NCBI GenBank assembly: GCA_009773155.1
Contig: WOVA01000003.1
Span: 1 to 64,000, forward strand
DNA length: 64,000 bases
Source of the DNA: Elusimicrobiota bacterium
Lineage (GTDB): Bacteria > Elusimicrobiota > Elusimicrobia > Elusimicrobiales > UBA9959
Direction of reading: 5' to 3'
Shown here piece by piece: positions 1 to 64,000 of the stretch. Under the pieces are notes generated by a model. That model had not been told where the DNA came from and searched no databases. It worked only from the letters and a program-made list of their open reading frames with translations. How positions within the stretch are numbered: position 1 is the first letter of the stretch; each line of letters starts with the position of its first letter. The position numbers and the translations under genes were made by a program.

Positions 1-28
1 TGATCCCTATCGCCATCGTATGCCGCAC
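1..28 (-). CDS. possible start of a gene running off the left edge
   Basis: On the minus strand a GTG at 26-28 follows an AGGAGG-type ribosome binding site by four bases, and the frame stays open for nine codons to the window edge. An ECF-type promoter copy lies about 30 bases upstream (58-90). Nothing can be said about the product. The call rests only on the Shine-Dalgarno, start codon and promoter arrangement and could be chance. Confidence 0.25.
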
Positions 29-57
29 CGCCCCTCCTGCCGCTTATCGCTTACCCC

Positions 58-90
58 ATTAGACGCAAAACGCCGCCGAAAAATTCAAAC
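58..90 (-). promoter_or_regulatory. ECF-type promoter, copy 1
   Basis: Read on the minus strand, GTTTGAATTTTT is followed by 13 unconserved bases and then CGTCTAAT. Exactly the same two blocks at the same spacing occur at 1538-1570, directly upstream of an ECF sigma factor fragment. CGTCTAA is a typical ECF minus-10 element, and TGAATT placed 16 bases upstream fits a minus-35. I infer that both sites are targets of the same sigma factor. Confidence 0.55.
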
Positions 91-167
91 CCCGCCGCGC
101 CCGAAATAGCCGTTGAGCGCGCGGGCCGAAAAGGAAGAACTTCTGCCGGGCCATTGCTTTTCCCATA

Positions 168-872
168 TTACACAGCTCGTCTTGCTAACTCCAATTTATC
201 TGAAAGCGCCTTTTCTTTGGTTTCTTCCAGTCCTTTTACGATTTTCTTCTGCCATTTTTGCGGCACAGAATCAAAGACTTGCCTGACAACGGCTGCGTCG
301 CCTTTATTGATCAGGGCCTTTAGTATTTCGACCGCGGTGTTCCTGTCTTTTATGGCCTTCTCTTCTTTGATCCTTCGTTGAAAAACAATCAACTTATGCA
401 GGGCGAAATTGGCAGGATGGGGCAGGATCACATAAAAATCTTCCACCTTCGCTTTAATGGTATTTTTCGAAAGAAAAGTCAGAAATCTCAAGGCGACGGC
501 ATTAAGACCCAATTTGGACAATGGGACGGGCGTAGCGGTTCCTTTCCCTTTCTCAGTGACCAAAAACTCCAGGATAAGGTCCGGGTGATCCAGCTTGATA
601 AAGCCTCTGTTGCCCCTATAGATAGTAACGAATCCTAAATCCTTCAGAAGCTCCGGGATATTCACAGCCCTCTTTATCTTAGAAGGAGTATCAACCAGAA
701 AATCGATATCTCTTGTTTTAAGGGCGGCCTGATCTGTGTATGGGGCGCCGGAAAAATATTCCTTATAGAAATAGACACACCAACTGCCTATAAGGATCAA
801 ATCATCCATGATACCGGCCCTATGGAATCTTCTTAGAATTTCAAGGCATAATTCAGACTGCTTCTTTTCCAC
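168..872 (-). CDS. nucleotidyltransferase-fold protein, toxin-like (NTP_transf_8/AbiEii type)
   Basis: This 234-residue protein has the polymerase-beta nucleotidyltransferase signature: a Gly-Ser pair at residues 29-30 and an Asp-x-Asp in RDIDFLVD at 54-61. The helical C-terminal half resembles the stand-alone nucleotidyltransferases annotated as NTP_transf_8 or AbiEii-like, many of which act as toxins that modify tRNA or other nucleotides. The gene overlaps the upstream 106-residue gene by 20 bases, so the two are probably translationally coupled, in the usual antitoxin-first order. Base composition is AT-richer than the catabolic genes to the right, which suggests transfer. The substrate is unknown, and a house-cleaning role cannot be excluded. 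Confidence 0.6.
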   Translation of the reverse strand: MEKKQSELCLEILRRFHRAGIMDDLILIGSWCVYFYKEYFSGAPYTDQAALKTRDIDFLVDTPSKIKRAVNIPELLKDLGFVTIYRGNRGFIKLDHPDLILEFLVTEKGKGTATPVPLSKLGLNAVALRFLTFLSKNTIKAKVEDFYVILPHPANFALHKLIVFQRRIKEEKAIKDRNTAVEILKALINKGDAAVVRQVFDSVPQKWQKKIVKGLEETKEKALSDKLELARRAV

Positions 873-1173
873 GCAATGAACTCCTTAAGAATCTTATTTG
901 TTTTTTGACCTGGGACAGTAATTTTCGGTATTTAGCCCTCAATTCTTTGGCTTCTCCGTACTTTTTCTTTTCTTCCGCGGAAAGCTTGCCTTTGTAAATA
1001 TACTTCACTTTCTTGTCCAGTCTCTTTACCAGGTAATAATACTCGTGGCCCCGTATTTTTCTTACGGCAAGGCACCCCTTAGGCAAATTCCTCAAAGCTC
1101 CTTCGTATTCTTTCTTCATGCGAAGAGAGTTTTCCAATTCTTCCGCCAACACCCCTTTTATAACACCTCTCAT
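853..1173 (-). CDS. small basic protein, putative antitoxin partner of the nucleotidyltransferase
   Basis: This 106-residue, Lys/Arg-rich protein is not assigned to a named family. A central YYYLVK-type strand followed by a predicted long C-terminal helix resembles small proteins commonly found next to solitary nucleotidyltransferases. The ATG at 1173 is preceded five bases upstream by AGGAGG, and a perfect 18-base inverted repeat lies immediately before it, as expected for an autoregulated first gene of a two-gene operon. It could be the antitoxin and DNA-binding repressor, but no helix-turn-helix is evident, so that role is inferred from position only. Confidence 0.5.
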   Translation of the reverse strand: MRGVIKGVLAEELENSLRMKKEYEGALRNLPKGCLAVRKIRGHEYYYLVKRLDKKVKYIYKGKLSAEEKKKYGEAKELRAKYRKLLSQVKKQIRFLRSSLRGKEAV

Positions 1174-1183
1174 AAATCCTCCT

Positions 1184-1234
1184 GTTACCTAACAAACCAT
1201 ACTATAATATGGTTTGTTAGGTAACAAATGTCAA
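1184..1234 (-). promoter_or_regulatory. promoter with perfect palindromic operator for the toxin/antitoxin-like operon
   Basis: A perfect 18-base inverted repeat (arms 1184-1201 and 1208-1225, 6-base spacer) sits between the ribosome binding site and a consensus TTGACA minus-35 (minus strand, 1229-1234). The minus-10 region (CATATT at 17-base spacing or TATTAT at 19) lies inside the palindrome, so a bound dimer would occlude RNA polymerase. This is the expected geometry of an autoregulated operator. The regulator is inferred to be one of the two downstream products. Confidence 0.7.
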
Positions 1235-1252
1235 TAACACAGGGTGTTCTAT

Positions 1253-1537
1253 TCATACCGACTGGATTCCGGCTTCCGCCGGAATGACGATAATCAAATC
1301 AATGCGGTAGAGCCAGGTAGCGAAACCGGACTGTTTACGGAATTTGCTTATGCCGACCCAGGCTTTCATGTAAGTCTCCTGGACCAGGTCCTCCGCGTCG
1401 GCCTGATTGCCCGTAAAACGCCAGGCGCAGGCCCATGTTCCGGCCAGAGTATGCTCGACAAGCCGCCCGAAAGCGCCGCTGCCGCCGCTCCGCGCTTTTT
1501 CGACCAATTCCTCTTCCGGGAACCCGGTTCCTGTCAT
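1253..1537 (-). pseudogene. truncated ECF sigma factor, region 2 only
   Basis: The first ~80 codons encode a clear sigma-70 region 2 of the ECF type, including the DAEDLVQETYMKAW helix and the FATWLYRI end of region 2.4. Just after this the frame runs into IIVIPAEAGIQSV, which is the translation of a dispersed palindromic repeat rather than sigma sequence. Region 4, needed for minus-35 recognition, is absent, so the gene is very probably dead. The upstream ECF promoter copy ends directly at the ATG at 1537; if that promoter is used, transcription would start inside the annotated reading frame, so the original start may have been further in. Confidence 0.75.
1266..1285. repeat. dispersed palindromic repeat (VIPAEAGIQ-type)
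   Basis: ATTCCGGC and GCCGGAAT form a perfect 8-base hairpin with a TTCC loop, flanked by CTGG and GACG. This matches a short palindromic repeat widespread in environmental bacterial genomes, whose translation produces the artefactual peptide VIPAEAGIQ. It marks the breakpoint where the ECF sigma gene is truncated. Confidence 0.7.
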
Positions 1538-1570
1538 ATTAGACGCAGGTTTCGCATAAAAAATTCAAAC
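1538..1570 (-). promoter_or_regulatory. ECF-type promoter, copy 2
   Basis: The blocks and spacing are identical to those at 58-90 (12 conserved bases, 13 variable, 8 conserved). It lies directly upstream of the ECF sigma fragment, as expected for an autoregulated ECF gene. The remaining intergenic sequence to 1709 has an AT-rich tract (1650-1670) but no gene or convincing RNA fold. Confidence 0.6.
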
Positions 1571-1709
1571 GCGCCGGTTTTACCGCGCGCCGGCACTGGT
1601 TCAACAGTCGGCAATCGTGAAGGGACCCCCGGAAGCTATGCCGCGAGGTTATTATAATAAAATTTTAATTGGCAGGGCCGGTGAAAGAGCCCGCGTTGTA
1701 GGGCCCGGG

Positions 1710-3137
1710 TCAAACCCCGGCGCGGCGGTAGAGCCGGGCGGCGGCCTTGTTGGCGCGCTCCGTCACCTTCCGCTCGTTCACTTTCGCCAGGCGGCCGTTC
1801 TTCACGACGACTTCGCCGTTGACTATCGTGTATTTGGCGCGGTGCGAGGCGCCGCAGAAGAGCAGCGAGGCCAGCGGGTCGCTCTGCGAGCCGACGAAAT
1901 CGATGCCGCTGACGTCGAAGACGGCGATATCGGCCGCCTTGCCCGGCTCTATGGAGCCGATATCCTTGCGGCCCAGCACGGCGGCTCCGCCGCGGGTGGC
2001 CAGTTCCAGCGCGGTGCGGGCCGGCATGGATTTCACGCCGGTGCCGACGCGGTGCACCAGCATGGCCTGCCGGGCCTCGCCCAGCATATTGGAAGAGTCG
2101 TTGGAGGCGGAGCCGTCCACGCCGAGCCCGACGGGCACGTTGTGGCGCAGGAACATCGGCACGGGCGCTATGCCCGACCCCAGCCGCAGGTTGGAGCAGG
2201 GGCAGTGGGCCACTCCGGTATGCGTGTGGCCCATTCTCTTAGCCTCGGCTTCGTTGATGTAGACGCAATGGGCGAACCAGGCATTGCCCTCCTCCACCCA
2301 GCCCACGCTCTCCATGTATTCGAGTGGCCGCATTTTAAAAAGCTTCTTACAGAAGGCCTCTTCGTCCTTCGTTTCGGCGAGGTGGGTATGCATGCGCACG
2401 CCCCATTTTTTGGCCATCCCGGCGGTGAGCTTGAGCAGTTCCGTAGTGACCGAGAAAGGCGAGCACGGCGCCATCGCCACGTTGGTCATGGCGAACTTCT
2501 CCCGACCGTGAAACTTGTTTATGAGCCGCTCGCAGTCCTTGAGGATGAAATCCTCTTTCTGCACGACGCTGTCCGGCGGCAGTCCGCCCTTCGAGCGGCC
2601 GCGCGACATGGAGCCGCGGGTGGCGGTGAAGCGCATGCCTACTTCGCGCGCGGCGGCGATCTGGGTATCGATGAAGAAGCCGCTGTTCTTTTCGGGGAAA
2701 AGATAAAGGTGGTCCGAGCTCGTCGTGCAGCCGGTCAGCAGCAGTTCACCCAGTCCGGCCTGGGTGCCGGCGTAGATGGCCTCGGGATCGACATGCTTCC
2801 AGATATCGTAAAGGTAGATGAGCCAGTCGAAAAGTTCCGCGTCCTGGACTTTGGGCAGGTTGCGGGTGAGCGTCTGGTAGAGATGGTGATGGGTATTGAC
2901 CATGCCGGGCATGACCACGCAGCCGGACGCGTCGATGACGGTATCGGCCTTCACTTTCAGGCCTTTGCCGACCTTCTTTATTTCCGGCCCCTCTATATAG
3001 ACGTCGCCGCCTTTTATCTCGCGGCGGGAGTCGTCCGGTCGCAGTGCTCCCGGCACCGACTGCGGCGAATGCCGCCCTGATCCGTCCATCGTGGCCAGGA
3101 CGAGGGCGTTCTTGATTAAAAGTGTTCTGTTCTTCAT
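1710..3137 (-). CDS. 8-oxoguanine deaminase-like amidohydrolase
   Basis: This 475-residue metal-dependent amidohydrolase belongs to the COG0402 group. It shows the HHH metal motif in NTHHHLYQTL (83-85), HTHLAE in the middle, HCVYI, and the late GVDGSASND aspartate. The HHHLYQ form and full length match 8-oxoguanine deaminases, which convert 8-oxoguanine to urate with ammonia release; hydroxyatrazine-type hydrolases are close relatives. I chose the ATG at 3137 because the open frame upstream runs into the divergent promoter region. It is divergent by 85 bases from a PreT-PreA-type oxidoreductase and near SsnA, which supports a role in purine or nucleobase catabolism. Exact substrate is inferred. 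Confidence 0.8.
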   Translation of the reverse strand: MKNRTLLIKNALVLATMDGSGRHSPQSVPGALRPDDSRREIKGGDVYIEGPEIKKVGKGLKVKADTVIDASGCVVMPGMVNTHHHLYQTLTRNLPKVQDAELFDWLIYLYDIWKHVDPEAIYAGTQAGLGELLLTGCTTSSDHLYLFPEKNSGFFIDTQIAAAREVGMRFTATRGSMSRGRSKGGLPPDSVVQKEDFILKDCERLINKFHGREKFAMTNVAMAPCSPFSVTTELLKLTAGMAKKWGVRMHTHLAETKDEEAFCKKLFKMRPLEYMESVGWVEEGNAWFAHCVYINEAEAKRMGHTHTGVAHCPCSNLRLGSGIAPVPMFLRHNVPVGLGVDGSASNDSSNMLGEARQAMLVHRVGTGVKSMPARTALELATRGGAAVLGRKDIGSIEPGKAADIAVFDVSGIDFVGSQSDPLASLLFCGASHRAKYTIVNGEVVVKNGRLAKVNERKVTERANKAAARLYRRAGV

Positions 3138-3165
3138 GACGCGCTCCGGGGTTCGGTGTGGAAAT

Positions 3166-3171
3166 ATTATA
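3166..3171 (-). promoter_or_regulatory. minus-10 box for the amidohydrolase gene
   Basis: A perfect TATAAT on the minus strand lies 29 bases upstream of the amidohydrolase ATG, in the 85-base divergent intergenic region. The matching minus-35 position (3189-3194) is poor. On the plus strand TAAAAT at 3173-3178 could serve the divergent oxidoreductase. Both are weak individual calls. Confidence 0.35.
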
Positions 3172-3222
3172 GTAAAATACACTAATTGTGAAGAGACGAA
3201 CGCACCGAACGGAGAGACGCTC

Positions 3223-5676
3223 ATGAAAAACAGGATTTCTTTCCTTACCGACGCCCAGCTCAGGACCGAGGCCGAGCGCTGCCTCTACTGCGAGGACAAG
3301 CCCTGCCAGAAGGCCTGCCCGGCCGACTGCTCCCCCGCCGATTTCATCATGGCGGTGCGCCGGATGGAGAAATCCGATTTCAAGCGCAGCGCGGCGCTGA
3401 TCATGGGGCACAATACCTTCGGCGGCGTCTGCGGCGCGGTCTGCCCCGACTGGTTCTGCGTGAAGGCCTGCTCGCGCAAGCTTTTCGACAACCCGATAAA
3501 TATACCGGCCGTGCAGGCCGCCGTAGTCCAGAAAGCCAAGGGACTCGGCGTTATGCCGGAGTTCAGGAAGGCTAGGCCCAACGGCAAGAAGGCCGCCGTC
3601 GTAGGCGCCGGCCCGGCCGGTCTCTCGGCCGCCGGCACGCTGGCGCAGCTGGGCTATAAAGTCGACGTCTTCGAGAAGGATAAAAAAGCCGGCGGAGCCT
3701 GCAACCTGATACCCGACGCGCGCTTCCCCAAGGAAGTGCTCAGGACCGAGATCGAATGGGTTAAGGCCCTGGGCGCCATAGCGATAAAGACCGGCTCGTC
3801 CGTCAAGGACCCGGCCGCGCTGCTTAAGAAATACGATTCCGTCATCGTGACCGCCGGCGTGGAGGAGCAGATAAAGCTGGGCATTGAGAACGAATCCCTC
3901 GGCGTGGAAGGGCTCGAATACCTCCGCAATACCGGCAAATACAGGGTCAGGGGAAAGAACGTCGCCGTCATAGGCGGCGGCGCCGTGGCCGCCGACTGCG
4001 CCATGAAGGCCCTGCAACTGGGAGCGGCGAAAGCCGAGATCTTCACCCGCAAGAACATCGGGGCCATACAGCTGTCCGCGCACGAGCTGCGCGGCATACT
4101 CAAGGCCGGCATAGATATAAACGGCCGCAGCCGCATCACCGGCATACTGAAAGGCGGCGGCATAAAGATAGTCCGCCTCGACGAAAAGGCGAAGGACATC
4201 CCCGGCACGGAGCAGGCCCGCGCCGACGTGCAGTTCGTCGTCCTGGCCATCAAGAACGTCCCCGTCTTCAAGGACCCGGGAGTGAAAGGCGTCTTCTTCG
4301 CCGGCGACTGCAGGGACGGCGCGGCCACCGTGGTGGAAGGCACCGCCTCCGCCAAGAACGCGGCCATGCAGGCCCACGCTTTCATGCGGGGCGAAAAACC
4401 GCCGGTCTTCAAGGACCACAGGAAGAGCCATGTGCTCCTGGCCGGCCGCGACCTGCGCCCAGTGGACCTGACCACCGACTTCTTCGGCCGCAAGCTGAGC
4501 TCCCCGTTCCTCATCTCGGCCTCCCCCCACTCCGACGGCTACGAGCAGGTCAAAGCCGCCTACGAGGCCGGCTGGCCGGGCGTGGTGATGAAGACGGCCT
4601 TCGACGGCCTGCACATACATATCCCGTCGGAGTACATGGTGACCTTCGACGAGAACACCTACGGCAATTCCGATAATGTCAGCGGCCACCCGCTCGACCG
4701 CGTCTGCAAGGAGGTGGCGCGGCTCGTGAAGGAATACCCGGACCGGCTGACGGCCGCTTCCACCGGCGGACCGGTGACCGGCGACGACGAGTTCGACCGC
4801 AAAGGCTGGCAGTCCAACACGCTCAAGCTGGAGAAGGCCGGCGCTATGGCCATAGAGTACTCGCTGTCCTGCCCGCAGGGCGGCGACGGCACCAAGGGCG
4901 ATATCGTCTCGCAGGACCCCGAACTGACCGCCAAAATAATCGGCTGGGTCATGGAAGTCTCGGACCCGGAGATCCCCAAGTTATTCAAGCTGACCGGCGC
5001 GGTCACGGCCATCTGGCAGGTGGTCAACGCCATAAAGCAGGTCTACGCCAAGTATCCTCACAAGAAGGCCGGTATCACGCTGGCCAACTCCTTCCCGTCG
5101 CTGGCCTTCCGCAAACGGATGAGCGGCAAGGGAGAATGGGAGGAGGGCATGATAGTGGGCATGAGCGGCGCCGGCGTGGCCCCCATAAGCAACCTGACCA
5201 TCTCCAAGGCGGTGAACCTGGGCGTGCCGATATCCGGCAACGGCGGGCCGATGGACTACAAGGCGGCCGCGCATTTCCTGGCGCTGGGCGCGAAGACGGT
5301 GCAGTTCTGCACTGTCGTAATGAAGTACGGCTTCGGCGTCATCGGCGAATTGGAGTCGGGCCTCAGCCATATGCTGGCGGAGAAGGGCTACAAGTCGGTC
5401 GGAGATTTCATCGGCTGCGCGCTGCCCAAGCCCGTCACCGATTTCCCCGACCTCACGCCGGTAAAGAATATTCCGCAGGCCGACCCGGAGCTCTGCATGC
5501 ATTGCGGCAACTGCGGGCGTTGCGGCTACCTGGCCGTGAAGCTGGACAAGAACGGCGTGCCGGAATTCGACGCGTCCAAATGCGTAGGCTGCTCGCTCTG
5601 CGCCAAAAAATGCTTCGCCGGGGCGATAAAGATGCGCAAGCGTACCGCCGCCGAGCTAAAAGCCTGCCCGGAGTGA
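3223..5676 (+). CDS. PreT-PreA-type fused flavin/Fe-S oxidoreductase (dihydropyrimidine dehydrogenase-like)
   Basis: This 817-residue protein follows the order of eukaryotic dihydropyrimidine dehydrogenase. An N-terminal cysteine-rich GltD-like Fe-S region (C20 to C83) precedes an FAD fold (GAGPAG at 128-133), an NAD(P) fold (GGGAVA near 250), a dihydroorotate dehydrogenase-type FMN barrel from about residue 415, and two C-terminal ferredoxin-type clusters. In the active-site loop (about 4,885-4,925) the residue corresponding to the catalytic Cys of classical DPD (ACGQDPEL) appears to be Val (IVSQDPEL), and the first C-terminal cluster has an irregular CxxCxxCxxC spacing. I therefore infer an oxidoreductase acting on a nucleobase or related ring, not necessarily uracil. 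It is followed two bases later by ssnA. Confidence 0.8.
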   Translation: MKNRISFLTDAQLRTEAERCLYCEDKPCQKACPADCSPADFIMAVRRMEKSDFKRSAALIMGHNTFGGVCGAVCPDWFCVKACSRKLFDNPINIPAVQAAVVQKAKGLGVMPEFRKARPNGKKAAVVGAGPAGLSAAGTLAQLGYKVDVFEKDKKAGGACNLIPDARFPKEVLRTEIEWVKALGAIAIKTGSSVKDPAALLKKYDSVIVTAGVEEQIKLGIENESLGVEGLEYLRNTGKYRVRGKNVAVIGGGAVAADCAMKALQLGAAKAEIFTRKNIGAIQLSAHELRGILKAGIDINGRSRITGILKGGGIKIVRLDEKAKDIPGTEQARADVQFVVLAIKNVPVFKDPGVKGVFFAGDCRDGAATVVEGTASAKNAAMQAHAFMRGEKPPVFKDHRKSHVLLAGRDLRPVDLTTDFFGRKLSSPFLISASPHSDGYEQVKAAYEAGWPGVVMKTAFDGLHIHIPSEYMVTFDENTYGNSDNVSGHPLDRVCKEVARLVKEYPDRLTAASTGGPVTGDDEFDRKGWQSNTLKLEKAGAMAIEYSLSCPQGGDGTKGDIVSQDPELTAKIIGWVMEVSDPEIPKLFKLTGAVTAIWQVVNAIKQVYAKYPHKKAGITLANSFPSLAFRKRMSGKGEWEEGMIVGMSGAGVAPISNLTISKAVNLGVPISGNGGPMDYKAAAHFLALGAKTVQFCTVVMKYGFGVIGELESGLSHMLAEKGYKSVGDFIGCALPKPVTDFPDLTPVKNIPQADPELCMHCGNCGRCGYLAVKLDKNGVPEFDASKCVGCSLCAKKCFAGAIKMRKRTAAELKACPE

Positions 5677-5678
5677 AA

Positions 5679-7001
5679 ATGAAGACCATACTGATAAAGA
5701 ACGGCACGATAGTCACCCTCGGAGAGGAGAACAAGGTCCTCGCCGGCCACGCGCTGCTGATAGATGGCGGCGTGATAAAGAAGATCGCCCCGCAGAAGAC
5801 CTTCAAGGGGAAATACGGCAAGGTCATCGACGCGCACGGCAAGGTGGTCATGCCGGGCTTCATCAACGCGCATATGCATTTCTACAGCACGTTCGCGCGC
5901 GGGCTGGGCAAGGCCAAGCCGTCCAGGAACTTCGTAGAGGTGCTCAACAATCTCTGGTGGAAGCTCGACAAGAAGCTCACAAACGCGGACTCTTATTACA
6001 GCGCGGTCATACCGCTGCTAAACGCCGTCCGCAGGGGTACGACCACGCTCATCGACCATCACGCCAGCCCTTTCGCCATAAAGGGCTCGCTGGAAACGGT
6101 CGAGAAAGCCGTGCGCGAGACGGGCCTGCGCGCCTCGCTCTGCTACGAGCTCTCCGACCGCGACGGGCGCAAGGCGGCCGCCGCCGGCATAGAGGAGAAC
6201 GCCGAATTCATCAGGAAGACCGTCAAGGCCAACGACAACACCGTGACCGCTATGTTCGGCCTCCACGCCTCGTTCACGCTGACCGACGCCACGCTGGAAG
6301 CGGCGGCGGGCGTGGGCCAGGGCCTGGGCGCCGGTTTCCACGTGCACACGGCCGAATCTCAGGCCGATCAGATCCACTGCGAATCCCATCACGGTATGCG
6401 CGTGGTGGAGCGGCTCAACAAGTTCGGCGTCCTGGGGCCCAAGTCCATCTGCGTGCACTGCGTCCATGTGGACGACAGGGAGACCGACATACTGGCGCAG
6501 ACCGGCACGCCGGTCGTCCACAACGCCCAGTCCAACGCCAATAATTCCGTCGGTGTGGCCGATATCACGGGCATGGCGCGCAAGGGCGTCCTGGTGGGCC
6601 TGGGCACCGACGCCATGACGGTGAACATGTTCGAGGAACTGCGCGCCTCGCTCTGGCTGCAGCACCTGCGCCACGACCCGTCGCAGGGCTTCATGGAGGC
6701 CGCGGCGGCCCTGACCGTCAACAACGCGCGCATCGCCAACCGCCAGTTCAAGGGCCTGGGCGAACTCAAAGAGGGGTTCGCCGCCGACGTGATACTGATG
6801 GATTACTTCCCCCCCACGCCGCTGGACGCCTCCAATTTCTACGGCCACCTGGTGTTCGGCCTCAGCCAGAGCGACGTGGACACCACCATAGCCGGCGGCA
6901 AAGTGCTGCTGGAGAACAAGAAGCTCAAGCTCGACCTGGACGAGGAGGAAGTTTCCCGCAAGTCGGCCGAGCTGGCCAAAAAACTCTGGAGCAGATTCTA
7001 G
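5679..7001 (+). CDS. ssnA: putative aminohydrolase SsnA
   Basis: This 440-residue amidohydrolase has HxH in NAHMHFYS (65-67), HVHTAES, HCVHVD and GTDAMTVNMFEE. The block PSRNFVEVLNNLWWKLDKKL is characteristic of the SsnA family. In Escherichia coli ssnA lies in a purine and selenium-linked gene cluster beside an iron-sulfur flavoprotein, and the substrate is still undefined. Here it starts two bases after the PreT-PreA-like stop codon, so the two are co-transcribed and probably act on the same pathway. A deaminase or ring-opening hydrolase for a purine or pyrimidine derivative is the most likely role. Confidence 0.85.
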   Translation: MKTILIKNGTIVTLGEENKVLAGHALLIDGGVIKKIAPQKTFKGKYGKVIDAHGKVVMPGFINAHMHFYSTFARGLGKAKPSRNFVEVLNNLWWKLDKKLTNADSYYSAVIPLLNAVRRGTTTLIDHHASPFAIKGSLETVEKAVRETGLRASLCYELSDRDGRKAAAAGIEENAEFIRKTVKANDNTVTAMFGLHASFTLTDATLEAAAGVGQGLGAGFHVHTAESQADQIHCESHHGMRVVERLNKFGVLGPKSICVHCVHVDDRETDILAQTGTPVVHNAQSNANNSVGVADITGMARKGVLVGLGTDAMTVNMFEELRASLWLQHLRHDPSQGFMEAAAALTVNNARIANRQFKGLGELKEGFAADVILMDYFPPTPLDASNFYGHLVFGLSQSDVDTTIAGGKVLLENKKLKLDLDEEEVSRKSAELAKKLWSRF

Positions 7002-7094
7002 GCTATGCCTGTGCCGTAACAGACGCTATGCGTCTCAGACGGCCTAGGCCCCGTTCCGCGCACCTTTAACCTGGTTGCAGTTGCAACTTTCAGG

Positions 7095-8165
7095 TCAATA
7101 ATTCTCATGCCACCAGCGGACATATACCGGCCATGACAGGTACGGCCAGTCATATACGTGAATCTCCGGATTGGGTTCGCCGTATTGAACGCTGAAAGCG
7201 TTTTCGCTTTCAATAAGGCCATGATCCCTGAAAGCGGGAGGATCACAATAACCGTAATCGCCCGAATAAGCCCTTCCCCTGGTAAAGTCTTTTTCCGAAC
7301 AATTTTTCCCGTATTCTCCGCAGGCGTAAGACGCTGTGCGATGAAAGTTCATGTCTAAAAGAGCTTTTTGGGGATTTTCGGACCTGTAGCGTTTTCTCGG
7401 CGGGGAAAAGTTCGGCACCGGATGGTCTTTTGTTCCGCAGGGATGATGATGATCCGACCTGGTTTTGCCGCGGATATTATGAAAATTCGAAGCGGCCCTA
7501 TTCCAATGGTAAATGCGGGGATATCTCTCCGGGTCGACCTTTGCATACACATCGGTTCCGCCCGCCTTGATCTCTCTCATCATTTCATTCTGATGGTCGA
7601 CGATCTCTTTTATGAGCAGGATTGTTTCTGCGGGTTCTCCGTTCTTTCGCGCGGCTTTTTCGTCAAAAACCTGGATCCTGACGCCGTCTTTTTGCGCGTA
7701 TTTCACGTAAGGTTCCATTTCTTTTATGCTTCTTTCGGTATCCCCCAGATCGGCGGTCAAATACAGGTCGCCCGGCTCGCGCTTCCTGTTCTTGTGAAGT
7801 TCAGCGTAATGTTCGTCTGAAAGTTTGACATATCCGGCCAACCGGGGATATTTTTTTTCATCTATCGGGTCGAACAAGGAGCCCTGGCCGGCTTTAAATT
7901 TCCGGACCATTTCGTTCTGTCTGTCCACCATTTCTTTCCGGATCATCACAATCTTTTCCGGAAAGCCGTCCATCAAAGCCCTTTTGTGGTCAAAAAAGAA
8001 TATGTTTCTTTCGACCCTTTTCGTGAAAGGTTCCAGTTTTCTGAGTTCGCCCTCAATTTCCTGAAAACTCACGCCTTCAAATGTGTCGAGAGGGGGGTTG
8101 GGTATAATGGCGGCGATAATAATGATAACTCCTATCACCGGCGCAAGTATTAAAATTTTTCTCAT
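7095..8165 (-). CDS. membrane-anchored protein of unknown function with internal duplication
   Basis: The 356-residue protein begins with a hydrophobic stretch (residues 4-22) followed by Pro-rich sequence, so it is probably an inner-membrane-anchored periplasmic protein or a lipoprotein-less secreted protein. Two ~90-residue units follow in tandem, each with an EPF/Y start, an acidic DE/DH segment, a helix of the form DRQNEMVRKFKAG / DHQNEMMREIKAG, and a KKYPRL/ERYPRI end. The C-terminal third is rich in aromatic residues, Cys and His. It sits between unrelated genes, is AT-richer than its surroundings and has a nine-G tract at the ribosome binding site. No function recognised. Confidence 0.6.
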   Translation of the reverse strand: MRKILILAPVIGVIIIIAAIIPNPPLDTFEGVSFQEIEGELRKLEPFTKRVERNIFFFDHKRALMDGFPEKIVMIRKEMVDRQNEMVRKFKAGQGSLFDPIDEKKYPRLAGYVKLSDEHYAELHKNRKREPGDLYLTADLGDTERSIKEMEPYVKYAQKDGVRIQVFDEKAARKNGEPAETILLIKEIVDHQNEMMREIKAGGTDVYAKVDPERYPRIYHWNRAASNFHNIRGKTRSDHHHPCGTKDHPVPNFSPPRKRYRSENPQKALLDMNFHRTASYACGEYGKNCSEKDFTRGRAYSGDYGYCDPPAFRDHGLIESENAFSVQYGEPNPEIHVYDWPYLSWPVYVRWWHENY

Positions 8166-8167
8166 TT

Positions 8168-8176
8168 CCCCCCCCC
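8168..8176 (-). repeat. homopolymeric G9 tract at the ribosome binding site
   Basis: Nine consecutive G (minus strand) lie two to eleven bases upstream of the ATG at 8165 and make up the Shine-Dalgarno region. A TATACT minus-10 candidate lies further upstream at about 8210. Length changes in the tract would alter RBS-to-start spacing. Confidence 0.6.
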
Positions 8177-8245
8177 GGATACGCTACCGGGATAGCGTTA
8201 TGATTGCGAAAGTATACATATTAAATGTGCGCGGCCGCCATAAAA

Positions 8246-9247
8246 TCAGAAGGTCGGGGTGACTTTTTTGAGGCCGTGGGGGTTGTCCGGGTCGAGACCC
8301 CTGGCCAGCGCCAGGCGCAGGGCCAGCAGCTTCATCCGGATGTCCACGGGTACGCAGTTGAAAGGGAATTTAACGCCCTTGGGCGGCAGAACGACCTTGT
8401 ACGGCGTGCCGCGCCCGTCGAGAGCCGTCATGACGCGCCTTATGTCCTCGGGGACGGCGGCGGACGGCGAGAACAGGAAGACCAGGTCCTTTTTGGTGTA
8501 GGCGCCGACGGGACCGTGCAGGAATTCGGCCGCCGAATAGCCCAGCGCGTGGGCCATCGCCATCTCGCGGAACTTGAGCGCCGAGTCCTCGGCCACGGCG
8601 TTGAAGGCGCCGCGCCCGACGAAGCCCAGCATATTAGCCCGCTTCACGCGCCGGACCAGTTCGTCCCCCCCGTAATCCTCGTTCACGGCCGCGGCGGCGG
8701 CTTTGACAGCGGCCTTGAAATCGGCGGGCCGGAAGCAGCGGCTCCAGGCCTGCGCCGTCCAGAGAACGGCCCAGAGCTGCAGGATGAAGCTCTTGGTGGC
8801 GGCGACAGGGAGTTCCCGGGAGTTGGAAAGCAGTATATGCCGGCCGGCCAGCCGCGCCAGCGGATTCTTCTTCAGGTCGGCCTCGTTGGTAACGGCCACG
8901 CCGCGCGCGCCCCAGCCCATCAGGCGCCGCAGGCAGGCCACTATGTCCTGGCTGCGCCCAGACTGCGAGAAGGCCCATGCCGCGGCGCCTTTAAAATTCA
9001 GCGGCTTGCGGGCTTCGAAAATGGAATGGGGATGGATGAAGTTGGTGATGGTCCCGGCGTACTCCTCCCAGATATACTTGGCGAACAGGGTCGCCGTCCC
9101 GGAAGAGCCGCGGCCGACAAGGTAAACCGACTTGTCACCGCCGCGCAGGGCCGTTTTTTCCAGGCCGCCGGCCCGGGCCGTGAAGGCCTCCAGCAGCGCG
9201 GGGGTCTCCTGTATATCCCGCCAGGTAAGGGTATCCTTCATCTTCAT
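8246..9247 (-). CDS. SIS-domain sugar isomerase/aminotransferase-like protein
   Basis: This 333-residue protein has two SIS sugar-phosphate-binding domains: GRGSSGTAT near residue 47 followed by the SQSGRSQD loop, and a second with GRGAFNAVAEDSALKFRE. The C-terminal DPDNPHGLKKVTPT motif is typical of the isomerase half of GlmS and its stand-alone relatives. There is no glutaminase domain, so it is more like FrlB, AgaS or NagB-II-type deaminase/isomerases than GlmS. It overlaps the upstream HAD phosphatase by four bases (ATGA). The pair would be suited to converting and dephosphorylating a sugar phosphate; the substrate is unknown. Confidence 0.8.
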   Translation of the reverse strand: MKMKDTLTWRDIQETPALLEAFTARAGGLEKTALRGGDKSVYLVGRGSSGTATLFAKYIWEEYAGTITNFIHPHSIFEARKPLNFKGAAAWAFSQSGRSQDIVACLRRLMGWGARGVAVTNEADLKKNPLARLAGRHILLSNSRELPVAATKSFILQLWAVLWTAQAWSRCFRPADFKAAVKAAAAAVNEDYGGDELVRRVKRANMLGFVGRGAFNAVAEDSALKFREMAMAHALGYSAAEFLHGPVGAYTKKDLVFLFSPSAAVPEDIRRVMTALDGRGTPYKVVLPPKGVKFPFNCVPVDIRMKLLALRLALARGLDPDNPHGLKKVTPTF

Positions 9248-10095
9248 TTTCCGCCGCCTATCACCTTGCGCCTGGCCTCCCGGAGCTTCTTTATACCGGT
9301 CTCTATGTCGCGCAGGTCCATGCCGGTGCGGCCGTAATGCGCGTGCTCTATCGGCGAGTCGGGGCAGATATAGGTGCCCCGGCTGACCCCGCGGGGGTCT
9401 TTTTTAAGGCCCAGCCAGAGCAGCCAGGGCTTCATGCCGGAAAAATCCTTCTCCATGAGCTCCGGGTTTGAGCGGAGTATCAGGTGAGCGTCGCCGAAAC
9501 CGTCGAGCACCGCCGCGGGCCGGTAGCCGCATTCCTTGGCGGCCTCCACGTCGCGGTGGGTGTCGCCTATGACGTAAACCTCGCTGGGAGTTATTTTCCC
9601 TTTTGCGATCTTAGCGGCGCGCCCGACGGCTTTTTCCAGGACCTCGGCCCTGTGATGCGAGTCGCAGCCGTAACCGCCGAAGGCGAAATACTTCATGAAG
9701 CCCGAGGGGCCGAGCTTTATAAAAGCGCCGTCCTTGAGGTTGCCGGTTCCGAGCCCTATCATGACGCCGGGGGTTTTAGCAAGCTTCTCCAGGAATTTCT
9801 CGACGCCTTTGACCTTCTCGTATTTCTTCGCTTTCAGGGAAGCCTTGACCTCTTCCGGCAGGAGGGAGAGATAGCGGCGCACCAGCTCGTCCGTCTCTTT
9901 CTTGGTCGGCTTGCGCCCCTTTCCCGCCTTGAAGGCGAGTTCGAAATTGCTCTTGTCGGTGGAGCCCTGCAGCTCATGGGCCTTGCAGGCCTCGCGGCAG
10001 CCCGTCATCTCACGCACCGCGCGGTTCAGGGCGCGCACGCCGGAGCCTCCGGCCTTGATCAGGGTCCCGTCGATATCAAAAAGCACTATCTTCAT
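9244..10095 (-). CDS. HAD-superfamily hydrolase, phosphoglycolate phosphatase-like
   Basis: The 283-residue protein opens with the HAD nucleophile motif FDIDGTL (D7 and D9), has the TGN motif II, a Lys in the GPSGFMK region and the GDTHRDVEAA motif IV. The helical cap lies between motifs I and II. Domain layout matches phosphoglycolate phosphatase and related small-molecule phosphatases. A ~40-residue C-terminal extension with Cys and two His goes beyond the usual family length. It overlaps hutI upstream (ATGA) and the SIS gene downstream (ATGA), so it belongs to the hutI transcript. Substrate is inferred to be a sugar phosphate from the SIS partner. Confidence 0.8.
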   Translation of the reverse strand: MKIVLFDIDGTLIKAGGSGVRALNRAVREMTGCREACKAHELQGSTDKSNFELAFKAGKGRKPTKKETDELVRRYLSLLPEEVKASLKAKKYEKVKGVEKFLEKLAKTPGVMIGLGTGNLKDGAFIKLGPSGFMKYFAFGGYGCDSHHRAEVLEKAVGRAAKIAKGKITPSEVYVIGDTHRDVEAAKECGYRPAAVLDGFGDAHLILRSNPELMEKDFSGMKPWLLWLGLKKDPRGVSRGTYICPDSPIEHAHYGRTGMDLRDIETGIKKLREARRKVIGGGK

Positions 10096-11363
10096 TTTGT
10101 TCCTCTCTTTGCCGGTCCCCCGCCGAAAACGATATCCCCGCCCTTCACCGTCATGCGGCACTGGCTGTCGCCGAAATAATAGCAGAGCTCGCGGTAGTCC
10201 GCGGCGTCGAAGAAAGCGAGGTCGGCGCGCATCCCCGGCGTCAACGCTCCGCACCTGTCCCCGATACCCAGCGCCCAGGCGCCGTTGACCGTGGCGGCGC
10301 AGAGCGCCTCCTCCGGCATCATAGCGCAGTGTGTGCAGGCGACCGAGAGGACGAACTGCATGTTCCAGCACGGGCAGGTGCCGGGATTGAAATCGGTGGC
10401 CAGTGCCACTGGAACGCCGGCCTCTATTATCTCCCGTGCCGGCGGGTACCTAGTCAGGCCGAGGTAATAGTTGGAGGCGGGCAGTAACGTCGCGATGGTG
10501 CCGGCCTCCCGCATGGCCGAGATATCCTCGGCGAAGACATGGTCTGCGTGATCGGCGCTGATGGCTCCGGCGGCGGCGCCGGCCCGGGTGCCGCCGTAAT
10601 TGGAAAGCTGCTCGGAGTGCACCTTTGGCTTCAGGCCCAGCCGGGCGGCCTCCTTCAGGTAGACGCGCGTCTGCTCCGGCGTGAAATAGCCTTTCTCGCA
10701 GAAAATGTCGACGAAGACGGCCAGCTTCTCAGCTATCGCCGCGGGCAGGATCTCGCGCGTCACATAGTCCAGATACTTCTGGGAGTTTCCTTCGAATTCC
10801 GGAGGCACGCCGTGCGCGGCCAGCAGCGTGGGCAGCATCTCCAGCGGCGTCTTTTTAGCCGCGGCCTTCACGGCGCGCAGCATCTTGAGCTCCGAATCGA
10901 GGCTGAGGCCGTAGCCGCTCTTGACCTCTATGGTCGTGGTGCCGCAACGCAGGAAAAACTCCGCCCTGCCGGCCAGTTGCTCCGCCATGGCTTTAGGAGC
11001 CTGCTTCCTGACCGCGCCTATGCTGGAGATTATCCCCCCGCCGGCGGCCTTTATCTCCTGGTAGGTGGCGCCTGCCGCGCGCATGGAAAAATCCTTCAGC
11101 CGCGGCTCGGCGAAGACTGAGTGGGTGTGACTGTCGACGAAGCCGGGCAGGCAGACGCCGCGCGCCTCGACCTTCTCCGCCTTTTTCGCCAGCGGGTGGC
11201 GCGCCACCCCGGCGCGCGCTCCGGCGGCTACGATCAGCCCCTTGTCGGCCAGCACGGCCGCGTCCTTCACCAGGCCGGTTTCGCGCATGGCCGCGCCCTC
11301 GCGCGGCGACGCGCCGCCCGCGAAGGTGAGCAGCTGGTCTATGCCGGTGTAAAGGACTGTCAT
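10092..11363 (-). CDS. hutI: imidazolonepropionase
   Basis: The 423-residue amidohydrolase opens the ring of 4-imidazolone-5-propionate to N-formimino-L-glutamate, the third step of histidine degradation. Visible motifs are the metal-binding DSHTHSVFAE, the substrate loop GGGIISSI, EVKSGYGLSLDSE, HSEQL and ATDFNPGTCP. Length is typical. It starts four bases after yajQ and shares ATGA with the HAD gene. Its upstream pathway partners hutU and hutH lie 11 kb away on the same strand because the defence island separates them. Confidence 0.95.
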   Translation of the reverse strand: MTVLYTGIDQLLTFAGGASPREGAAMRETGLVKDAAVLADKGLIVAAGARAGVARHPLAKKAEKVEARGVCLPGFVDSHTHSVFAEPRLKDFSMRAAGATYQEIKAAGGGIISSIGAVRKQAPKAMAEQLAGRAEFFLRCGTTTIEVKSGYGLSLDSELKMLRAVKAAAKKTPLEMLPTLLAAHGVPPEFEGNSQKYLDYVTREILPAAIAEKLAVFVDIFCEKGYFTPEQTRVYLKEAARLGLKPKVHSEQLSNYGGTRAGAAAGAISADHADHVFAEDISAMREAGTIATLLPASNYYLGLTRYPPAREIIEAGVPVALATDFNPGTCPCWNMQFVLSVACTHCAMMPEEALCAATVNGAWALGIGDRCGALTPGMRADLAFFDAADYRELCYYFGDSQCRMTVKGGDIVFGGGPAKRGTK

Positions 11364-11367
11364 AAGC

Positions 11368-11865
11368 TCAGCGGAAATTATCGAACTGCAGGTTCACGCC
11401 GAAATCGCCGCCCTTGAGCAGCGCCATTACGGCCTGCAGTTCGTCCTTGGAGCGGGAAGTGACGCGTAGCGTATCTCCCTGTATGGCGACGGTGGCCTTG
11501 AACTTATTGTCCTTCACGCAACGCACCATCTCCTTGGCCTTGTCCTGCGGGATGCCCTGCTGCACCTTCACGGTCATCTTCGCCCGGCCGCCCAGCGCGC
11601 TCTCCGGCTTTTCGGGCTGGAAGTTCTTCAGCGGCAACCCGCGCTTTGCCAGCCTGGTCAGCAGGACGTCGTAGAGCGCCTTCACCTTGAAGTCGTCCGA
11701 AGAGACCAGGTTCAGCGCATTGGCTTTCTTGTCGTAGGAGATCTCGGAATTGGTGTCTTTGAAGTCGTAGCGGTTGGCTATCTCCTTCATGGAATTATTG
11801 ATAACCTCGTCCACCAGCGTGGGCTCCACCCTGGAGACGACGTCGAAACTGAAGTCATTGGCCAT
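11368..11865 (-). CDS. yajQ: YajQ-family nucleotide-binding protein
   Basis: The 165-residue protein is a full-length member of UPF0234. It begins with the family motif SFDVVSRVEPTLVDEVINN and has KANALNLVSSDDFKVKAL and the RVTSRSKDELQAVMALLK C-terminal repeat half. Homologues in Xanthomonas and Pseudomonas bind cyclic di-GMP and interact with a transcription factor; in other bacteria the role is unclear. Its ribosome binding site AGGAGG is formed by the last codons of hsdR, so translation is probably coupled to the restriction island. Confidence 0.92.
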   Translation of the reverse strand: MANDFSFDVVSRVEPTLVDEVINNSMKEIANRYDFKDTNSEISYDKKANALNLVSSDDFKVKALYDVLLTRLAKRGLPLKNFQPEKPESALGGRAKMTVKVQQGIPQDKAKEMVRCVKDNKFKATVAIQGDTLRVTSRSKDELQAVMALLKGGDFGVNLQFDNFR

Positions 11866-11869
11866 ACAG

Positions 11870-14800
11870 TCAACCTCCTATTGGTTTTTCCTCTGTCCAG
11901 TAATCCGCCAGCACTTCGGCCTGTTTTAGAACCGTGTCCACGGCGTTCTGCTGTTTATCCGGCGGGTAGCCGTATTTATTCAGGGTGCGGCGGACTATTA
12001 CCATCAGCCTGGCGCGGGCGCTTTCTTTCATGGTCCAGTCTATAGTCGCGTTCCTTCGCACCTTGTCCGCTATTTCACGGGCGATTGTTTTCAGGGTTTC
12101 ATCGCCCAGTGCCAGGACCGCGCTGTCGTTCACTTCCAGGGCGGAATAAAAAGCGAACTCGTCTTTTGTGAGTTTTAGCTTTTCAGCCAGGCCGTCTACG
12201 GAGCGGATTTCGCGGGCAATGGCGAGCAGTTCTTCTATGATTTCCGCGGCCGTCAGAAGATTGTTCTGATATTTTTTTATGGAAGCTTCGAGCATTTCCA
12301 GAAGATTCCTGCCTTTTGTTATATTGAACTTCAGGCGGGCACGGACTTCATCGTTAAGGATTTTCCTTAGGAGCTCAACGGCAAGATTTTTATGCTCCAT
12401 TCCCTGGACTTCCCGCAGGAATTCCTCGGAAAGCAGGGAGATGTCCGGCTTTTTCATGCCGGCGGCGTCGAATATATCAACAACCCCGGTTGAGGCTACG
12501 GATTGATTTACTATCTGACGGATGGCGGTTTCGTAATTCTTCCTGCTATCGCCTTCGCCGTCGCCCTCAAATTTAACCAGCCTGGCCCGCACGGACTGGA
12601 AAAAGGCTATCTCGTCGCTCAGTTCAAGCGCGTCCTCATGCGGGACGGCCAGGGCGAAAAGCTTTGAGAGGGCGGTGGACTCTTTAATAAAGCGGTCTTT
12701 GCCGTGCTCTTTGGCAAGAACGAATTCTTCCGTCTGGAGAATAAGGGAAAGCCGCTCGGACGTGTTCACCGTGAAAAACCGCATATAATCGAAACTATGG
12801 AACATCTGGCGAACAACCTCGATTCTTTCAATCAGGAGTTCCAAAGCTTTCTGCTGTGTTTCGGCGGGATCGCCTTTGCCGCCGGAGCCGGCATAAAACG
12901 CGAGGGCCTCTTTAAGTGCGGCGCCTATGCCGATATAGTCCACCACGAGGCCGCCGGGCTTATCCAGGAAAACACGGTTCACGCGGGCGATGGCCTGCAT
13001 GAGGGTATGCCGCTTCATCAGCTTATCGGTGTAAAGGGTGTGCAGGCAGGGCACGTCAAAGCCGGTCAGCCACATATCGCGCACAATAACCAGCTTAAGC
13101 GGGTCCTTTGGGTCCTTCATGCGCCCGGCCAGCATACCACGGCTTTCTTTGTTGGTCCTGTGATGGGCAGGTATAACCAGGCTGTCCGGGTCTTCGGGAT
13201 CAAATTCCATCTTATCCGAGGAGGAAGAAGTCATTACAACCTTAAGTGCGCCGGATTTTAAATCCTCATTGTGCCACTGCGGGCGAAGCTTGATTATCTC
13301 ATCGTAAAGGGCAACGGCTATGCGGCGGCTCATGGCGACGATCATAGCCTTGCCGTCAAAAACTTCCGAGCGTTTTTCGTAATGCGCCACAATATCCCCG
13401 GCAAGATTCTTCAGCCGCCCGGGGTGGCCGACAATCGCTTCAAGTTTTGTCCATTTAACCTTGGCTTTCTGTGTTGCAGTGGCGCCGTCGTCCGTCATTT
13501 CTTTTTCAAAATCCCCGATCAGCCTGCGGCCGTCTTCGGTAAGGTTGACCCTGGCCAGGCGGCTTTCATAATAAATTTTTACGGTCGCGCCGTCGTCCAC
13601 GGACTGGGCGATGTCGTATTTGTCTATGTAGTTGCCGAAAACCGCCGGGGTGTTGATGTCCGTGCTTTCCACCGGTGTGCCGGTAAAACCTATAAAGGTG
13701 GCGTTGGGGATGGCGTCCCGCAGGTATTTGGCAAAACCGTAGGTTTTACGTTTGCCGGTGATTTTACCCTCTTCATCTTTGGTGTCAATAAATTTGGCCT
13801 CAAAGCCGTACTGGGTGCGGTGCGCCTCATCCGCCAGAACAATGATGTTATGGCGGTCCGAGAGCTTGTCATATTCGGATCGGCCACCCTCGGGAAAAAA
13901 CTTATGGATGGTGGTAAATACTATGCCGCCGGAGGCCACTTTAAGCAGGGCTTTTAAGTTTTCGCGGGAATCCGCCTGCACCGGCTTCTGGCCCAGCAGG
14001 CTTGAGGATGCTGCAAAGGTATCAAAAAGCTGCTGGTCCAGGTCATTGCGGTCGGTAATTACAACAATGGTAGGGTTATTCAGGTTGCGGATCAACTTAC
14101 CCGCGTAGAAAACCATGGAAAGGCTTTTGCCCGAGCCCTGTGTGTGCCAGACAACGCCGGCTTTGCCGCTTCCGGCAACGGCCGCGGCAAGGCGGGTGCT
14201 TTCTAAAGCTTTATTTACGGCATAGTATTGATGGTAAGCCGCAATCTTTTTGATGGTTTCAATCTGCGTAAGCCCGGTTTTGGCGTCAATCTTTTTGTCT
14301 TTCTCAAAAACAATAAAGTTGCGTATCAAATCCAGCATGGTGGCTTTGCTGAGCATCCCATTTATAAGAACTTCAAGCTGGCCGACATGTGGAGAAGACT
14401 CTTTTTGCCCGTCTATGGTTTTCCAGGCCTGGAAGCGGCTGAAAGGCGAAGAGAGCGTGCCGGCTTTGGCTTCAAGCCCGTCGGAGATAACGCAAAATGC
14501 GTTATAAAAGAATAGCGACGGAATAACTATTTTGTAGGTTTGTATCTGGTCGTAGGCTTTTCGTATGGTGGCGTTGGCGTCGGCCGGATTTTTAAGTTCC
14601 ACCACCACAAGCGGCAGGCCGTTAACATACAGGATTATATCCGGCCTCTTATTCTGGTTGCGTTCTATTATTGTGAACTGGTTGATGGAGAAGAAGACAT
14701 TGTTTTCCGGTTTCTGAAAATCCACAAGCCAGACCCGCTCGCCGCGATCCTGGGCGTCTTTGCGGACGGTAACGGGCACGCCTTCCGCCAGCAGTTTATG

Positions 14801-15118
14801 AAAAGCCTCGTTGGCGTCAATAAGCTGCGGGGAATAAACAGATAATACTGCCTTTAAGGCTTCCTGCCTGGCCGGTGCGGGGATTTCCGGGTTTAAACGT
14901 TCTATCGCCTCTTCAAGAGCGCTTTTTAGAATAACTTCGCCGTAATTTTCCCGTTTTTTCGGCCCATCTCCAAAAGGGACGGACGGATCAGCGGCAAACA
15001 GCCCGTCCTGAACTTCCACATCCGGCGCGATAGACGGCCCAGGGATATAAGAATACCCAAGCCGCTTCAGCTCGTCAAGCGAGAATGTCTCAATTTCGGA
15101 TTCAGTAAATGCCGGCAT
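11870..15118 (-). CDS. hsdR: type I restriction enzyme, R (motor/nuclease) subunit
   Basis: The 1082-residue HsdR has a PD-(D/E)xK nuclease at the N-terminus (D160 and ELK at 174-176), an SF2 translocase with HTQGSGKS Walker A near residue 327 and the DEAH box (LADEAHRTQYG), and a C-terminal helical region for assembly. It cleaves unmodified DNA after ATP-driven translocation, in a complex with HsdM and HsdS. It is the last gene of the island, and its stop region provides the yajQ Shine-Dalgarno. No truncation is seen. AT-richer than the flanking hut genes. Confidence 0.95.
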   Translation of the reverse strand: MPAFTESEIETFSLDELKRLGYSYIPGPSIAPDVEVQDGLFAADPSVPFGDGPKKRENYGEVILKSALEEAIERLNPEIPAPARQEALKAVLSVYSPQLIDANEAFHKLLAEGVPVTVRKDAQDRGERVWLVDFQKPENNVFFSINQFTIIERNQNKRPDIILYVNGLPLVVVELKNPADANATIRKAYDQIQTYKIVIPSLFFYNAFCVISDGLEAKAGTLSSPFSRFQAWKTIDGQKESSPHVGQLEVLINGMLSKATMLDLIRNFIVFEKDKKIDAKTGLTQIETIKKIAAYHQYYAVNKALESTRLAAAVAGSGKAGVVWHTQGSGKSLSMVFYAGKLIRNLNNPTIVVITDRNDLDQQLFDTFAASSSLLGQKPVQADSRENLKALLKVASGGIVFTTIHKFFPEGGRSEYDKLSDRHNIIVLADEAHRTQYGFEAKFIDTKDEEGKITGKRKTYGFAKYLRDAIPNATFIGFTGTPVESTDINTPAVFGNYIDKYDIAQSVDDGATVKIYYESRLARVNLTEDGRRLIGDFEKEMTDDGATATQKAKVKWTKLEAIVGHPGRLKNLAGDIVAHYEKRSEVFDGKAMIVAMSRRIAVALYDEIIKLRPQWHNEDLKSGALKVVMTSSSSDKMEFDPEDPDSLVIPAHHRTNKESRGMLAGRMKDPKDPLKLVIVRDMWLTGFDVPCLHTLYTDKLMKRHTLMQAIARVNRVFLDKPGGLVVDYIGIGAALKEALAFYAGSGGKGDPAETQQKALELLIERIEVVRQMFHSFDYMRFFTVNTSERLSLILQTEEFVLAKEHGKDRFIKESTALSKLFALAVPHEDALELSDEIAFFQSVRARLVKFEGDGEGDSRKNYETAIRQIVNQSVASTGVVDIFDAAGMKKPDISLLSEEFLREVQGMEHKNLAVELLRKILNDEVRARLKFNITKGRNLLEMLEASIKKYQNNLLTAAEIIEELLAIAREIRSVDGLAEKLKLTKDEFAFYSALEVNDSAVLALGDETLKTIAREIADKVRRNATIDWTMKESARARLMVIVRRTLNKYGYPPDKQQNAVDTVLKQAEVLADYWTEEKPIGG

Positions 15119-15191
15119 AAAATGTATCGCGCAATTTGGCTTGTCCGGGCAATTAATTAGAACCCACTTCAGCTTTTGCGAAGCCTGGCTC

Positions 15192-15803
15192 TCAATGGAA
15201 CATCGCCTTTATTCCTGAAAGCAAAGTCTGAAAACTTTTTGACCGATTATCATCGGGAATCATATGTCTGGAAATTTCTGTAGCAGCTTCAATTTTTCTG
15301 AGGCCAGTGGAAAAATAACCGGCTTTTTGAAGCACCCTTTCAAGTTTCTCCCAGGTGCCGCCTTTAATAGCATCCGGATCGCGATATGCCGCTTTGGCGG
15401 ATAGAGAAATGGGAACACCGGGGTAAGCGGTGGATAATGCCTGGATATCGCCAAAAAACCAAGCCTCAAGCTCTTCGATAGCTATGCGATTTAACACTTG
15501 GAAATTGCCGGGGGCTTCGGATTTGGTCGAAAGCCCGGCCTGCCGTGCGGCGTCCTCCAACTGCCGCTTTATTGCCCCGCAATCCTGCCTGTCTTCGTCA
15601 ATGAGTACAACTATTTTCCAGCCGGACGGTAGCCAGTTTTTGTATCCTTTTAGGCGGCCCGGGAGTTTTTTAAGCAGGTTGGATTTGCCTTCATAAGGAT
15701 GTACCTGAAATGTTACGCCCGCCGGCAATATCTTCGGCAATAAATTATCCAACGCGCTTTCAGCGGAAGGCTCCTCCACAAGAAATTCTATATGCGAAAG
15801 CAT
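15192..15803 (-). CDS. DUF4276/TOPRIM-like protein, partner of the adjacent ATPase
   Basis: The 203-residue protein shows a TOPRIM-like pattern: EFLVEE with acidic residues at 10-11 near the N-terminus and the DED triad in VVLIDEDRQD at 69-71, followed by a conserved IEELEAWFFGD helix. This matches DUF4276. It starts two bases after the stop of the ABC-type ATPase. ATPase plus TOPRIM-like effector pairs are a known defence architecture, for example PARIS (AriA plus AriB, though AriB is DUF4435) and OLD-type systems. I infer an anti-phage nuclease or effector controlled by the ATPase, but the activity is unproven. Confidence 0.75.
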   Translation of the reverse strand: MLSHIEFLVEEPSAESALDNLLPKILPAGVTFQVHPYEGKSNLLKKLPGRLKGYKNWLPSGWKIVVLIDEDRQDCGAIKRQLEDAARQAGLSTKSEAPGNFQVLNRIAIEELEAWFFGDIQALSTAYPGVPISLSAKAAYRDPDAIKGGTWEKLERVLQKAGYFSTGLRKIEAATEISRHMIPDDNRSKSFQTLLSGIKAMFH

Positions 15804-15805
15804 GA

Positions 15806-17041
15806 CTATCTTTTTTTATTCTGCCCGGGGGCTCCGGAATTCTTCAACGGGTCACCGAATTCAAAATGCCCCTCCATCCATAAATCCCCCATCGTTGCCC
15901 CGGCCTCCACAAACACCTTAATCCCGGGCATAACAAAAGTGTTTTTAGCCTGAGTGAATCCGTTGTGGTCCCTGTATAAGACCCATAATTCTTTGGGCCG
16001 GATGCCGCTTACAAAATTGGGCGAATGAGTCGTAATCATAAGTTGCGACGTGGCGGCGGATTTGCGGCATTCTTCCGCTAATCCGATTAGAAGGCGCGGG
16101 TGCAGTTGATTCTCCGGTTCCTCGATTCCTATAAGCTGCGGCGGTTCCGGGTCGTGAAGCAAGGTAAGGTAGGCCAGCATTTTAAGTGTGCCGTCCGACG
16201 CAAATTTTGACAATATCGGCCTGTCAAACGGCGCATCTTTTATCTGGAGCAAAAGTTGCCCGTTCGGCATGGGATCGGCAGACACTCTTTCAAGCCTCGG
16301 CACTCTTGAAGAGAGGCTTTTAAGTATTTCATCCAATCTGTCGGGGTATTGCTCCTTTAGGTATTGGATGACATTCGGCAGATTATCGCCGTCCAACGAA
16401 AGGCGTTCCTGCGGACCGGCGTCGGGAGTTCCACGCGTATTGTCCGCTGTCAGATATGATAAATACCAGCCGGTTATAAAGCGGCGCAACGCGCTTACGC
16501 GCGGATGTTTTGCCAACTGCCCCAGGGTATTGACCGCAAGCATTTCACGCGATTCAAGCCCTTCGGAAATTCTTTCCGCCGTTTCATCGGGTTCGTTGCC
16601 GGAAATCACATAACCTTTCCCGTTTTCAAAATCGAGGAATTTAAAGGGCTGCGAGGGGTATTTCCTGACCCAGCGTATCCATTCTGCGGCCACAAACGGG
16701 CCTTTTGTATCTTCATTGATTGCCAGATGGTAGGTGACAGCATTGGTTTCCGGGGTTTCGCGGTATGTGATTTCAAATACAATCGGCCCGTCCTGCCCTC
16801 TGGTGCGCAGTTCCTTGAAACGTCCGCGCTTGTCCCAGGCCTTGCGCAATCCCACGGAAAAACACTCCGAGAGAAAAGCGAACACGTCAAAGATTGTGGA
16901 TTTGCCGCTACCATTTGGCCCAAGAAAAACCGTTAAAGGCGTGAGTCCGCGCAGCTCAATTTTTTTTAGTGCCCGATAATTTGAAACTTTCAAAACCTCT
17001 ATGCGTGGAACAGCAGTATTCTGTTGTTTTAATGTTTTCAT
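15806..17041 (-). CDS. ABC/SMC-type AAA ATPase (AAA_21-like)
   Basis: The 411-residue ATPase starts with an RLxx-like segment ([12 protein letters not shown]), Walker [10 protein letters not shown] at 41-49, a Q-loop-like region, a [10 protein letters not shown] signature, Walker [14 protein letters not shown] and the switch histidine in ITTHSPNF. This is the compact overcoming-lysogenization/RecF-like defence ATPase type. It is immediately followed by the DUF4276 gene, and together they resemble two-gene abortive-infection modules nested inside type I restriction loci. A DNA-end or phage-protein sensor role is inferred. Confidence 0.82.
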
Positions 17042-17106
17042 TGGAACCCCTTACATGATATTGTGCAATATTTGAAGTACTAATCTGGCCCGTTGAATTC
17101 AGCGAA

Positions 17107-17616
17107 TCATTCCACAATTTCACCTGGTGGGTCAGGCGCCCCGTAATCAAAAGACTGGATATTTAGACATTTTCGAATTTCTTTCAAAATGGCAAGGTTC
17201 CTATCGAATATTTTTTGTTTGTCCTTAGTCTCCAAATTAACAGAATTCGAAAGAAAAATAATCTTTTTTGCGGCTTTCGATATGTTTTCCTGATTCGGCA
17301 ATATCCCGAAGAATATGTTTTCCTGATTCGGCAATATCCCGTACAATCGGAGGGATGTCGTACCGGGTATCTGCTTATAGCTTGACTCCAGATCGCAGGA
17401 TAATTCGCGCAAGACCTTAGATACTTTGGGGTCATTGTTAGGGTCTGGGGTTACTATGATTTTTTCGTAATACTTTAGTTTATTGTCAATTTTTCCTATT
17501 GTTTTCTTAAAATCTTTTATAGGCTCCAGTAGAAACCTCTGAATGATTTCGCCAAAGAGAAAGACAAGAACGCCGCTTAATACGATCTGGAAAACGGGAT
17601 TGGATGGGATTTCCAT
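17107..17616 (-). CDS. small membrane-anchored protein of unknown function in the defence island
   Basis: The 169-residue protein has one strong N-terminal transmembrane segment (residues 8-26) and a cytoplasmic, helical, charged remainder. An 11-residue unit, GILPNQENIF(F), is repeated in tandem because of a 33-base DNA duplication. No known domain was recognised. It lies between the MntA-HsdS fusion and the ATPase/TOPRIM pair with its own gaps on each side (65 and 66 bases), so it may be a membrane effector of the latter, but that is only positional inference. Confidence 0.55.
   Translation of the reverse strand: MEIPSNPVFQIVLSGVLVFLFGEIIQRFLLEPIKDFKKTIGKIDNKLKYYEKIIVTPDPNNDPKVSKVLRELSCDLESSYKQIPGTTSLRLYGILPNQENIFFGILPNQENISKAAKKIIFLSNSVNLETKDKQKIFDRNLAILKEIRKCLNIQSFDYGAPDPPGEIVE
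17281..17341. repeat. 33-base in-frame tandem duplication
   Basis: A 28-base block at 17281-17308 is repeated identically at 17314-17341, with a period of 33 bases. It lies within the coding sequence and keeps the frame, adding 11 residues. The identity of the copies points to a recent event or ongoing slippage. Confidence 0.9.
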
Positions 17617-17682
17617 AAAAGCCTCGGCCTAAAATGCGTTATATCGAGAGTACATTCTATTTTGCACGGATAGTAGATTCGC

Positions 17683-19083
17683 TCACACTTTAACCCGCAC
17701 TTCACCGGACATTAGTTTTGGAAGGAGCGTGTCGCGCATATGCGAAAGGACTTTTATTTGCTTTATATTATTCCTTTGCTTGCTAAAGAGCGGATCAACT
17801 GTCGCGTGAAATTTATTCAAATCAATATCATTGGGCAAGGCACATTCAATATTCTTCACGTCAGTTTGTGTTACTAATGGCTGAGTGCTGCCCACGTTCA
17901 TATTCTCAAATTCAACCTGCTTTAACAAGAAATATGAATAGTAAAAATAGTTATCCTCGCCTGGCTTAATAATCAAGACGTTATCAGATACCCACACCTT
18001 TCCTTCACTTATCACAAGCTTTCCAAGCGTGCCGACTCGGCCTGTTAAGATCACTCTCTCATCATAAAGAAAATTATTTGCCCGACCAATTTCCCCATTT
18101 GCCCCTATAACGGGATAAGCCCCATTATCAACAAATTCTCCTCGTTTCAATCCTTTTCCTGTTGTGATGCTGGATATATCCGACACTTTCCCCAATTCCC
18201 ATTTCGGATTAGTATCTTCTATAAACGTTTTGCGCCAGAGGGCGGAGGCGAGGGATTCGAGGGTTTTGTTTTGGCGGTGGAGGAAATCTATTTTGTCATC
18301 CAGGCTGGAAAGCACGGCGGCTATGGCGCGTTGTTCGGGAAGCGGCGGCAAAGAGACATCAATCTGATCAAATGTTTCTCGTGTTATGGTGTCAAAAACC
18401 CCACCATGTGCCATTTGCTGAAAATTATTTATTGAGTCCTTTATTAAATAATACAAATAACTTTGGTCGGAGACGCTGTCTCTATTCCTGATCCCATAAC
18501 AGGATTGATTAAACGTCATTTCTTTTTTAAGAACCGCCAATGCACCAACTGTGCCGCGTGCCGAAATTATAATGTCTCCTTTATTGAGAATCTTTGTGCT
18601 ACTGTTTTGTAAGCCTTCCTTGGTTATGGTCTTTTTAGTTTCATAAACAAACTTGTTACTGGTATTAAAATCTACTACTGAAAGCCACGGGATTTCCCCA
18701 TTCCAATATTCAGACACAGATGTTTTTGGAGTGCCTCCTCCGACTAATTCAATAATATCCCCAAGCCTGCATTCCTTCCACCCGGCACGGTAGAGCGTCA
18801 CGCCATGGTTGTCTATTTGCTCTTTCAGTTTGGGGTTATCAATAATTCCGTAGGCGATAATGTCAAAGAAAAACGGCAGGTAGGTGTCTTCTTCCAGGAC
18901 GCACTTAACATCCGCCACCATTGAGGCGGTGATATTGCCCTTAAGCGCTATATCCACATCCGAGGCTTCCTTGTAATTGCCAATGGCGCGGGAGCCGAAC
19001 ACAACGGCCTCAGTAATGACTGGATATTTTGCCAGAATAGTTTGCACCTGGCGGAGTTGTTCGTCAGAAAACCCGAATTTCAT
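17683..19083 (-). CDS. hsdS: MntA-like nucleotidyltransferase fused to type I specificity subunit HsdS
   Basis: The 466-residue protein joins two complete modules. Residues 1-100 are a minimal nucleotidyltransferase with the MntA signature GSX10DXD (G30-S31, D42-D44) and a third acidic residue at D74. From residue 101 (GWKECRLGD) it is an ordinary HsdS: first target-recognition domain, a LPEQRAIAAVLSSLDDKI conserved helix, second target-recognition domain and a terminal conserved helix. The join falls exactly where stand-alone MntA proteins end. The gene overlaps the HepT-like toxin gene by four bases. In known HepT-MntA pairs the nucleotidyltransferase inactivates the HEPN RNase by adding AMPs. 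Fusion of that antidote to HsdS would tie the toxin to the restriction complex; this is inference. Confidence 0.88.
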   Translation of the reverse strand: MKFGFSDEQLRQVQTILAKYPVITEAVVFGSRAIGNYKEASDVDIALKGNITASMVADVKCVLEEDTYLPFFFDIIAYGIIDNPKLKEQIDNHGVTLYRAGWKECRLGDIIELVGGGTPKTSVSEYWNGEIPWLSVVDFNTSNKFVYETKKTITKEGLQNSSTKILNKGDIIISARGTVGALAVLKKEMTFNQSCYGIRNRDSVSDQSYLYYLIKDSINNFQQMAHGGVFDTITRETFDQIDVSLPPLPEQRAIAAVLSSLDDKIDFLHRQNKTLESLASALWRKTFIEDTNPKWELGKVSDISSITTGKGLKRGEFVDNGAYPVIGANGEIGRANNFLYDERVILTGRVGTLGKLVISEGKVWVSDNVLIIKPGEDNYFYYSYFLLKQVEFENMNVGSTQPLVTQTDVKNIECALPNDIDLNKFHATVDPLFSKQRNNIKQIKVLSHMRDTLLPKLMSGEVRVKV

Positions 19084-19481
19084 TCCTTAAATTCCTTTTT
19101 AAAGGCGAAGTACCAGTCCCGGACCTGCGGGAAGAATTGTTCCTTGATAAAGGCCACGGTCTCTTCCATAATTTTAGGATTATAATTATGCACGGTGTTG
19201 TTCCGTTTTAGAAGCGCTTCCATCCATATTTCGGCATTGGTAACGTGCTGTGACTGGAACGCCTGCCTGATAACCTTCTTGGGGCTGTCTAGTTCAAAGC
19301 CTTCTTCTTCAAGGTAATCCCTCATTGTCTTCCAGAACAATTCAAAAACGAACTCAAAAGCCTGTATAAGCGCCATTTTCTCAATGTCCGAGAGTTCGGG
19401 GATATCGATAATTTTGACAAATTGGGCATAGGCCCGCTCAAAATTTTCAAACCTTTGCTTCCAGCGAATAGGGTTGTCCAC
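19080..19481 (-). CDS. HEPN-domain RNase toxin, HepT-like (nucleotidyltransferase substrate-binding protein)
   Basis: The 133-residue all-helical protein belongs to the HI0074/TIGR01987 group. It contains the HEPN active-site motif RX4HXY as R93, H98 and Y100. In characterised HepT-MntA systems this motif cleaves RNA and the tyrosine is AMPylated by MntA. The start is GTG at 19481, since GGAGG lies four bases upstream and the overlapping ATG at 19483 is out of frame. It shares four bases with the downstream MntA-HsdS fusion, and sits directly after a short hsdS remnant. All catalytic residues appear intact, so the toxin is probably active. Confidence 0.85.
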   Translation of the reverse strand: MDNPIRWKQRFENFERAYAQFVKIIDIPELSDIEKMALIQAFEFVFELFWKTMRDYLEEEGFELDSPKKVIRQAFQSQHVTNAEIWMEALLKRNNTVHNYNPKIMEETVAFIKEQFFPQVRDWYFAFKKEFKE

Positions 19482-19494
19482 ATATCCTCCCGAT

Positions 19495-19611
19495 TCAAGA
19501 TGCTATTTCAGACGCGGATGTTTTCGGAGTGCCACCCCCGACTAACTCAATAATGTTCCCAATCTTACATTCCTTCCATCCGGATTTAGGGTTGCTTGTT
19601 GCTGCGGTCAT
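19495..19611 (-). pseudogene. 5' remnant of an older hsdS gene
   Basis: A 38-codon reading frame begins with ATG at 19611, overlapping the yhcG stop as ATGA, and encodes GWKECKIGNIIELVGGGTPK, nearly the same as residues 101-120 of the intact MntA-HsdS fusion (GWKECRLGDIIELVGGGTPK). It ends at a stop 11 residues later. Nucleotide identity to the intact copy over this block is roughly 80 percent by eye, so it is a diverged allele, not a fresh duplication. It marks where an ancestral hsdS was replaced by the hepT-mntA-hsdS cassette. Confidence 0.85.
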
Positions 19612-20708
19612 TTTTTTAACCTCAGCTCTTTTTCAATTTCTTTGATGCTCGGCAGGTTGGATTTAATACTCTTGGGCAGGGATTGGGTCAGCTTATACTC
19701 CGAAACACCGATGGGTTTGCGAATATCGCTTAACGCGTATTCAGCTACGATTTCATCTTTCTTTTTGCATATGAGTATGCCTATTGTAGAATTATCCTGT
19801 TCGGAGCGGACCTGCCTGTCCACCGCTGTCAGATAAAAATTGAGCTTGCCGGCGAATTCTGGTTCGAACGCCGTTGTTTTCAACTCGATAACCACATAAC
19901 TGCGGAGTTTCAGGTGATAAAAAAGCAGATCAATGTGAAAATCACTTTCTCCGACCTGCAAGGGGACCTGCCTGCCGATATAGGCGAAACCGGCTCCCAA
20001 TTCCAGGAGGAACTTGGTTATGTGTTCAACAAGAGCATTTTCCAGCTCTCTCTCGTCATGTTCCCGCGTAAGGTTCAGGAAATCGAAAATATAAGGATTT
20101 TTCAGTGTCTGTTTCGCCAGATCGGACTGCGGCTTAGGCAGGGCTGCGGAGAAATTATTGGACGCTCTTCCTTCGCGATTATAAAGTCCGTTTTCTATCT
20201 GGTGGACGAGAACGCTCCTACTCCAGTTGTGGGTGATTGTGCCCTGCACGTAATACAACGCTTCTCTTACAGTTTTGCACCCGGAAATTATGGCTATGTT
20301 GTGGCCCCATGGAATTTGTGCTATTTTGGCAACAGGTTGTTGCCAAAACTTATTTTTTTGCAATAGCGAAATAGGCTGTTTCGCTATTTGTCCAACAGGC
20401 TGTTGGACAATTGATTTGGCGTAAAACAAATACCATTGTTGAATATACATCAAATTGCTACGGGAGAAGCCTTTCATGTCCGGGAACTCAGACGACAAAT
20501 CCTTGCTTAACTGCTCAATTAAACCTGTCCCCCAGTTAGCTTCTGCCTGTTTTGCGGCGATATCCGCGCCAAGCTCCCAATAGAATTCAAGAAGTTGGGT
20601 GTTTACAGCTACGGCGGCCTTGAGCTGGGCGCTAAGGATTTTCCCCTTTAGCTCCGCAAGCCAGGCTTTATAGTTTTTATCCCGGATTAGGTTGTATTTC
20701 ATTTTCAT
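19608..20708 (-). CDS. YhcG/DUF1016 family PD-(D/E)xK nuclease-domain protein
   Basis: The 366-residue protein has the DUF1016 N-terminal helical domain ([40 protein letters not shown]), the family PWGHN motif, and a C-terminal PD-(D/E)xK nuclease fold with [10 protein letters not shown] and VIELK. Such proteins frequently accompany type I restriction systems and mobile elements. It overlaps hsdM by four bases upstream. The stretch before PWGHN (residues about 100-128) is encoded by three consecutive DNA palindromes and is rich in QQP and QIA repeats. Nuclease activity is inferred from the motif. Confidence 0.85.
20324..20410. repeat. three consecutive coding palindromes with related cores
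   Basis: Inside yhcG lie three perfect inverted repeats in 87 bases. Arms are 20324-20334/20338-20348 (11 bases, 3-base loop), 20362-20371/20379-20388 (10 bases, 7-base loop) and 20388-20397/20401-20410 (10 bases, 3-base loop). All three centres contain AGGYTGTT. They keep the reading frame open. Confidence 0.9.
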
Positions 20709-22378
20709 TTATCCATCACCAGCCTGGCCAGGTTTTTGCGGATCAGTTCATTGAGCCGGACTTCTTCTTTCATCTGCCCGTCAAGTTCGGCCTTGAGTTT
20801 GCCGAAGCGTTCCGCGAAATCAAAATCATCCTCCTCGTCCGGCAGGCCGATGTAGCGGCCGGGGGTGAGAACATAATCTTTTGCCCGGATTTCTTCCAGC
20901 GATACCGACTTACAGAATCCCGGTTTGTCCTGATAGACAAAGGAGGTAGAGGGGTGAAGAGAATGTTTCCAGGCGTGGCAGGTATCGGTTATCCTGGCAA
21001 TGTCGGCGTCGGTAAACTCTTTTGTCCTGCGATTTACCAGATAGCCGAGGTTGCGCGCGTCAATAAACAAGACTTTACCCAGGCGGTCCTCTTTCCTGCG
21101 GGACAGAAACCAGAGGCAGGCGGGTATCTGGGTATTTATGAAGAGCTTGGGCGGAAGATTAACAATACAGTCCAGAAGGCCGGCCTCAATAATGGCTTTA
21201 CGGATTTCGCCCTCGCCGTTGGTTTTGGAGGTAAGGGACCCTTTGGCAAGCACAAAACCGGCCATGCCTTTGGGCGACATATGGTAAATGAAGTGCTGTA
21301 TCCAGGCATAGTTGGCGTTACCGGCGGGCGGGACGCCGTATTTCCAGCGGGCGTCGTCTTTTAAAAGATGGCCGGACCAGTCTGAATCGTTGAACGGCGG
21401 ATTTGCAATAATGAAATCGGCCTTGAGGTCTTTGTGCGCGTCGTTTAAGAAAGAGCCCTCGTTGTTCCACTTGATGTTTGAGCTGTCTATGCCGCGGATG
21501 GCGAGGTTCATTTTGGCAAGACGCCAGGTGGTCTGGTTGGATTCCTGGCCGTAGATGGAGATCAGGTCGGCGGGATTGGGAATTACGCCTTTGGCCGTCT
21601 GATGGCCATAGGCCTTTAATACGGCACTTGCGCAGGCATTGCCTTTCTTTTTGTAGTGGTCCTGGTGCGCCGCAATAAACTTTTCGCTCTGCACGAACAT
21701 CCCGCCGGAGCCGCAGCAGGGGTCAAAGACACGGCCTTCGTAAGGCTCAAGCATTTCAACCAGCAGCTTGACCACGCTACCGGGCGTATAGAATTGCCCG
21801 CCTTTTTTACCTTCGGCAAGGGCGAACTGGCCGAGGAAATATTCATAGACCTGGCCCAACATGTCTTTGCTTTTCGCCTCTACCGTGCCAAGGGCTATTG
21901 TGCCGACAATATCTATCAGCCCGCCCAGGCTGGCCCGGTCCAGATTCTGCCGGGCATAAACCTTCGGGAGTACGCCCTTAAGGGAGGGATTCCGGCGCTC
22001 TATGGCTTCCATGGCTTCGTCCACATAGCCGCCGATGTCCACTTTCTTGCCGTTAGCTAAAAGGATTTCGGTTTTCTTTGCGTTATCCGAGATATGCTGC
22101 CACCGGGCTACGGGCGGGACAAAGAAAACTTTCTCCGCGGTGTATTCATTTGGGTCTTCGGGGTTGGCTCCCGCATACTCGCCTTTTCCGGCCGCAAGTT
22201 TGGCGTGTTGAACCTCAAAAGCGTCGGAGATGTATTTCAGAAAAACAAGGCCGAGTACCACATGCTTATACTCGGCGGCGTCCATGTTTTTGCGCAGCTT
22301 GTCGGCGGACTGCCAAAGGGAAGCCTCAAAGGATTCCGGTTTTTTCGCCTTGCCGCCGGATTTTACGTTTTTGGGCAT
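20705..22378 (-). CDS. hsdM: type I restriction-modification methyltransferase subunit
   Basis: The 557-residue HsdM has an N-terminal helical HsdM_N domain, the SAM-binding motif [12 protein letters not shown] near residue 220 and the catalytic motif IV NPPF near residue 330, indicating an N6-adenine methyltransferase. With HsdS it protects host DNA, and with HsdR it forms the restriction complex. It is the first gene of the island, starting 17 bases after the hutU stop, and runs into yhcG by an ATGA overlap. Length and motifs are complete. Confidence 0.95.
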
Positions 22379-22395
22379 TTTATCTCCGAAAAAAG

Positions 22396-24057
22396 TCAGT
22401 TTTTCAGCATTGGTATCTTGATGCCTTTCTTGCCGGCGAAATCCCGGGCTGATTTATAGCCGGCGTCGGCGTGGCGCAGCACGCCCATGGCCGGGTCATT
22501 GGTCAGCACGCGCTCCAGCCGCAGGGCCATCTCTTTGGTCCCGTCGGCGACAATGACCTGTCCCGCGTGCAGCGAATAGCCCATGCCTACTCCGCCGCCG
22601 TGGTGGAAAGACACCCAGCTGGCCCCGGAGGCCGTGTTTATCAGGGCGTTAAGTATGGGCCAGTCGGCTATGGCGTCGGAACCGTCCTTCATGGCTTCCG
22701 TTTCGCGGAAAGGGCTGGCGACGGAGCCGGAGTCCAGGTGGTCGCGGCCTATGACTACGGGGGCCGAGAGCTTCCCTTTCTTCACCAGCTCGTTGAAGCG
22801 CAGGCCGGCCAGGTGGCGCTCGCCGTAGCCCAGCCAGCAGATGCGCGAGGGCAGGCCCTGGAACTTCACCTTTTTTGCGGCCATACCCAGCCAGCGGCGC
22901 AGGTGGGCGTTATGCGGGAAAAGTTCCAGCACGGCTTTATCTGTGACCGCGATATCTTTCGGGTCTCCGGAGAGCGCGGCCCAGCGGAACGGGCCTTTCC
23001 CCTCGCAGAAGAGGTCGCGGATATAGGCCGGCACGAAGCCGGGAAAGTCATAGGCGTTCTTCACGCCCTGCCGGAAGGCCATCGTGCGGATATTGTTGCC
23101 GTAGTCGAAAGTGACGGCGCCGGCCTTCTGAAGCTTCAGCATGGCCTGCACGTGTATCGCCATCGACTCCATCGCCAGCCGCACGTATTTCTTCGGGTCT
23201 TTCTTCCGGAGTTCCGCGGCGGCCTTGAGCGAATAGCCTTTCGGGATATAGCCGCGCAGCGGGTCGTGGGCGGAGGTCTGGTCGGTCAGCACGTCTATCT
23301 TAACGCCGCGGCGGACCATCTCGGGGAGGACCTCGGCGCAGTTGCCGAGCAGGCCGATGGAGAGAGGCCGCTTTTCCCTGACCGCGGCCCCGGCCAGGCG
23401 CAGCGCCTCGTCGAGGCTGCGGGCCATCGTATCCACATAGGCGGTGTCGAGGCGCTTCTGTATGCGGGTCTCATCGGCCTCCACCACTATGGCCACGCCG
23501 CCGGCCATCGTAACGGCCAGGGGCTGGGCGCCGCCCATGCCGCCAAGGCCGCCGGTGACCGTCAGCTTGCCGGAGAGGTCCCCGCCGCGGAAATGCCTGC
23601 GGGCCAGGGCCATGAAGGTCTCGTAGGTGCCCTGCAGTATGCCCTGCGTACCGATATAGATCCAGGAGCCGGCCGTCATCTGGCCGTACATCATCAGGCC
23701 CTTGCGCTCCAGCTCGTCGAAGACTTCCCAGTTCGCCCAGTTGCCCACCAGGTTGGAGTTGGCCAGTATCACGCGCGGGCTATGCTCGTGCGTGCGCAGG
23801 ACGCCGACGGGCTTGCCGGACTGCACCAGCAGCGTCTCGTCGTTGCCCAGTTTCCGGAGGGAGTTAACGATAGCGTCGTAGCAGGCCCAGTTGCGGGCCG
23901 CCTTGCCCCGGCCGCCGTAGACGACCAGTTCATCCGGGCGCTCGGCCACCTCGGGGTCGAGGTTGTTCATCAGCATGCGCAGGGCGGCCTCCTGCTGCCA
24001 GCCCTTGCAGGATATTTTATTGCCGCGCGGCGCGCGGATGTTCGTGTGAGGGATCAT
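22396..24057 (-). CDS. hutU: urocanate hydratase
   Basis: The 553-residue enzyme converts urocanate to imidazolonepropionate with tightly bound NAD as electrophile. Full-length family sequence is seen: N-terminal [21 protein letters not shown] and [25 protein letters not shown] dinucleotide-binding region, [12 protein letters not shown] and the C-terminal [11 protein letters not shown]. It follows hutH by nine bases. The island begins directly after its stop, so transcription from the hut promoter probably reads into hsdM. Confidence 0.95.
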
Positions 24058-24066
24058 GCTCTCTCC

Positions 24067-25581
24067 TTACCCGGTAAAATGTCCGCCCAGGACCGCCGCG
24101 GCCACGGCTTCTATGCGTCCGGAAAAGACCTCGTCGCCCCTGAAAGCGGGCGAGATCTCGCGCAGCCTGGCCAGGGCTCTCTCCAGCGGGCGGCTGGACT
24201 TCAGCGGGCGGTGGAACTCTATGCCCTCGGCGGCGGCCATCAGCTCGATGGCGGTTACGCGCGCCGTGTTGCGCACCACTTCCCGCAGCTTCAGGGCCGC
24301 CGTCATGCCCATGCTGACGAAGTCCTCCTTGTTGGCGGAGGTGGATATGGAGTCGGCGCTGGCCGGGTGGCTGAGCACCTTGTTCTCGCTGCAGAGCGCC
24401 GCCGCCGTGACGTGCGCTATCATGAACCCGGACTCCGCGCCGGGGTCGCGCGCCAGGAAAGGCGGGAGTATCTTGAAGTCGCTCACCAGCTGCGCTATGC
24501 GCCGCTCCGAGATATTGCCGAGCGACGTGACGGCGATGGCGGCGAAATCCGCGGCGAAAGAGACGGCCTGCCCGTGGAAGTTCCCGCCGGAGAGCACCTC
24601 TATCGAGCCCTTCTTTTTCCCCGCCACCAGCAGGGGGTTGTCGGTGACGCTGGCCAGCTCGGTCTCGAAGACCTCAAGCGCGTAGCCCAGCGCGTCGCGG
24701 ACCGCGCCCATGGCCTGCGGCATGCAGCGCAGCGAATAGGGGTCCTGCACGCGCTTGTCGTCGCGCGCGTGGGAGGAGCGTATGTGGCTGCCCTTGAGAA
24801 GCCCCTCAAGCGCCGCGGCCACCTCGCGCTGCCCGTGATGGGGCTTGAGGGCGTGTATGCGGCGGTCGAAAGCGACCGGAGTGCCCTTGAGGGCTTCCAG
24901 GCTCATCGCGCCGGCCAGCACGGCCGCGTCGAAAAGGTTTATCGCCTCGAAAAGGGCCAGTCCGCCCACGGCCTTCATGGCCTGGGTGCCGTTGATGAGG
25001 GCGAGACCTTCTTTCTCGGCCAGTTCCACCGGCCTGATGCCGGCTTTTTTCATAACCGCGGACGAAGACGACCATTTGTCGGAGCCGGCGGACTTCGCCA
25101 TGCCTTCTCCGATCAGGGTGAGGGACATGTGCGCCGAGGGCGCCAGGTCGCCGCTGGCGCCGACCGAGCCCTTGGACGGAATAAAAGGGATGACGCCCTT
25201 ATTTATCATGGCGGAAAGGGTTTTAACCAACACGGGCCTTACGCCGGAATTGCCCATGGCCAGTTCGTTGGCGCGCGCGAACATGAGCCCCAGACACTCA
25301 GCGTCGTCGAGCGGAGCGCCCACCCCGCAGGAGTGGCTGCGTATCAGGTTCACCTGCAGGCTCCTGAGCTTCTCCCTGGAGACCCGCTGGCTGGCCAGCT
25401 CGCCGAAGCCGGTGTTTATCCCGTACATGACCCTGTCGCCGTCGAGCAGTCGCTCCAGTCCGGCGCGCCTGGCGGCTATGAGCTTTAGCGCCCGCGGGGG
25501 CACGGCGGTGAGGCGGCGCCGGAAGGCGACGTCGGCGAAATCGCAGATAGTCGGGACCCGGCCGAGTTCAAAAGGCTTCAT
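24067..25581 (-). CDS. hutH: histidine ammonia-lyase
   Basis: The 504-residue enzyme deaminates L-histidine to trans-urocanate. The self-forming MIO cofactor triad Ala-Ser-Gly is at residues 142-144 in GSVGASGDLAPSAH. YGINTGFG and the late QMNPGS-equivalent region are also of family type. I chose the ATG at 25581 (MKPFELG) because it has GGAGG upstream, overlaps the exonuclease stop as ATGA and puts the MIO residues at the same numbering as the Pseudomonas enzyme. Confidence 0.95.
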   Translation of the reverse strand: MKPFELGRVPTICDFADVAFRRRLTAVPPRALKLIAARRAGLERLLDGDRVMYGINTGFGELASQRVSREKLRSLQVNLIRSHSCGVGAPLDDAECLGLMFARANELAMGNSGVRPVLVKTLSAMINKGVIPFIPSKGSVGASGDLAPSAHMSLTLIGEGMAKSAGSDKWSSSSAVMKKAGIRPVELAEKEGLALINGTQAMKAVGGLALFEAINLFDAAVLAGAMSLEALKGTPVAFDRRIHALKPHHGQREVAAALEGLLKGSHIRSSHARDDKRVQDPYSLRCMPQAMGAVRDALGYALEVFETELASVTDNPLLVAGKKKGSIEVLSGGNFHGQAVSFAADFAAIAVTSLGNISERRIAQLVSDFKILPPFLARDPGAESGFMIAHVTAAALCSENKVLSHPASADSISTSANKEDFVSMGMTAALKLREVVRNTARVTAIELMAAAEGIEFHRPLKSSRPLERALARLREISPAFRGDEVFSGRIEAVAAAVLGGHFTG

Positions 25582-26180
25582 GATGTTTTTCCTCCGCATT
25601 TTTTCCAAAGCTCGCCGACGGTGACGGTGCCGGCGGACCTGAAAGCGCCGATAAAGTGCTCGAAGACCTTCCGGGTGGTCTCCACGTCGGTAAGGGCGCG
25701 GTGCCAGCCCTCGCTGGAGATACTAAGCTCCGCGGCTATGCTGCCGAGACTGTTGCTCTGGAACTTCCAGTTCTTCCTGGCTATCGCCAGGGTGTCTACT
25801 ACCGGCAGGCCGGGGAACTTCAGCCCCACGCGCTCGAACTCCGCCCGCAGGAACCTGATGTCGAAATCGGCGTTATGCCCGACTATGACGGTGTTCTCGA
25901 GCATGGCCAGCAGGCGCGGCGCGACCGCGCCGAAAGACGGGCTGTCCCTGACCATCTCGTCGGTGATGCCGTGTATGGCCGAACAGGCCGGTGGGATGGG
26001 CCCGCCGGGGTTGACCAGCTCGGCCAGCGTGCCCAGCCGCTCGGCGCCGCGGAAACTGACCGCCGCCACCTCGCAGACCCGGGCCGAGCGCGGCGAGAGC
26101 CCGGTGGTCTCCACGTCGAGGAACGAGAAGACGGCTTCGTCGAGGGGTTTGTCCAGAATTTCTTGTTCAGCGGGGAGCAT
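25578..26180 (-). CDS. DnaQ-like DEDDh 3'-5' exonuclease
   Basis: The 200-residue protein has all DEDDh motifs: FLDVETTGL near residue 20, the HNADFDIRFL second motif, and HRALTDVETT with the catalytic His and Asp. It matches the epsilon-like stand-alone exonucleases used in proofreading or repair. There is no polymerase-binding tail or additional domain. It sits as the gene before hutH with an ATGA overlap, a location that seems to reflect operon packing more than function. Confidence 0.85.
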   Translation of the reverse strand: MLPAEQEILDKPLDEAVFSFLDVETTGLSPRSARVCEVAAVSFRGAERLGTLAELVNPGGPIPPACSAIHGITDEMVRDSPSFGAVAPRLLAMLENTVIVGHNADFDIRFLRAEFERVGLKFPGLPVVDTLAIARKNWKFQSNSLGSIAAELSISSEGWHRALTDVETTRKVFEHFIGAFRSAGTVTVGELWKKCGGKTS

Positions 26181-26213
26181 AGTCGTTGACCGCGCAAGGC
26201 GCGGGTAGCCCGG

Positions 26214-26927
26214 TCAGAAAGCGCCGTAATAGATGTAGCGGGCCCAGAGGCCGCAGATCACGGCCACCAGGACGCTGACCGTTATGTTCACAAGGGAAAG
26301 GTCGAGTATCCTCTTATGCCGCACGTAGACCATCTGCGCCACCCAGGCCGCGGCGAAAGGGGCCCAGTACCAGCCCGGAACCAGGAAGAAGGCCCACAGC
26401 ACCACCCGCTCGAAGATCAGGAAATACTTCTCGTCGAAGGTAGGGAATTCCTTCTGGTGCAGGTCCTTCTCTATGAAATAAATGAGCACCGTCGAGGCGT
26501 GCGTCACTATGACCAGCATGGAAAGCAGGCCCACCCACTTCTCCGGCACGAAAAAACCGCCGTCCAGGACGAACACCGGCGAGAGGAGAAATAAAATGTA
26601 GACGTGCATGAACTGGTCCGCGAAGAAGCTCACGATATTGTCCCTGAAATGCAGCGTCTTCATCGTGTAGACGCGCAGCTGGTCCACCATGAAGTGGGTG
26701 ACCAGGAGCAGGACCATGCAGGTCCAGCCGTTGAAGGGGACCCGGCCGACCGTGAACCAGACGTCGCCCAGCCACTGCCAGACCAGCGCCGCGGCCACGA
26801 CGAAATGGGTCATGCAGTGGATGACCATCCCGAGCATGCCCTCACGCTTGAGGCGGTTCACGACGTTGAACTGCAGCGTGAAATCCGCCAGCAGGTGCGA
26901 GAGCAGCAGTCTCCAGAATATGGTCAT
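26214..26927 (-). CDS. DUF3307 family integral membrane protein
   Basis: The 237-residue protein has about seven hydrophobic segments and the DUF3307 hallmark HLLADFTLQ near the N-terminus, with THFMVDQ in the middle. The function of the family is unknown. It starts seven bases after the CHASE2 cyclase stop, so the two are co-expressed. A possible partner role in membrane sensing is only suggested by position. Confidence 0.8.
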   Translation of the reverse strand: MTIFWRLLLSHLLADFTLQFNVVNRLKREGMLGMVIHCMTHFVVAAALVWQWLGDVWFTVGRVPFNGWTCMVLLLVTHFMVDQLRVYTMKTLHFRDNIVSFFADQFMHVYILFLLSPVFVLDGGFFVPEKWVGLLSMLVIVTHASTVLIYFIEKDLHQKEFPTFDEKYFLIFERVVLWAFFLVPGWYWAPFAAAWVAQMVYVRHKRILDLSLVNITVSVLVAVICGLWARYIYYGAF

Positions 26928-26934
26928 CGGCGCG

Positions 26935-29136
26935 TCATCCCTTGGAGGTCAGGTTGAAAGACTGGTCCCAGTCCCTGGGCGGTTCCTTGGCGTAAACCTC
27001 GGCCGTCTCGATATAGTACTGCGACGGTCCGTCCCCGGGCCGGGCGGCCAGGGCGGCCTTGAAATCCTTTATCGAGGCCTTGTAATCGCCCTTGTAGAAC
27101 TTTTCCATGCCGGCCTCGTAGTTCTTCAGCAGCTCTTTCACGTCGGCCGGGGCCTCCCCTTTGCGGGCGAAGGGCTCGTAAACCTTCACCGGGATCACTT
27201 TGCCGACCACGCGTATGCTGCCCAGGTAGCGGTGGTCGAACTGGTCCCTGAGGTCCGAGAAAGTATACTCGCTGGCCATGATCCTGGAGTGGAAGAATTT
27301 ATTGGCGCCCTCCAGCCTGGAAGCCAGGTTCACCGAGTCGCCCATCACGGTGTAGGAAAGGCGCGTGCGCGAGCCCATGTTGCCTACGACCATCGACCCG
27401 GAATTGAGGCCTATCCGGCACGAGGGCTTGATCTCGAACTGCGTCAGTTCCCTGTTGAGGCGCGCCATCTCCGACTGGCAGTCCACCGCCGCCAGGACCG
27501 CAAGCCTCCGGTGGTCCTTCTGGTCCAGCGGCGCGTTCCAGAACGCCATGATGCAGTCGCCTATGTACTTATCCACCACGCCGTCGTTCTTGAGCACTAC
27601 GTCGGTCAGGGCGGAGAGATATTCGTTGAGCAGCTGCGTCAGCTGCTCCGGAGGCAGCTTCTCCGACATCGTAGTGAAGCCGGCAATGTCCAGGAAGAAG
27701 GCCGTCATGTCGCGCTTCTCGCCGCCGAGGGAGAGCTTGGACGGGTCCCTGGTGATGACATCCACCACTTTGGGCGAGAGGTACTGCCCGAAAGTGCTTT
27801 TGATCCATTTCTTCTCCCTGTTCTCCATGAGGGCCTTGTGCACCGTAATGAAGACGAAGGGGAAGAAGAGGCTTATGGCCACCGTAGAGAAAGCGAACTC
27901 GTAGAGTTTGTGGAGCATGTAGTGGTCGAGGACCAGCAGGAAGAAGAGGAGCCCCACGGCGACAAGGGTCGTAGCGGTGACGGAGTATTTCCTGAGCCAG
28001 ATCGGGGTCCATATCGCGAGAAGACAGAGGAGGAGCAGGACCGGAGCGCGGACGGGCGTCAGGAAGTCGTCGTTGAGCATGTTGTCCAGGGCGTTGGCGT
28101 GCACCTCTACCCCGGGCAGGTTGGGCATGAACGGCGACGGATAGTGGTCGTAGGCTCCTATCGCGGTCGAGCCTACCATTATGATGCCGCCCTTTACGGC
28201 CTCCTTCTCCTCCCTGGAGAGGCGGCCCTCCAGGATGTCGAGAAAAGAGATGTACCGGTAGAGGGAGTAGGTAGTGGGGCGGGTCTTGAACTCCTCCTGC
28301 TCTTTCCGGGACCAGCCGGGATGCGAGTACCTGGTCTTCGGATACCTGTAGTTTATCAGCCGCGGGAAATCGGGGTCCGCTTCGCCGCCGAACTTGCGCC
28401 ATACTTCCGGCAGTGAAAGCCCGGTATAGGCCGCGTAGGCGGAGGCGGCCAGGCCCGGAAGGGGACTGACCCCGCATTCCGTCTCGGGGCAGGAGGTATT
28501 GAGGCCCTTCTCGTACGCGTTCTCGTAGCCGAACTGGGGGTCGAAAAGGTAAATATGCTTGACCTTGTTGCCCTTGTCCACCGTCAGGTCCATATTCGGG
28601 ATGGCCACGTACCGGCTGGCCTGGTCCAGGCCCTTGATAGGCAGCTGGAAAGAGTTGTTCCAGCGGTCCAGGTGCATAAGGTTTATGACATTGCCCGCTT
28701 TTTCGGCCGACCGGACGAAAGCGGCGTCGCTCCCGGGGCGGGCTTTGTCGGGGTCGAAGATCATGACGTCCATCACTATGACCTTGGCCCCCAGAGCGTT
28801 GAGTTTTTCGAAAAGCCGTCCGTAATACTTGCGGGGGAAAGGGTAGCCCAGTTCGTTGAGGGTGTGATTGTCTATGGCGGCTATGCTGATGCGGGGATCC
28901 GCGGGACGGTTGAACATTTTTCCCAGGCCGTACTCATAAGACTTCTCTTCGAGGAATAACGTGGAAAGATGGTAGGGGAGAGTGACCCGGAAATCCATCC
29001 ACAGGTTGTTTATCCCGCGCAGCCAGCCCCCGGTAAGCGTTACGAAAACCTGGAACATCAGCGTGAACGCGATAAGGGCCGAAAAGACGGCTCCGAACGT
29101 ATATATCGCTTTCTTGTTTTCGGTGGAAACTTTCAT
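26935..29136 (-). CDS. class III adenylate/guanylate cyclase with CHASE2 sensor and TPR tail
   Basis: The 733-residue protein has an N-terminal transmembrane helix, a large periplasmic CHASE2 domain (about residues 50-330, with DPRISIAAID and GGIIMVGST), three transmembrane helices around 345-420, a class III cyclase domain with both metal aspartates (FLDIAGFT and GDCIMAFW) and MGDSVNLASRLE, then a short TPR-like tail. It would make cAMP or a related nucleotide in response to an extracytoplasmic signal. ATG at 29136 is chosen because GGGAG lies four bases upstream. It follows the histidine kinase gene in the same transcript. Confidence 0.88.
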   Translation of the reverse strand: MKVSTENKKAIYTFGAVFSALIAFTLMFQVFVTLTGGWLRGINNLWMDFRVTLPYHLSTLFLEEKSYEYGLGKMFNRPADPRISIAAIDNHTLNELGYPFPRKYYGRLFEKLNALGAKVIVMDVMIFDPDKARPGSDAAFVRSAEKAGNVINLMHLDRWNNSFQLPIKGLDQASRYVAIPNMDLTVDKGNKVKHIYLFDPQFGYENAYEKGLNTSCPETECGVSPLPGLAASAYAAYTGLSLPEVWRKFGGEADPDFPRLINYRYPKTRYSHPGWSRKEQEEFKTRPTTYSLYRYISFLDILEGRLSREEKEAVKGGIIMVGSTAIGAYDHYPSPFMPNLPGVEVHANALDNMLNDDFLTPVRAPVLLLLCLLAIWTPIWLRKYSVTATTLVAVGLLFFLLVLDHYMLHKLYEFAFSTVAISLFFPFVFITVHKALMENREKKWIKSTFGQYLSPKVVDVITRDPSKLSLGGEKRDMTAFFLDIAGFTTMSEKLPPEQLTQLLNEYLSALTDVVLKNDGVVDKYIGDCIMAFWNAPLDQKDHRRLAVLAAVDCQSEMARLNRELTQFEIKPSCRIGLNSGSMVVGNMGSRTRLSYTVMGDSVNLASRLEGANKFFHSRIMASEYTFSDLRDQFDHRYLGSIRVVGKVIPVKVYEPFARKGEAPADVKELLKNYEAGMEKFYKGDYKASIKDFKAALAARPGDGPSQYYIETAEVYAKEPPRDWDQSFNLTSKG

Positions 29137-29173
29137 CTTTCTCCCTTTGGGACCCCCGGATAATATTATTTTA

Positions 29174-31189
29174 TTACAGGGCACGAGGCAAGAAAACCCG
29201 GAACACCCCGCCTTTCCCCGCCTCCGCCCTGATGGTCCCGCCGTGCAGTGCTACGATCCTTTTGACTATGGCCAGGCCCAGGCCGAAGCCGGGCTTGTCG
29301 GAGCCCTTGGCCCTGGAGTACTTGTCGAAGACGCTTTCCAGCTCCCCCTCCGGTATGCCGGGGCCCGTATCCGCGACCACGAACTCCGCGCCGCCTTCGG
29401 CCGGCGCTGCCGAGACCGAGACCTTCCCCCCCCCGGGGGTGAACTTCAGGGCGTTGGAGAGGAGGTTCTCGAGCAGACGCTCCAGCATCTTCCTGTCGCC
29501 GCTGATGGACAGATCTTCCGGAACCGACACCTCCAGCGCCACGCCCCTCTCCTCGAAAAGATGCCGGAAGCGGGCGGAGGCCGTTCCGGCGAGAGCCGCG
29601 GCCGGGAAGGTCTCCTTCTCCAGCCTGACGCTGCCGCTCTCCATGCGGGAGATGTCCAGGATATTCTCCAGCAGCTCGAAAATGCGGGCGCTGGACGACT
29701 TTATCTCCGTCAGGCGGCCGGCCTTCTCCGCGTCGCCTGAGAGGGACTTCTCCAGCAGGCGTATGTGGCCCTGCATGGACAGCAGCGGCGCGCGCAGGTC
29801 GTGCGCCACCGAGTGGAAAAAGTCGTCCTTCATGGCCTGAAGCTGCCGCTCGGCGGTGACGTCGCGCAGCAGGATGAACATGGCCGGCTTCTGCTTCCTG
29901 GGCGAGAGCACCTGTATATTCACGCGGAACCAGAGCGCCTCGCCCGCGGGATTGGCCAGGCTTATAACCTCCCCCTTCGTCGCCCGGAGCTTGACGATAT
30001 CGCTTATCTTCAGGCGGTTAGCCTCGTCCGAACCGCCGGCGGGGCCCAGCCCCAGCAGCGAGCGGGCGCGCGCGTTGGCGTAGACCAGCTCCCCCCGCAG
30101 GTCGCAGAGTATCATCGCGTCGTGCAGCAGGCTGATAAGGAGGTCGGTCTTCTGCTTCTCCTCCAGGACCTTCTCCACCTGCATCTCCTGGTAGCGGTCC
30201 ACCTCCCGCATCATGGCGTTGAAGGCCTTGAGCAGCTCGGCGAATTCCCTTATACCGGTGTCTTCACTTACGGGCTCCTTGAAGTTCTGTCCGGTGACCC
30301 TGGCGGCGCCGGCCATCAGTTCCCCGACGGGGCCGATCAGGCGGCGGCTGAGCAGCAGCGCGGAAAAATAGAAGACCGTGGAGATGGCAAGGAGGAAGAA
30401 TACTATGAGCGAGGTTATGAGATTGATGCCGCGGAAGGCGTCGTGCCGGGCCTGCAGGGTGACCGCCATCAGGTCGAAGCCCGGAACGGGGCTGAAAGCG
30501 CCGATATAGGCGGCGCCCCTGGCGGCGATGCCGGCGGAATAGCGGGCCTCTCCGGAGAAAAGGTCCTTGAGCGCGTCGGGATCGACCGGCGGCACGCCGG
30601 ACGGGGAGCCGAAAAGCCCGCCGGAAGAGTCGGCCAGGTAAACCCCGCCGGCGGAACCTATACGCTGGCGGCCCAGCAGGGCGAAGATTTCGCGCAGGTC
30701 CACGGCGGCGAAGAACCAGCGCCCGCCTTCCAGCGGGTAAAAGAGGTGGCAGACAGGGAGGTCATAGACCAGCTCGAAGTTGCCGAAAACGGGTTTCCCC
30801 GACGACGCCGCGGAGGAAAAGAGATGGCTCCCCGAAAAATCCAGTTCCCCGAAAAGCCTTTTAGCCTGAAAAGTCCCGTCCTTGTGCAGCTCCCTTCCCT
30901 GGCCGTCCAGTACGGCCGCCAGGGCGAAGCGCCCCTGCCGTCCCAGCGCCGAGGAGACCAGTTTTTTTTCGTCCTTCCCGGCGGAGGAGGCGAGCCAGGA
31001 GACCTCCTTGACCAGCGCCTCCAGGTGGGCGGCGGCCGCCACGCCGGCCATCCCGGAGAGGCTCTGGTGCAGCGTGAGGACGTTCTCCTTGGCGACGGAC
31101 TGGTAGTAAAAGAGAAAGCCGCCGGTAGGGATTATCGGTATCAGGCCTATGCCGAATATTATCAGTAGGAGGCGGTTGAATAAGGTCAC
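29174..31189 (-). CDS. membrane sensor histidine kinase (Cache-HAMP-PAS-HisKA-HATPase)
   Basis: The 671-residue kinase has a transmembrane helix at residues 7-30, a periplasmic Cache-like sensor to about 280, a second helix (~265-290), HAMP, a PAS region, the phospho-acceptor HDLRAP, and the ATP-binding boxes NLLSNALKF (N), DTGPGIP (G1) and GLGLAIVKRI (G2). It lacks a receiver. No response regulator is adjacent; the nearest is at 46348. It lies between etfA and the CHASE2 cyclase, so the two sensors are probably expressed together. Confidence 0.88.
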   Translation of the reverse strand: MTLFNRLLLIIFGIGLIPIIPTGGFLFYYQSVAKENVLTLHQSLSGMAGVAAAAHLEALVKEVSWLASSAGKDEKKLVSSALGRQGRFALAAVLDGQGRELHKDGTFQAKRLFGELDFSGSHLFSSAASSGKPVFGNFELVYDLPVCHLFYPLEGGRWFFAAVDLREIFALLGRQRIGSAGGVYLADSSGGLFGSPSGVPPVDPDALKDLFSGEARYSAGIAARGAAYIGAFSPVPGFDLMAVTLQARHDAFRGINLITSLIVFFLLAISTVFYFSALLLSRRLIGPVGELMAGAARVTGQNFKEPVSEDTGIREFAELLKAFNAMMREVDRYQEMQVEKVLEEKQKTDLLISLLHDAMILCDLRGELVYANARARSLLGLGPAGGSDEANRLKISDIVKLRATKGEVISLANPAGEALWFRVNIQVLSPRKQKPAMFILLRDVTAERQLQAMKDDFFHSVAHDLRAPLLSMQGHIRLLEKSLSGDAEKAGRLTEIKSSSARIFELLENILDISRMESGSVRLEKETFPAAALAGTASARFRHLFEERGVALEVSVPEDLSISGDRKMLERLLENLLSNALKFTPGGGKVSVSAAPAEGGAEFVVADTGPGIPEGELESVFDKYSRAKGSDKPGFGLGLAIVKRIVALHGGTIRAEAGKGGVFRVFLPRAL

Positions 31190-31210
31190 AAAAAGCCGGT
31201 GGCCCGGACG

Positions 31211-32413
31211 CTATTTCCCCTTCTTCTTCAGCGAATCTATCAGTTTCGGCAGTATCTCGTGCACGTCGCCGACCACGCCGTGCCCGGCGACGTTGAAGAT
31301 CGGGGCGTTGGGGTCCTTGTTGACCGCGACGATGATGTCCGAGGCCTTCATGCCGACTATGTGCTGCACCGCGCCCGAGATGCCGCAGGCCAGGTAGAGC
31401 TTGGGCGAGACCGTGGTGCCGCTCTGGCCGACCTGGTGGGTCTTATCCTTGAGGCCCATGTCCACCGCGGCGCGGGAGGCGCCGACCACGCCGCCGAGCA
31501 GCGCGGAGAGGTCCTCCAGGAGCCTGAACTTTTCCTTCGTCTTGAGGCCGCGCCCGCCGGAGACTATCACGCGGGCCTCGTCGATCCTGGTGCCGGCCTT
31601 GTCGTGGGCCAGTTTGCGTTCGAGAACCTTCACGCGGCGGAGCCCTTTGTCTATCTTTATCTCCTCGCGCACCACGATGGCCGTGCGGCCGGGGCGCGGC
31701 TCGTCTATCTTCATGACATTGGGGCGCACGGTGGCCATCTGCGGCCTGGAGGTGGGGCTGAGGATGTCCGCCATGATATTGCCGCCGAAGGCCGGGCGGC
31801 TCTGCACCAGCAGCCCGTCGCGTATCGCCAGGGCGGTGCAGTCGGCCGTCAGGCCGACATAGATCGAGGCGGCCACGCGCGGCGCCAGGTCGCGGCCCTG
31901 TATCGAGGCCGGGTAGAGCATGACCGAGGGTTTATGGCGGTTGATTATCCCGATGACGGCGGTGGAGAAGATGTCGGTATTGTATTCGAAGAACTCCGGG
32001 TGCTCGGAGAGATAGACCTTGTCGGCGCCGTACTCGCCCAGTTCCTTTTCCCAGCCGTGGTTCTTTTCGGCGATGAGAACGGCGCAGAGTTCCTGGCCTA
32101 GCTCGTCGGCCAGCCTCCTGCCGGCGGAGAGAAGCTCCAGCGTGACGGGACGTACCTTTTTGCCGTGGCCGCCGGGTACGTCCATGAGCTCCACGTAGAC
32201 CCAGACGCCCTTGTAGGAGGAAAGGTCCCTGCGCGCGGAAGCCTCCTCGCGGTTGATGGTTATGGCCTTGACCGGGCAGACCTGCACGCAGGCGCCGCAG
32301 AGGGTGCAGGCCTCGTTTATGACGGCCAGCCTGTCCACCATCTGTACGGCGGCGAAGGGGCATACCGGCACGCATTTACCGCAGCCTATGCATTTCTTGG
32401 AAACTTCTATCAT
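31211..32413 (-). CDS. etfA: electron transfer flavoprotein alpha subunit with N-terminal 2[4Fe-4S] ferredoxin domain
   Basis: The 400-residue protein begins with two CxxCxxCxxxC clusters (C8-C18 and C36-C46), followed by EtfA proper with the C-terminal FAD-binding region (SGGRGL, VGASRAAVD, QVGQSGTTVSPKLY, GISGAVQH). Ferredoxin-extended EtfA proteins occur in anaerobes, some of them in complexes that bifurcate electrons. It pairs with etfB and the acyl-CoA dehydrogenase upstream. Whether it links to ferredoxin or merely wires electrons is not decidable from sequence alone. Confidence 0.92.
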   Translation of the reverse strand: MIEVSKKCIGCGKCVPVCPFAAVQMVDRLAVINEACTLCGACVQVCPVKAITINREEASARRDLSSYKGVWVYVELMDVPGGHGKKVRPVTLELLSAGRRLADELGQELCAVLIAEKNHGWEKELGEYGADKVYLSEHPEFFEYNTDIFSTAVIGIINRHKPSVMLYPASIQGRDLAPRVAASIYVGLTADCTALAIRDGLLVQSRPAFGGNIMADILSPTSRPQMATVRPNVMKIDEPRPGRTAIVVREEIKIDKGLRRVKVLERKLAHDKAGTRIDEARVIVSGGRGLKTKEKFRLLEDLSALLGGVVGASRAAVDMGLKDKTHQVGQSGTTVSPKLYLACGISGAVQHIVGMKASDIIVAVNKDPNAPIFNVAGHGVVGDVHEILPKLIDSLKKKGK

Positions 32414-32454
32414 ATTCGGTTAGTTCTCCTTGGAAGATCGCGGCCAGGGGGCTT

Positions 32455-33246
32455 TTAGTCTCCTATGAACTGGCCCTTGCGCATTATCGCCAGGATGTGT
32501 TCCGCGGCCTCATGCGGGGAGCCGGTGAACATCTCGGCCTTGTCGCGCTGCGGCGGCGGGTAGATCCGTGAGACCTGGGTCGGCGAGCCTTTAAGTCCGA
32601 GGTAATGTTTCTCGGCCCCGATATCTTCGGCCGTCCAGACATGGTAAGGCTTCTTCGAGGAACCGTGGATCTCCGGGAAGGAGGGCCAACGCGGGCGGAA
32701 CTCCCGGGGAACCAGGACGGTGAACAGCACGGGCGGACGCGCCTCCACTATCTCGTGACCGCCGTCTATGTGGCGGCGGGCTATAAAATTCTTCCCTTCG
32801 ATATCGACATGCTCACAGAAGGTGACCTGCGGTATGCCCAGCTGCTGGGCTATGCCGGGGCCGGTCTGGGCCGTATCGCCGTCTATGGCCTGCATGCCGC
32901 AGAAGATGGCGTCGGTCTTGCCGATCTTCGCGATGCCTTTTGCCAGGGCGTAGGAGGTGGACCAGGTGTCGGAGCCGGCGAAGGCCATGTCCGAGAGCAG
33001 CACGCCCTCGTCGGCGCCCAGCGCCAGGCCCAGCTGCACTACGCTGCGGGCCTGCGGCGGGCCCATCGAGATCACGGTCACGCGGCCGCCGTACGCCTTC
33101 TTCAGCTTCAGGGCGTTCTCCAGCGCGGCGTGGTCGTAGGGATTTATGATGCTCGGCACCCCGGCCCTTATGAGGTGGCCCGTCTCCGGGTTTATCTTCA
33201 CCTCCGTCGAATCGGGGACCTGCTTGACGCAGACGACTATGTTCAT
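32455..33246 (-). CDS. etfB: electron transfer flavoprotein beta subunit
   Basis: The 263-residue EtfB starts with VVCVKQVPD and has NPYDHAALENAL, the nucleotide-binding GxxAIDGDTAQTGPGIAQQLG motif and the EARPPVLFTV segment. The ATG at 33246 has AAGGAGCG upstream. It heterodimerises with EtfA. It lies between the acyl-CoA dehydrogenase and etfA with short gaps, forming a complete dehydrogenase-ETF unit. Confidence 0.93.
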   Translation of the reverse strand: MNIVVCVKQVPDSTEVKINPETGHLIRAGVPSIINPYDHAALENALKLKKAYGGRVTVISMGPPQARSVVQLGLALGADEGVLLSDMAFAGSDTWSTSYALAKGIAKIGKTDAIFCGMQAIDGDTAQTGPGIAQQLGIPQVTFCEHVDIEGKNFIARRHIDGGHEIVEARPPVLFTVLVPREFRPRWPSFPEIHGSSKKPYHVWTAEDIGAEKHYLGLKGSPTQVSRIYPPPQRDKAEMFTGSPHEAAEHILAIMRKGQFIGD

Positions 33247-33266
33247 CGGTCGCTCCTTGGAAAAGG

Positions 33267-34907
33267 CTACTTCGCCTTGAAAGTTGTCTTGAGCCCGGCC
33301 GCGGCCAGGTCCATGTCGGCTATCAGGCCTTTCTGGGCCTCCTGCACGGCCGGCAGGTTCACCGCCGCGTCCAGCCCGGACGAATTGTCGGAGGCGCCCA
33401 GCACCAGCGCCAGTCCCTCGACGGCCAGCGTCAGCGCGGCCTCGCGGGCATAGACGCGCGACAGCGCCTTGTAGATAGCGGCGTCGAAGCGCACGCTGTC
33501 GGGATACCTGCCCGGCGCGGAGGCGCGCGCGAAGCAGGCGGCGGTCTCGGCCAGGGCTATCAGCCGGCCCAGCTTGAACGTGACGTGCTGGTGCCGGGTC
33601 AGCTTCTGGACGCGGCACTCCTCCATGACGGCCGCCAGCGCGCGCAGCGCGAGGCCGGCGGCATAGGCGCCGCAGTCGTGGGTGTCCGTGTGAAGCCTGT
33701 CCATCCCGTCGGCCATGTCCAGATGGTACCTGCCGCGGCTCTTGAGATGCTCCTGCCAGCGGCCGCGGTAGATGGTCATCTCCATGATCTCGCTGGTGCC
33801 CTCGTAGATGCAGGTGATCTTGATGTCCCGCTTTATCTTCTCGACGGGGAAGTCGCGGGTGTAGCCGTAGCCGCCCAGCGCCTGGATGGCGTCCTCGGCG
33901 GCCTTGTTGCCGTTCTCGGTGGCGGAATACTTGGCGATGGCGCCCTCGGTCTGCAGGCCGTGCCCGCCGCCGTCGAGGCGGTTGGCGGTGTATTCGATAT
34001 ATGCCCGGGCGGCCTCCAGCCGCGCCGCGTGCGGGACTATGAGTTTATGAGTGTAGCCCTGCTTGTCGCTCAGCGGGCCGCCGGCCTGTATGCGCTGCTG
34101 GCTGTAGCGTATGGCCTGTTCCAGCGCCTCCCAGCCCGCGCCGAGGCCGAAGGCCGCGACCATCAGGCGGGTGTAGCCGAAGACGGCCTGCGCCTGCATG
34201 AGGCCCTTCCCCTCCTCGAGGCCGATCAGGTTCTCGGCGGGCACGTAGACATTGTCCAGCGCCAGCGCGGCGGTGTTGGAGAGGCGTATGCCGTGCTTGT
34301 CCTCGTGCTTGTTGGGGGAGAAGCCCTCCATGTCCCGCTCGACTATGAACCAGGACGGGCCGCCGGGGGCCATCGCGAGCACCGTGTAGAGATGGGCCAC
34401 GCCGCCGTTGGAGATCCACTGCTTGTTGCCCGTGATGCGGTAGCCGGCGATCTTCCCGTTCTTCACCACGTGCTCGGCGCGGGTGCGCAGGTTGATCAGG
34501 TCGCTGCCGGCGTCGGCCTCGGTGGCGGCGTAGGCGACCAGCAGGTTCTCCCTGGCTATCCTGTTGAGCCACTTGTTCTTCTGCTCCTGCGTGCCGCCCA
34601 CGTTCACGGGGTCGGTGCCCAGGAACGTGGCGAAGACGCCGGTGGCGATGCCCAGGTCTATGCGGGCCAGGGCCTCGCAGACGCGGCAGATGTCGTAGGT
34701 GCCGCCGGAGACGCCGCCGTACTCCTCGGGGATCATCAGCAGGTGCACGCCCAGCACGGCCGGGTCGTACATCTCTTTGAGTATCTCCGCCGGGAATTCG
34801 TTGGCGTGGTCCAGTTCCCGTATGACGTCGTAGGGCAGCCGCCTTTTGGCGTACTCCCTAAGGCTGTCGAGGACCAGTCCCCGTGAAATAGCGTCCATGC
34901 TGGGCAT
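33267..34907 (-). CDS. acyl-CoA dehydrogenase
   Basis: The 546-residue flavoprotein has the FAD/substrate loops TEADAGSDL and KQWISNGG, RDFPVEKIKRD and the catalytic Glu in IYEGTSEIMEM. The ~150-residue C-terminal extension beyond the core is seen in some anaerobe acyl-CoA dehydrogenases. It is followed by etfB and etfA, its electron acceptor. Glutaryl-CoA or short-chain acyl-CoA are possible substrates. The location just after ftcD suggests coupling of glutamate or amino-acid breakdown to acyl-CoA oxidation or crotonyl-CoA reduction, but this is inference. Confidence 0.88.
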   Translation of the reverse strand: MPSMDAISRGLVLDSLREYAKRRLPYDVIRELDHANEFPAEILKEMYDPAVLGVHLLMIPEEYGGVSGGTYDICRVCEALARIDLGIATGVFATFLGTDPVNVGGTQEQKNKWLNRIARENLLVAYAATEADAGSDLINLRTRAEHVVKNGKIAGYRITGNKQWISNGGVAHLYTVLAMAPGGPSWFIVERDMEGFSPNKHEDKHGIRLSNTAALALDNVYVPAENLIGLEEGKGLMQAQAVFGYTRLMVAAFGLGAGWEALEQAIRYSQQRIQAGGPLSDKQGYTHKLIVPHAARLEAARAYIEYTANRLDGGGHGLQTEGAIAKYSATENGNKAAEDAIQALGGYGYTRDFPVEKIKRDIKITCIYEGTSEIMEMTIYRGRWQEHLKSRGRYHLDMADGMDRLHTDTHDCGAYAAGLALRALAAVMEECRVQKLTRHQHVTFKLGRLIALAETAACFARASAPGRYPDSVRFDAAIYKALSRVYAREAALTLAVEGLALVLGASDNSSGLDAAVNLPAVQEAQKGLIADMDLAAAGLKTTFKAK

Positions 34908-34922
34908 CTTTTACCTCTCCCT

Positions 34923-36410
34923 TTAAGCTTTGACGGCGCTTACGCTCTCTATGAAGGAGCGGGCGTCCCCGGCCAGGCGGGCGGCCAGTTCCTTGTCGTC
35001 GAGCGACTCGGCGTTGATGAAAACGTTCTCCGTCGCGCCCTTCACCGCCGCTTCCAGCAGGTAGAGGGCGCTGCGGTAATCAGAGATGACGTGGGACGAG
35101 ACGTCGCCGCACCGGCGCAGTTCGGCGGCGGCCTCCGCGGCCAGGCGCGCGGTCCGGAGCGGCACCTCGGCGGCGTACCTGAGCGCCTCCTGCATCTTCG
35201 ATTTGCGCTCGGGATTGTCCCTGGGCGTCTTCATGGCCGTCATGAAGGCGTCGAACGAGGCGGCGTCCTCGGCCACGCAGGCCTGCAGGTCGCCGCGCAG
35301 CTGCCCGAGCCGGGAGTGCAGCGCGGTCAGGCCGGGCTTCTTTGACTCCTCGAGCTTCTTGCCGCGCAGCGTGATGCCGGCGGCCATCTGTCCAAGGGAG
35401 CAGCCCATCGCGCCGGCTATAGCGGCAGCGCTGCCGCCGCCCGGCGTCGGGTCGGTATTGGCCAGCGCGTCGACCAGCAAGTTGGCGCCGGACTGCCAGG
35501 AACCCAGCAGCTTGAGCAGCTTGGTCTCCAGCACCTGGGTCTCCTTGTCGAAACCCTGTACTTTCAGAGATTCCACGGCGTAGTCGGTCAGCGCCTCCTG
35601 AGTGGTCAGGCCGATAAGCTCGGTGCCGGTGATCTCGATGCCCCTGGGGTCGAGGTCCTTGCGCATCTCGTCGAGAGCGCGCTTGATCGAGGTGGTCCTG
35701 TAATCGGTGAGCACCGTGGACATCTGTACCTGGCCCTTGCTCTCCAGGAAGATCTCCTTGGCGCGCAGCGCCGGCAGGCCGCCGCCGGTGGTGCGTATCT
35801 TCTTGGCCAGGACCTTGGCGAACTCCATGTCGGTGGTGGCCAGGTTGACGTTGAAATTGATGATCTGGTTGCGCGCGCCGACGGCCATGGCGCCGGCGGT
35901 CGGGTGTATCCTGTTGGGCCCGAAATCAGGCACGCGCTCGGGGTCCTTGCCTATGACTTCACGCAGCCCCTCGAACTGACCCTTGCGGACTTTTGCCAGG
36001 TCGCGGCGGTGGTCGACGCGGGCGGCCTTGTCGTAGAGATACACCGGTATGCCCAGTTCGCGGCCGATGCGCTCTCCGGCCTTCCCGGCCAGCGTCACGC
36101 AGTCCTCGATGGTCGAATCCATGACCGGGATGAACGGCGCCACGTCGGTAGCGCCCATGCGGGGATGCTCGCCCTTGTGCTGGTTGAGGTCTATGAGCTC
36201 GGAGGCTTTTTTGGTGACCGCGAACATAGCGTCGGCGGCGGTCTCCACCGGGGCTATGAAAGTGAGGACGGTACGGTTATGATCGGCGTCCTTCTCTACG
36301 TCCAGCACCAGCACGCCGGGCACGGCCCTGGCGGCGTCCACTATGGCGTTTATTTTGGAGAGGTCCCGGCCCTCGCTGAAATTCGGCACGCATTCCACGA
36401 ACTTGCTCAT
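34923..36410 (-). CDS. ftcD: bifunctional glutamate formiminotransferase / formiminotetrahydrofolate cyclodeaminase
   Basis: The 495-residue protein joins a formiminotransferase (residues 1 to about 300; VPNFSEGRD, HKGEHPRMGATDV) with a cyclodeaminase (about 310-495; DPTPGGGSAAA). It transfers the formimino group of formiminoglutamate to tetrahydrofolate, then releases ammonia to give methenyl-THF, completing histidine to glutamate. Fusion as in animals is seen in some bacteria. It heads the long minus-strand train and is preceded by a TATAAT box at 36451-36456 and by the candidate RNA. Confidence 0.95.
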   Translation of the reverse strand: MSKFVECVPNFSEGRDLSKINAIVDAARAVPGVLVLDVEKDADHNRTVLTFIAPVETAADAMFAVTKKASELIDLNQHKGEHPRMGATDVAPFIPVMDSTIEDCVTLAGKAGERIGRELGIPVYLYDKAARVDHRRDLAKVRKGQFEGLREVIGKDPERVPDFGPNRIHPTAGAMAVGARNQIINFNVNLATTDMEFAKVLAKKIRTTGGGLPALRAKEIFLESKGQVQMSTVLTDYRTTSIKRALDEMRKDLDPRGIEITGTELIGLTTQEALTDYAVESLKVQGFDKETQVLETKLLKLLGSWQSGANLLVDALANTDPTPGGGSAAAIAGAMGCSLGQMAAGITLRGKKLEESKKPGLTALHSRLGQLRGDLQACVAEDAASFDAFMTAMKTPRDNPERKSKMQEALRYAAEVPLRTARLAAEAAAELRRCGDVSSHVISDYRSALYLLEAAVKGATENVFINAESLDDKELAARLAGDARSFIESVSAVKA

Positions 36411-36450
36411 CTAAGCACCTCACTTCGGGAAATAGTCAAAGATATCAATA

Positions 36451-36456
36451 ATTATA
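36451..36456 (-). promoter_or_regulatory. possible ftcD minus-10 box
   Basis: TATAAT on the minus strand 41 bases upstream of the ftcD ATG. The minus-35 position is weak (about 36474-36479). It lies downstream of the terminator of the candidate RNA, so it could supply terminator-independent transcription of ftcD. Confidence 0.4.
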
Positions 36457-36486
36457 CTACTTGGCGGTTGCGGAAAGAAACCCGGG

Positions 36487-36504
36487 CTGGGGTCAGGACC
36501 CCAG
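36487..36504. repeat. perfect inverted repeat CTGGGGTC/GACCCCAG
   Basis: Two 8-base arms with a 2-base spacer lie between the RNA terminator and the ftcD minus-10. The GGGGTC/GACCCC core resembles the GGGGAC/GTCCCC ends of the inverted repeats at 47238 and 62838, but the similarity is short. Confidence 0.6.
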
Positions 36505-36511
36505 TATAATG

Positions 36512-36594
36512 CAAAAACCCGCGTTTAGCGGGTTTTAGCACCCTCCTGAACTACGGGGGGTTTCAACGGGCGGCAGACCCAAGGGTCTGCGGCC
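36512..36594 (-). ncRNA. candidate small RNA or transcription attenuator upstream of ftcD
   Basis: A near-consensus promoter predicts an ~83-base transcript starting near 36594. It opens with a strong hairpin (CAGACC closing a CUUG tetraloop, extended by outer GGC/GCC pairs), has a central single-stranded or weakly paired region with CCCCCC and CAGGAGGG, and ends at a clear intrinsic terminator. It could be a free-standing sRNA or a leader that attenuates ftcD. It does not match SRP, 6S, tmRNA or the folate riboswitch as I know them. No protein of useful length is encoded. Confidence 0.55.
36514..36536 (-). terminator. intrinsic terminator (bidirectional form)
   Basis: AAAACCCGC and GCGGGTTTT form a perfect 9-base stem with a 5-base loop, followed on the minus strand by a T-tract. 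It ends the candidate RNA about 100 bases before the ftcD start. Confidence 0.8.
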
Positions 36595-36600
36595 AAGTAT

Positions 36601-36628
36601 ATTATAGCAGACGGTATTGACCTGTCAA
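36601..36628 (-). promoter_or_regulatory. consensus sigma-70 promoter
   Basis: TTGACA (36623-36628) and TATAAT (36601-36606), both perfect matches, are separated by 16 bases on the minus strand. It is the strongest promoter I found in the window. It drives the candidate RNA and potentially ftcD. Confidence 0.8.
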
Positions 36629-36644
36629 GACCCGGGAGCCGGAC

Positions 36645-37262
36645 TTAGGAGTCGGGGTTGTAAGGTTCCAGCGGGGGCGGGGGCAGTACCGGCTTCGGGT
36701 CGCCGAAATGGACGCTCAGGTAAAGGCAGAGATTATCGGCCGGGCCGACGTCCCCCACCCCGTCCGACTTCATGCTGAAGAGATGGCGCCAGACGGCCTC
36801 CAGTCCCAGCGGCAGGCCGAAGACCCGCCGCTTGACCCCGGCGCCCAGGGAGACGCCGAAGTTGGTGGCTGAGCCGGCGTCGAAGAGCGAAGAGCCGGCC
36901 GCGTAGGCGGAATGCTTCCAATGGAAAACGCCTGCGCCGGCCAGCAGCGTCCAGGTCCTGACGCCGGACGGAAAAGTCGCCCTGAGCGACGGGGCCAGGT
37001 GGAAAATATCTATCTTCAGGGCGCCGTTGGCGCGCGACCTATGGCCGCTCTCCAGGCCGGCCTCGAGGCCCCAGGCCAGGCGGTCGTCCACTTTCTTCCA
37101 GCCGGCGAAAGCGACCGCCGTGGCCGGCTTATAGCCGACATCCGGGTCGCCCCAGTCGCCGCCGAAAGGCATGGCCTGCCCGCCTTTCAGGTCGAAAGTG
37201 AGCGGCATACAGAAGCCCGGCGCGGGAGAGAGCAGCAGGGCCAGCAGCAGGCATCTTTTCAA
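36645..37262 (-). CDS. secreted or outer-membrane protein of unknown function
   Basis: The 205-residue protein has a signal peptide (about residues 1-18, ending PGFC). The rest is Gly- and aromatic-rich with alternating hydrophobic residues ending in LYLSVHFGD, like small outer-membrane beta-barrels of the OmpW or outer-membrane beta-barrel domain type. A C-terminal Pro-rich tail follows. It overlaps the upstream gene by four bases. Function unknown. Confidence 0.6.
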   Translation of the reverse strand: MKRCLLLALLLSPAPGFCMPLTFDLKGGQAMPFGGDWGDPDVGYKPATAVAFAGWKKVDDRLAWGLEAGLESGHRSRANGALKIDIFHLAPSLRATFPSGVRTWTLLAGAGVFHWKHSAYAAGSSLFDAGSATNFGVSLGAGVKRRVFGLPLGLEAVWRHLFSMKSDGVGDVGPADNLCLYLSVHFGDPKPVLPPPPLEPYNPDS

Positions 37263-37681
37263 GGTTTCTTCTCCGGGGCCGAAGACTTCCGTTCGTTCTT
37301 TCCGTCTCCACCTTCGGCCTTCCCGCCTTTACCGGCGGGGCCGGGCTTCTCCTCGCCCGGCCGGGGGTTCCCCCCGCCGGGGAGAAGGGCCTTAAGCGCG
37401 GCCAGCTCTTTTTCGTGGGAAGTTCTCAATTCTTTCATGGCCCCGTGCGCCTCGGACCGCGGCTTGCCCTCCAGGGAGCGAGCCAGCGCGCCGGCCTCGG
37501 CCGCCTGTTTCTTCCTGAGCGCGGCTATCTCCGAATTCCGCAGGCGCTTGAGCTCCGGCCCGGAAAGAGCCGCGGTGCTGACGGCGACCGGGGCCGTGGA
37601 TACCGTAAGCCCGGCCGGCAGGGCGGTCTGCGCCTCGGCCGGCGCGGCGCTCAACAGTACGGTTAAAATGTATCCGAGCAT
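37259..37681 (-). CDS. secreted coiled-coil protein of unknown function
   Basis: The 140-residue protein has a signal peptide to about residue 18 and a charged alpha-helical middle (ELKRLRNSEIAALRKKQAAE), probably a coiled coil, then a low-complexity Gly/Pro/Lys tail. It lies between the epimerase and the barrel-like protein, overlapping the latter as ATGA. A periplasmic structural or chaperone role is conceivable. No family recognised. Confidence 0.5.
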   Translation of the reverse strand: MLGYILTVLLSAAPAEAQTALPAGLTVSTAPVAVSTAALSGPELKRLRNSEIAALRKKQAAEAGALARSLEGKPRSEAHGAMKELRTSHEKELAALKALLPGGGNPRPGEEKPGPAGKGGKAEGGDGKNERKSSAPEKKP

Positions 37682-37684
37682 ATC

Positions 37685-38773
37685 TCACCTCTCCGCTAGT
37701 ATCTTAGGCACCGCGCCTATGCCGGCCTTAACCGCGGCCAGGTCATAAGTCCCGTCGGGACCGGGGCCGGCGAAACCGGCAGTGACCCTGTCCTTTATGA
37801 AGAAAGGGGTATCCAGGTCGATGAAGTCGAAACCGCCCAGTCCGGCCGCGAAATGCGCGGCGCAGAGCGACGACAGGCGGCTTTCCAGCATCTCTCCCAT
37901 CATCAGCTTCACGCCGCGGGCCCGGGCCAGGCGGTAGACCTCCAGCGACTGGGCGAGCCCGAGCTTCATCAGCTTGATGTTCAGGCCGCTTACGCCGGCC
38001 CGCAGCAGGCGCATGGCGTCCGCCAGGGAATAGAGGCTCTCGTCGGCGCAGACCGGGAAATCGAAATCGCGGGAAAGGGCGGCCAGTCCCTCGAAATCCT
38101 CTTTCTTCACCGGCTGTTCCAGTACGGAAGGCTTTATGCCGGCGCGGCCAAGGTCCTTTATGAAAGAGCGCGTCTCACGGACGGTCCAGGCGCAGTTGGC
38201 GTCGAGGAATACTCTCGCCTTCGGGGCGGCGCGCCTGACGGCGGCCAGCCGCCGCAGATCGTTATCATAGTCGATGCCGACCTTGATCTTGAAGATCCCC
38301 ATCCCCCTGGCCCGGTAGAACGAGACAAAATCGAAAGCCTGCTCCGGCGTGCCTATGACGACGGTTATGTCGGTCCTCGACGGGGCGAGCCTGTTCCCGT
38401 AGAGCTTCCAGAAAGGGACCTTCATGCTCCTGGCCAGCGCGTCGAGCACGGCCATCTCGGCGGCCGCCAGCGCGGCCCTGTTGCGGTCCAGCCTCTCGCG
38501 CAGCCCCCGCAATATAAGGTCGTAGGAGTCGATATCGCGTCCCCTCAGCCAGTCCGCGGCGCCGCGCAGGGCGGTGAGCGTCCCGTCGAGGGTTTCGCCG
38601 GTTATATGGGGGGCCACGCCGGCCTCGCCGAAACCGCGGACTCCGCCGGCGAGGCGTACCTCGAAGACGGCGTTATCGAGGTCCTTATGGCTGCCCGAAG
38701 AGATGGTGAAAGGCTGGGTCAGCCCGCCCCGCAGCCTCGCCGCCGCGGCGGACTTTATGACGGTCTCTTTCAT
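37685..38773 (-). CDS. enolase-superfamily dipeptide epimerase-like enzyme
   Basis: The 362-residue protein has the muconate lactonising enzyme subgroup residues: KIKVG with the first catalytic Lys, metal ligands in FLDAN, LEQPV and CADES, and the second Lys in NIKLMK. L-Ala-D/L-Glu epimerases, which recycle murein peptides, share this pattern; o-succinylbenzoate synthase is an alternative. ATG at 38773 overlaps the upstream transferase stop as ATGA. Its position next to cell-wall genes favours a murein peptide role. Confidence 0.8.
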   Translation of the reverse strand: MKETVIKSAAAARLRGGLTQPFTISSGSHKDLDNAVFEVRLAGGVRGFGEAGVAPHITGETLDGTLTALRGAADWLRGRDIDSYDLILRGLRERLDRNRAALAAAEMAVLDALARSMKVPFWKLYGNRLAPSRTDITVVIGTPEQAFDFVSFYRARGMGIFKIKVGIDYDNDLRRLAAVRRAAPKARVFLDANCAWTVRETRSFIKDLGRAGIKPSVLEQPVKKEDFEGLAALSRDFDFPVCADESLYSLADAMRLLRAGVSGLNIKLMKLGLAQSLEVYRLARARGVKLMMGEMLESRLSSLCAAHFAAGLGGFDFIDLDTPFFIKDRVTAGFAGPGPDGTYDLAAVKAGIGAVPKILAER

Positions 38774-39924
38774 CGCGTCCCGCTCCTTGTCTTTTCTTCT
38801 TCCGTGCTCTCCCTGCCCAGAAGCATCAGCACCACCACTATGGCGAAGATCATCACGCTCTGCAGCAGCAGAAAAATGGTGCCCGTCGTGGAGGCGGTAT
38901 GCCGCACCGTCCAGGCCCCGAGGCCCAGGCAGAGATTGAGCAGCAGTATGAAGCCCACGGTCTGCCGCACGCCCAGGCCGAGCTTCATCAGGCGATGGTG
39001 AAAATGGTCCCTGCCCGTGTATTCCAGCCATTCCTTCACCGTGGAGATCTGGCCGTTCTTTATCCGGGAGACGGTGGTGTAGATGAGGTCGAAGACCGGG
39101 ATGCCCAGCACCAGCAGCGGCGTGCTCAGCGCCACCGCGGGATTGCCGGTGGCCCAGCTGCCGTAAACCGCCAGGCAGCCGAGCAGAAAACCTATCAGCG
39201 TGGAGCCTCCGTCGCCGAGGAACATCCTGGCCGGGTGCCAGTTCACGGTGAGGAAGCCCGAGCAGGCCCCGGCCAGCGCGGCCGAGAGGAAGGCCACCTC
39301 GTACTGGTTGGAATTCCAGGCGATGCCGACGAAAAGCAGCGAGCAGACCGCGCCCATGGCCGGGGCCAGGCCGTCGATGCCGTCCATGAAATTGAAAGCG
39401 TTGGTTATCCCGACCAGCCAGATCACGGTCAGCGCGAAGGAGAGCGCGTCTCCTCCCGGCAACTGCTGCGCGAAAGTCAGCTTGAGCCCGGCGCCGGCCG
39501 TGACGGCAGCCGCGGCGACCTGCCAGAAAAGACGCGTCCTGGCCCGCAGGCTCTTCACGTCGTCTATGAACCCCAGCGTGAAGATAATGGCGGCCCCCGC
39601 GGCTATCCCCAGCAGGAGCGGAGAGAATTGCTGGTTGCGCAGCAGCGCCAGCGCGAGAGCGAGGAAGACGGCCAGGCCGCCCAGCCGCGGCGTGGGATAG
39701 ACGTGCACCCTCCTGGGCCCGGGCTGGTCCACGGCGCCCAGGCGGCGGGCGGCATAAGCGGCCAGGGGCACGGCCAGCGAGCAGAAGAAAAAGGCTATGA
39801 AAAAGATATAGATCCAGCGCTGGCCGCTGGTCCAGGTCCAGGCGGAGAAGCCTCCCGGCGGGATTATGGCGAGAAGCCCGACGAGGGCCAGGAAGAAAGT
39901 GACGTCCCTGGCCCGCTTCATCAT
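38770..39924 (-). CDS. undecaprenyl-phosphate sugar-1-phosphate transferase (WecA/TagO-like)
   Basis: The 384-residue polytopic membrane enzyme belongs to the MraY/WecA family. It has VDQPGPRRVHVYPTPRLGG, GFIDDVKSLRA, NAFNFMDGIDGLA and FLGDGGSTLIGF, with the Asp-rich magnesium site. It would start O-antigen, teichoic-acid-like or capsule synthesis on a lipid carrier. Overlaps the PIG-L deacetylase gene by four bases, which supports a joint role in glycan building. Confidence 0.88.
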   Translation of the reverse strand: MMKRARDVTFFLALVGLLAIIPPGGFSAWTWTSGQRWIYIFFIAFFFCSLAVPLAAYAARRLGAVDQPGPRRVHVYPTPRLGGLAVFLALALALLRNQQFSPLLLGIAAGAAIIFTLGFIDDVKSLRARTRLFWQVAAAAVTAGAGLKLTFAQQLPGGDALSFALTVIWLVGITNAFNFMDGIDGLAPAMGAVCSLLFVGIAWNSNQYEVAFLSAALAGACSGFLTVNWHPARMFLGDGGSTLIGFLLGCLAVYGSWATGNPAVALSTPLLVLGIPVFDLIYTTVSRIKNGQISTVKEWLEYTGRDHFHHRLMKLGLGVRQTVGFILLLNLCLGLGAWTVRHTASTTGTIFLLLQSVMIFAIVVVLMLLGRESTEEEKTRSGTR

Positions 39925-40550
39925 TTCTTAAGCCTGAGGAGGGAATCGATCATGGCGCGCTGGGGCATGAAGCCCTCGGCGTACTTGACGCGGCCCTGGA
40001 AGCCGCGGAAGACGGCCGCGCTGCGGGCGCTCTCGACTATCGAGAGGTTCTTGACGCGGGTCTTGTAGACCTGGGAGGAGTGGCACTTGAGCAGCCGGAC
40101 CTTGGTCGCCAGCACGCCGCCGATATCGGCGAAGAGCGACGGAGAGAAATTAATAGTGGTCGGCACCTCGTAGAACAGCAGGTTGGGCGAATAGCGCGCC
40201 GCGGTGACGGCCGCCTGAGCCGCCGCGCGGTGGTCCTGGTGCGTGTCGTCGGGGTTGTTGACCAGTATGAGGTCCGGGCGGCATTCGGTTATGGCGTCCT
40301 CGACGCGGCGGATCAGTACCCGGTCCAGCGCCATCTCGGTATCCTTCCAGCCGCCCCAGATCAGCCTGGCCTTGAGCAGCGCGGCCGCCCGCTCCTGCTC
40401 CCGCCGCCTGACCTCCGCCGTCCCCCCGACGCACCCGTCCGAAAGGACCAGCATGCAGAGTTTATGGCCGGACTTCGACAGCCTGGCCATCAGGCCGCCG
40501 CAGCCTATCTCAAGATCGTCCGGATGGGCACCGATTCCCAGTATCCTCAT
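39921..40550 (-). CDS. PIG-L/LmbE family deacetylase
   Basis: The 209-residue protein has the zinc-binding AHPDD motif (GAHPDDLEIGCGG) and HQDHRAA with the C-terminal HxxH-type ligand in KCHSSQ. The family removes acetyl groups from N-acetylglucosamine-linked substrates such as bacillithiol or lipid-linked sugars. It shares ATGA with the WecA/TagO-like gene, so a GlcNAc-lipid is a plausible substrate. Confidence 0.87.
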   Translation of the reverse strand: MRILGIGAHPDDLEIGCGGLMARLSKSGHKLCMLVLSDGCVGGTAEVRRREQERAAALLKARLIWGGWKDTEMALDRVLIRRVEDAITECRPDLILVNNPDDTHQDHRAAAQAAVTAARYSPNLLFYEVPTTINFSPSLFADIGGVLATKVRLLKCHSSQVYKTRVKNLSIVESARSAAVFRGFQGRVKYAEGFMPQRAMIDSLLRLKK

Positions 40551-40563
40551 GATGTATATCTCC

Positions 40564-41364
40564 CTATTGCCTCGCGCTCTCGGCGCCTTCCGCCACCAGG
40601 GCGGCGTCCACCGCCGGAACGCCTTTGGAGAAGGCGGCGAGCAGGCTCATATTGGCGATATTGTTGATCCAGCGCGGGATGCCGCCGGAGCGGTCATAGA
40701 CCAGGTCCAGCGCCTCCGGCAGGAATATCCCGTCGGCGCCGCCGGCCACGCCCAGGCGGTGACGCACATAGGCCGCCGTCTCCTCCCGGTCCAGCGCGGG
40801 CAGATTGTAGCTCAGCGTTATCCGCTGGCTGAACTGTTTGTTGGAATCGAGTTTCTCCCTGAGCTCGGGCTGGCCCGAGAGCAGCAGCGTCACCAGGAAC
40901 CGGGTCTCGGTCTGGAAATTGAGCAGCAGCCGCAGTTCCTCGAAGACATGCTCGTTGTCGATGAGCTGCGACTCGTCTATCGCTATCACGACGTGCTTGC
41001 CGTCGTTGAAAGTCTCGCGGACGAACTTTTCCAGGCCCATCAGGACGTCTTCCTTGCTGCGTGGCACGTTGTAGCCGGTGAAATTGTGAAGTATCATGCG
41101 CAGCAGGCCGAGGTCGTCCAGGCGCGGATTGTTGACGAAGGAGAAGACGCAGCCCTTCTTCTTGTAATCCCGCTCCAGGGCGCGCAGCACCAGGGTCTTG
41201 CCGCAGCCGTACACGCCGGTCAGGACCGCGCAGGCCTTGCGCTCCTCCACCACGTAGCGCAGGCGCGAGGAAGCCTCCCTGTGCTTCTCCGACTCGTAGA
41301 AGAAGTCGGTGTCGGGGGTGTTCTCGAAAGGCAGCTTGCGCAGGTTCCAGTGTTTGAGATACAT
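40564..41364 (-). CDS. ExeA/GspA-like AAA ATPase
   Basis: The 266-residue ATPase has an N-terminal WNLRKLPFENTPD motif typical of ExeA-like proteins, Walker A GVYGCGKT near residue 50 and Walker B VVIAIDESQ. Family members are linked to secretion or transposition (TniB/ExeA). No secretion or transposase gene is adjacent. The short gap to mcsB (41365-41402) carries TATAAT on the minus strand, so it may have its own promoter. Confidence 0.8.
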   Translation of the reverse strand: MYLKHWNLRKLPFENTPDTDFFYESEKHREASSRLRYVVEERKACAVLTGVYGCGKTLVLRALERDYKKKGCVFSFVNNPRLDDLGLLRMILHNFTGYNVPRSKEDVLMGLEKFVRETFNDGKHVVIAIDESQLIDNEHVFEELRLLLNFQTETRFLVTLLLSGQPELREKLDSNKQFSQRITLSYNLPALDREETAAYVRHRLGVAGGADGIFLPEALDLVYDRSGGIPRWINNIANMSLLAAFSKGVPAVDAALVAEGAESARQ

Positions 41365-41402
41365 GGATTACATTTAATTATAAATAGCGCCGCAAAGCAA
41401 AG

Positions 41403-42458
41403 TCAGCCAAGCCTGGAGCGCACGAATTCCGCCCTGGCTGCGTCCCTGCGCCCGGGCGGCAGCTCCCTGCCGGCCCTGGCGGAAAGGTGGGCGGGCTGGG
41501 TCTGTATGGTCATCTGGTTGAGCGTGTCGAGGTCCAGGCCCAGCCGCAGGCCCATAGCCAGACCCATGCGCGCCATCGAGGCGTTCTGCATGAACTCCTC
41601 GTAGCTCATCAGGCGGGCCCCGGAGAGCAGCGCGCGCGCGCGGTGCACGGCGTCCTCGGTCTTGAGCCTCAGCGCGGGACGCAGCAGGTCCTCGCGCGCC
41701 TTGATCTCGAAATTTATCAGGTTGCGGATGACCCGCCGCACGCTCCCGGCTAACTCCTCCTCGCTCCGGCCGAGGCAGACCGAGTTGGAGATCTGGTAAA
41801 GGTCTCCCAGCACATAGGTCCCCTCGCCGTACATGCCCCGCGCGGTCACGCCAAGGTGGGACAGGCTTTCCAGCGCCGGCCCGAGCCGGCCGGCGCGGCC
41901 GAGAGCCGGCAGGTGCACCATGCAGGAGACGCGCAGGCCGGTGCCGGTATTGGTGGGGCAGGCCGTCAGGAAACCGGACTCGGAGCCGTAGGCGTAAGGC
42001 AGGACGGCGCCGAGCCCGGTCTCGGCGGAGGAAGCCAGTTCCAGGCATTTCTCGACGGAAAAACCGGGCAGGATGGCCTGCAGCCTGAGGTGGTCCTCCT
42101 CGTTGACCATCGCGGAGAGAGTCTCGTCCGAGGCGATCACCACGGCCTGCGCGCCCGCGGCGGCCGCGAGATTATGGGAGATATGGCGGCGCTCCACCAG
42201 GAACCGCTTCTCCAGGGGGGAGAGCGTCTCCAGCGCCGCCTCCCGCGAACGGGGAAAAAGCCTGGAGGCCTTCACGGCCTCGAGCACCCTGCGTCTCAGC
42301 TCGGCCTGGGACTGGCGGGCGGCCCGGCCGGGGAAAGGGAAGCCGTGCAGGTTGCGGGCGAAGCGCACGCGGGTGGAGAAGACTATATCCGGCCAGTCCC
42401 CCTCCGCGGCGGCCCAGTTTATCCTGTCCCGGAACCAGGAGAGCAGTTTACCTGCCAT
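41403..42458 (-). CDS. mcsB: protein arginine kinase
   Basis: The 351-residue enzyme is an ATP:guanidino phosphotransferase that phosphorylates arginine residues of proteins, marking them for Clp degradation in Firmicutes. Visible features are FSTRVRFARN near residue 27, NEEDH at 120-123 (carboxylates and catalytic base region) and the active-site Cys at 167 in CPTNTGTG. It overlaps mcsA by 11 bases. The creatine-kinase-like N-terminal lobe is reduced as in all McsB. No clpC is in the window. Confidence 0.93.
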   Translation of the reverse strand: MAGKLLSWFRDRINWAAAEGDWPDIVFSTRVRFARNLHGFPFPGRAARQSQAELRRRVLEAVKASRLFPRSREAALETLSPLEKRFLVERRHISHNLAAAAGAQAVVIASDETLSAMVNEEDHLRLQAILPGFSVEKCLELASSAETGLGAVLPYAYGSESGFLTACPTNTGTGLRVSCMVHLPALGRAGRLGPALESLSHLGVTARGMYGEGTYVLGDLYQISNSVCLGRSEEELAGSVRRVIRNLINFEIKAREDLLRPALRLKTEDAVHRARALLSGARLMSYEEFMQNASMARMGLAMGLRLGLDLDTLNQMTIQTQPAHLSARAGRELPPGRRDAARAEFVRSRLG

Positions 42459-42945
42459 CGCCCAACTCCCTGATGGCGTCGCGCAGCCCGGCCGCGGCCT
42501 CGAAATCCTCGCGGGCGACGGCGGCCTTGAGGGCGGCGCGGATCGCCTCCAGTTTCTCCCCCCGCTCCCTCTCCGAAAGGTCGGAAAGATTATCCCGGTA
42601 CCTGCGGCCGGAATGTGTGGAGGAGCCGTGTATGCGGGTGAGCAGCTCGCGCAGCTGCGCCCCGAAATACCTGTAGCAGGACGGGCAGCCCAGCCGCCCG
42701 CTCTCGCGGAACTCGGCGTACCTGAGTCCGCATTCGCCGCAGGCCAGGGGCTTGCGCTCGCTGGGCATCAGTTCCTTTACGAAGCCGCCCATCGGCCCCA
42801 GGCCGTGCGGCTGGTGCTCCCCCGCGTGCCTCTCGCTGCGCTTCAGGGCGCAGGCGGCGCAGAGGTGCATCTCGGTCACCTTGTTATTGATCGCGGCCTT
42901 GAGAAAGACGGTGGCCTGGGCCTTATGACAGTCCCGGCAGAGCAT
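42448..42945 (-). CDS. mcsA: McsB activator (zinc-finger/UVR-motif protein)
   Basis: The 165-residue protein has three pairs of Cys (C3/C6 and C29/C32; C69/C72 with C87/C90) forming zinc-finger-like sites, and a C-terminal UVR motif (EDFEAAAGLRDAIREL), the standard McsA layout. In Bacillus it activates McsB. It overlaps lolD by one base upstream and mcsB downstream, so all three are translationally coupled. Confidence 0.9.
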   Translation of the reverse strand: MLCRDCHKAQATVFLKAAINNKVTEMHLCAACALKRSERHAGEHQPHGLGPMGGFVKELMPSERKPLACGECGLRYAEFRESGRLGCPSCYRYFGAQLRELLTRIHGSSTHSGRRYRDNLSDLSERERGEKLEAIRAALKAAVAREDFEAAAGLRDAIRELGDGR

Positions 42946-43616
42946 CAGCGCGGCACCTCGGAAAGCTTTCCCCCTTCCAGGCGGAGGAGCCTGGAAGCGC
43001 AGCGGGCGGCCTCTTCGTTATGGGTGACCATCAGCACCGCGGTGCCCCGCGTACCGATCTCCCTGAGGTCGTCCAGGACTATTTTGGCGTTGTGCCGGTC
43101 CAGGTTGCCCGTCGGCTCGTCGGCGATCAGCAGCTCCGGCGAGTTGCGCAGGCCGCGAAGTATGGCGGCGCGCTGCTTCTCGCCGCCCGAGATCTCCATC
43201 GGCACCTTGCCGGCTATCTCGGCCAGGCCGAAACGCTCCAGCAGGGCCAGCGCCTTCGCCGGGTCCGGGCGGCCGGCCAGGCGGGCGGGCATATCAATAT
43301 TTTCGAGCACCGTGAACTCTGGCAGCAGCGAGTCGAACTGAAAGATGAAGCCGAGTTTGTCCCGGCGCAGCCCGGAACGCTCCGTCTCGTCGAGGGAGCC
43401 GGCGCCGCGGCCGAAGACGCGCAGGGTCCCGCTGAAAGAATCGTCGAGCAGCCCGATGAGGTGCAGCAGCGTGGATTTGCCGGAGCCGGAGGGGCCGGTC
43501 AGCGCGACGAACTCCCCCCGGCGTATGTGCATATCCACTTCCTCCAGGACCAGCATCTGCTCGCGGCCCTGGGTATAGCTCTTGCTGACGCTCTCAAGTT
43601 CTACGATCCTGTCCAT
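42945..43616 (-). CDS. lolD: lipoprotein-releasing ABC transporter ATP-binding protein
   Basis: The 223-residue ATPase has GPSGSGKST (Walker A), SGGEKQR (signature), LLIADEPTGNLD (Walker B) and the switch His in MVTHNEEAA. With the LolC/E permease it transfers lipoproteins out of the inner membrane. I prefer the second ATG (MDRIVELESV) at 43616; an in-frame ATG at 43628 overlaps the permease stop and is possible. Confidence 0.88.
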   Translation of the reverse strand: MDRIVELESVSKSYTQGREQMLVLEEVDMHIRRGEFVALTGPSGSGKSTLLHLIGLLDDSFSGTLRVFGRGAGSLDETERSGLRRDKLGFIFQFDSLLPEFTVLENIDMPARLAGRPDPAKALALLERFGLAEIAGKVPMEISGGEKQRAAILRGLRNSPELLIADEPTGNLDRHNAKIVLDDLREIGTRGTAVLMVTHNEEAARCASRLLRLEGGKLSEVPR

Positions 43617-43620
43617 AGGG

Positions 43621-44841
43621 CTACCCATAGCGTATGGCGTCCACGGGGTTGAGTTTCGCCGCGCGCGAGGCCGGATAAAGGGCGCTCAGCGAGCAGAGGC
43701 TGAAGCTGGCCAGCGCGGTGAGCAGGATGTCCAGCGCGTCCAGCTTCACCGGCACCTTGGTGATGTAATAGATGTCGGAGGGCAGCTCTATGACGGGATA
43801 ATAACCTATGAAGAGCGATATTACCACGCCCAGCAGGACGCCGAGCAGCGTGCCGGCCAGGCCGATCAGGGCCCCCTCCAGCAGGAAGATGCGGCGTATC
43901 AGGCCGGGCCCGGCGCCCATGGCGCGCAGTATGCCGATGTCCCGCATCTTCTCGACGGTCATCATCAGCAGGTTGGAGGCGATGGTGAAAGTGGCCACCA
44001 GTATGATAAGCGCCAGCACCAGCGACATGACGAACTTCTCCAGCTTCAGCGCGGCGAAGAGGGTGCGGTTCATGTCGGCGTACGTCTTGACCGTGAAAGG
44101 AAAACCCAGCGAACCGCGCAGGTCCTCCGCCGCCGCCGGGGCCAGGTCCAGGTCCTTCAGCCTTACGCCGAAGCCGTTGGGCTCGCCCTGCATGCCGAAG
44201 AATTCCGAAGCCTCTTTCAGGCCGCAGTAGGCCATGGTATTGTCATACTCGTAGTAGCCCGTGCGGGACAGCCCGGCGACGCGGAATTTCTTCATGCGCG
44301 GCAGCAGCCCCAGCCCCGAGTCGGCCGAGCGCGGCGAGACCAGTATGACCTCGTCGCCGGTCCAGGCGCCCAGACCCTTGGCCAGTTCCTCGCCGAGTAT
44401 TATGCCCGGCACGCCGTCAACCGGCGCGAGGGCGTCCCAGGAGCCGCGCACGAGCGAATCCTTCAGGGAATTGACCCGCGCCTCGGCGGCCGGGTCCACG
44501 CCCCTGACCACGGCGCCGGTGGAGCGGTTGTCGAAAGTTATTATCCCCTGCCCCAGCGCGAAGGGCGAGACCGCCAGCACGCCGGGCGCGGCCGCTATCC
44601 TGGCGGCGGCGCGCTCCCCGTCGCCGGGGCGCATCTGGCCATAGACCAGGATATGGGCCTGCGCGTCTATTATCTTGTTGCGTATGTCGGTCTGGAAGCC
44701 GTCCATGATGGACAGCGTGACGATGAGGGCGGCGACGCCGAGGGCGACGCCGGCCACGCCGATGAGGGTAGTGACCACGGAGAACAGCCCCTTGCGCTTG
44801 GCGCTGAGGTAGCGGAGGGCGATGAACGTCTCTGGAGCCAT
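43621..44841 (-). CDS. lipoprotein-releasing permease (LolC/LolE family)
   Basis: The 406-residue membrane protein has four transmembrane segments: one near residue 25-45, three in the last third around 260-385, with a large periplasmic MacB-PCD domain between. SAKRKGLFSVVTTLIG and the FtsX domain AxMGAGPGLI are family hallmarks. A single LolC/E-type subunit is seen, as in species with a LolF-type homodimer. Next to lolD. Confidence 0.9.
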   Translation of the reverse strand: MAPETFIALRYLSAKRKGLFSVVTTLIGVAGVALGVAALIVTLSIMDGFQTDIRNKIIDAQAHILVYGQMRPGDGERAAARIAAAPGVLAVSPFALGQGIITFDNRSTGAVVRGVDPAAEARVNSLKDSLVRGSWDALAPVDGVPGIILGEELAKGLGAWTGDEVILVSPRSADSGLGLLPRMKKFRVAGLSRTGYYEYDNTMAYCGLKEASEFFGMQGEPNGFGVRLKDLDLAPAAAEDLRGSLGFPFTVKTYADMNRTLFAALKLEKFVMSLVLALIILVATFTIASNLLMMTVEKMRDIGILRAMGAGPGLIRRIFLLEGALIGLAGTLLGVLLGVVISLFIGYYPVIELPSDIYYITKVPVKLDALDILLTALASFSLCSLSALYPASRAAKLNPVDAIRYG

Positions 44842-44869
44842 ATTCCTCGGCGGCCGCGGCGATGGCCGG

Positions 44870-46351
44870 CTACTGCTGGTCGCCGGACTTGAGCAGCGGA
44901 AAGAGTATCACTTCCCGTATCGAAGGCTTGCCCGAGAACAGCATGGTCAGGCGGTCTATGCCTATCCCTATGCCGCCCGTCGGGGGCATGCCGTACTCCA
45001 TGGCCTCGATGAAATCCTTGCCGGGCACGTCGGCCTCGGCGTTCTTCTCCTCGCTGCGCTGGCGCACCTGCTCCAGCAGCCGGTCCTTCTGGTCCTCGGG
45101 ATCGTTAAGCTCGGTGTAGGCGTTGGCGAGCTCCATCTTGGCGACGAAAAGTTCGAAGCGCTCGACGATGGATTCGTCCCCCTCCTTGCACTTGGCCAGC
45201 GGCGTGATGGCCGTGGGGTGATCCATGACGAAGGTGGGCTGCTCCAGGTCCGCCTGCACGAGCGTCTCGAACATCCTGTCGAAGATCTTGGCGGAAGGAG
45301 TGTCGTCGGAGAAACCTATGCCTTTCTCCCTGGCCAATGCCCTCAGCGCCTCGCGGTTGAAAGACTTGCCGCTGAGGACCTCGTGTATGTCGTGTCCGGT
45401 CTTCGCCTTCCAGATCTCCGGCAGGTAAACGCGGCGGAACGGGGGCTTGAGGTTTATCCGCATCCCGTTGTAGTCCACTTCGGCGACGCCGGTCAGCTCG
45501 GAGCAGCGGGCGAAGATCTTTTCGGCCAGCCCGGCCATCGTGTTGTAATCGCCGTAGGCCTTGTACGCCTCCAGCGAGGTGAACTCGGGGTTATGGCTGG
45601 TGTCCACGCCTTCGTTGCGGAAGATGCGGCCTATCTCGTAGACGCCGTCGAAGCCGCCGATGATGAGCTTCTTGAGCGGCAGCTCGGTGGCGATGCGCAG
45701 GTAGAGCTCGTTCTTGTAGACGTTGTGGAAGGTCACGAAAGGGCGGGCCGAGGCGCCGCCTGCCTGCGCGCAGAGCACGGGCGTCTCTACCTCCAGGTAG
45801 CCGTCGCCGTCGAGCACCTGGCGCACGCCCGAGACTATCCGGGCGCGGTTGACGAATATCTGCCTGACCTCGTCGTTGGAGATAAGGTCGAGAGAACGCT
45901 CGCGGTAGCGGGTCTCGGGATCGGTCAGGCCGTGCCACTTCTCGGGCAGCGGCCGCACGGCCTTGGAAAGAATGGTCAGCTTCTCCACGCTGACGGTCAG
46001 CTCGCCGGTCTTGGTGACGAAGAGCTTCCCCTCGACTCCCAGGAAATCTCCGACGCCGACGAACTTCTTGAACGTCTCGTAGTCCGCCTCACCGACGACG
46101 TCCTTCTTAACGTAGATCTGGATCTTCCCGCTGCCGTCCCTGATATGCGCGAAGGCGGCCTTTCCCATCAGGCGCAGCAGCACTACGCGGCCGGCGCAGC
46201 GTACGGCGGTATCGGCCGGCTGCTTCAGGGCGTCGACCGCGGAATAAGTGACCTGGAAACGGCGGGGGTAGGGGTCTATCCCCTGCTCGCGGAGGGCCTT
46301 GAGCTTCCCGTAATTGTGGCCGACTATCTCCTGGAGCGTGTTGCCGCTCAT
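44870..46351 (-). CDS. lysS: lysyl-tRNA synthetase, class II
   Basis: The 493-residue enzyme has an N-terminal OB-fold anticodon domain (GRVVLLRLMGKAAFAHIRD) and the class II catalytic core: motif 1 near residue 180, motif 2 (RNEGVDTSHNPEFT), and motif 3 (GIGIDRLTML). It charges tRNA-Lys. Lacks an unusual extension. Overlaps the response regulator by four bases upstream. Confidence 0.96.
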   Translation of the reverse strand: MSGNTLQEIVGHNYGKLKALREQGIDPYPRRFQVTYSAVDALKQPADTAVRCAGRVVLLRLMGKAAFAHIRDGSGKIQIYVKKDVVGEADYETFKKFVGVGDFLGVEGKLFVTKTGELTVSVEKLTILSKAVRPLPEKWHGLTDPETRYRERSLDLISNDEVRQIFVNRARIVSGVRQVLDGDGYLEVETPVLCAQAGGASARPFVTFHNVYKNELYLRIATELPLKKLIIGGFDGVYEIGRIFRNEGVDTSHNPEFTSLEAYKAYGDYNTMAGLAEKIFARCSELTGVAEVDYNGMRINLKPPFRRVYLPEIWKAKTGHDIHEVLSGKSFNREALRALAREKGIGFSDDTPSAKIFDRMFETLVQADLEQPTFVMDHPTAITPLAKCKEGDESIVERFELFVAKMELANAYTELNDPEDQKDRLLEQVRQRSEEKNAEADVPGKDFIEAMEYGMPPTGGIGIGIDRLTMLFSGKPSIREVILFPLLKSGDQQ

Positions 46352-46731
46352 TGCCTGGAGGCCAGCGCGTCGCGCACGATCTTGACGAGGTTCTTTGGTT
46401 CGAAAGGCTTCTCCACGAAGGCGAAGATGTTGGAGGAAAGCTCGAAGAGGTCCTTCATCTGCCCCTTGGCGGTCAGTATGATGATCGGAATATCGCGCAG
46501 GCCGTCTATCTCCTGCAGTTTGGACTGGAAGGTATAGCCGTCCATCTCCGGCATCATGATGTCGAGGATGATCGCGTCGGGCAGGACCTTGTTCGGACCG
46601 TCCTCGGTGAGCTTGTTATAGGCTTCCAGGCCGTTGTAGGCCTCGAGCACCGTAAACTTCTCCCTCTCCATCAGAACCTTGATAAGGTAAACGACGTCTT
46701 TTTCGTCGTCCACCACCATAACCTTTGACAT
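46348..46731 (-). CDS. single-domain response regulator (CheY-like)
   Basis: The 127-residue receiver has the acidic pair D8-D9, the phosphorylation site D57 (ILDIMMPEMDG), the LTAKG threonine and the KPF lysine. It has no output domain, so it relays phosphate or binds a target protein. It shares ATGA with lysS. The orphan histidine kinase at 29174-31189 is a possible partner, but nothing in sequence links them. Confidence 0.9.
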   Translation of the reverse strand: MSKVMVVDDEKDVVYLIKVLMEREKFTVLEAYNGLEAYNKLTEDGPNKVLPDAIILDIMMPEMDGYTFQSKLQEIDGLRDIPIIILTAKGQMKDLFELSSNIFAFVEKPFEPKNLVKIVRDALASRQ

Positions 46732-46831
46732 CTATCCTCCGATAAGCCGCACAGCGGCTTTCTCCGGCCACATCTCCGGAAAAACTCAGCCGCGGCCGGG
46801 CCGCCGGCCGGGTTTACGGTATGATTTTACA

Positions 46832-46837
46832 ATTATA
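46832..46837 (-). promoter_or_regulatory. minus-10 box upstream of the response regulator operon
   Basis: TATAAT on the minus strand 100 bases upstream of the response regulator ATG. The rest of the region (46732-46871) holds a small hairpin (AAGCCGC, ACA, GCGGCTT at 46744-46760) just before the start and a GC-rich leader. Confidence 0.4.
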
Positions 46838-46871
46838 ATATTAGCGAGGCAAGCGGAAAGCGCGGATCGCC

Positions 46872-47603
46872 TCAATGGAACCTGCGGTCGAGGAAGCCGC
46901 CCGTCCACTCTATCATCTCGCCGACATTGTCGGAATTGAGCTTCTCGGAATAACAGTGCTCGGCCAGTTTCTTAAGGCTGAACTTCAGCATCAGCTGCCG
47001 GTGCTCCTCACGGTCGAGCGCGCCCCGGGCCAGGAGCGTCTCGCACAGCCCGGGGAGATCCAGGGCTTTGGCCTGGGGCGGGAGGTTTTCCGACTCGCAG
47101 ATGCGGCGCAGCGCGTTCTCCAGCACGGCCCCGCACATGACCGCGGCGGAGAGAAAGTTCCCCTCCTCCCGGAGCTCGGCGGCGCGGGCGAGCAGGTCCC
47201 GGGAGATGGCGCGGAAAGAAACGCGGTCAGACGGTACGGGGACACCATGCGGAATGGTGTCCCCCGCCGATGCGGCGGGCGCGGCCTGCGGCCGGAGAGG
47301 GACGGCCTCCAGCGCGGCTACCGCGCTTTTAAGAGAATCGAGGTAGTGGTCGAAAAGCGTGCCGGGAGCCGACTGGGAGTAGACCCGCTCGCAGCGGTCC
47401 AGTTCAGTGACCCTCGAACTGTTGGCGCCGAAGGCGCGGACCAGCTGGTCGCGGACGTCCTTCTTCCACCTGGCGTAATCCGGGTTAAAAGGCGAGAACC
47501 TGAACCAGGTGTACTGGTAGCAGGCGTCGAAATCGTCCCGCAGGCGCGCCGCGCTTTTCAGCAGCTCGCGGCAGCGCCCGCACAAAACCTTGCTGTCGTC
47601 CAT
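46872..47603 (-). CDS. hypothetical protein with C-terminal HEPN/DUF4145-like domain
   Basis: The 243-residue protein has an N-terminal CGRC motif (C8/C11), a charged helical part, a linker, and a C-terminal helical domain (RDLLARAAELREEGNFLSAA...ALRRICESE) resembling HEPN/DUF4145. The linker GDTIPHGVPVP is encoded by a perfect 11-base inverted repeat and looks like an inserted palindrome. ATG at 47603 is chosen over an upstream ATG that lacks context. No function recognised. It stands alone between the response regulator operon and ndk. Confidence 0.6.
   Translation of the reverse strand: MDDSKVLCGRCRELLKSAARLRDDFDACYQYTWFRFSPFNPDYARWKKDVRDQLVRAFGANSSRVTELDRCERVYSQSAPGTLFDHYLDSLKSAVAALEAVPLRPQAAPAASAGDTIPHGVPVPSDRVSFRAISRDLLARAAELREEGNFLSAAVMCGAVLENALRRICESENLPPQAKALDLPGLCETLLARGALDREEHRQLMLKFSLKKLAEHCYSEKLNSDNVGEMIEWTGGFLDRRFH
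47238..47264. repeat. in-frame palindromic element GGGGACACCAT/ATGGTGTCCCC
   Basis: Perfect 11-base arms (47238-47248 and 47254-47264) with a 5-base loop lie inside the hypothetical gene. The ends GGGGAC/GTCCCC match the ends of the inverted repeat at 62838-62901. Confidence 0.85.
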
Positions 47604-47717
47604 AAACTCCCCCGGGGATATTCTAGCACTGCGCGGGGCCGGAATCAACCGACTCTTAGTCACACGCGCGCAAAATATGTAGAATTAAAAAAGAGCGGAT
47701 GCCAAGGAGGAGAAAAG

Positions 47718-48194
47718 ATGGCCATAGAAAGAACCCTCGTACTCATAAAGCCCGACGGCATGCAGCGGCACCTCGCGGGCCTGGCCATAGACAGGCTGGA
47801 GAACACCCACATGGAGCTGGTCGGGGCCAGGATAGCGACGGTGACCGACAAGCTGGCCCGGGAACATTACGCGCTGCTCGAAGGCAAGGGCCCTTTCGCG
47901 GACAAGAAATTTTTCGAGCATCTCATAAATTTCATCAAGGGCGAATACCACGGCGACCCCAAGCACCGGGTCCTGGCCCTCGTCTACCAGGGCGAGAACG
48001 CCGTCCAGGCCATCCGCGCCGCCGTGGGCGCCACAAACCCGGAGGACGCATCCCCGGACACGATACGCGGGGCTTTCGGCCGCGTCTGCCGCAGGCACGG
48101 CTATTACGAGAACGTCGTTCACGCCTCCGGCAACGTAGAAGAGGCGAACCGCGAAATAGCCATCTGGTTCAGGTCAGAGGAGATGATCCCGTAA
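47718..48194 (+). CDS. ndk: nucleoside diphosphate kinase
   Basis: The 158-residue enzyme equilibrates NDPs and NTPs through the phospho-histidine H135 in NVVHASGN. Other family signs are LIKPDGMQRHLAG and the RPFF-equivalent KKFFEHLINF. AAGGAGG lies 7 bases upstream. A TAGAAT minus-10 lies near 47680. About 20 residues longer than the E. coli enzyme because of an insertion near residues 105-125. Confidence 0.96.
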   Translation: MAIERTLVLIKPDGMQRHLAGLAIDRLENTHMELVGARIATVTDKLAREHYALLEGKGPFADKKFFEHLINFIKGEYHGDPKHRVLALVYQGENAVQAIRAAVGATNPEDASPDTIRGAFGRVCRRHGYYENVVHASGNVEEANREIAIWFRSEEMIP

Positions 48195-48216
48195 TCCCCC
48201 AGGGGACCGGGTCAAG

Positions 48217-49101
48217 ATGAGTCTCTCGCCGATCATCTGCGCAGTCCTGTTCCTGGCCGCGCCCTCGCGGGCGCAGGAGCCGCGCGCAGGGGAAGCCGTG
48301 ACATTCCAGGCCGCGGACGGCTGGACCATCCACGCCGACTATCTGCCGCCGGCGGAGGGCGCGCCGGTGGTCCTGCTCCTTCACTCCCACAGGAGCTCGT
48401 CCGCCGAGTGGAAGACCTTCCAGGCCCAGCTGAAACGCTATGGCTACGGCTGGCTGGCGCCCGACATGCGCGGCCACGGACGCACCGTCACAGACCCAAC
48501 CGGCTCCACGGTCACCTGGAAGAGCTTCCGCCACAGCGGCTCGGATAACGAATACAACAAGATGATACGCGACGTGGACGGGGCTTTGGTGTTCCTCTCC
48601 ACGCGCGCCATAACCACCGACCGGGTGATCATGGCCGGTTCCATACTCGGCGCTAACCTGGCCATAAAGACCGCCGCGATATACAAAGAGATCCCCAAGG
48701 TGGTGGCGGTCTCTCCGGTCCTCAACGTCAACGACGTCCTTGTGGTCAACCCGCTGCGCGCCTACGGGCGCAAGCCGCTGCTGATGCTGGCGGGCGCCAA
48801 CAGGGAGCGCCAGTTCAAGGAGTTCCAGCTGCTCAACGACATAGCCAAACTTTCCTGCGGCGCGGAGAACGTGATAACCCTGGTGGAAGCCAGGGGCTTC
48901 GGCGCGGAGCTGATAAACCGCTACAGCGCCCGGAGGATACTGGACTGGCTCAAGAGCAGCTCTTTCCCTCCCGTGGTGGACTCCTCCTCGACTTACGTTG
49001 CCGGCGGCCTGGAGACGGTGCCCTGGGAGGGCGGGCCTTCGCCCGAAGATTACGAGGAAGAAGTCCCCGGAGAAGAAGCGGAAGGTGAAACCGATGAATG
49101 A
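48217..49101 (+). CDS. secreted alpha/beta hydrolase
   Basis: The 294-residue protein has a signal peptide (about 1-19), the oxyanion HSH in LLLHSHRSSS, and the nucleophile serine in AGSILG (normally GxSxG, here variant). The C-terminal tail is acidic low-complexity (EDYEEEVPGEEAEGE), possibly for anchoring or ion binding. It overlaps murQ by eight bases. A dienelactone-hydrolase-like esterase or peptidase role is possible. Function unknown. Confidence 0.7.
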   Translation: MSLSPIICAVLFLAAPSRAQEPRAGEAVTFQAADGWTIHADYLPPAEGAPVVLLLHSHRSSSAEWKTFQAQLKRYGYGWLAPDMRGHGRTVTDPTGSTVTWKSFRHSGSDNEYNKMIRDVDGALVFLSTRAITTDRVIMAGSILGANLAIKTAAIYKEIPKVVAVSPVLNVNDVLVVNPLRAYGRKPLLMLAGANRERQFKEFQLLNDIAKLSCGAENVITLVEARGFGAELINRYSARRILDWLKSSSFPPVVDSSSTYVAGGLETVPWEGGPSPEDYEEEVPGEEAEGETDE

Positions 49102-49993
49102 CAGATTTTCAAGGTACTCAAGATTGCCCACGGAGCGGGAGAACCCGCGCACCCTGGACCTCGACAGGATCCCGCTCCGGCGGGTCCTGGAAAAGCTCAA
49201 CCGGGAGGACGCCGGCGTGCCGCGCGCGGTGGCCCGGGCCATACCGGCCATAGAGAAAGCGGCGCGGGAGATATCGGGGACCTTCCTTAAGGGCGGGCGC
49301 ATCGTTTTCATCGGCGCTGGCACCAGCGGCCGCCTGGGCGTGCTGGAAGCGGCGGAGCTCCCCCCCACCTACGGCGTGAAGCCGGACACCTTCAAGGCCC
49401 TCATGGCCGGCGGCGACAGCGCCGTCTTCCTCTCGAAAGAGGGAGCCGAGGACAACCGGGAGAACGGTTTCCGGGAGATAAGCCGCTGCGCGCGGAAGGG
49501 CGACGTCGTGGTCGGCATCGCGGCGAGCGGCGTGACGCCGTACGTACTGGGCGGGCTGGAGGCGGCTAAAAAGAAAGGCGCCTTCGGCGTGCTGCTGACC
49601 TGCAATTACCGCGAAAAAGTCCCCGCGGCCCGCTGCGTGATAGCCATAGACGCCGGACCCGAGCCGATATCGGGCTCCACGCGCATGAAATCCGGCACGG
49701 CGACCAAGCTCGCGCTCAACATGCTCACCACGTCGGCCATGATCATCTCCGGCAAGGTCTACCGCAACTGGATGGTGGACGTGCGCGCCACGTCGCAGAA
49801 ACTGGAGCTGCGGGCCGCGCGCATAGTCGCCCGCCTGGGAGGGGTTTCGCCCGACGAGGCGAAGCGGCTGCTGGCCGGGACCGGCGACGACGTGAAGACC
49901 GCCATAGTCATGGCCCGCAAAGGACTCTCGCGGGAAGCGGCCCGGGCGCTCATAAAAAAACACAAGGGCTTCCTGCGCCCCATACTCGGATGA
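49094..49993 (+). CDS. murQ: N-acetylmuramic acid 6-phosphate etherase
   Basis: The 299-residue enzyme cleaves the lactyl ether of MurNAc-6-P to GlcNAc-6-P, a step in peptidoglycan recycling. It has the SIS fold with FIGAGTSGRLGVLEAAELPPTYG and GIAASGVTPYVLGG, the catalytic Glu in LEAAE, and the ISGSTRMKSGTATKL family motif. Length is typical. ATG at 49094 is embedded in the upstream coding end. The next gene starts as ATGA. Confidence 0.95.
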   Translation: MNDRFSRYSRLPTERENPRTLDLDRIPLRRVLEKLNREDAGVPRAVARAIPAIEKAAREISGTFLKGGRIVFIGAGTSGRLGVLEAAELPPTYGVKPDTFKALMAGGDSAVFLSKEGAEDNRENGFREISRCARKGDVVVGIAASGVTPYVLGGLEAAKKKGAFGVLLTCNYREKVPAARCVIAIDAGPEPISGSTRMKSGTATKLALNMLTTSAMIISGKVYRNWMVDVRATSQKLELRAARIVARLGGVSPDEAKRLLAGTGDDVKTAIVMARKGLSREAARALIKKHKGFLRPILG

Positions 49994-50946
49994 AAAAATT
50001 CATCCTGGCCGCCGGCAGCCTGAAGCTTTTCTTCCCGCTGCTTTTCCTTATATCAACGGCTCTCGCCTGGGAGACGGCTTTCAACCGCGGCGCCCCCGTC
50101 CACGGCCGCTGGTGGTTCATGGCGCTGGGCGCCGCGCTGCTGCTCAACACCGCGGCCTGCCAGGCGCCGCGCTTCGCCTCCTGCCCCCGCCGCTCGCTCC
50201 TGCTGCACGCCGGGATACTGCTGGTCATCGGCGGGGCCTTCGCCAGCGGGGCCTGGAAGTTCAGCGCGCAGCTCCCGCTGACGGCCGGTTACGCGGCCAC
50301 CGAGGCCCGCACCGAAACGGCCGTATACCGCCTGCCCTTCTCCGTGAAACTGATCTCCTTCCGCGTCCTTTACGACGGGGAGCCGGAATATTCCCTGGCT
50401 GCCGGCGGGGCCGTTCACCCGCTGCGCCCCGGCGGTTCTTTCGCGCTTCCGGACGGAACGCGCGCGCGCGTCCTGAGCCTTTACCGCGACCTGGGCATAG
50501 GTCCCGACGGCAGGCGGGAGGAGAAATCCCCCTATTATTTCAACCCGGCCGCGGAGCTGGAGCTGAGTTCGGGAACAAAAAAGGAGAACGTCCTGCTTTT
50601 CGCGGAATTGGCCTCGCCGCACGGCGGCGGGCGCCCCGGCCTGCTGCTGCGCGTCGCGGGGGCGCGGCCGGCGGGCTATGAGAGCGAGGTGGAGCTCAAG
50701 GTCGTCGGCATAGCCTCCGACACCTTGGGCGGCGGTGCCGCCGTTCCGGCCGACGGCGAGGAACTGCGGACGGTGATAAGCGTCAACAGCCCGGTCTCTT
50801 TCTACGGCTATAAACTCTACCAGCACGGCTATGACCCGGCCGACCCGGCCTCGTCGACGCTGCTGGTCAAACGCGATCCGGGCGTCTGGCCCGTGTACGC
50901 CGGCTTCGCGCTCCTCCTCGCGGGATTATTTTTATGGATACTCTAA
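49990..50946 (+). CDS. resB: ResB-like cytochrome c biogenesis protein
   Basis: The 318-residue membrane protein has hydrophobic segments near residues 8-27, 44-60, 75-92 and at the C-terminus (295-315), with a periplasmic domain between containing a long GGSFALPDGT and SVNSPVSFYGYKLYQHGYD pattern seen in ResB. System II haem delivery and cytochrome assembly. It is shorter than classical ResB (about 540), as in some proteobacterial and deep-branching forms. It precedes ccsA, nrfH and nrfA in one operon. Confidence 0.8.
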   Translation: MKKFILAAGSLKLFFPLLFLISTALAWETAFNRGAPVHGRWWFMALGAALLLNTAACQAPRFASCPRRSLLLHAGILLVIGGAFASGAWKFSAQLPLTAGYAATEARTETAVYRLPFSVKLISFRVLYDGEPEYSLAAGGAVHPLRPGGSFALPDGTRARVLSLYRDLGIGPDGRREEKSPYYFNPAAELELSSGTKKENVLLFAELASPHGGGRPGLLLRVAGARPAGYESEVELKVVGIASDTLGGGAAVPADGEELRTVISVNSPVSFYGYKLYQHGYDPADPASSTLLVKRDPGVWPVYAGFALLLAGLFLWIL

Positions 50947-51683
50947 GCCTGGCGCAGAACCTCTCTTTCGCGGCGGCGCTGGCGGCCTTCGCCCTGTCGC
51001 TCTCCCGCCGGACCGCGGCCTGGTGGCGCCCGGCCGCCTGGACTTCGCTGGCCGCGCTGACGGCGCTGATGATCATGCTCTGGCGGGAGACCGGCCGTCC
51101 GCCCATGTCCAACCTGCACGAGTCGCTGCTGGTCACGGCCTGGTTCACGGCCGCGGCCGCTCTCTGCGCCCGCGGCCGGGCGGCGGCCGTCCGGCCCGCC
51201 GCCCTGTTCCTGCTCTGCGTCCTGCTGGCCGGGGCCTCGCTGGCCCGGCGCGACCTCTCTCCCCTCATGCCGGCCCTGCGCTCGAACTGGCTGGTCTTCC
51301 ACGTGCTGACGGCCATGGCCTCCTACGCCGCCCTGGGAGTAGCCGGCATTTACGGCGCCTGGGCTTTCCTTACAAAGAAGGAAGAACAGGCCGCGCCCGC
51401 CGTGCGCTCGCTCGTCAAAGGGGGATTTCTCCTTCTTGCCGCTGGGATAATCACAGGCTCGATATGGGCCGAAGCCGCCTGGGGCTCGTACTGGAGCTGG
51501 GACCCCAAGGAGATCTGGTCGCTGATAACCTGGCTTTTCTACGCCGGCCTGCTGCACATGAGCAAGACCGGCAGAACCGGCGCCGTAGCGCTTTGCCGCC
51601 TTGCCGTCCTGGGGCTTTTTCTTGTAATCTTCACTTACCTCGGGGTGAATTTCCTCCTCGGTGGGCTGCACAGCTACGCTTAA
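50934..51683 (+). CDS. ccsA: cytochrome c assembly protein CcsA/CcmC-type
   Basis: The 249-residue protein has about eight transmembrane helices and the haem-binding WWD-type signature WGSYWSWDPKEIW, flanked by conserved histidines. It overlaps resB by 13 bases. Together they are the system II haem ligation machinery. Position directly before nrfH and nrfA indicates it is dedicated to these multihaem cytochromes. Confidence 0.92.
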   Translation: MDTLSLAQNLSFAAALAAFALSLSRRTAAWWRPAAWTSLAALTALMIMLWRETGRPPMSNLHESLLVTAWFTAAAALCARGRAAAVRPAALFLLCVLLAGASLARRDLSPLMPALRSNWLVFHVLTAMASYAALGVAGIYGAWAFLTKKEEQAAPAVRSLVKGGFLLLAAGIITGSIWAEAAWGSYWSWDPKEIWSLITWLFYAGLLHMSKTGRTGAVALCRLAVLGLFLVIFTYLGVNFLLGGLHSYA

Positions 51684-51698
51684 AGGACCGGCGGAAAA

Positions 51699-52256
51699 AT
51701 GGACGCGCCCGAAAAGATAAAACGACTGCTGCTCCGCGCGGCGGAGAGGCTGCCACGCTCCCGGGACGGCTGGCTGGCGCTGCTCAAAAAGAACCAGGAA
51801 CTGGTATTGAGGCTGTCCGCCCTGGCCGTCTTCGCCGGCGGCGGCGCCCTTTTCATGCTCTTCGGACCGCCCAGGCTGGTCACGCTGACGGAGACACCGG
51901 CCTTCTGCGGCGCCTGCCATTCGATGAAGGGACAGCACAAGGACTGGAGACTTTCGTCCCACCGTCAGAACTGGTGCATCGACTGCCACCTCCCCAACGA
52001 TAACGCCGCCAACCACTACCTCTGGAAAGCCCTCGACGGCGGCAAGGACGTCTTTTTCGAATTTTCGGGACTGCGGGAGCACGACGAGATCAGCCTTACC
52101 GGGCACGGGAAACGCGTGCTGCAGAAGAACTGCATACGCTGCCACGGCGGCGTCATGGCGCGCATGGACACCACGCGCGCCTGCATAGACTGCCACAGGG
52201 GGCTGGCCCACCGGCGGGGCGGCCTGCCCGGAGAGAGATACGCGGAGGATAAATGA
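51699..52256 (+). CDS. nrfH: NrfH-type tetrahaem membrane cytochrome c (quinol dehydrogenase)
   Basis: The 185-residue protein has one transmembrane helix (about 38-57) and four CxxCH haem sites (first at 70-74 and 93-97, two more near 150 and 165). Matches NrfH/NapC, which takes electrons from menaquinol to NrfA. Overlaps nrfA by four bases. Confidence 0.93.
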   Translation: MDAPEKIKRLLLRAAERLPRSRDGWLALLKKNQELVLRLSALAVFAGGGALFMLFGPPRLVTLTETPAFCGACHSMKGQHKDWRLSSHRQNWCIDCHLPNDNAANHYLWKALDGGKDVFFEFSGLREHDEISLTGHGKRVLQKNCIRCHGGVMARMDTTRACIDCHRGLAHRRGGLPGERYAEDK

Positions 52257-53686
52257 GAAGAGTATTTTTCGCGGCCGCGGCCGCCCTGGTGGCTTTGTCC
52301 GCCTGCACCAAGCGGGCCGAGCCCATAAAGATAGCCGAGATAAAGGAAGGCGCCTACGAGCCGGCCGACTGGGGCAAGGTCTACCCTCTCCAATACGAGC
52401 TCTGGAAAAAGACCGCCGAGAAGACCCCCGCCGGCAAGAGCCGCTACAAGCCCGGCTGGGACACCGACGGGAAGATCTACGACAAACTCTCCGAGTTCCC
52501 GTTCATGGCCCTGCTCTACAAGGGCTTTGGCTTCGGCATAGAATACAACGAACCGCGCGGCCACTGGCACATGCTGACCGCCGTGCTGGAGATAGACGAG
52601 TCGCGCACGAAGGGCGGCGGCGCCTGCCTCACCTGCAAGACGCCCTACGCGCAGGAGCTGCAGGAGAAGCACGGCAAGGACTACTTTTCCCGGCCCTTCC
52701 TCGAGGCACATTCCTGGCTGCCCAAAGAGCACCGGGAACTGGGCGTGGCCTGCATACAGTGCCACAACCCGGCCGACATGTCGCTGCGCCCGCGCAACCA
52801 GTTCACGCTGGGCAAGGCGCTGGCCGACCTGAAGGTCGACCAGTCGCGCCTTTCGCGGCAGGAACTGCGCTCGCTGGTCTGCGCGCAGTGCCACGTCACC
52901 TACGTGGTGCCCAAGGACAAAGACATGAAGTCGCAGGGAGTGTTCTTCCCCTGGCAGAACTCGAAGTTCGGCGCCATACGCATAGAGGACATCATAAAGA
53001 AGATCAAGAGCGACCCCGCTCACCTCGAGTGGACGCAGCAGGTCACCGGCTTCAAGCTGGGCTTCCTGCGCCACCCCGAGTTCGAGCTGTTCTCCAACGC
53101 CAGCGCACACTGGCGCGCGGGGCTGGCCTGCGCCGACTGCCATATGCCCTACACGCGCGTCGGCTCCACCAAGATCTCCGACCACCGCGTAATGAGCCCG
53201 CTCAAGAAGGATATGAAGGCCTGCATCACCTGCCATTCGCAGGGCGAAGGCTGGCTGCGCGAGCGCGTCTACCAGATACAGGACAGGACGGCCTCGCTGC
53301 TGATACGCGCGGGCTACGCCACGGCCGAGGCGGCGAAACTCTTCGAGCTGGCCAACAAGGCCGGGGCCGGGGGCCGGAAGATAGACAAGGCCCTGTACGA
53401 CGAGGCCCGCGAGAATTACGAACAGGCTTTCTACCGCGTCGTCTTCATCGGCGCGGAGAACTCGATGGGCTTCCATCATCCCGACGAGACGCTGCGCGTC
53501 CTGGGCGACGCCGGCGCCTACGCCCGCAAGGCCGAGGGCCTGCTGCGCCAGGCATTGGCGAAGGCCGGAGTGGACGCCCCGGCGAAAACCGACCTCGAGC
53601 TGAAAAAGTACCTGGAGAACAGGGGCAAAAAGAAACTCGGCTTCGACAGGAGCATGGAGTTCAAGGATCCCTATGCGGGGAGGTAG
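52253..53686 (+). CDS. nrfA: ammonia-forming cytochrome c nitrite reductase
   Basis: The 477-residue periplasmic pentahaem enzyme reduces nitrite to ammonium with six electrons. It has the diagnostic catalytic CxxCK site (CLTCK, C125-K129) and four CxxCH sites (CIQCH, CAQCH, CADCH, CITCH). The signal has a lipobox-like LSAC ending at C18, so it may be lipid-anchored. Together with nrfH it enables dissimilatory nitrite reduction to ammonium and detoxification of nitrite or NO. Confidence 0.96.
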   Translation: MRRVFFAAAAALVALSACTKRAEPIKIAEIKEGAYEPADWGKVYPLQYELWKKTAEKTPAGKSRYKPGWDTDGKIYDKLSEFPFMALLYKGFGFGIEYNEPRGHWHMLTAVLEIDESRTKGGGACLTCKTPYAQELQEKHGKDYFSRPFLEAHSWLPKEHRELGVACIQCHNPADMSLRPRNQFTLGKALADLKVDQSRLSRQELRSLVCAQCHVTYVVPKDKDMKSQGVFFPWQNSKFGAIRIEDIIKKIKSDPAHLEWTQQVTGFKLGFLRHPEFELFSNASAHWRAGLACADCHMPYTRVGSTKISDHRVMSPLKKDMKACITCHSQGEGWLRERVYQIQDRTASLLIRAGYATAEAAKLFELANKAGAGGRKIDKALYDEARENYEQAFYRVVFIGAENSMGFHHPDETLRVLGDAGAYARKAEGLLRQALAKAGVDAPAKTDLELKKYLENRGKKKLGFDRSMEFKDPYAGR

Positions 53687-53701
53687 GAAAAACCTATACC
53701 A

Positions 53702-54928
53702 ATGCTCCGCTCATTGCTCATCCTCGCCCTCCTGCCGGCCGCCGCAGACGCCCTGCAGGTCCTGACTTTCGATGAGGCCAGGGGGGAGATGATCGCGGCC
53801 AATCCGCGGGCGCAGGCCTCGGCCCGTAACCTCGAGACGGCAGGCGAAAGGCTTACGGCCGCCCGCGCCGGACTCTACCCCTATTTTTCCGCCTCCGCGG
53901 CCTACTCCCGCTCCGGGTCGCAGGGGCTGGCGCCCGGAGATTCATATTCCTATGGCTTCAGCGGCAGCCAGCCGCTGTTCTCCCCCTCGGTGCCGGCGGC
54001 GGTGCGCTCCGCCGAGGCTTCTTACCGCTCGGCCGCGGCCGCCCACGACGGGCTCCTTTCCCGCCTCGGCTACGACCTTAAAGCCGCGTTCGCCGGCATA
54101 CTCAACGCCCGGGAAGCGCTGGCCCTCTCCGAGGCCACCCTAAAAAGGCGGGAAGAGAACCTGGAACTGATACGCCTTAAATACGAGGCCGGGCGCGAGA
54201 ACAAGGCCGCGCTGCTGGAGACCGAGGCCGCGCTCAAGACCGCGCGCTGGCGGCACGAGCGGTACAGGAAGGAACTCCTCCTCCTCGAGCGCGGGCTCAA
54301 CCGCCTGCTGGGCCGCGGCCCCCGCGAGCCGGTTCCCGGACTCTCACTTCCCGAGCCGCCCGCTCCGCCCGCGGAACTCTCCCCTTTCGAATCCCGGCTC
54401 CGCGAACATCCCTCGCTGCGCGCCGCCCGCGCGGCGGTCGATTCGGCGGAAGCGTCCGCGGACAGCGCGCGGGCCGGCAGGCTGCCCGAGGCTTCGGCCA
54501 ACGGCAGCTACCGCTGGAGCGGCACCGACTGGCCGGACAGGAACAGCGCCTGGTCGCTGGGCGCCAGCGTCAGCCTGCCCCTTTTCGCCGGCGGTCGCCT
54601 TAAGGCCGGCGTAGCCGCGGCCCGGAGCGGGCTGGCTTCGGCGGAAGCGGACCTGAGGAACGCCTCCGACGAAATTCACCTGTCCGCCGAGGACGCCTTC
54701 CTTTCCTGGCGCGAGGCCGCCGCCTGGCTGGACGTCGCCAAAAGCTCCCTCGACGCGGCGGAGGCCAGGGCCTGGCTGGTGCGCAAGCAGTACCTGGCCG
54801 GGCAGACTTCCTATTTTGAGTGGAGAACGGTGGAAGATTCGCTCATAACCGAACAGAACGATTACCTTTCGGCCGGGAGGGCCCTGGCGCTGGCGCACGC
54901 GGCCTTCGTCCGCGCCCTGGGAGAATAA
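53702..54928 (+). CDS. TolC-family outer-membrane efflux protein
   Basis: The 408-residue protein has a signal peptide and the alternating alpha-helical repeats of TolC, including two LRxxR-like helical halves and the GxxF/LPLF AGGRLKAGV motif of the periplasmic tip. It is followed by an MFP adaptor and MacB-like exporter. It forms the outer-membrane channel of a tripartite pump. Substrate unknown. Confidence 0.88.
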   Translation: MLRSLLILALLPAAADALQVLTFDEARGEMIAANPRAQASARNLETAGERLTAARAGLYPYFSASAAYSRSGSQGLAPGDSYSYGFSGSQPLFSPSVPAAVRSAEASYRSAAAAHDGLLSRLGYDLKAAFAGILNAREALALSEATLKRREENLELIRLKYEAGRENKAALLETEAALKTARWRHERYRKELLLLERGLNRLLGRGPREPVPGLSLPEPPAPPAELSPFESRLREHPSLRAARAAVDSAEASADSARAGRLPEASANGSYRWSGTDWPDRNSAWSLGASVSLPLFAGGRLKAGVAAARSGLASAEADLRNASDEIHLSAEDAFLSWREAAAWLDVAKSSLDAAEARAWLVRKQYLAGQTSYFEWRTVEDSLITEQNDYLSAGRALALAHAAFVRALGE

Positions 54929-54932
54929 GACG

Positions 54933-55892
54933 ATGAAGAAGCCCTTTTACAAGACCAAGAAGTTTATTTTCGGCGCGGTCACAGTGCTGCTTATCGGCGG
55001 GAGCTGTTCCGCCCTGAAAAGCAAGCGCGCCGCGGCCGAAGCCAGGCGGGTGGCGGCCATGACCGCCTTCCAGCCCGAGCGAGGGGACCTGGTGACCAAA
55101 ACCCAGGCTGCCGGCACCGTCGAGCCGGAGAACCGCGTACTGGTAACGCCATCGGTCTCGGGCAGGGCGGAAGAAGTCCTTTTCGAAGAGGGCCGCGAAG
55201 TTGAGAAGGGAGCCGTGCTGGCCTGGGTCAGTTCCAGCGAGCGCACGGCCCTGCTGGATTCGCTCAAGATGAAGGACTCCACGCCGGAGGAGCGCCGCAT
55301 GGTGGAGGAGGCCTACAACCTCACCCCCGTCGTGGCCCCCATATCCGGCATGGTAGTAAAGCGCTCCGTGGAGCCAGGCCAGTCGGTGAGCCCCGGCAAG
55401 GAGCTCGCGGTGATCTCCGACCGGCTCATAGTAAAAACTTTCGTCGACGAGACCGATATAGGGTCGGTCAAAGAGGGCCAACGCGCCGAATTCTACCTGG
55501 ACGCCTTCCCCAAGTCTAAGCGCGAGGGCCGGATCCTGGCCATCTCGCATGAATCCGTCACGAAGGACGGCGTGATCGTATACGAAGTAAAGGTCCTGCC
55601 GGCCGGGTCCACCAGGGACCTGCGCTCGGGCATGACCGCGGATGTGCTGATAACCACGGGAAGGAAGAAAGGCGTCCTGATGATCCCCAAGAGAGCGGTG
55701 AAGTACCGCGACGGCGGAGCCGCCGTATCGGTCAAAGCCTCGCCGGCGGAGCCGCTCTCCGACAAGGAGATAAAGACGGGCGCGGCCGACGAGAGGATGA
55801 TAGAGGTAACGGAAGGCCTGGCGGGAACCGACACCGTCTATTATTCCACCGGCATAGCCGGCGAGCGCTCCGGCTTCCGCATGAGCTTCTGA
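54933..55892 (+). CDS. periplasmic adaptor of an ABC exporter (MacA/HlyD family)
   Basis: The 319-residue membrane fusion protein has a single N-terminal helix, then a barrel-sandwich and beta-barrel with lipoyl-like VVAPISGMVVKRSVEPGQSV (about 130-150). The alpha-helical hairpin between the lipoyl halves is very short. It starts four bases after the TolC gene and three before MacB, consistent with a single pump operon. Confidence 0.88.
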   Translation: MKKPFYKTKKFIFGAVTVLLIGGSCSALKSKRAAAEARRVAAMTAFQPERGDLVTKTQAAGTVEPENRVLVTPSVSGRAEEVLFEEGREVEKGAVLAWVSSSERTALLDSLKMKDSTPEERRMVEEAYNLTPVVAPISGMVVKRSVEPGQSVSPGKELAVISDRLIVKTFVDETDIGSVKEGQRAEFYLDAFPKSKREGRILAISHESVTKDGVIVYEVKVLPAGSTRDLRSGMTADVLITTGRKKGVLMIPKRAVKYRDGGAAVSVKASPAEPLSDKEIKTGAADERMIEVTEGLAGTDTVYYSTGIAGERSGFRMSF

Positions 55893-55895
55893 GCG

Positions 55896-57854
<1,959 letters not shown>

Positions 57855-57857
57855 CGC

Positions 57858-59300
57858 TCAGTATTTCTTATAAAGTTCCAGCAGCAGGTCCCGGTGCAGC
57901 TCGTCGATGGCCGCACCGGAGGCCGTGTAATTATTGACGATGGAGCAGAAGGCCAGCGTCTTCCCTTTTTTCGTCTTCAGGTAGCCCGCGTAGCCGCGCA
58001 CGCCGCGCAGCGAGCCGGTCTTAAGGCGCAGCGCGCCCTCCAGCTCCGTGCCGACACCGAGCCGGCGCATGGCGCCGCCCGCGTCCGGATCGCCGGGAAA
58101 AGGCAATGACTCGTAAAAGACCGGGAACCAGGGCTTACTGTATACGGAGGCCAGCAGGCGGGCGAAGTCACCGGCCCGCGAGAGATTGTTGCGCGACAGT
58201 CCGCTGCCGTCGGCCACGGAGAACGCCCCGGCCGGCGCGCCTTCGGCCGACAGAAAGCCGGCGACGGCTTTCCTGCCTTCTTCAGGGGTTCCACCGGCGC
58301 CCTTCTCCAGACCCAGGTGCCGCAGCAGCAGTTCGGCGTAGAGGTTGAAACTGCGCTTGTTCAGGGCGCGCACTATCTCGGACAGCGGCGCGGAAGTGGA
58401 GGAGGCCAGCTCATAGGCCGCCGGAGGAGCCTTGCCCCTGGCCGGCTTCCCGGAGAGCTTTATGCCCGCGGCGGACAGGCTCTCCGTCAGCGCGCGGGCG
58501 GCGAACAGCGCCGGGTCGGGCAGCGCCGCCTTTATCGCGAAATCCACGGGGCCCTGCGGTATAGTGCCGCGCAGTACGGCGGAATCCTGGCCCGGGAAAG
58601 CGAAGACATAGCCGTTGTCGCCGGACCCTTCGGGGCCGGTCAGCATCAGGTTCTCGAAAGACAGGCCCGGCATCGGGGGCTCGGTCCTGACCACCTCGGC
58701 CTTTTCGCCCGGGGCCGTGCCGGGCCTGAAATATATCCTGTAGGTATTATCGTTGACCGTAAGAGCCGACGGGCGGGCGGCGTAATAGTTGCCTATGTCC
58801 TCCCAGGACCAGGAGCCGGGCTGGAAGTTATCGAACAGGCTCTCGTCGGCCACGACGCCCCCCCGCACCGAACTTATCCCCGCGGCCCGCAGCTTCTCCG
58901 CCCAACCGGAGTACACGGCCGGCAGGGCGGGCGCGTTCCTTATTATCTCCGACCCGGGCGAAGGGTCTCCGCCGCCGACCAGGTAAAGATCGCCGCCGAC
59001 GACGCCTCCCGCCGGTTTTTCCGCGGAGACCAGCCTGGTCAAGAACCTCTTTTCGGGGCCGAGGTATTCCAGCGCGGCCGCCGTGACCGGCAGCTTCATC
59101 GTGCTGGCCGGCACCAGGTTAAGGTCGGCGCCCCGCGCCAGCAGTTCCCGGCCGGAAGCCGCGTCGACCACGGCCAGCCCCCAGGACGCGCCGGCCATCG
59201 CCGGGGCGGCGGCCATTTCCCGGGCCGCGCTGCCGGGCGAAGCGTGGGACTGGCCGGGAGAAAGCAGGACTAAAAGCGCGATAAGCGTTATCGTGTTCAT
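57858..59300 (-). CDS. dacB: D-alanyl-D-alanine carboxypeptidase/endopeptidase (PBP4, peptidase S13)
   Basis: The 480-residue periplasmic enzyme has a signal peptide (about 1-20), the SxxK catalytic serine in ASTMKLP, SxN in GSGLSRNNLS, and KTGSL. Length and motifs match PBP4 (DacB), a class C low-molecular-weight penicillin-binding protein that trims peptidoglycan. Convergent with MacB by three bases, divergent from glgB by 52 bases. Confidence 0.93.
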   Translation of the reverse strand: MNTITLIALLVLLSPGQSHASPGSAAREMAAAPAMAGASWGLAVVDAASGRELLARGADLNLVPASTMKLPVTAAALEYLGPEKRFLTRLVSAEKPAGGVVGGDLYLVGGGDPSPGSEIIRNAPALPAVYSGWAEKLRAAGISSVRGGVVADESLFDNFQPGSWSWEDIGNYYAARPSALTVNDNTYRIYFRPGTAPGEKAEVVRTEPPMPGLSFENLMLTGPEGSGDNGYVFAFPGQDSAVLRGTIPQGPVDFAIKAALPDPALFAARALTESLSAAGIKLSGKPARGKAPPAAYELASSTSAPLSEIVRALNKRSFNLYAELLLRHLGLEKGAGGTPEEGRKAVAGFLSAEGAPAGAFSVADGSGLSRNNLSRAGDFARLLASVYSKPWFPVFYESLPFPGDPDAGGAMRRLGVGTELEGALRLKTGSLRGVRGYAGYLKTKKGKTLAFCSIVNNYTASGAAIDELHRDLLLELYKKY

Positions 59301-59352
59301 AGGCGAAAGTATACAAAAATAGCCCGCGCCGCGATTTTGTACAATTAAGGCG

Positions 59353-61257
<1,905 letters not shown>

Positions 61258-61395
61258 CGCGCCTCGCCGCCGCGGAGGACGGTTATGCCCCAAGGGCCTA
61301 TGCCGACCCTTCCCCACGGACCCTCGCCAGGTTTAGCCGGGCGTGCCATAATATAGTATTATTGACCCGTAGTCAGGGTTATTCCGGAGGGGCAG

Positions 61396-62832
61396 ATGTT
61401 CAAAATAGCACCGTTACTTTCCTTAATCACAGTTTTTCTCATCGGCGCATACCCGCTGCGCGCTCAGTCCGCGATAGAGGACCTTGTAAGGTCCGCGCCG
61501 GAACAGACAGCGGTCATTCCCGCGCCGGCAGAACTCAAGTCCGGCCATCAGCACAGCCCGCTGGCCCGGCAGGACTGGCGGACCGCCGTCACCCTCTATT
61601 CGGCAAAAAACTTCACCCCGACCCCCGCCCGCAGGATAAACCTCGAAGGCTCGTCCGCCGTGATGCTGCAGGGCTTCCACTGGTACGCCGACAACTACTG
61701 GCTCGACCTGCCTAAGGGCTGGTGGGGCAAGATGGCCGAGAAGGCCCCCGAAGTGGGCGCCGCCGGCTTCGACATGATCTGGTTCCCCCCCGTTTCCCGC
61801 GGCAGCTATTACCCCACCGAGTGGTACGACCTGGACTCGCAGTGGGGCAAAAAAGAGACTTTGATAGAAGCCGTGCGCGCCATGAAGGCGCACGGCGTAA
61901 GCCCTGTCGCCGATATAATCCTGAACCACCGCAACGGCACCCTCGACTGGGCCGATTTCACCAGCCCCGACTGGCCGACCACCGTAATAGTCAAGGATGA
62001 CGAATGGCCGGGCATGAAGGGTCCCAACTACGACGAAGGGCAGGGCGAGAGGGGCTGCCGCGACCTGGACCACAACAGCGCGCTGGTGCGCGAGGACGCC
62101 AAGGTCTTCCTGCGCTGGCTGCGCTACACGATAGGCTTCGACGGCTGGCGCTACGACATGGTCAAAGGCTTCCAGCCGCACAGGATCAAGGATTACAACC
62201 GCGCCTCAGCCCCCGGCTTTTCGGTAGGGGAATACTACGACACCAACCGGCAGCTGCTGGTCAATTGGGCGGACGGCACGGCCGACGGCGACAAGTCTGA
62301 AGCCTCCACCGTCTTCGATTTCACCACCCGCTACAGCCTGGTCGCCGCGGTCGAGAGCGAACGCTACGATATGCTCAACGATCACGGCCGTCCCTCCGGC
62401 TCCATCGGCTGGTGGCCCGGCAAGTCGGTCACCTTCGTGGAGAACCACGACACCTCTCCGCGGGACCCCAAGTTCCTGCAAAACGCCTCACGCGAATACC
62501 GCGTGCAGCGCCAGATGGGCTACGCCTATATCCTGACCCATCCGGGCACGCCCAGCGTTTACTGGCCCCATTTCTTCGACTGGGGCTCGGAGTACAGGGC
62601 CAAGCTGCAGGGGCTCATAAATCTCCGCAAGTCGGCCGGCATAACCGCCGTCAGCCCGGTGCAGATACTGGCCGCCTATAACGAGCTCTACGCCGCGATG
62701 ATAACCGGCCAGAACAAGTATGTCGTACTGAAAATGGGCAAGAACTGGGGCTGGCAGCCCGGTCACGACTGGCGGCTGGAAGCCAGCGGCGAGCGCTGGG
62801 CGGTCTGGACCCAGCCCATAACCAGACCCTGA
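61396..62832 (+). CDS. secreted alpha-amylase, GH13
   Basis: The 478-residue enzyme has a signal peptide (about 1-24) and GH13 motifs: PVADIILNHR (region I), GFDGWRYDMVKGF with the nucleophile Asp (II), SVGEYYD with the acid Glu (III) and VENHDTSPRD (IV). Layout is like plant and archaeal alpha-amylases. It starts after a 138-base gap that holds an AT-rich palindrome (ATAATA, TAG, TATTAT) and a good GGAGG. Role: starch or glycogen breakdown in periplasm or outside the cell. Confidence 0.93.
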   Translation: MFKIAPLLSLITVFLIGAYPLRAQSAIEDLVRSAPEQTAVIPAPAELKSGHQHSPLARQDWRTAVTLYSAKNFTPTPARRINLEGSSAVMLQGFHWYADNYWLDLPKGWWGKMAEKAPEVGAAGFDMIWFPPVSRGSYYPTEWYDLDSQWGKKETLIEAVRAMKAHGVSPVADIILNHRNGTLDWADFTSPDWPTTVIVKDDEWPGMKGPNYDEGQGERGCRDLDHNSALVREDAKVFLRWLRYTIGFDGWRYDMVKGFQPHRIKDYNRASAPGFSVGEYYDTNRQLLVNWADGTADGDKSEASTVFDFTTRYSLVAAVESERYDMLNDHGRPSGSIGWWPGKSVTFVENHDTSPRDPKFLQNASREYRVQRQMGYAYILTHPGTPSVYWPHFFDWGSEYRAKLQGLINLRKSAGITAVSPVQILAAYNELYAAMITGQNKYVVLKMGKNWGWQPGHDWRLEASGERWAVWTQPITRP

Positions 62833-62837
62833 CTGAT

Positions 62838-62901
62838 AGGGGACGCTGATTACTAAATGCCTAATTACGCACAATTAGGCATTTAGTAATCAGCGTCCCC
62901 T
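62838..62901. repeat. perfect 29-base inverted repeat between convergent genes
   Basis: Arms 62838-62866 and 62873-62901 are fully complementary, separated by six bases. The outer end starts AGGGGACGC. It begins six bases after the amylase stop and supplies the stop codon of the aldolase gene. It may also act as a bidirectional terminator, but there is no T-tract. Confidence 0.9.
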
Positions 62902-63816
62902 TCTATATCTACCGCCTTTCATCCCCTCCAGGTAATCCCTATCCCCCTTCGTAAGAAAGCGGGGCGTCCAGCCCAGCGTGTCCGCGCAGTCGAGTATGTA
63001 AAAAATGGCCGTCAGCACCTCGTTGACCGCGGCCATATCCTTACCGGAACCGTCCAGTTCCGCGGGGCCGCAGTACAGAGCCTGGTCGGGGGAAAGGACA
63101 TTGTCGAGCATGAAGGCCTTTCCCCTGCGTTCCAGCCGCGCCTTGTTATGCGCCGATAGTCCGGCGGCGGGATAGTCCGCGGAAGGATATAGCGGCAGGC
63201 GCAGCGCCGAACGTATCTCCGCGTTGACCCGCAGGGCACGCTCAAGCGCGGCCTCGGACCCCGGCGCGCTGACCACCAGCCCGTGATTGGCGAGAAAAAG
63301 GACCTGCGTGCCGGTGGCCCGCCCGGGCCCGTCCACGGCGCAACAGAGCCGCGCGCCGGGAGGCACGTAATCTATCCAGGCCGCGCCCGGGAAAAGCCGC
63401 GCGGCGGCGGCCCGGCCTTCGGCGGTCATATTCAGGACATTTGCGCAGGCGGAATGAATATGGACCACGGCGGTATTGAGCAGGGCGTGGAAACCGGTCT
63501 CGACTGAAGGTTTCGCTGCGGAGGAGCCCTTTACCGGCAGCGACTGGGCGCAGAGATACTCCAGCAGTTCCCCGTCGTCCATCCGGCAGCCGGCCAGCTG
63601 CCGCTTGATATTGCCGTGATTGACCAGCGCATAGCCGGAAATACCGGTCATCTCCGCCAGGCGCGAACCCGAAGCCTTTATCAGCATGCGCTCGGGACCG
63701 ATCTTTAGCGAGACATTGCCGCCGCCGCCCTGCGTCAGGTCAGGCCCGGCGCCGGCGGCGCGGGCCATGGCGGCCAGGCGGGCGGCGGAATTATCCAGAG
63801 ACGGGTCGAAAGTCAT
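62890..63816 (-). CDS. class II aldolase/adducin family protein
   Basis: The 308-residue protein has the class II aldolase pattern: GGGGNVSLKI, SGSRLAEM, metal-binding HIH (HIHSACAN) and NHGL. It resembles rhamnulose-1-phosphate or fuculose-phosphate aldolase and related decarboxylases; the sugar is not decidable. The last codons (YRRGR and stop) lie in the outer part of the 29-base inverted repeat, so the natural C-terminus may have been altered. ATG at 63816 shares bases with the stop of the upstream recombinase. Confidence 0.82.
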   Translation of the reverse strand: MTFDPSLDNSAARLAAMARAAGAGPDLTQGGGGNVSLKIGPERMLIKASGSRLAEMTGISGYALVNHGNIKRQLAGCRMDDGELLEYLCAQSLPVKGSSAAKPSVETGFHALLNTAVVHIHSACANVLNMTAEGRAAAARLFPGAAWIDYVPPGARLCCAVDGPGRATGTQVLFLANHGLVVSAPGSEAALERALRVNAEIRSALRLPLYPSADYPAAGLSAHNKARLERRGKAFMLDNVLSPDQALYCGPAELDGSGKDMAAVNEVLTAIFYILDCADTLGWTPRFLTKGDRDYLEGMKGGRYRRGR

Positions 63817-64000
63817 CAGCCTCCCCTCTTCTTGGGAGAGCGGGGATGGGCCTTTTCGTAGACCTCTTTCAGGCGCTCCAGCGAGACATGGGTGTAGATC
63901 TGCGTGGTTTCCAGGTTCTTATGTCCCAGCATCTCCTGCACCGAACGCAGGTCGCAGCCGTGGTCGAGCAGGTGCGTCGCAAAGGAGTGGCGCAGCGCGT
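63816..64000 (-). CDS. tyrosine recombinase XerC/XerD-like, C-terminal end
   Basis: The minus-strand frame entering from the right edge encodes [33 protein letters not shown] and a basic tail ending KKRGG. This is the C-terminal catalytic part of a tyrosine recombinase, with the HxxR region and the tyrosine nucleophile in QIYTHV. It is 61 codons long in the window. The stop overlaps the aldolase ATG. The housekeeping Xer that resolves chromosome dimers is the likeliest identity, since no other integrase or att site is seen. Confidence 0.85.

Follow-up and report, generated by a model that had tools for sequence, protein, structure and literature searches.

The 64,000-nucleotide stretch of Elusimicrobiota DNA analysed here (the window) almost certainly carries, judging from sequence comparison, an independent, conserved, intergenic small RNA gene on its minus strand. 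The RNA represents a new family among bacterial sRNA genes of the known, trans-acting type, and lies between a gene for a predicted outer-membrane-like protein (OMP) and ftcD. The original prediction had left open whether this was an independent sRNA or a leader gating ftcD; the RNA's own promoter, terminator and covarying structure, separable from ftcD, support the first alternative. The explanation that best fits the observations overall, and that we consider probable, combines an independent sRNA gene with co-regulation through a palindrome and Hfq-independent antisense action.

The transcript is predicted to start at about 36594 and to end at its terminator (Table 1). Folding of 84 nt (36595-36512) produced three hairpins with a minimum free energy of -40.1 kcal/mol (z = -3.9); of 200 shuffled sequences, 1 folded as well. 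The CUUG tetraloop that had been noted on the first hairpin is present at 36583-36580, but this loop is not conserved, even within the same genus. At its fourth position, hairpin 1 carries a helix defect that is conserved, being C.C in 26 of 40 members and U.C in 8 of 40, with a one-sided bulge in 2 and other or unaligned states in 4. The core of the linker that follows is invariant across members. Both elements previously described in the centre of the RNA were found, a C-rich run (36560-36555) and an AGGAGGG (GGAGGG at 36546-36541); however, AGGAGGG forms the 3' strand of hairpin 2 and is paired with the C run, so it does not provide a free Shine-Dalgarno sequence. Hairpin 2 reads CUCCCC/GGGGA in relatives, its loop sequence varies freely among members, and in nearly all of them CUCCCC or CCCCC makes up the 5' strand of a 5-bp helix. 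The predicted intrinsic terminator corresponds to hairpin 3, a 12-bp helix in nearly every member with 97.9% of its cells paired. Because no reading frame is open throughout the members, which span 82-89 nt and have variable loops, the RNA appears to be non-coding, and a small protein was rejected for want of a conserved frame. The sRNA sequence is single copy in its own genome.

Table 1. Positions of the sRNA, its promoter elements and the neighbouring genes in the window.
Feature	Position	Strand	Basis or comment
Entire sRNA gene product, ~85 nt, ends predicted	36511..36594	-	Covariance models R1/R2
Hairpin 1, GGC-C-GCAGACC CUUG GGUCUGC-C-GCC with 1x1 mismatch	36569..36594	-	Fold and covariation
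Single-stranded linker CGUUGAA	36562..36568	-	Alignment; typically ACUGUGAA in the largest genus
Hairpin 2, ACCCCCC / GGAGGGU with one mismatch	36540..36561	-	Fold; proposed target-pairing segment
Hairpin 3, intrinsic terminator GCUAAAACCCGC UAAAC GCGGGUUUUUGC	36511..36539	-	Fold
-35 hexamer TTGACA of the sRNA promoter	36623..36628	-	12/12 consensus promoter
Extended -10, TGC TATAAT	36601..36609	-	TATAAT itself at 36606-36601; spacer to -35 of 16 nt
Palindrome TTGACAGGTCAA covering the -35 box, possible operator	36617..36628	-	TTGACAAGTCAA in most relatives
Separate -10 box of ftcD (TAGTATAAT; TATAAT)	36451..36456	-	Between the RNA terminator and ftcD
ftcD, glutamate formimidoyltransferase / cyclodeaminase; not counted as part of the sRNA	34923..36410	-	ORF; 49 homologous loci
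Upstream gene encoding a predicted outer-membrane-like protein of 205 aa; not counted as part of the sRNA	36645..37262	-	ORF

We collected 49 loci encoding ftcD relatives, 32 of which showed the promoter and RNA arrangement no more than 600 nt before ftcD. The first covariance model, made from 29 of these 32 loci, recovered more, displaced copies. Within three genomes of the same genus the sRNA is 89-92% identical, and across the wider set its structure is conserved with strong covariation, contrary to one part of the refuting condition that had been set, the lack of a conserved structure in relatives. Since both alignments were fitted to the model, their counts lean toward the structure: 39 aligned members gave 96.0% standard pair cells, both-sided changes in 10 of 24 pairs and a score of 0.254, and 40 aligned members gave 96.5%, 12 of 24 pairs and a score of 0.270. 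For the larger alignment, shuffles scored 0.103 +/- 0.007 and slid controls 0.02-0.05; the smaller one gave 0.10 for shuffles and 0.05 at most for slid controls. These slid controls, together with the variety of pair types (one pair shows AU/CG/UA at 17/17/5), indicate that fitting to the model is not a sufficient explanation of the covariation. All three helices covary. Hairpin 1, for which covariation had been proposed as a check, does so most (both-sided changes in 6 of 7 modelled pairs), followed by hairpin 2 (3 of 5) and hairpin 3 (3 of 12).

The perfect TTGACA-16-TATAAT promoter that had been reported is of the sigma-70 type, holds at all 12 consensus positions and is on the minus strand, which the earlier claim did not state. 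A 3-kb region contained three promoter-like matches against 0.3 expected, the sRNA promoter being the sole perfect one. Among the 40 aligned members, TTGACA is retained in all 40 and TGn precedes the -10 box in 38. The -35 region additionally forms a 12-bp palindrome, which is TTGACAAGTCAA in 31 of 40 members and TTGACAGGTCAA in the window; TTGACANGTCAA was found in 32 of 40. Four members (L030, L031, L059 and L067) lack the right half-site, so the palindrome is unnecessary for a -35 box. We infer that it is an operator over the -35 box of a regulon, most simply a repressor site; the palindrome string was not found as a known operator in the open literature searched.

A search of 295 genomes of the phylum returned strong matches, defined as over 50 bits, in the window's own family-level group only. 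With the refined covariance model, the RNA was detected in 45 of the 149 genomes of the order, and all 45 fall in that one group, which comprises 59 of the 149. No genome of the sister family matched the refined model at E <= 1e-5, and weak covariance-model matches there were rejected as terminators that lack the promoter. Divergent members, found in genus g8 and as second copies in genus g4, have the promoter and architecture in common but different stem sequences. The g8 terminator is CAAACCCCC-UGA-GGGGGUUUG, and g4 (L106, L107) carries two diverged RNA copies with a palindromic promoter on each.

The palindrome is not confined to the sRNA. In the genus, each genome has 7-8 matches to the pattern of TTGACAnGTCAA followed by TA at promoter spacing, corresponding to about 6-7 distinct promoters, compared to 0 for the reversed control. 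Behind the other palindrome promoters we observed genes for secreted or membrane proteins and a clostripain-like peptidase (recognised by eye), as well as a second candidate sRNA with a strong terminator and GC-rich leaders of low complexity. Because promoters of the sRNA, the secreted-protein genes and the second candidate RNA have the palindrome in common, their sequences suggest co-regulation. A regulator bound at the palindrome over the -35 box would then control the RNA together with the second RNA and a few genes for secreted or envelope proteins.

Several putative transcripts behind promoters of this kind were recorded in their own right. The second candidate sRNA, of about 127 nt, follows a TTGACAAGTCAA promoter (G000:C15:29701, L155; orthologues in L150, L153 and L164), is conserved in 4 of 4 genomes of its genus, has a 17-bp terminator hairpin (fold z -3.5) and lies upstream of a TPR protein. 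RNAs of about 50 nt occur behind nearly the same extended -10 (TCTGCTATAnTAT) in the window's own genus (L009, L013, L014) and in g5 (L133, L139). Each is a single long hairpin, GC-rich and interrupted by an asymmetric bulge, followed by a U run (fold z -3.7 to -5.2); their loop is AUAUUAAC in the own genus, and the stems differ from locus to locus. Many g5 loci (L130, L131, L132, L135, L140-L145) have a common leader, GGCGCCGTCGAT...GGACTAAAGGCCTATTGG...CCTTTGATnAAAGTCAA, which runs from a TTGACAAGTCAAGATAT promoter to just before small secreted-protein genes and has no Rfam match in the loci scanned. A c-di-GMP-I riboswitch (59.3 bits) is located directly behind a TTGACAAGTCAAG promoter in L127 (1332-1410, minus strand). 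Predicted transcripts from TTGACAAGTCAA promoters in L157, L158, L159 and L172 open with long, low-complexity stretches rich in GCGGT/GTGCGGT.

The earlier statement that the RNA fits no recognised family agrees with Rfam 15, which gave no match at the gathering threshold in the whole window or in the relatives L106, L107, L118 and L119. Relaxed thresholds, applied to the window and two relatives, returned only sub-threshold terminator-like matches, and a known RNA family was rejected because no Rfam score reaches the gathering threshold. The best of these matches was isrK (RF01394), a prophage sRNA of enterobacteria, which has a similar terminator-like hairpin with AAAACCCGC/GCGGGUUUU but scored 16-25 bits versus a gathering score of 50, with the better of its two window matches on the wrong strand. 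Trp_leader (RF00513; 21.4 bits versus 41) and other attenuator leaders likewise place a 5' hairpin and then a terminator upstream of a metabolic gene, whereas the new RNA has neither leader peptide nor antiterminator and its adjacent gene is not fixed.

Hfq (PF17209) was detected in 0 of 31 relatives with positive controls, and an Hfq-dependent trans-acting sRNA was rejected on this result. The absence of Hfq, the CUCCCC/CCCCC segment after the linker, and the precedents of LhrC from Listeria monocytogenes, a CU-rich sRNA that binds Shine-Dalgarno (SD) sequences (PMC4132741), and IsrR, a C-rich, SD-binding, Hfq-independent sRNA (PMC9410917), favour Hfq-independent antisense control. By analogy with these RNAs, trans pairing via CUCCCC is the most likely mode of action, with a nearly even chance of being correct. 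The weak hairpin 2 would open, allowing CUCCCC and the linker to pair with G-rich translation-initiation regions of mRNAs, and this pairing would block translation or destabilise the mRNAs, while the 5'-terminal hairpin 1 and the terminator would protect the ends of the RNA.

Like LhrC, the new RNA is short, folds into several hairpins including a terminator, has a UCCC-type motif of the kind used in SD pairing and can be present in multiple copies, and the envelope-stress co-regulation of LhrC offers an analogy to the palindrome regulon (PMC4132741). In contrast to LhrC, with which it has no sequence or Rfam match, the new RNA belongs to a different phylum, is mostly single copy and has one C-rich segment only, which is partly paired in hairpin 2. 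IsrR and RsaE of Staphylococcus also carry a C-rich segment at or beside a hairpin and provide a precedent for Hfq-free activity (PMC9410917). Their C-rich regions form free loops and their genomes are AT-rich, whereas the C run of the new RNA belongs to a weak stem and the genome is GC-rich. As G-rich sites are not rare in such a genome, a C-rich seed would be less discriminating than in Firmicutes.

Target searches covered exact seeds and two neighbour genes. The seed complement GGGGAGTTCAC, searched as an exact 11-mer in 49 genomes, revealed no orthologous targets or start sites in the matches examined, which were mostly in-frame Gly-Glu-Phe-Thr codons or copies of a dispersed GAGTTCACC(G/A)C(A/T)GAGGC repeat. 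GGGGAGTT placed 2-9 nt before ATG was about equally frequent in genomes with and without the RNA. The seed did not pair consistently with the start regions of ftcD and the OMP gene (mean z -0.44 and -0.02, respectively), the OMP start having been located in only 9 of 21 loci. The seed itself has changed in the window's own genus, from AACUCCCC to AAACCCCCC.

The main rival to the antisense mode is a protein-binding role, in which the RNA would mainly titrate or scaffold a protein and hairpin 1, with its 1x1 pyrimidine mismatch, would be the recognition element. Of the three helices, hairpin 1 covaries most and keeps the position of its mismatch while its sequence changes, no mRNA target emerged from the exact-seed, RBS-context and neighbour-start searches, and the absence of Hfq also fits this explanation. 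However, a single-copy RNA with one site would make a poor sponge, and the members contain no conserved repeated GGA or other known protein motif. We regard protein binding as rather unlikely.

It is much harder to reconcile the data with a locus that is merely a strong promoter and terminator insulating the upstream gene from ftcD, with an RNA that has no function itself. Conservation is indeed highest in the promoter and terminator, and most relatives have the RNA directly between two same-strand genes. The OMP-like gene is syntenic in most relatives; it is missing in L049 and L066, where the RNA is retained. Against insulation, hairpins 1 and 2 contain compensatory changes, the linker core is invariant, and the RNA has been duplicated with its own promoter and kept after gene insertion or inversion. 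Compensation, linker conservation, duplication and retention point to selection on the RNA itself, making a functionless spacer very improbable.

Least probable of all, and barely credible, is a 5' leader of ftcD, a riboswitch, attenuator or T-box-like element that would control transcription for the last step of histidine degradation through its terminator. In most loci ftcD does follow the terminator-ended RNA on the same strand at a distance of 76-257 nt, as it would behind such a leader. However, the second -10 box that had been noticed between the RNA and ftcD recurs in relatives: the genus shows no variation in it, and a -10-like box was seen at 39 of 43 ftcD loci, RNA adjacent or not; ftcD thus has a box of its own downstream of the RNA terminator. 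The distance between RNA and ftcD rises to 1,118 nt in L047, 1,321 nt in L048 and 1,705 nt in L043, and whole genes occupy the gap, an M28-type peptidase gene on the opposite strand in L047 and a glycosyltransferase gene in L043 and L048. REP/MITE-like inverted repeats (GGGGTCAGGTCTT...AAGACCTGACCCC) are inserted between the sRNA terminator and ftcD in L027 and L037. Two genomes have ftcD farther off on the contig that carries the RNA, at about 3 kb (G224) and about 9 kb (G215), and in G213 and G217 (L254/L255, one genus) the RNA is just upstream of ftcD on the opposite strand and is transcribed away from it. The RNA adjoins acetate kinase in G215; in the 3-kb locus L103 its neighbour is acetate kinase, with no ftcD. 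Nor did the folds or the alignment of members reveal a competing helix, antiterminator or other second fold disrupting the terminator, in keeping with the near-complete pairing of hairpin 3. Collectively, the inserted genes, the inverted orientation and the promoter box belonging to ftcD itself led us to reject an ftcD leader or attenuator for this family. In the window, only a stub of the REP/MITE-like repeat (CTGGGGTCCTGACCCCAG, 36487-36504) was seen behind the sRNA terminator.

A more specific version of the favoured explanation, an independent sRNA gene under palindrome co-regulation, can be offered only tentatively. In a phylum without Hfq, the RNA could be the non-coding arm of an envelope or secretion regulon not described before, in which one TTGACAnGTCAA-binding regulator would act over the -35 boxes of several secreted-protein genes, of this RNA with its three hairpins and of one or more other small RNAs. 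The RNA would then work without a known chaperone, through its kinked 5' hairpin and its C-rich hairpin.

The comparison closes off the reading of this locus as a switch through which folate or histidine would control ftcD. Neither Rfam nor the open literature searched yielded a described small regulatory RNA for Elusimicrobiota, and the RNA could join Rfam as a family of its own. Its covariance model, its strong promoter and the palindrome it has in common with other promoters, along with the roughly 45 genomes that carry it, offer an entry to RNA-based regulation in an apparently Hfq-less phylum.
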